From: Chrysochromulina tobinii
Lineage: Eukaryota > Haptophyta > Prymnesiales > Chrysochromulinaceae
Length of the DNA stretch: 20,959 nucleotides
Direction of reading: 5' to 3'
NCBI GenBank assembly: GCA_001275005.1
Contig: JWZX01002428.1
Location: 1-20,959 of the forward strand
Below, one piece after another: positions 1 through 20,959 of the stretch (position 1 is the first letter of the stretch; each line of letters starts with the position of its first letter). A model generated the notes under the pieces. That model did no database searches, was not told the DNA's origin, and worked only from the letters and a program-made list of their open reading frames with translations. Both the position numbers and the translations under genes were made by a program.

Positions 1-301
1 TGGCGATAGGTCGTCATAGCCAGCCGCACACACGCGCGCCATCGGTTCGACGGGAACCTGTGCATTGAAGAGAAGCGACGCGGAGAACACGACGCCGTGT
101 GCCCTCCAGGGGATTCCTGTGGGAGGTGCCCTGGGGTGAGGACCTGTGAAGTGGAAAAAAGCGGTCTCGCGAGACCGCCTTTTCCCCTTTCATCAGCCAA
201 CCACCCAGAATTCATCGGTCACAAAACCAGAATTCCACAACTCCGTGACTGATGAAATGGATAATTAGCTGACTGTCGAACGTGAAAGAGAATCTGAGTT
301 G
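1..301. other. Left-edge non-coding stretch
   Basis: I see no convincing coding frame, tRNA or other RNA gene here. The only clear structure is the palindrome at 153-187. The stretch could hold the untranslated end of a gene lying left of the window, but nothing in it shows which strand that gene would be on. Confidence 0.4.
153..187. repeat. Perfect 18-bp palindrome with A/T-tract arms
   Basis: The core at 161-178 (GCGGTCTCGCGAGACCGC) is fully self-complementary. It is flanked by GGAAAAAA on the left and CTTTTCCC on the right, so pairing extends outward with two mismatches to about 35 bp. As RNA it would form a strong hairpin followed by a U/C tract, which resembles a 3'-end or terminator-like element. 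As DNA it is a dyad binding site centred on CG. Function is inferred only; it does not match the replication-dependent histone 3' stem-loop. Confidence 0.6.
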
Positions 302-755
302 GCAGTTGCTCCGTTCCAGCTGCGAAAAACTGACTTGAGCAGCTGCGAAAAACATCACAGAAAATCTTCACAGCTCGACTCAACTTACCAAGAGCTGTGA
401 CAATTCGACTCACAGCTCATCAAATCTTAAGTAAGTTGCAACATAAGATTTCGCAGCTCCTAAACTTAGAGGAGCTGTGAGTCGAATTTTCACAGCTGTG
501 ACGAACATTTCGAGCAGCTGTGAGATAAGGCCCATTTTTCCCCACAGCTGCTCAAAGTTGAAGAGCTGTGAGTTGCATTCTCACAGCTCCTCGCAACAGT
601 TGTAGCAGCTGTGAGATTAAAACTCGCAGCTCCTCAAGTTGTCGAGCTGCGAGTTTTTACAGTCACAGGTGCTACAAGTTGCGAGGAGGTGTGAGAATGA
701 AACTCACAGCTGCTCGAACTTGAGGAGCTGTGAGAAAACATTTCACAGCTCCTCA
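302..755. repeat. Array of alternating inverted repeats with AGCT core
   Basis: A run of half-sites of the form CTCACAGCTNCTC alternates with its reverse complement, separated by 5-15 nt loops and A/T-rich spacers. Examples: 368-376 pairs with 392-400; 402-418 pairs perfectly over 17 bp with 472-488 and encloses a second dyad (422-429 with 444-451); 512-522 with 543-553; 563-572 with 580-589; 623-632 with 644-653; 703-715 with 722-734; 722-732 with 744-754. Because orientations alternate, many half-sites can pair with either neighbour. The array ends about 40 bp before the gene 1 start, so it lies in its promoter or 5' leader. CAGCTG is also an E-box core, but no factor can be assigned. Confidence 0.85.
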
Positions 756-796
756 TCTGTTGGAAAACACCGTTAACCAAACTCGACGCACAAAAC

Positions 797-3700
797 ATGA
801 AGCCCACGAGCATGGCCACGGGCTACAACCGAGCCCAATTTCGCACTATCGAGGAGGATTACAAGTGCGAAAACCTCACTCTTGTGTGGGCCAAGCAAAA
901 AGGCGAGTGGTGGCCCGCCCACCTCATCTCGCTAGGCTCGGAGGGAATGCACCTCGTGTCCTTCATTGGATGGGGACGGCGGCATGACGTGGAGGTGCCA
1001 GCGAACGACATACGGCAGGAGGAGCCGCAGCGGCAGCGCTCACGCCCAACACCACTCGACATCTCCGACGGTGGCACGCCAGAGCGTCACAAGCGGGCTA
1101 AGCACGCGCATACTCCGCATCGCACCTCGCGAAGCTCTCCAGGCCCGCCCGAGACGCCGGAAGGGTCGCCTCCGCCTCGCCTGAAGCTCAAAGTCGTCGT
1201 CCCGAGTGACGACTCCTTCGAATGCGCTGCGTGCGGCGGGCGTGGCACCGCATCGCAAATGCTCCGCTGCTCCTTGGGCTCTTGCGACTCGTGGGTACAC
1301 AGGTGCTGCGCAGGACGAGACGACGAGGCGCCGCCGCCGGTGAGCCACCCGCGTCGCTCGTATGCGTGCCCGCTGTGCGTGCCGCCGCCCACGGAGGCTG
1401 AGTCGGCGTCCGAGCCGCCGCCCTTGCCGCCGCCGCCCTCCCCGCCACCACTGCCGTCGACGCCGATGCTGTCGAAGGCTTTGGCGGCTCTCGGCGGCGT
1501 AGCCTCCTCGTCCTCTGCTGTGTCCTCGGCCTCCTCGGCGGCGAGAGCGGCGAGAGCGACCGTGGCGAAGGAGAAGCAGCTATTGGCCGATCTGTGCGCG
1601 GACCGTTTGATGGAGAGCGACGTGAGGAAGCACCTTCGGAGGTTCGGGCTGCCAACGGGCTGGGAAGAGGGCAAGAGGCAGGGGGGCTTGCTAGCCTGCG
1701 ACCTTGCCGCGACGCTGCGCCAGCGCCTCGCAGGGCAGCTGCGATCCCTCATCGCCACAGCCGAGCAGGAGGCGGAGAAGGCGGCAGCGGAGGAGGCGGC
1801 GGAGGAGGAGGCGGCGGAGGTGGCAGTTGCGGCGGGGGCGGCGGCGGCGGCGGCGGTGGAGGCGGCGGCGAGGGCGGTAGAGGAGGCGGCGAGGGAGGCA
1901 GAGGCGACGAGCGTTGTGGTGAGCATTGAGGTGGGATCGGAGGCGCATGAGTCTACGTCAGTGACGATGGAGATCGAGACACCGGTGACACCGGCAGCGG
2001 CCAAGTACCGCTGCGCATCGCCCGACCACCCCGATACCTCGCGGACCGAGATAATGCCCGAGATCGGAGCTCCGGCGACTCCAAACGAGATCATGCCCGA
2101 GATCGGAGCTCCGGCGACTCCAAACGAGATCATGCCCGAGATCGGAGCTCCGGCGACTCCAAACGAGATCATGCCCGAGATCGGAGCTCCGGCGACTCCA
2201 AACAGGACGCCGCAGACGGCGGTAAAGGCGGTAAAGGCGGACGAGGCGGCGGCGGCGTCGGGGGCGTCAAAAGCGCCCGAGGCTTCGTCAAAAGCGCAAG
2301 CGGCTTCGTCAAATGCGCACGCGGCTTCGTCAAATGCGCACGCGGCTTCGTCAAATGCGCACGCGGCTTCGTCAAATGCGCCCGAGGCTTCGTCAAATGC
2401 GCCCGAGGCTAAGTCGACTGCGGCTACGTCGGCGCCGTGTGCAGGGTGCCTCGAGGGTTGCGACGCGTGCGGCATCATGTGCCCGGTGTGCGCCGAGGAG
2501 CTTGAGGCTACAGCGGCGGCGACAGCCCGTTGCCAGCTATGCGGGGTGCGAATGCACGCCCGATGCGCGAGCCTGCGCCTGAGCTCGCAATCTGGCTTGA
2601 GCTCGCAACCTCCGCCGACGCGCCGCCTGAGCTGCGCCGAGTGCGACGCCCTCTCTGATGCCGTCTCGATCGCCTTTGCCCGCGCGTATGGTTGGGCCGC
2701 GCCCGAGATAGCGCGCTCGACCGAGGCGCTCAACACAGCGGCTATGCAGGTGCGACCGGTGGCGAACGCTGCCATCATTGAACTAGCGTGCGCGTGCGCA
2801 CGCCGGTTCCGAACGCGCGCCCTAGCAGGCCAAGGCCCTCGCTGCGCCCTCAACGTGGAGGCGAACGCGTACTTTGCCTCGTGGCGCACGGCCACGCGGC
2901 TGCGCCTTGCGGCGTTTGGGCCGTCGGCGGTGCCGCGGCTCGGACGCGGGCGGGTGGGCGGCGGCGGGTGCGGCGGCGACGGCACTGCCGACGAACACGT
3001 CGGGGGGGCGGCGCTCGGGGCGGCGCTCGGCGGCGGCGGCGGCGGTGCGGCCACAGAAGGTTGGTGCCGCTTCGTCCTCGAGGCGGGGGGAGCGGAACTC
3101 TTCTTCCTTGTGATGGGGCGGCTCGACGATACCCTGGCGCTACGCTCGGCGGCGTGCGTGTGCGCCGAATGGTCGCATCTACTCGACCGCTCACGCTCGT
3201 GTGAGGCGGCGGCGGTGTGGCGACAGGCGGTGCTGACCGCGCCTCGTGGGCGCCTCACACTTGCGGCCGCACTTCGCTCCACACGACCCGGTGATCGTCT
3301 TCGCATCGCGGCCGGGGTGCACTCGGCGCCGCTGCTTGTGCCGCACCCGCTGCACATCAGCGCGGCGCCTGGCGCCATCGTCACCGGACCGATCACCCTC
3401 ACGGATCCGAGATCAGCCGAGATTGGCCGAGATCGACCGAGATCAGCCGAGATTGGCGTCACGGGCAGCGCCGTCCCGAGCGCCGGCCCCGGCCGTCAAG
3501 GTCGCCTGTGTGGCCTTCGCGTCGAGCACTTTTACGAGACGGCCATCACCGTGCTGGGGGGCTGGTGGACTCTCGAGAACTTAGAGATCGTCTCGAGCCA
3601 GGCACCCAAGCGAGCATGCGTGGGCGTGCTGCTGCGAGCGGCGGCGCACGTGGACGTTGTGCACAGCGTCATCACGGGCGCCTCGTCCGTCATCACGCTC

Positions 3701-3994
3701 GGCTCACCGCACGCCTCGCTCGTGGCGCACGACTGCACCTTCGGCAACACGCGGGCCGCGATCGCCTCCGAACGCGGTGGCAAGCTTGACGTGCGCCGCT
3801 GCTCGTTCAGCCTCGAGCTGCCGAGCGATGTGGGCTTTCGGCTCGCCGCCGACACACGCGGCTTTGTGGGCATGGGGCTGCTCGTCTCCCCCACCACCAG
3901 CGGCGGCAGCCTGTGGGGGCGAGTGCTGCCGCCGAAAGCGGTCTGCGTCGAGGCCGAGGAGGCCGACGAGGGCGCGGCCGCGGGCGCGAGCTGA
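797..3994 (+). CDS. PWWP-like/PHD/F-box-like/beta-helix multidomain protein
   Basis: A 1065-aa uninterrupted frame, starting at an ATG with A at -3. Residues about 25-72 form a PWWP/Tudor-like module with the signature VWAKQKGEWWPAHLI. Residues 143-194 are a PHD finger with C4HC3 spacing (C143, C146, C158, C163, H168, C171, C191, C194). An Ala/Glu helix lies near 320-370, followed by two coding tandem repeats. A second Cys-rich PHD-like finger spans about 548-616. Residues about 757-812 resemble an F-box, and about 815-1045 resemble the right-handed beta-helix repeats found in FBXO10/FBXO11-type proteins. Family knowledge suggests a nuclear reader of histone marks (PWWP, PHD) that might act as a ubiquitin-ligase substrate receptor (F-box). 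The role in this organism is inference. The N-terminal modules are the surest; F-box and beta-helix calls are weaker. Confidence 0.75.
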   Translation: MKPTSMATGYNRAQFRTIEEDYKCENLTLVWAKQKGEWWPAHLISLGSEGMHLVSFIGWGRRHDVEVPANDIRQEEPQRQRSRPTPLDISDGGTPERHKRAKHAHTPHRTSRSSPGPPETPEGSPPPRLKLKVVVPSDDSFECAACGGRGTASQMLRCSLGSCDSWVHRCCAGRDDEAPPPVSHPRRSYACPLCVPPPTEAESASEPPPLPPPPSPPPLPSTPMLSKALAALGGVASSSSAVSSASSAARAARATVAKEKQLLADLCADRLMESDVRKHLRRFGLPTGWEEGKRQGGLLACDLAATLRQRLAGQLRSLIATAEQEAEKAAAEEAAEEEAAEVAVAAGAAAAAAVEAAARAVEEAAREAEATSVVVSIEVGSEAHESTSVTMEIETPVTPAAAKYRCASPDHPDTSRTEIMPEIGAPATPNEIMPEIGAPATPNEIMPEIGAPATPNEIMPEIGAPATPNRTPQTAVKAVKADEAAAASGASKAPEASSKAQAASSNAHAASSNAHAASSNAHAASSNAPEASSNAPEAKSTAATSAPCAGCLEGCDACGIMCPVCAEELEATAAATARCQLCGVRMHARCASLRLSSQSGLSSQPPPTRRLSCAECDALSDAVSIAFARAYGWAAPEIARSTEALNTAAMQVRPVANAAIIELACACARRFRTRALAGQGPRCALNVEANAYFASWRTATRLRLAAFGPSAVPRLGRGRVGGGGCGGDGTADEHVGGAALGAALGGGGGGAATEGWCRFVLEAGGAELFFLVMGRLDDTLALRSAACVCAEWSHLLDRSRSCEAAAVWRQAVLTAPRGRLTLAAALRSTRPGDRLRIAAGVHSAPLLVPHPLHISAAPGAIVTGPITLTDPRSAEIGRDRPRSAEIGVTGSAVPSAGPGRQGRLCGLRVEHFYETAITVLGGWWTLENLEIVSSQAPKRACVGVLLRAAAHVDVVHSVITGASSVITLGSPHASLVAHDCTFGNTRAAIASERGGKLDVRRCSFSLELPSDVGFRLAADTRGFVGMGLLVSPTTSGGSLWGRVLPPKAVCVEAEEADEGAAAGAS
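2048..2203 (+). repeat. Four 39-bp coding tandem repeats
   Basis: Inside gene 1, four near-identical 39-bp units encode EIMPEIGAPATPN four times (residues 418-469). The first unit differs by one codon base (ata for atc). The unit length is a multiple of three, so copy-number change would keep the frame. Confidence 0.95.
2282..2407 (+). repeat. Six 21-bp coding tandem repeats
   Basis: Inside gene 1, six 21-bp units begin GCTTCGTCAAA and encode the heptad ASSNAHA or its variants (ASSKAQA, ASSNAPE), with degenerate flanking copies on both sides. It is a flexible, low-complexity linker between the first PHD finger region and the second Cys-rich finger. Confidence 0.92.
3409..3458 (+). repeat. 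Decamer tandem array inside an exon
   Basis: Five head-to-tail 10-bp units of the form GATNNNCCGA lie inside the beta-helix-like part of gene 1 (GATCAGCCGA, GATTGGCCGA, GATCGACCGA, GATCAGCCGA, then a partial unit). They encode RSAEIGRDRPRSAEIG. The stretch has no internal GT-AG pair that would let it be removed as an intron, so it is probably translated as a short insert between beta-helix strands. Confidence 0.85.
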
Positions 3995-5067
3995 GCAGTG
4001 TCTTGGCTTGGTGAGCGCTCTATAAACTTGCATCACTGTACGTCGACCGCATTCCGCGTGTGCACTCTTTGGACCCGCGCGCCCGCGCTCAGCTTCTCGT
4101 CCATAACGAGCGGACCGGCTGCGGCACGTAATATAATTATAAATTTATAGCGCAGACCGGTTAATTTAAACCGCGGTTAGCGTAGCGTCGGTACGCGCAA
4201 CCTCGTCACGCGTTCGGCGAATCGGCGTTCCGGTTCGGGCAAATTGCGGCAGATGGCGCGAGCGCGAGGCCGGCCGGCGGCCGGGCGCCGGCCCGTGCGT
4301 CGCTCGCGTAGCGTTTTTAAGTGACGCGTCCGGTCTGAAGGTGACGAGGCTGAAGCGGAGGGGACTTGTCCACAAACGAAACCGCAAACGCCAACGCAAG
4401 CAACCACGATGCGCGCGCGTTGCGCCGCCTGTGTCCTGTGCCGTACGCCCGCCGCCACATGGCCGCCACTGCCTGACCCGACCACCCACACATTGCGCCC
4501 CGCCCAGGGAGGTCTGTCCGGCGTGCCCCTAACCCGAACGGTACGGCTTTTTCACACCCACCCCTGCAACAACATGCGCCGGTCTGTTTCCAAGCCCCAC
4601 CTAGCCCAACCGGTCTGCTCCGATCCACCCGAACCACTTCGGTACCGAACGACGGCGGCGGCGGCGGCAGAAAGCGAAAGGCCCCGGCTCTGCGTGTCGA
4701 ACGGGCATGGTAACGGCGGCGGCGGCCATGGCCGCCTCTGCGCTCTCTAACACTCGAACTACAAGCGTCTGCGCTTGGACAAGGGTACGGGGACAGTGCA
4801 GCGGCGACAGACACTGCGCGCGCATCAGCCCTGGCCTCCGGCCTCGACGGCTGCACTCATCGTTGCTTCGTCGTTGCCTCGTTGTTGCCCTTCTTGACCT
4901 TCCACGCGAGAGAACTTCCACGCACTCGAAATCTGTATTGCCCTTCTTGACGACATCTGTATTGCACGCCACGTCCACACGTTCACACGTCCACGTTCAC
5001 ACTTCCACGCTGCACTTGCACGCCACGCTGTGCTTCGACGCCACGGCGCCATAGCAGACGAGCTGCC
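3995..5067. other. Convergent intergenic gap without a gene
   Basis: This gap of about 1.07 kb separates the stops of two convergent genes. I find no credible coding frame; short frames here are compositional. It holds an AT-rich island near 4129-4170 next to the palindrome AACCGCGGTT, CpG-rich text with repeated CCGGTCTG-like words, and loosely repeated CTTCCACGC / CCTTCTTGAC words at 4888-5030. The 3' UTRs of both neighbours must lie here, but no poly(A) signal is clear. Confidence 0.5.
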
Positions 5068-5133
5068 CTCCGAGATCGATGGCTCAAACCTCCGAGATCG
5101 ATGGCTCAAACCTCCGAGATCGATGGCTCAAAG
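5068..5133. repeat. Three 22-bp tandem repeats over a stop codon
   Basis: Units at 5068-5089, 5090-5111 and 5112-5133 read CTCCGAGATCGATGGCTCAAAC; the last ends in G. The third copy contains the TGA stop (minus strand, 5130-5128) of the eight-TM gene, so the array forms the coding end and the start of its 3' UTR. Confidence 0.93.
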
Positions 5134-6490
5134 TGCCATCGCGTCCTCCTCTACCGCGGCCTTCGAGACCTCGACGTCGACCGATTTGGAAGAGAGGACC
5201 TCTGAGGTGCGCCCCTCTGGCATCGCCGGAGCCACCGCATAGAACATCTGCGCCGCGAAGGCCACGGCCAGCCACGAGCCGAAGTAGCCGTTGCCAGTCA
5301 CGTGGAAGGGCGACGAGCCGGGGAAGGTGGTCCAGAAGGCCTCGACCACCCAGCTGACCAGCATGACCAGCTTGATGAGGGTGCCGAGCATCGCGATCTT
5401 GCCGGCGAACAGAGTTGGCCTGAAGACGAAGATCGTAGCGACGATGATCGTGGCGACGGACAGCCAGAAGGCGAACACCATTGCGGGCGTGTTGTACAAG
5501 ACGATGGCTTCCTGCAGCTCTCGGCCCAGAGTCATCTCATCCTGTGGTGGCTCCACCTCCTCGAACTGCTGCAGCATGCGGCCGGCGCCGGCGGTGCCGT
5601 TGTTGGTCGGCGAGGGCGACGGTGGCGGCGGCGAGGGCGACGGTGGTGGCGGCGACGGCGGCGGCAGCGAGGGCGGCGGCGGCGGCGAGGCCACCGGCCG
5701 GGGCGGCGGCGAGGATGGCGGCGAGAGCAGCGAGGGGGGGGGAGCACGCGTCATGTTTGTCATGTTCGTCATGTTCCAATTCGAGGGGGGCATCGGTGGG
5801 GGATTAATGCGCCACAGGGGGCGGGGGGGGCCTGAGGGCATTTGAGTGGTGTCGAAGACGATATACGGGAACGCTTGGACTGCGGGCACCGGGGCCGAGG
5901 CGCGCGGGGTCACGTGAGCGTCAACACGGCGCGGGGCGGCGCTGGCAGGGGGCCGCGAGTTCGAGCCTCGGGGCGTTCGTACGGAGGACCATGATCGACG
6001 AGATGATGATGCCCCACGCGGGCGAAACGCCCTTCTTCGCAATGTCCTCGCCGTTCTTGATGGCATCCACGCCGATGTTGCCCAGAGCAGCGCACACGCC
6101 CGCCCAGCACGCAAAGTATCCGTTGTTCGTCTGATCGAACCCATGCTCCGGCTGGTTTGTCATGATCAACGCGCCAATGGTTGCGTTCAAGAAAAGGACG
6201 AAGCTCAGGAGAGATTCGACGGTGATCGGCGCGTACAACAAGGGGACCTTGGCCACGAGGACCTTCGACAGCAAGTCGGGCTTGTACTTGAGCGCTACCA
6301 GACCAACGGCGCACAGGACGATTTCCATAATGGACCAGACGAAGGCGTAAGCATTGTTCCAGCCGACGCAGTATTGCATGCCACCGGAGACGGCGCACGT
6401 GTCCACTGGGTCATTAGTGAGGAACAGCGATGCAATCAAGACCACCGTCGAGGTGACCAGCAAGAAGCCGGTGGATGTGGAGTTCAGCAT
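5128..6490 (-). CDS. Eight-TM protein, duplicated four-TM halves
   Basis: Two frames are joined across an intron: exon 1 is 6490-5983 and exon 2 is 5879-5128, giving 419 aa. The ATG at 6490 has G at -3; the frame is open upstream but without an ATG. I see about eight membrane segments, for example GFLLVTSTVVLIASLFLT, AYAFVWSIMEIVLCAVGL, SLLSFVLFLNATIGALIM and, after the loop, AMVFAFWLSVATIIVATIF and LIKLVMLVSWVVEAFW. Both halves end in a related NGYF-x3-W segment (NNGYFACWAGV, GNGYFGSWLAV), which indicates an internal duplication. Between the fifth and sixth segments lies a loop of roughly 100 residues with three NMT sequons and SPPPP tracts like hydroxyproline-rich cell-surface proteins. I do not recognise the family; a MARVEL-like or tetraspan-type surface protein is a guess. 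Confidence 0.72.
5880..5982 (-). other. Phase-1 intron of the eight-TM gene
   Basis: On the minus strand the donor is CTCC|GTACGA and the acceptor is CCCGCAG|TCC, length 103 nt. Splicing joins codon C|TC and makes one continuous hydrophobic segment (GIIISSIMVLLQAFPYIVF). Without splicing the first frame runs into a stop after about 18 residues. No RNA evidence is available. Confidence 0.72.
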
Positions 6491-7285
6491 GGCTGATTCG
6501 AGGAATTGACTGGTGGATTCCAACGAGTTTCTGGAAGGACCTGCCCTCGAGCCGGTCGACGGAGGGGCGCGCCTTTTCCTAGAATCTAGCGAATCTTGAC
6601 TGAACCTCGCGCATTTTGTCGAATGAGAAAGATCTATCTATAATTTCTCTGAAAATTGAGCGATCAATCGTGAACTTGACCTCCAGAACAACGGCCCCGT
6701 TCTCGGCACCTTCGGCGGCGTCGGCTCCGGCACCATCGTCTAATCGTCGACACCTGCGAGGTGCCCCTGAGCCTCGACCTGAGCCTGACCCCCAGCTACC
6801 CCGCAGCCCCTCCCCCTACGCAATCAGAGTACAGAGAGAGAGCCACACACGCTGTCGCGCTCCCTCTCGAGTCCGACACACATGAGCGAAGACGTCGTAT
6901 GTGAGAATCCGACATTAATCCGACATCCCCACGGATGACCTCCATGCACCTCCAGGCCGAGAATCCCTCAAACTCGCCCGTGCTCCTCACAATCGAGCAG
7001 AAGACGCTCTCCCATGTCTCGTCACCATCGGTGAGGGGCCCTTGCTACATGAATCTTACATACGGCTCAGCGGGTGCTGCAGCTGCGCTGCGCATGGGGT
7101 GGGGTGGGGCGTGGGTCGGTGGGTGCATTCACAGGCAGCAGGCTCGAAAATCTGGCGGAGAGATGGTGCCGCCCTCGCCGAGCACGGCAAGCTGGCGCCT
7201 GTGAAGAGCGCCTGTGAAGAGCAGAAGAGCGCCTGTGAAGAGCTCCTGTGAAGCGCACCCACGCGCGCGCGTTTCGAGCGCGTGC
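6491..7285. other. Tandem intergenic region, promoter of eight-TM gene
   Basis: This 795-bp stretch lies between the permease stop and the eight-TM gene start, both on the minus strand. It holds no supported gene. An AT-rich segment at about 6628-6655 (TCTATCTATAATTTC) is a possible core-promoter element for the downstream gene, about 140-165 bp upstream of its ATG. The permease-proximal end carries a short tandem repeat. Confidence 0.45.
7195..7254. repeat. 13-bp tandem repeats in permease 3' region
   Basis: Units GCGCCTGTGAAGA at 7195-7207, 7208-7220 and 7229-7241, plus a diverged copy at 7242-7254, are interrupted by an 8-bp GCAGAAGA. They lie about 30-90 bp downstream of the permease stop and are probably in its 3' UTR. 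Confidence 0.9.
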
Positions 7286-9649
7286 TCACGCTGAGGAACT
7301 AGTCTCAGCTCCCGCTTTCGTGCTCGAGCTGCCATCCGAGGTGTAGCCGAGGTCTGCGAGCTGCTTCTTCTCATAGGGCTGCATGTACTGGTCCGCCACA
7401 AACTTCTGCATCACTTTGGGCATGCATTTCCAGACCTTCGGCATCCAGAGCGTGATGCGCAGCGAGAAGACCATCATGAAGATCCACGTAGAGAGGCCGG
7501 CGAGGATGCCGATCTCGATTCTGTACGTGACCGGCTGCACCAGGATGGTGAGCATCGCTGGGATCGACTGCATGTAGTCCATCCAGTCAACATCCTTGAC
7601 GCCCTCGATCATGAAGACGCCCACGAGGATGAGCGCCGGGCCAGTCGCGACTGTGGGGATGGACGCGAAAAAGGGGGCGAGGAAGATGGAGAGGAAGTTG
7701 AAGAAGGCGATGGTGAGCGCCGTCAGCCCGGTGCGCCCGCCCTCGTAGACGCCGGTCATCGACTCGCCGTACGTCGTGAGAGACGACGTGCCGAGGAGGC
7801 CACCGACCATCGTGCCGATGCCGTCGGCCATGAAGGCTCCGTAGCAGCCTGGGAAGTTGTCACCCTTCTCGTTCATCAGGCCGCAGAGGTCTGCAGCCGA
7901 GTAGAGGAACGCCATCGTGCCGATAAAGTCAATGTACAGGAGCACGAGGAGCGGCGCGCCAAAGTTGTTGAAGGTGAGATCATTGTAGGCCCACGCCGCG
8001 AAGGTGCCGCCCGGGATGTCGCCGGCCCAGCACTTGGAGCCTGCGTCGCCGCAGCCGAACGCGCCAAACCAGGGCGCCACGGGGCCCTCCTTGGCCATCG
8101 CCCCCTTCGGAGGCGAGAAGAACTCGATGGGAGACGTGAAGGTCTTGGGGATGCGGCCGGCGCCGCCCAAGCAGCCCTCACCGAAGCCGTCGATCTTGGT
8201 GTACGGCGTGAGGGGGGGAGAGCCCCCAAACTCCGGGGACGAGAAGGTCGCGCCCATGGCGTTGGTGATCGTCCTGTCGGGCTCGACGTAGCTCATGCCC
8301 GACCAGCACGTCGTCGAAGTCATGACCACGCCGAAGCAGGCCGGGTTGAAGCCTCCGTGCATGAGATGGCACGTCTCGGTGCAGCCGCCTGCCACGTTCC
8401 CGAGCCCGTTGCGCCCGTCGCCGTTGCCCTTGAAGCTGAGCGAGCCCATGTGCGAGTGGACGGTGCCGTCGGGGGCGGTGATCGTCCAGTTTCCAAAGGA
8501 GTTCATCACAACGGACGAGCCAACCCAGGTCGACGTGTAGTAGTCGTCACCGGTGCCCACGCCGGCGACTCCTTTGATGAGCTTCGTGCCGGACTTGCCC
8601 ACGACGTCGAAGGCGTTCATGCACGTCGGCTTGGGCATCCCTGGCTCGGTTAGGCCGGTGCCGGAGCCGGGCATGGGGTAGAAGTCTTTGTTGAGCGTCT
8701 TGGGGTACTGCACCTCGCCAAGGCAGCACACCTGCTGGTACGTGAAGGAGGGCGTCTCGACCGCAGCGAGGATCCAGCACGTGAATGTCGAGAGGAGGAT
8801 GCCGATCATGATGGCGCCCTTCACCTTGAGCATGACGAGGGTGGACATGACGAGGAAGAAGAAGAGGCCGATCCATGTGACGCCCGCGTGCTCGCCGTTG
8901 AGCGGCGCGAGGTCCACGAGGACCGCCGGGTTATCGCGCGAGAAGATGATGCCATTGCCGGCCTGAAGGCCGATGTGCGCGAGGAAGAGGCCGATGCCAG
9001 CCATCGACGCCTTCATCAACCATTTGGGGAAGATCTTGAAGATCTGGCGGCGCATGTCAGTGAGCGAGATGACGAGGAAGATGAGGCCCTCGATGAACAC
9101 GGCGAACATCACCGGCTTGACGGGTACACTCGTGCCCTTGAAACCGACGACGGTGTACGCAAAGTAGGCGTTCGTGCCCATGCCCGGAAAGACGCCAAAG
9201 GGCAGGTTGGCCCAGAACGCCATGATGAGCGTGGCGATGCACGAGGACATGGCCGTCGCGAACACCAGCCCATCAAAGTTGAGGCCGGTCACGCTGAGGA
9301 TGTTCGGGTTCACCGCCATGATGTAGCAGCTCGTCAAATATGTCGTGATGCCCGCACGGATCTCGGTGGTCAAGTTAGAGCCGCGTTCGGTCACCTTGAA
9401 GTACTTGTCCCAATAGGTGCCCATGAACTTGTTGTCCAGAGGGTTGTTCTTGCGGCCCGCGTGGCCCCTGGCGTCCGCCTTGCCGAAAGAAGCGCCGTCA
9501 GTCACGACCTTGACCGCCGCCGCCATGGCGTCGGGGGTACTCGACCGTGCAGAAAAGGAAGCACTTTTCGAATCGCGAAGAGAAAGCGCCGAGATTCCTT
9601 CTTGGACGGACCGCAAAGTGTACCTGTGTACCTTGACCTCCGCCGCCAT
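7286..9649 (-). CDS. AzgA/AZG-family purine permease with Cys-rich loop
   Basis: A nucleobase transporter of the NCS2-related AzgA/AZG group, which carries adenine, guanine and hypoxanthine with protons across the plasma membrane. From the ATG at 9649 it is 787 aa; from the in-frame ATG at 9526 it is 746 aa. Both have strong context (ACCATGG and GCCATGG). Family motifs are clear: TTEIRAGITTYLTSCYIMAVNP, the GVFPGMGTNAYFAYTVVGF segment, DFIGT, ADGIGTMVGGLLGTSSLTTY followed by GES and EGGRTGLTAL, then IPTVATGPALILVGVFM. AZG proteins I know of are about 430-580 aa. The excess is mostly a loop of about 250 residues between TM helices (roughly residues 298-550 from ATG 9649), with about ten cysteines and a NWT sequon, probably extracellular and disulphide-bonded. 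The gene is divergent from the guanine deaminase fusion, which fits purine uptake feeding salvage. Confidence 0.93.
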   Translation of the reverse strand: MAAEVKVHRYTLRSVQEGISALSLRDSKSASFSARSSTPDAMAAAVKVVTDGASFGKADARGHAGRKNNPLDNKFMGTYWDKYFKVTERGSNLTTEIRAGITTYLTSCYIMAVNPNILSVTGLNFDGLVFATAMSSCIATLIMAFWANLPFGVFPGMGTNAYFAYTVVGFKGTSVPVKPVMFAVFIEGLIFLVISLTDMRRQIFKIFPKWLMKASMAGIGLFLAHIGLQAGNGIIFSRDNPAVLVDLAPLNGEHAGVTWIGLFFFLVMSTLVMLKVKGAIMIGILLSTFTCWILAAVETPSFTYQQVCCLGEVQYPKTLNKDFYPMPGSGTGLTEPGMPKPTCMNAFDVVGKSGTKLIKGVAGVGTGDDYYTSTWVGSSVVMNSFGNWTITAPDGTVHSHMGSLSFKGNGDGRNGLGNVAGGCTETCHLMHGGFNPACFGVVMTSTTCWSGMSYVEPDRTITNAMGATFSSPEFGGSPPLTPYTKIDGFGEGCLGGAGRIPKTFTSPIEFFSPPKGAMAKEGPVAPWFGAFGCGDAGSKCWAGDIPGGTFAAWAYNDLTFNNFGAPLLVLLYIDFIGTMAFLYSAADLCGLMNEKGDNFPGCYGAFMADGIGTMVGGLLGTSSLTTYGESMTGVYEGGRTGLTALTIAFFNFLSIFLAPFFASIPTVATGPALILVGVFMIEGVKDVDWMDYMQSIPAMLTILVQPVTYRIEIGILAGLSTWIFMMVFSLRITLWMPKVWKCMPKVMQKFVADQYMQPYEKKQLADLGYTSDGSSSTKAGAETSSSA

Positions 9650-9750
9650 GGTGAGAATGGCGGGGTACATGTACACTGATGCAGAAAAAGTACGCTACTT
9701 TCGATGTTTTACATAAAGCGCCGAGATCATGCCTTCTCGGACCGTCCGCA
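9508..9750. promoter_or_regulatory. Duplicated bidirectional promoter with start codon
   Basis: Two diverged copies lie in tandem: 9508-9616 and 9631-9750. Shared blocks in the same order are CCTTGACCNCCGCCGCCATGG (9508 and 9631), GGGGTAC, TGCAGAAAA (9548 and 9680), TTTCGA, AAAGCGCCGAGAT (9583 and 9715), CCTTCTNGGA (9597 and 9732) and CCGCAA (9611 and 9746). Each copy begins with a minus-strand permease ATG. Copy 2 ends at the ATG of the deaminase fusion; copy 1 has AAGTG at the matching place. This suggests an ancestral bidirectional promoter of about 110 bp that was tandemly duplicated. Which copy is active for which gene cannot be told from sequence. Confidence 0.8.
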
Positions 9751-12111
9751 ATGGACGTGTCCCAGGGGGTACTCGCGGTCTTCGGCACTTTGGTGGACGC
9801 GCCGAGGCTCGGCGTGGTGCGAGGGCTCGACACGCCCGCGCTGATCGTCATCTCACGCACCAACGGCAAGATCGTCTCGGTGCAGCGCGACGCGGAGGCA
9901 GCCAGCGCTGCGGCCGCGCTCGAAGCTCGTGCGGCTGAGTCTCGGACCGTCGAGTTCGTGCGGCTGGGTCCGCGCGAGTTCCTGCTTCCCGGCTTCGTCG
10001 ACTGCCACGTACACGTGGCGCAGTGGGCCTACATGGGCACCGGCATCGACCGGCCGCTCATGGCCGACGACGGCTTCCTTGCCAAGTACGCGTTCCCGGC
10101 TGAGTCGTCGCTCAATAGTCGCACGGCGCCGTCGGTGTACCGCGCGGCGGTCGACGACATGCTACGGCACGGTACGACGACCGCGCTGGTGTTTGGCTCC
10201 GCCCGCCTCGACGCCTCCGAGGCGTACGTGGCCACCGTGCTCGAGCGCGGCGGCCCGCGCTCGCTCGTCGGCAAGGTGAACATGGACCGCTACTGCCCCG
10301 AGGGGTATGTCGAGGCGACGGCGCAGTCGCTCGCGGACACGGAGGCGTTCATTGTGGGCACCAAGGCGGCAAACGAGGCGCTCGGCCTGCCCGCGGGCTC
10401 GCCACCCCTCGTCGCGCCCGTCGTGACTCCTCGCTTCCTCCCCACATGCACGCCTGAGCTGCTGCACGGGCTCGGCGCTCTCGCGGAGAAGCACGACTGC
10501 TTCATCCAGGTGAGTGCCACTGAGTGCCACTGAGTGCCACTGAGTGCCACTGAGTGCCTCTGAGTGCCACTGAGTGCCACTGAGTGCCACTGAGTGCCAC
10601 TGAGTGCCACTGAGTGCCACTGAGTGCCACCGCTTGCCACCGCTTGCCAATGCTGCTCCAACCAGTCGCACCTCTCGGAGTCCTGCGATGAGCTCGCCTT
10701 CTCGTCTTCGCTCTTCCCGGAGTACCCGACCGATGCTGCCGCGTTCGCCGCGTATGGCCTCCTCCGCTCGCCCTCACTCATGGCACACTGCGTGCACCTG
10801 CAGCCCGGCGAGGCCGAGCTCATGCTCCTCCACGGCTGTGCAATGGCCCACTGCCCCACGTCGAACTTCTTCTTCGCCAAGGAGGCGCTGCCCGTGCGCC
10901 AGCTGCTCCAGCTCGGTGTCAAGGTCGGACTCGGCACCGACGTGGCTGGCGGCTACTCGCCGTCGATGCTCGTCGCCATGCGCCACGCCGTCCTCGCCTC
11001 CAAGACGCTCCAGTTTCGGCGCGCAAAGAACTGCGTCTTCCAGTGCGGGCCGGGTGCAGACGACGGCGCGGCACCGCCAAAGCGCGCCAAGCGGCCCTCC
11101 AACTTCAGCATCGAGTACGACCCGACGGCGGACGCGGACAAGCTGCGCGACCTACACAACCTCACCCACCTCGACGCACTCCACCTCGCCACCATGGCCG
11201 GCGCCGATGCGCTCGGCCTCGGCGCGCACATCGGATCGTTCGACGTAGGCAAGAGCTTCGACGCCATCGTACTGGCCGCCACGCCACCGGCCATCCGCGC
11301 CTTCGAGGGCGGCGTCGCAGAGGATACGAATGACTTGCTGCACAAGCTGCTGACGCTGGGTGACGACCGCCACGTCAAGGCCGTGTTCATCGGCGGCAAG
11401 AAGATCGTCTCAGCATCACCGCCGGCGCCCCCGAGCATTGCACTGGAGGAGGTCGAGAAGGTGATCAAGAAGCTCGTGCGGCCTGTAAAGGGCTTCCCCA
11501 ACCCTGACTTTGTCTTCGGCGACATCACGCCGCTCCTTGCGGATGCCAGGGCCTTCGGCATGGTCATAGATGCCCTTGTGGCGCGCTACAGCCGCGTTGA
11601 CGGGCTGACGGCGATCGCCTCACCGGAAGCGCGCGGCTTCTTCTTTGGACCGGCCGTGGCAAAGGCCCTTGGCGTGGGCTTCTTGCCGATTCGTAAGATG
11701 AACCAGCTGCCGGCCGAAACCCACCGGAGCGAGATGGTCAAGATGGACTATGGCGAACGCTGCATGGAACTGCATGCCGGGCTGCTGCCCTCGGGCGGCA
11801 AGGGCACAGTGGTCATTGTCGACGACATTCTCGCGACGGGTGGCTCCGCCATCGCGTGTGCCGGCATCTTGGAGCAGCTCGGCATGACGGTGCACGAGGT
11901 GGCTGCAGTGTTCGACTACAGCGATGGTGCATCTGTGCTAACGGGCCGCAGCGTGTTGAAGGACAAGGGCTACAGTGTCTTCGCGCTCGCTCGGTTCTGC
12001 GTCGAGGACAAGGGATCCGTGACCGAGACGATGTCCTGGTGGCTCGAGCGCGGTCCCGACAGCGACATTCTCATCTCGCCTCACATGGGAAAGATGAACA
12101 AGCAGCACTGA
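9751..12111 (+). CDS. Guanine deaminase-APRT-like fusion protein
   Basis: Exons 9751-10509 and 10666-12111 give 734 aa. The ATG at 9751 has G at -3 and +4; an in-frame ATG at 9679 has weak context. Residues 1 to about 505 are guanine deaminase (guanine to xanthine plus ammonia): zinc ligands H86 and H88 (GFVDCHVHVAQ), H255 (SHLSES), H294 (MAHCVH) and D344 (GLGTDVAGGYS), with spacing like human GDA. Residues about 511-714 are a type I phosphoribosyltransferase of the APRT kind: FVFGDITPLL, PEARGFFFG, and the PRPP loop VVIVDDILATGGSA at 635-648. APRT makes AMP from adenine and PRPP. In the flexible loop the family EYG reads DYG here, a conservative change at the catalytic acid by my recollected alignment. 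The divergent neighbour is a purine permease. Xanthine as PRT substrate is an alternative. Confidence 0.93.
10510..10665 (+). other. Intron made of a decamer tandem repeat
   Basis: Phase-0 intron of 156 nt, donor CAG|GTGAGT and acceptor AACCAG|TCG. Twelve head-to-tail copies of TGAGTGCCAC (10511-10630, one with CCTC) plus two diverged copies (CGCTTGCCAC, CGCTTGCCAA) fill 140 of its 156 nt. The donor sequence is the first repeat unit preceded by G; all later units are preceded by C, so only the first makes a GT donor. Splicing joins CFIQ to SHLSES, restoring the deaminase zinc motif. Retention gives a stop after eight codons. Confidence 0.92.
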
Positions 12112-12924
12112 CGGCAGAGCCCGGCGGTGTTGGATGCGCCGAGAGCACTAAGAAGGTGACGGTGACATAGTAGTTAGTCGTGGCGTTAATGGCTTGGGCG
12201 GGTCGCGTCCCTAATACTAGGTCTAGGAAACACCGTTAACCGACGCCCGACGATTCCGAATCGAATACCCGAACGTGTCGACTGTCGTGTACGGTGTACC
12301 GACAACGTGAACGTCGTCAACGCATCGGCGCCGCGAACGCAAGAACCTACGGAACGCGCGACGCGAACCGAAGTCCGAACCGAATCGGTCCCGGATTGCG
12401 GATATTACATATTTATGCCATTCATATCAAAATCCAAAGACGTAAAAGACGCGCGGGGCGGCGGGGCGCGCGCGAGCGCCGGGCCGTCGACCCGACGGAG
12501 CCCGCCACCCGGCGACCGGCGGCGTACCGCCCCCAACCGCCCCCCGCGTAGCGCGTTTACGTATTACGATTATCGACTTATTTCGTCCAGAAACCGTTAG
12601 TAGATCCGATCCAATATCGTTTTCTGAATACTCGTAATCCGGTCCGGTCTTTCGCACTTTCGGCCGCCGGGCTGCCCGACTGAGCTCGGCTCTGCGCCCC
12701 CCCCCGCAGTGTGGAGTTTGACAGTCGTGCCACGAGCGCTGCCGCCGCGCGTGTCCGGCAATGACCGAACCTCGAGTCCTAAATCACCTTCATCTCGAAT
12801 CCTCGACGGGACTCGCGGTGCAGTGTCGCACGTCTACCGTGTACTCTCCGCCCGCAGGGCCACACCCTTCACGTCAGAGCGTCTGAGATAGCCTCAGCAG
12901 GGACCTACTCGAGCCTCAGCAGTC
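12112..12924. other. Convergent intergenic gap without a gene
   Basis: An 813-bp stretch between the stops of the deaminase fusion and the coiled-coil gene. I see no supported gene; short frames here have no family features. It contains ACACCGTTAACC at 12230-12241 (also at 767-778), dense CGAACCGAA-type text at 12235-12400, an AT-rich island at 12404-12440, GGTCCGGTCT at 12641 and a C-tract ending CCGCAG at 12697-12709 that looks like a splice acceptor without a partner. Confidence 0.45.
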
Positions 12925-14895
12925 CTACTCGGGTGCATATTCAGTCAGCTCGGGCGATGGAGGCGATGCCAGCCAACAGCCTGGACTCTCGGCCACCGGA
13001 CTCTCGGCCATCGCCTCCTTCTCGCCTCCGTCCTCGTCCTCTTCGGGCTCCGCGCCGCCCTCCTCCTCCTCGCCCTCCTCCTCCCCCTCCCCCTCCTCCT
13101 CCTCCCCCTCCTCGTCGGCTTGCAGCAGGTTGAACGGGTCGGCCAACTTTGGAAAGCCGAGCACCCCTCTCTTCCCGTCGTCGCCCTGTGCGGCCGAAGG
13201 CGAGGGCGTATCGCCAGGCCGCGGGCTGAAGAGAGGGGGGCTGAAGAGAGGGGGGGGGCTCGCCTGTGGATACGATTCCCCACAGGGCCGCGGGCTGAAG
13301 AGAGGGGGGGGCAGTGGCGCCGCCAACGGCGAGACCAACGCCGTGATCGAGGTCGTGCCAGAGGCCGGGCTGAGGGGAGGCGGAGGCGCGGGCATCTCGT
13401 CTGGTGAGCGAGCCGCGTGCCGCCGCTGCTTCGCGGACGAGCGCTGTGACGAGCGCTGCTTGGCTGACCAGTGCCTCTGCGCGCGCTGCGGATGGCCCTG
13501 TGGGGAATCGGCCGCCAGCACGGCGGCGAGGGCGGCACGGCGTTTCTTCTCGACGCGTTCTGCGGTTCGCGGCGAGGGTGGCGAGGCGTCGAACGCGGCC
13601 ATGCGTGCGACGAAGGCCCTGTAGGAGAGCTCGGAGCCGTCCTCTTCGAGCCATCGACTGCTCGCGCCGTCGCGGGTGCTCGCGACGGCGCTCGCGGATT
13701 CGGCCGTGATGACCTGCCTAGTTTGGATGACCTCCCAAGCGGAATGGCGCTCAGGGGTGCCGTACGCTGTCCCAAACGTGTCTGCCACGTGGGCGTGCCG
13801 CTGCCCCTGGTAGGCCCTCTCGATGCGATCTGCCTCGACGAGATCGGTCGGTCGCCCGGCCAGCAATGAATACCGAACGGGCGCGAGAGGCGGCGTCGCC
13901 CACCGCAGTGCCACCGGCGGCGGCAGCGGCTGCGCGGCGCTGACGGCGCTCGGGGCGTCGTCCGAGGCCGACGACGCTGCCGACGACGCTGCCGGCGACG
14001 GTGTCTCCTGCGGCGGCGTCATACACGGCGGCAGCGGCGTGACCATCACGGTGACCGCCCGTTTCGGCTTCGAGACGGTGTGCGTAGCGCGCTTAGCCGC
14101 GACCGTCTGCCCCGTCGCAGCCTCCACCTGCGCCTCAAGCTCCCCCACGCGTCGCCGTAGCCTCGCACACTCACCGATGAGTGCATCGTTGTCTTCGAGC
14201 GCTGTGGTGAGGCTCGATCGCAAGCTCTGCACCACTGCGTCCGGCCAGACGGTCCACGGAGCGCGCAGCTGCGCGGGCATCGAGGCGCAGGCATGGCGGC
14301 TGCCACTGCTGCTCCGGAGCCGCGCCGCGCTGACCGCCGCAAGCAAAGGGTTGGGAGGCTGCACTCTTAACCGTGCCTGAGCCTCTCGGAGCGCCGCCTC
14401 CGCTGCCTCGAGAGCTTCCTCTCGTGCGGCGGCGGCGACGAACCGCATGCGGATCGCCTCGAGCTGCTCGAGGAGAGCCTCATCCCTCGACTGCAGCTGC
14501 GCCTCGGACCTCGACAGCTCGGCCTCCGCCAGCTCGGCCTCCGCCAGCTCGGCCTCCGCCGCGAGCTCATCGATCACCGCCAGCGAGCGCGAGCTGCTCA
14601 GCAGCCGGCTGCTGTTCAGCGGCTCAGTCTCGTCGGTGGCAAAAGACCGTTGGCTCGGCGGGAGGGAGCGACTCGAGGGCAGCGGCTTGCCGCCACCCGC
14701 GCGCTTCGAGGCAGTTCCTGACGAGCGCTTCTTCTTCCTGACGTGCGAGAGCTGGCCGAGCGGAGGCTCATTCTCGTCGCCGACGGGTGGACGCTCCTTG
14801 GTGCTTGTGAGCGGATTCCCTCGTGCCGATTGGCTCTTGCTAGATTGGCTCTTGCTGCCTGTGAGCGAGGCGAGCGCAGGACGCACGGCGGCCAT
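12925..14895 (-). CDS. Unrecognised coiled-coil, low-complexity protein A
   Basis: A 656-aa frame from an ATG at 14895 in strong context (AAAATGG); the frame is open upstream but that part looks untranslated. I do not recognise the protein. Visible features: a Ser/Lys-rich N-terminus with a basic cluster KKKRSSGTASKR (about 54-65) that could be a nuclear signal; a coiled coil at about 106-177 including EAELAEAELAEAEL from a 15-bp repeat; a second short coiled coil at about 223-263; a Pro/Ala-rich middle; a Ser/Pro segment with repeated PPPLFSP; and a strongly acidic tail (about 589-640, mostly Glu). There is no signal peptide or membrane segment. It diverges from a second coiled-coil gene 215 bp away, suggesting shared control. 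A structural or nuclear scaffold role is only a guess. Confidence 0.6.
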   Translation of the reverse strand: MAAVRPALASLTGSKSQSSKSQSARGNPLTSTKERPPVGDENEPPLGQLSHVRKKKRSSGTASKRAGGGKPLPSSRSLPPSQRSFATDETEPLNSSRLLSSSRSLAVIDELAAEAELAEAELAEAELSRSEAQLQSRDEALLEQLEAIRMRFVAAAAREEALEAAEAALREAQARLRVQPPNPLLAAVSAARLRSSSGSRHACASMPAQLRAPWTVWPDAVVQSLRSSLTTALEDNDALIGECARLRRRVGELEAQVEAATGQTVAAKRATHTVSKPKRAVTVMVTPLPPCMTPPQETPSPAASSAASSASDDAPSAVSAAQPLPPPVALRWATPPLAPVRYSLLAGRPTDLVEADRIERAYQGQRHAHVADTFGTAYGTPERHSAWEVIQTRQVITAESASAVASTRDGASSRWLEEDGSELSYRAFVARMAAFDASPPSPRTAERVEKKRRAALAAVLAADSPQGHPQRAQRHWSAKQRSSQRSSAKQRRHAARSPDEMPAPPPPLSPASGTTSITALVSPLAAPLPPPLFSPRPCGESYPQASPPPLFSPPLFSPRPGDTPSPSAAQGDDGKRGVLGFPKLADPFNLLQADEEGEEEEGEGEEEGEEEEGGAEPEEDEDGGEKEAMAESPVAESPGCWLASPPSPELTEYAPE

Positions 14896-15110
14896 TTTCA
14901 AACCTCGACCGACTTGCGTGAACGGACTGTTAATATGAATACTTGGGCCGCCCTTGGAACTACAAATGGAGCGAGGCAAGCAGGATAAGGTGTTGAGGAG
15001 TGGTCTTCCAGATTTGGGACTTCGTGAGAAAAAAGGGTTCACGAACACGAAGCGTGCCGCTCTTTCGAACGAACAAGATGGCCGTCTCCGAACGGGTCGA
15101 CAGAGCTTGA
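14896..15110. promoter_or_regulatory. Divergent promoter between coiled-coil genes
   Basis: A 215-bp region between two opposite starts. An AT-rich segment, TTAATATGAATAC at 14930-14942, about 40 bp upstream of the minus-strand ATG, may be a core-promoter element. A plus-strand ATG at 14966 in strong context (AAATGG) opens a frame ending at 15148; it does not connect in phase to the downstream gene by any splice pair I can see, so it may be a uORF or an unused start. Confidence 0.4.
15078..15110 (+). promoter_or_regulatory. uORF abutting the gene B start
   Basis: ATG at 15078 in strong context (AAGATGG) encodes MAVSERVDRA and stops at TGA 15108-15110, directly followed by the ATG at 15111, whose own context is weak (T at -3). 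If the transcript includes both, termination-reinitiation or leaky scanning would set output. The transcription start is unknown. Confidence 0.4.
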
Positions 15111-17331
15111 ATGCAGAGCCATTTGAAGGCCTTCTCCATACACTGTGATGCTTCTCCCTCCGATCGCAGGCCGCGCCGCGTGGCCATCCCGGTGACACCG
15201 ACGGGAGAGCGTGGCCGCTCGCTCCAGGCCCACGCAGCGGAGACGTGGTTGCGCCACGTGGGCGTCTCGCCGGTCGTCAAGGAGCGCGGCTCGTTGCCCA
15301 AGCCACGCCGGGCGCCACTGTCGGCGAGCTCGGCCAACGGCCGCCTAAGCAGCAGCCGACCGCCGACCACCGCGATCATCGGCAAGGCTCCGACCCTCGT
15401 CGTGCCCTCGCCCTCGAAGAACGGGGAGCTCGTCGTCCAGTCGCCGGCCGATGTCATCGAGGAAGCCATCAACGAGGCGGATGCGATCATCGAGGATGCG
15501 ATCAACGAAGCTGAGACGGAGGTCTTCGAGCTCGAGCTCCAGCTGCGCAAGGAGCGCGGCGCGCGCGAGCAGGCCGAGGCCGCGCTCGAGGCGCGCCTCA
15601 GCATGTCGCCTCCGATGGCCGCCCCGCTCGCAGGCACGCCTCGGGCCGATGCCTTGCGGGCCATCGCCACGAGCGAGGCTGCCGCACAGACGCTGCCCAT
15701 TGCCTTGCCGGTCCTCGCGCGAGCGCTCCGTCCAAGCGTGCTCGCGTCGCCTGTGGAAGTGCTCCTCGCTCGGCCGGTCGTGCCGCCGGCGACACACGAA
15801 GCGTGCTGCCAGACGGACGAAGCCGTGGCCACATCGCCGCCGGCCGCCAGTGCGCCAGTGGCTGCCGCCGCGCCCACGCCCGATTCGGCGCATGAGCGTC
15901 GGCTCCGAATCGCCACGTCGATGGGGGCGACCTTGGGGCCGGCGGACAGCCACGAGACTAAAGAGGCTTTCCTAGCGACGGGCGATCTCACTCCCGATTT
16001 GGAAAGGGGGAAGGGCGGTCCCGATTTGGAAAGGGAGAAGGGCGATCTCACTCCCGACTCGGCGCACGAGCGTCGCCTGCGGATCGCGGCTTCCTTTTTT
16101 GGCAGTGGGAAGAAGATGTTCAGCACGCCGCCGGTGCCGCCGACGACACCGCCTCCGACGCCACCGCCACCGCTCTCCCCTGGGCTGCACCGCCACGGCG
16201 CGCACGACGCGTGCGGTGGAGCTGCCCATGCGGTCTGCATGCCGAAGGCAGATTGCATGCAAGGCCGACTGCATGCATCCATCTGCGAGGGAGCTGCCGA
16301 CCACTTGGCCTCCATCGCCGCCGACGCCCCCATCGACGCCGACGCCCCCATCGCCGCCGAGGCCCCCATCACCGCCGCCGAGGCCCCCATCACCGCCGCG
16401 TCACCGCCTTCACGGCTACCGGTCGTGCGCGTGCTGGGCGCATGCAATCGACCGCTTGCCCCCACCACCGGCCGCGCGCGCGTCGTCGTGGTACGCGGAG
16501 CGGCGCGGCCCTCCAAGATCCCCACACCGCGGCGCGCCGTGCCGAGCACGCGTGAGACAGCCTGCAGTCCCCACGTTCCCCACATCCACGTGCCGCCGCA
16601 CACGCACAGCGCCGTAGCGAGCGCGAGCGCGACCGTCGGTGCTCGCCTTTGGGGCGATCTGAACTGCGAGATCGGATCCCCGCTGCTGCTCAGCCCGATG
16701 GGAGAGGGCGTTGAGCCGAGCTCGATCGAGCTCGGCTTTGCGGCTCTGCGTCGCGAGATCGCCGAGACGATGGCGGCCTTTCATCAGGTTTCGTCGGTTT
16801 CGTCGGTTTCGTCGCCAGTGGTCGACCACTCTTCGCCAAAGCGCGCCACTTCCGATGCCGCCACGGACGCCACCGCCCCCGCCTCCGCCTCATCGACGGC
16901 ACCGGCTGGGGCTGGGGCTGGGGCTGGGCGGCTGGCTACCCTCGCTGCGGAGCGCGCGGCGGGCGAGCGCCGCTTGCGTGGCGTCGAGCTCGCGCGAGAT
17001 CGAGATCGTGCAAGGTGCGAGCGCCTGATCGCCTCTCTGATCGCCTCTCTGATCACTTCTCTGAGTGCCGCTGATTGCCTCCATCATCAGGTACGAGCGC
17101 CGCATCAAGGAGCTTGAAGCGATGGTGGCGGCGCTCGAAGGGCACCACGTGGACGTTTCTTTGGGCACTCCCGCGCTCGCCACGACGCTTGCCTCTCCCT
17201 CCGAGCGAGAGAGCGTCGTGCTGGGCGACGTGAGCCCTGCACAACACACGACGGCCGCCGGCCCGAGGACGGTGCTGCCTTCGCGTCGGCTGGAGCTGCT
17301 GCCATCGCCGGAGCCGCCTTCGCTAGACTGA
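15111..17331 (+). CDS. Unrecognised coiled-coil, low-complexity protein B
   Basis: Exons 15111-17014 and 17091-17331 give 714 aa. I do not recognise the family. A coiled coil lies at about 114-163 (IEEAINEADAIIEDAINEAE, then LELQLRKERGAREQAEAALE). The motif DSAHERRLRIA occurs twice, either side of a PDLERGKG / PDLEREKG repeat. A Pro tract follows, then Ala-Pro repeats (ADAPIAAEAPITAAEAPITA), and after the splice a second coiled coil (RARYERRIKELEAMVAALEG, from about 633). There is no membrane segment. It has two HEACCQTD/AAAQT-like short motifs of unknown meaning. The start is uncertain: the ATG context is weak and an upstream exon is possible. It is divergent from protein A, which has similar composition and a similar LEA-rich coiled coil, so the two could be partners or distant paralogues; this is inference. 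Confidence 0.6.
17015..17090 (+). other. Intron with repeated splice boundaries
   Basis: Phase-2 intron of 76 nt, donor CAAG|GTGCGAGCGCC and acceptor CATCAG|GTACGAGCGCC. Splicing joins AG|G (Arg) and continues a heptad coiled coil (RARYERRIKELEA). The first 11 intron bases match the first 11 bases of the next exon except one. The interior has a 12-bp-period repeat (CTGATCGCCTCT). Reading through without splicing gives 33 unlike residues, then a stop. Confidence 0.8.
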
Positions 17332-18703
17332 AATCGAGCTCGGAGGTCGAGATCCTGCTGAGATCAAGAAGGCACCTAGTCGACGGATACGTACGCTGAC
17401 CGCTAGGCAAGATAAGTGATCATCGTCTTGCGGCGCAGCAAGCAGCATGGCTAGCAGGTAGGGAGACCTTGGTGGTTGGCCCCGATGAGCGTCTCATTCG
17501 AGGACGTGGTGTGGACTCTGGTGTTCCTGTTCTCGGTGAGACGTGGATGCTGGCTGCTGCGTGAGTGGTCCATCGCGCGCACGAGCGCGCGGGGCGCGGC
17601 TCGGCGGGTCCCGGTTAGTGAAAGTGAGAAAGGCGCCGCCGGCGCCGCGGTCTCGCTACAGAAGTCTCGCCTCGACGTCCCTCCGGTCGGTCGTCGCCCG
17701 TGCCGTACCGAACCGGCCGTACTGTGCGCGGCGTAGCTCTACTGTCGTGTGCGGTCAGTGTTAGGTCCGTGGTCTGGCGTGAAGCGGCTGGCGTGGTGTT
17801 CGCGCGGGTCTCCGGTCCGGTCTCGTCCGTGGCCGGGGCGCGCGCGGCGTGTGGGGCCCGCCGTGGCGGCCCTCGGGTCCGCGCGCGGTCCGCCCCCGCC
17901 GCTCCGCCGTCGCCCGCGGTGATTGGGAGGACCTGTGTTTTTCGGTCTAAGTTTTATTGTCTTGACCGTGGTCACGAATACGGTGAATTGCGCAATTTTC
18001 CCGCAGCAGCCGAATACCGTGTGGTGTCGGTGGCACGAAGAAGCGGAACCGACCGGTCCGTCCGAAGCAACTAAGCTCAATCTGACGACTGACGTAGTGA
18101 CGGTTACCCTTACCGCCGCGGTGACGACATACGCGATACGGTGGGTGAGGCGACAGTGCAGGGGCGGACTCAGCGATTGGTACATCACGAGAGCTGCGCC
18201 GGAAAACCGCCCAGGAGTCCGTCGCGCAGCCGTCGCGCGCGTCGAGCGGTACGGTATAGAAGCCCAGCCAGAGCCGGGACCACTGCACACTGCACGCTGC
18301 ACGGCGGCGGCGCGGGACGTGGCGGTTTTCCGACATGGGCTCTTGTTCTTGCTCTTGCGCTGGCACTTCAGGCAGTCAGGAGCTTCACGAGACGACTCGT
18401 ACTCGTCTCTATGTGACTGCGCGTCTGCTGCGTTCCCAGCCGTCCTCGCACACGAGGCGAACGTACCTCTGCAAGAGGCTGCTGTGCGTTGGCGAACCGC
18501 CCATTCAGCAGTTCTTCGAGTGTGAACCGCCCATTAAGCAGCTCTTCGAGTGTGAATCTTGCTCGCTGCCCGAATGCTGCCGTGTGTTGCGAGCCTGAGC
18601 CTGACCGTCGGCCGCTGCGAGACCTCTGTGCCGGCATGCAGCAGCGGACGCCACCGCCAGTAGTAGGCGTGCCGTGCTCTGGTTGGTAGGAGGCAGCGGT
18701 CTC
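17332..18703. other. Convergent intergenic gap, no firm gene
   Basis: A stretch of 1372 bp between the stops of protein B and ATG12. The longer open frames (for example 17923-18525) lack an ATG start and family features. An ATG at 17485 opens a short frame, MSVSFEDVVWTLVFLFS, that meets a good donor (CTCG|GTGAGACG at 17536), so a small spliced gene is possible, but I cannot place the next exon. The middle is CpG-rich with GGTCCGGTCT at 17811, followed by an AT-richer island near 17936-17962. Confidence 0.4.
18494..18553. repeat. 30-bp direct repeat, two copies
   Basis: GAACCGCCCATTNAGCAGNTCTTCGAGTGT occurs at 18494-18523 and 18524-18553 with two differences. On the minus strand it reads as FTLEELLNGR twice within a short frame (18368-18637), and on the plus strand as CEPPIxQxFE. 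Neither frame is supported as a gene. Confidence 0.9.
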
Positions 18704-19009
18704 TCAGCCCCAAGCGGGCGTCGTGCAGTAGTTCAGGACGAGAATACCTCCCACGTGGAAGCACTGAGCGACGTCGTGGATGAGCTCGTCGGGTGGAGGA
18801 GCGAATGCGCTGTTGCAGTACAAGAAGAGAGAGTCCTGGGGGGTGAGGCCGAGTTTTGAGCGGAGCAGCTGCGTGGCAACCTCGAACTTGGCATTCGCCG
18901 GCAGCTTAAACTTCTGCTGCGCGAGCACCGGAGCGCTTCCCGCATTCCGGAACTGCACGATCACCTTGCCGTCCTCGCGCACAGGGTCTACCTTGGAGGG
19001 CGACGCCAT
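18704..19009 (-). CDS. ATG12: Autophagy ubiquitin-like protein ATG12
   Basis: A 101-aa ubiquitin-fold protein starting at an ATG in strong context (AGCATGG). ATG12 is activated by ATG7, transferred by ATG10 and joined to ATG5; the conjugate with ATG16 promotes ATG8 lipidation on the growing autophagosome membrane. The sequence shows the family core KVIVQFRNAGSAPVL, LLRSKLGL, the loop LFLYCNSAFAPPPDELI, CFHVGGILVLNYC, and the ending TPAWG. The terminal Gly101 after Trp is kept, so it should be conjugation-competent, unlike forms in some lineages that lack the glycine. The short N-terminus (about 14 residues before the fold) is like compact protist forms. It lies 63 bp downstream of an SGNH hydrolase on the same strand; no functional link is evident. 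Confidence 0.93.
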   Translation of the reverse strand: MASPSKVDPVREDGKVIVQFRNAGSAPVLAQQKFKLPANAKFEVATQLLRSKLGLTPQDSLFLYCNSAFAPPPDELIHDVAQCFHVGGILVLNYCTTPAWG

Positions 19010-19072
19010 GCTGTTCTTCAAGATGGTTTTCGTTCACACTCTATTTGTGTCGTAACCCCGTGAAGGGTTCTT

Positions 19073-20107
19073 CTACCTCCCCCCGTCCACACGCTTACAA
19101 GATCGATAGTTGGTGGCCTTGTCAGCGGCCGAGCCTGCCACCGAGCACAACCGCATAAGCTCCTCGGCGAGGCAGCTCATCAGCACGCCGTAGCCACTCG
19201 CCGACGGGTGGAGACCGTCAGGCAACAGCGTGATGTCGACATCGAACCGCGCTGCGGCGGCCATTGACGGCGTCATTCGGAGCACGGTGCCATTCAAGGG
19301 AGGCCGGTCCGTACGCGCTCGAAAAGGCTGGGTGCAGTCGGCGAATCGGACTCGCTGCGAGCCGTACCGTTGTGCGAGCGCAGGCACGGTAAAGTCGTTC
19401 AGCTGCGCATTCACAGCGTCCACGCTGCGCTTCCACGAGCGCGGTATCCTCTTGACTGCGCATACCGATGGGCAGTACTTGCGCGCGGTCGGCGTGCCGC
19501 TGATGGACGGCCGGCCAGTATTCAACGGCACGAGCTCGCCAGGCCGATCGCAGTAGGGCCTCGGGCAAATGTTTAACCTCCAGCGATCGCCTCTGGGCAA
19601 GAGACCCACGATCAACATCCTTGCTCGAGACGTGGAGAGCACATACCGCGCGATCGCCTCGATGCCAGCGACCACTTCGTGGCTGCGATGGCCGCCAGCA
19701 AGGTTGTTCGTGCCGACGAGCAAGACAATCAGGAGATGCGGATCACGGCTCATGCTCTGCGACAGCTCGCCTTGAGCCAGCCGCCACAGAACGTGCTGCG
19801 TCTCGTCGCCGCCGCTACCAAGTAGGAGTGGGTTCGGCCAGCCGACGAGGGTGCTTTGCAGCACGCCTCGAAGGGATGCAACCATGCTATCCCCCACGAA
19901 CGCGAGCCTCGTGACATTATCGTCGTCCTCTGGCGCTGCCGTGTATGCGCTCGCCTCGTCCCTGAGCCTTTCGTGCCATCTGCAAAAGGCGGGACCTAAT
20001 TTGCCGAACTTTGGCGCCGCAACATCGGCCAATTGACCAGTGTCGTCGACGTGCGCATTGAGCGGCCACGTAATATTAGAGGGTGGGGCGTCGCAAGGGA
20101 GCAACAT
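19073..20107 (-). CDS. SGNH/GDSL-type hydrolase
   Basis: 344 aa from the ATG at 20107 (A at -3). An SGNH esterase/lipase-fold enzyme, substrate unknown. The blocks are present: block I FVGDSM with Ser74 as nucleophile, block III VGTNN (Asn about 135) and block V DGLHPSASGY with Asp297 and His300. The middle resembles PAF-acetylhydrolase-like SGNH proteins (LLIVLLVGTNN, MLIVGLLPRG). About eight cysteines and NIT/NGT sequons suggest a secreted or lumenal protein, yet no signal peptide follows this ATG. The frame stays open upstream to about 20336 without an ATG and includes LTVTHEAQAAGSSNSW, so a 5' exon with a signal sequence may be missing. An ester hydrolase of carbohydrate or lipid acyl groups is the broad expectation. 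Confidence 0.85.
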   Translation of the reverse strand: MLLPCDAPPSNITWPLNAHVDDTGQLADVAAPKFGKLGPAFCRWHERLRDEASAYTAAPEDDDNVTRLAFVGDSMVASLRGVLQSTLVGWPNPLLLGSGGDETQHVLWRLAQGELSQSMSRDPHLLIVLLVGTNNLAGGHRSHEVVAGIEAIARYVLSTSRARMLIVGLLPRGDRWRLNICPRPYCDRPGELVPLNTGRPSISGTPTARKYCPSVCAVKRIPRSWKRSVDAVNAQLNDFTVPALAQRYGSQRVRFADCTQPFRARTDRPPLNGTVLRMTPSMAAAARFDVDITLLPDGLHPSASGYGVLMSCLAEELMRLCSVAGSAADKATNYRSCKRVDGGR

Positions 20108-20347
20108 ACTCCATCCCGCTGCCGCAACGATGATGTCACTTGGTCCCGACACCGACGTGCTTGTCAGCCCACACCGCAGCCCCGCCGGGCGCGACCACGA
20201 GTTTGACGAGCCTGCAGCCTGAGCCTCGTGCGTCACTGTGAGGCGAGCTAAATTTGGAACATCCGGGCCCAAAAGGCGGCAAGGCTTTAAGGGAGTCGGA
20301 TTCAAACACACCAACACCCACGATCCACAGCACCCCTAGCCACGAGG

Positions 20348-20897
20348 TCAGTCATCATCGAGATGGCGGTTACATGTCGCGAGGAGCATGCGGAGATTCT
20401 CACAGCCAGGGGACGCCGCGAGTCGCTCGCTCGCCTGATGAAGCATCTCCTCCACGATGCGCTTGGCGGACCGGTACTCGGCCACGTCACCACTCGCTAG
20501 CTTGGCCTCGACGAGCTGCGCGGCCACCTCGGAGACCACATCGAGCGTCTTCGTCTCGCTCACCCAGTCGCCCATGTGCTCGCGGTACGCGCCCAGCTGC
20601 GCCGCCAGGCACTCTCGCACCTGCACGCACGGGGCCGTGAGAGAGAGAGGGGGGGAGGGAGAGAGAGGGGGGAGGGAGAAAGGAGGGAGGGATCGCGTGT
20701 GCACGTGGCGAGGCGAGGCTGCGGGGCGGCGGCAGAGGTGGCGGAGGATGGCGGAGGATGGCGGCCAAGAAGGGTGATCCCCGAGAGTCAGACTGACGTG
20801 CAAATATAAGTGTTTCCGCAGCAATGGTCGGTTCTTCAACGAAAAGGTGGTCATCATCCTCGGGGTTCGTGTCGGGAGGCAGCAGCAGCAGAGCCAT
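20348..20897 (-). CDS. Small unrecognised helical protein, spliced
   Basis: The second exon, 20620-20348, is clear: 90 residues starting VRECLAAQLGAYREHMG and ending HLDDD, rich in amphipathic helix (LDVVSEVAAQLVEAKLASGD, AKRIVEEMLHQASERLAASP). It follows a long pyrimidine tract and the acceptor TGCAG|GTG. The first exon is unresolved. Donor CAC|GTCAGT at 20797 works in phase with the ATG at 20857 (MMTTFSLKN, 110 aa total). The ATG at 20897 has perfect context (GCCATGG) and an acidic N-terminus (MALLLLPPDTNPEDDDHLF), but needs an acceptor seven bases further in (GCGAG|AGTGCC). I do not recognise the product. Confidence 0.6.
20621..20797 (-). other. Intron with long polypyrimidine tract
   Basis: A minus-strand intron of about 177 nt. 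Its 3' half is an almost pure CT tract (20632-20695) leading to GTGCGTGCAG. The donor is the less usual GTCAGT; other donors in the window are GTGAGT, GTGCGA and GTACGA. The boundary choice depends on which start codon is used. Confidence 0.6.
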
Positions 20898-20959
20898 GGC
20901 CAAGGGCGAGGGCGAGAGATGCGGGTGGGGTGGGGCGAGGGTAGGGGGCAGCCGAGGGT
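20898..20959. other. Right-edge sequence upstream of last gene
   Basis: 62 bases rich in G (plus strand). On the minus strand they are the CT-rich leader before the ATG at 20897. No gene is visible. Confidence 0.4.

What the first reader, a model, noticed from the sequence alone, without database searches (positions are those of the whole stretch)
9751..12111. Guanine deaminase fused to an APRT-type phosphoribosyltransferase
Seen: one frame, after removal of a phase-0 intron, carries all zinc ligands of guanine deaminase and then a complete type I PRT domain with the PRPP loop VVIVDDILATGGSA; both parts are full length. Known: the two activities are normally separate proteins in purine salvage. 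Inference: the fusion couples nitrogen release from guanine with base-to-nucleotide salvage, and would keep stoichiometry fixed. I know of no well-described enzyme with this architecture, though I cannot search.
Basis: partly seen in the sequence, partly recalled or inferred. Interest (0 to 1): 0.88.

Follow-up and report, generated by a model that had tools for sequence, protein, structure and literature searches.

The report
Fused guanine-deaminase and adenine-salvage enzyme
In a single-celled alga, two enzymes that handle the DNA bases guanine and adenine, apparently separate in its relatives, are joined in one gene that lies beside a gene for an adenine/guanine importer; what the joined enzyme does has not been tested.

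Summary
The window is a Chrysochromulina tobinii (haptophyte) contig. Exons 9751-10509 and 10666-12111 join into one 734-residue frame: guanine deaminase (GDA) with its zinc ligands, a 19-residue linker, then an APRT-type phosphoribosyltransferase. An unnamed relative (P0003, which starts at exon 2) has the same junction with a longer in-frame linker, arguing against an assembly join. In the nearest other relatives the halves are separate records: 10 of 11 GDAs end where the linker begins, and the linker resembles one stand-alone APRT's leader. So the fusion looks recent. It lies head to head with the genome's only detected AZG-type (adenine/guanine) permease and is its only detected APRT. Best reading: a bifunctional enzyme treating both imported purines in parallel, guanine to xanthine plus ammonia and adenine to AMP. 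Transcripts and activities were not tested, and the transferase pocket departs from other APRTs at two conserved positions.

The parts
9751..10509 (+). exon 1: GDA residues 1-253 (H86, H88, R228)
10510..10665 (+). phase-0 GT-AG intron, mostly twelve copies of a 10-bp unit TGAGTGCCAC
   Evidence: relative P0130 reads straight through the junction
10666..11409 (+). exon 2, first part: GDA residues 254-501 (H255, E258, H294, D345); ends where 10 of the 11 nearest separate GDA records end
11410..11466 (+). 19-residue linker (47 residues in P0003)
11467..12111 (+). APRT-type phosphoribosyltransferase, residues 521-734, plus stop codon
11809..11850 (+). PRPP-binding loop VVIVDDILATGGSA
   Evidence: start, end by counting 14 codons
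7286..9649 (-). AZG1/AZG2-type adenine/guanine permease, transcribed away from the fusion gene (alternative start at 9526)
   Evidence: no second copy found in the assembly
9650..9750 (.). 101 bp between the two start codons (224 bp if the permease starts at 9526); possibly a shared divergent promoter region
   Evidence: role inferred

Best explanation
One gene encodes a bifunctional enzyme: an N-terminal zinc guanine deaminase (guanine to xanthine plus ammonia) and a C-terminal APRT-type transferase (adenine plus PRPP to AMP plus pyrophosphate). It arose by in-frame fusion of two formerly separate genes, the GDA stop being lost and the APRT leader becoming the linker (supported by comparison of proteins; the DNA of the relatives was not seen, and the order of events is inferred). 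With the head-to-head AZG-type permease it forms an uptake-and-use pair: adenine and guanine enter together, guanine is drained to xanthine and nitrogen, adenine is trapped as AMP. The reactions run in parallel; no intermediate passes between the domains. Shown: frame, domains, catalytic GDA residues, a second sequence with the same junction, the permease neighbour, no other APRT detected. Inferred: one polypeptide in the cell, both activities, co-expression with the permease.
Against: No transcript or protein data. Both halves miss the NCBIfam equivalog cut-offs (guan_deamin 340.3 vs 375.4; apt 131.9 vs 185.85), though another APRT model passes (NF002636, 139.4 vs 125). The PRT pocket departs from other APRTs: G for R/K at human position 27 and D for E at 104. 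A second GDA exists, so the fusion is not needed for guanine deamination. No uricase match, so the fate of xanthine nitrogen is open. The permease neighbour was seen in one genome only. That the relatives' halves are truly separate genes rests on record ends, some from short contigs.
Confidence: 0.62

Rival explanations
1. Neutral fusion: both enzymes are active, but being on one chain gives no advantage; loss of a stop codon between neighbouring genes drifted to fixation in a compact genome.
For: The fused pair is a small tip clade among separate relatives; linker length differs, 19 against 47 residues; the two reactions share no intermediate (recalled).
Against: Two sequences keep the frame open across a diverged linker; the pair fits the substrates named for the neighbouring permease's relatives.
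Confidence: 0.25
2. The transferase half has shifted to a 6-oxopurine, so one chain converts guanine to xanthine and then to XMP.
For: Two conserved APRT positions differ (R/K27 to G, E104 to D), and Arg27 and Glu104 are listed among human AMP- or adenine-binding residues (PMC8915579, PMC7414151, passages). Human APRT has been crystallised with hypoxanthine and IMP (6hgq, 6hgr), so the pocket can hold an oxopurine.
Against: The same changes occur across the related clade of mostly unfused records, so they precede the fusion; profiles and fold put it nearer APRT than XPRT; a separate XPRT-type gene passes its cut-off (177 vs 164.45).
Confidence: 0.06
3. The two halves are expressed separately, or the junction is an assembly or annotation artefact.
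For: No transcript evidence here; third-position GC is somewhat lower in the APRT blocks (0.76-0.82) than in the GDA blocks (0.82-0.98).
Against: P0003 and the near-identical P0001 (one substitution) run across the GDA-APRT junction; the frame is open through the linker.
Confidence: 0.05

Closest known systems
Separate guanine deaminases of relatives (P0130, P0131; Emiliania huxleyi EMIHUDRAFT_60912 = P0139)
   Same: 72-88% identical over the GDA half, same ligands
   Different: records end at GGK/GGR plus three residues; no transferase domain
Separate APRT records (P0010; MMETSP/EukProt transcripts P0014, P0015)
   Same: 70-88% identical, same pocket changes
   Different: not fused; own N-terminal leader
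Histidine-phosphatase + APRT proteins (P0004-P0008)
   Same: APRT domain of the same clade at the C-terminus of a fusion
   Different: N-terminal partner is PF00300, not GDA; a separate place on the tree
HGPRT/adenylate kinase of Zobellia galactanivorans (PMC7326950, passages read)
   Same: bifunctional purine-salvage transferase on one chain, reported active
   Different: bacterial; HGPRT with a kinase
OPRT/OMPDC fusions (passages in PMC9512073 and PMC7052976)
   Same: a phosphoribosyltransferase fused to another nucleotide enzyme, repeatedly in eukaryotes
   Different: consecutive pathway steps; here the two steps share no intermediate

Membership tests
Guanine deaminase (amidohydrolase) | zinc ligands HxH, H, H, D plus catalytic Glu (roles recalled) | tested here: met
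   H86, H88, H255, H294, D345, E258; alignment to 2uz9
Guanine deaminase (amidohydrolase) | Pfam Amidohydro_1 above gathering score | tested here: met
   148.3 vs 25 bits
Guanine deaminase (amidohydrolase) | NCBIfam guan_deamin equivalog cut-off (an annotation threshold, not taken here as a biochemical definition) | tested here: not met
   340.3 vs 375.4 bits; separate P0130 (349.8) and E. huxleyi P0139 (353.7) also miss it; C645 passes, 398.3
Guanine deaminase (amidohydrolase) | deaminates guanine | not testable with these tools
   needs an assay
Adenine phosphoribosyltransferase | type I PRT fold and PRPP loop | tested here: met
Adenine phosphoribosyltransferase | APRT equivalog profile scores | tested here: inconclusive
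   NF002636 passes (139.4 vs 125); NF002634 (151.2 vs 170) and TIGR01090 (131.9 vs 185.85) do not
Adenine phosphoribosyltransferase | conserved pocket R/K27 and Glu104 (human numbers) | tested here: not met
   G538 and D614; of 85 other rows 82 have R/K and 3 Q, and 85 have E. Hence called APRT-type, a divergent subgroup, not a proven APRT
Adenine phosphoribosyltransferase | makes AMP from adenine and PRPP | not testable with these tools
   needs an assay

The most novel reading that the evidence does not exclude
The fusion is a regulated switch: PRPP or AMP bound to the transferase domain controls guanine deamination, so the alga releases nitrogen from guanine only when its purine nucleotide pool allows it.
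Probability: 0.12. Interest if true: 0.75.

Novelty: new variant of a known kind. Interest (0 to 1): 0.5.

Why it matters
Guanine is reported as the commonest crystalline inclusion in a survey of over 200 unicellular eukaryotes, often read as a nitrogen store (Pilatova et al. as quoted in passages of PMC11819609; that paper's own alga made crystals on phosphorus, not nitrogen, depletion). Nothing here shows crystals in Chrysochromulina. If the fused enzyme works as read, one gene beside an adenine/guanine importer joins guanine breakdown to adenine salvage, which makes the balance between the two directly testable. It also offers a recent fusion whose unfused sister forms can still be traced.

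Tried and rejected
Assembly join: rejected because P0003 runs across the same junction with a different linker. Deposited splice: rejected because it deletes two zinc ligands. Two other AG sites between 10630 and 10720 also keep the frame open, but lose the QSHLSE stretch. Another APRT in the own genome: none found with the protein (E up to 10), TIGR01090 or PF00156. The nine PF00156 places are the window, two identical HGPRTs and one HGPRT-like gene, an XPRT-type gene, PRPP-synthetase-, OPRT- and purF-type matches, and C545, which has only weak PRT matches (22.2 bits); genes split by introns or missing from the 53-Mb assembly could escape. Viral contigs: distant APRTs only, best 42% of the 80 loci kept; not pursued. 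Other fusions: the APRT part found 9 proteins of 404 aa or more, 3 with GDA, 5 with PF00300, 1 with PF02355/PF07549; of 120 GDA relatives listed out of 437, 3 carry PF00156. Distant prokaryotic GDA-APRT fusions were not searched for. Literature: besides (6 of 34 listed) showed no phosphatase-APRT fusion, (10 of 204 listed) no haptophyte GDA study beyond one line in a transcriptome paper, no papers; the C. tobin genome paper has no 'guanine' in its main text. Papers outside the held library were not seen.

Weak points: P0003, P0010 and P0130 are of unnamed source; contigs of P0010 and P0130 are 1426 and 1780 bases; their DNA was not seen, and whether they share an organism is unknown. P0134 runs 5 residues past the boundary, and most of the more distant GDA records I looked at (P0141-P0163) end elsewhere or run on. 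The APRT tree carries a long-branch warning.

Full report
Identity. The homology search returned 'guanine deaminase [Chrysochromulina tobinii]' (P0002) from a contig of the window's own length, 20959 bases. The window is contig C1283 of a 53-Mb assembly. The genome paper (PMC4580454; abstract and passages) used MAKER2 with RNA-seq evidence; its main text has no 'guanine'.

Gene structure. Donor GTGAGT at 10510 and an acceptor ending at 10665 give a 734-codon frame without stops. Two other nearby AG sites also keep the frame, but only this one restores IQSHLSE, which P0130 reads without a break. P0002 lacks 46 residues here, H255 and H294 among them. Third-position GC is 0.76-0.98 in all 14 blocks of 50 codons tested (residues 1-700), linker included.

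Origin. P0003 starts at exon 2, is 240 of 248 (GDA part) and 200 of 214 (APRT part) identical, and has a 47-residue linker. P0001, also from exon 2 on, differs at one residue. I built the GDA tree from 44 rows (window, C645, P0003, P0130-P0163 and seven more of those listed) and the APRT tree from 46 (window, P0003, P0004-P0008, P0010-P0041 without P0040, and eight more). P0130 and P0010 stand just outside the fused pair. Of the 11 nearest separate GDA records, P0130-P0140, 9 end in GGK/GGR plus three residues and P0140 in the matching DGKKLV; P0134 runs 5 residues on. More distant ones, P0141-P0163, vary. The P0003 linker and P0010 leader align better than all 1000 shuffles, but both are rich in S, P and T. 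So two separate genes probably became one by loss of the GDA stop; whether they were neighbours first is unknown.

Transferase pocket. I called P0010-P0044 plus the window and P0003 the algal clade (37 rows) by similarity; only a few bear transcriptome tags. At human position 27, 34 have G (1 A, 1 L, 1 gap); at 104, 36 have D (1 E). The five phosphatase fusions have A and D. Of the other 85 listed rows (P0045-P0129), 82 have R or K and 3 Q, and 85 have E. The rows are the best 120 of 2595 hits; P0009 was left out of the count. At the human Leu159 position the clade is mixed (18 Y, 14 L, 2 F, 3 gaps). The two main changes precede the fusion. Activity on adenine is likely, not certain.

Genome context. 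The divergent neighbour is closest to AZG1 (8irl, E 9e-81) and AZG2; no second copy was found. Own-genome searches gave HGPRT (187.4 vs cut-off 150) and an HGPRT-like gene (134.6), an XPRT-type gene, one XDH-family match, eight adenosine-deaminase-family matches, no uricase, a second, separate GDA that passes its cut-off (398.3), and no second APRT.

Mechanism. GDA makes xanthine, which APRT does not usually use (recalled). The simplest reading is two parallel fates for the two bases that the neighbouring permease's relatives carry. One chain holds both enzymes at equal amounts, but the second GDA means the cell's total is not fixed. GDA and APRT are each known as dimers (recalled), so the fused chain may form a larger assembly; untested.

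Verdict. A lineage-specific fusion frame of two known enzymes, present in two related sequences, of which I saw no description in the search listings; a new variant of a known kind.

Noticed in passing
window 10511-10630: The intron's 10-bp repeat recurs in the genome: 88 exact 26-base matches on 33 contigs (counted by hand), 0 for the reversed control; of 24 arrays viewed a few, such as L038, L047 and L051, begin at a GGTGAG donor-like site.
   Followed up: partly
window 9501-9745: A diverged tandem duplication of about 115 bp over the permease 5' end and intergenic region (score 87, best of 300 shuffles 36), giving two possible permease starts.
   Followed up: partly
G000 C2095 (L012/L019): XPRT-type domain (177 bits, cut-off 164.45) in a 694-aa frame whose first 460 or so residues match no Pfam family at E 0.001.
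   Followed up: partly
P0004-P0008: APRT domains of the same clade fused behind a histidine phosphatase (PF00300); five proteins.
   Followed up: partly
P0130, P0131, P0132, P0134, P0010, P0012, P0014 N-termini: These GDA and APRT records begin MGxxxS/T, like a myristoylation signal (motif recalled); 7 of 34 GDA and 5 of 35 APRT records begin MG at all; the fused protein begins MDVSQG.
   Followed up: no
G000 C3 and C2170 (L009, L010): The same 260-residue HGPRT frame on two contigs, perhaps assembly redundancy.
   Followed up: no
window 734-3994 (+) and 19073-20335 (-): A 1086-aa frame with a PHD finger, and a frame with a GDSL lipase match below its cut-off.
   Followed up: no
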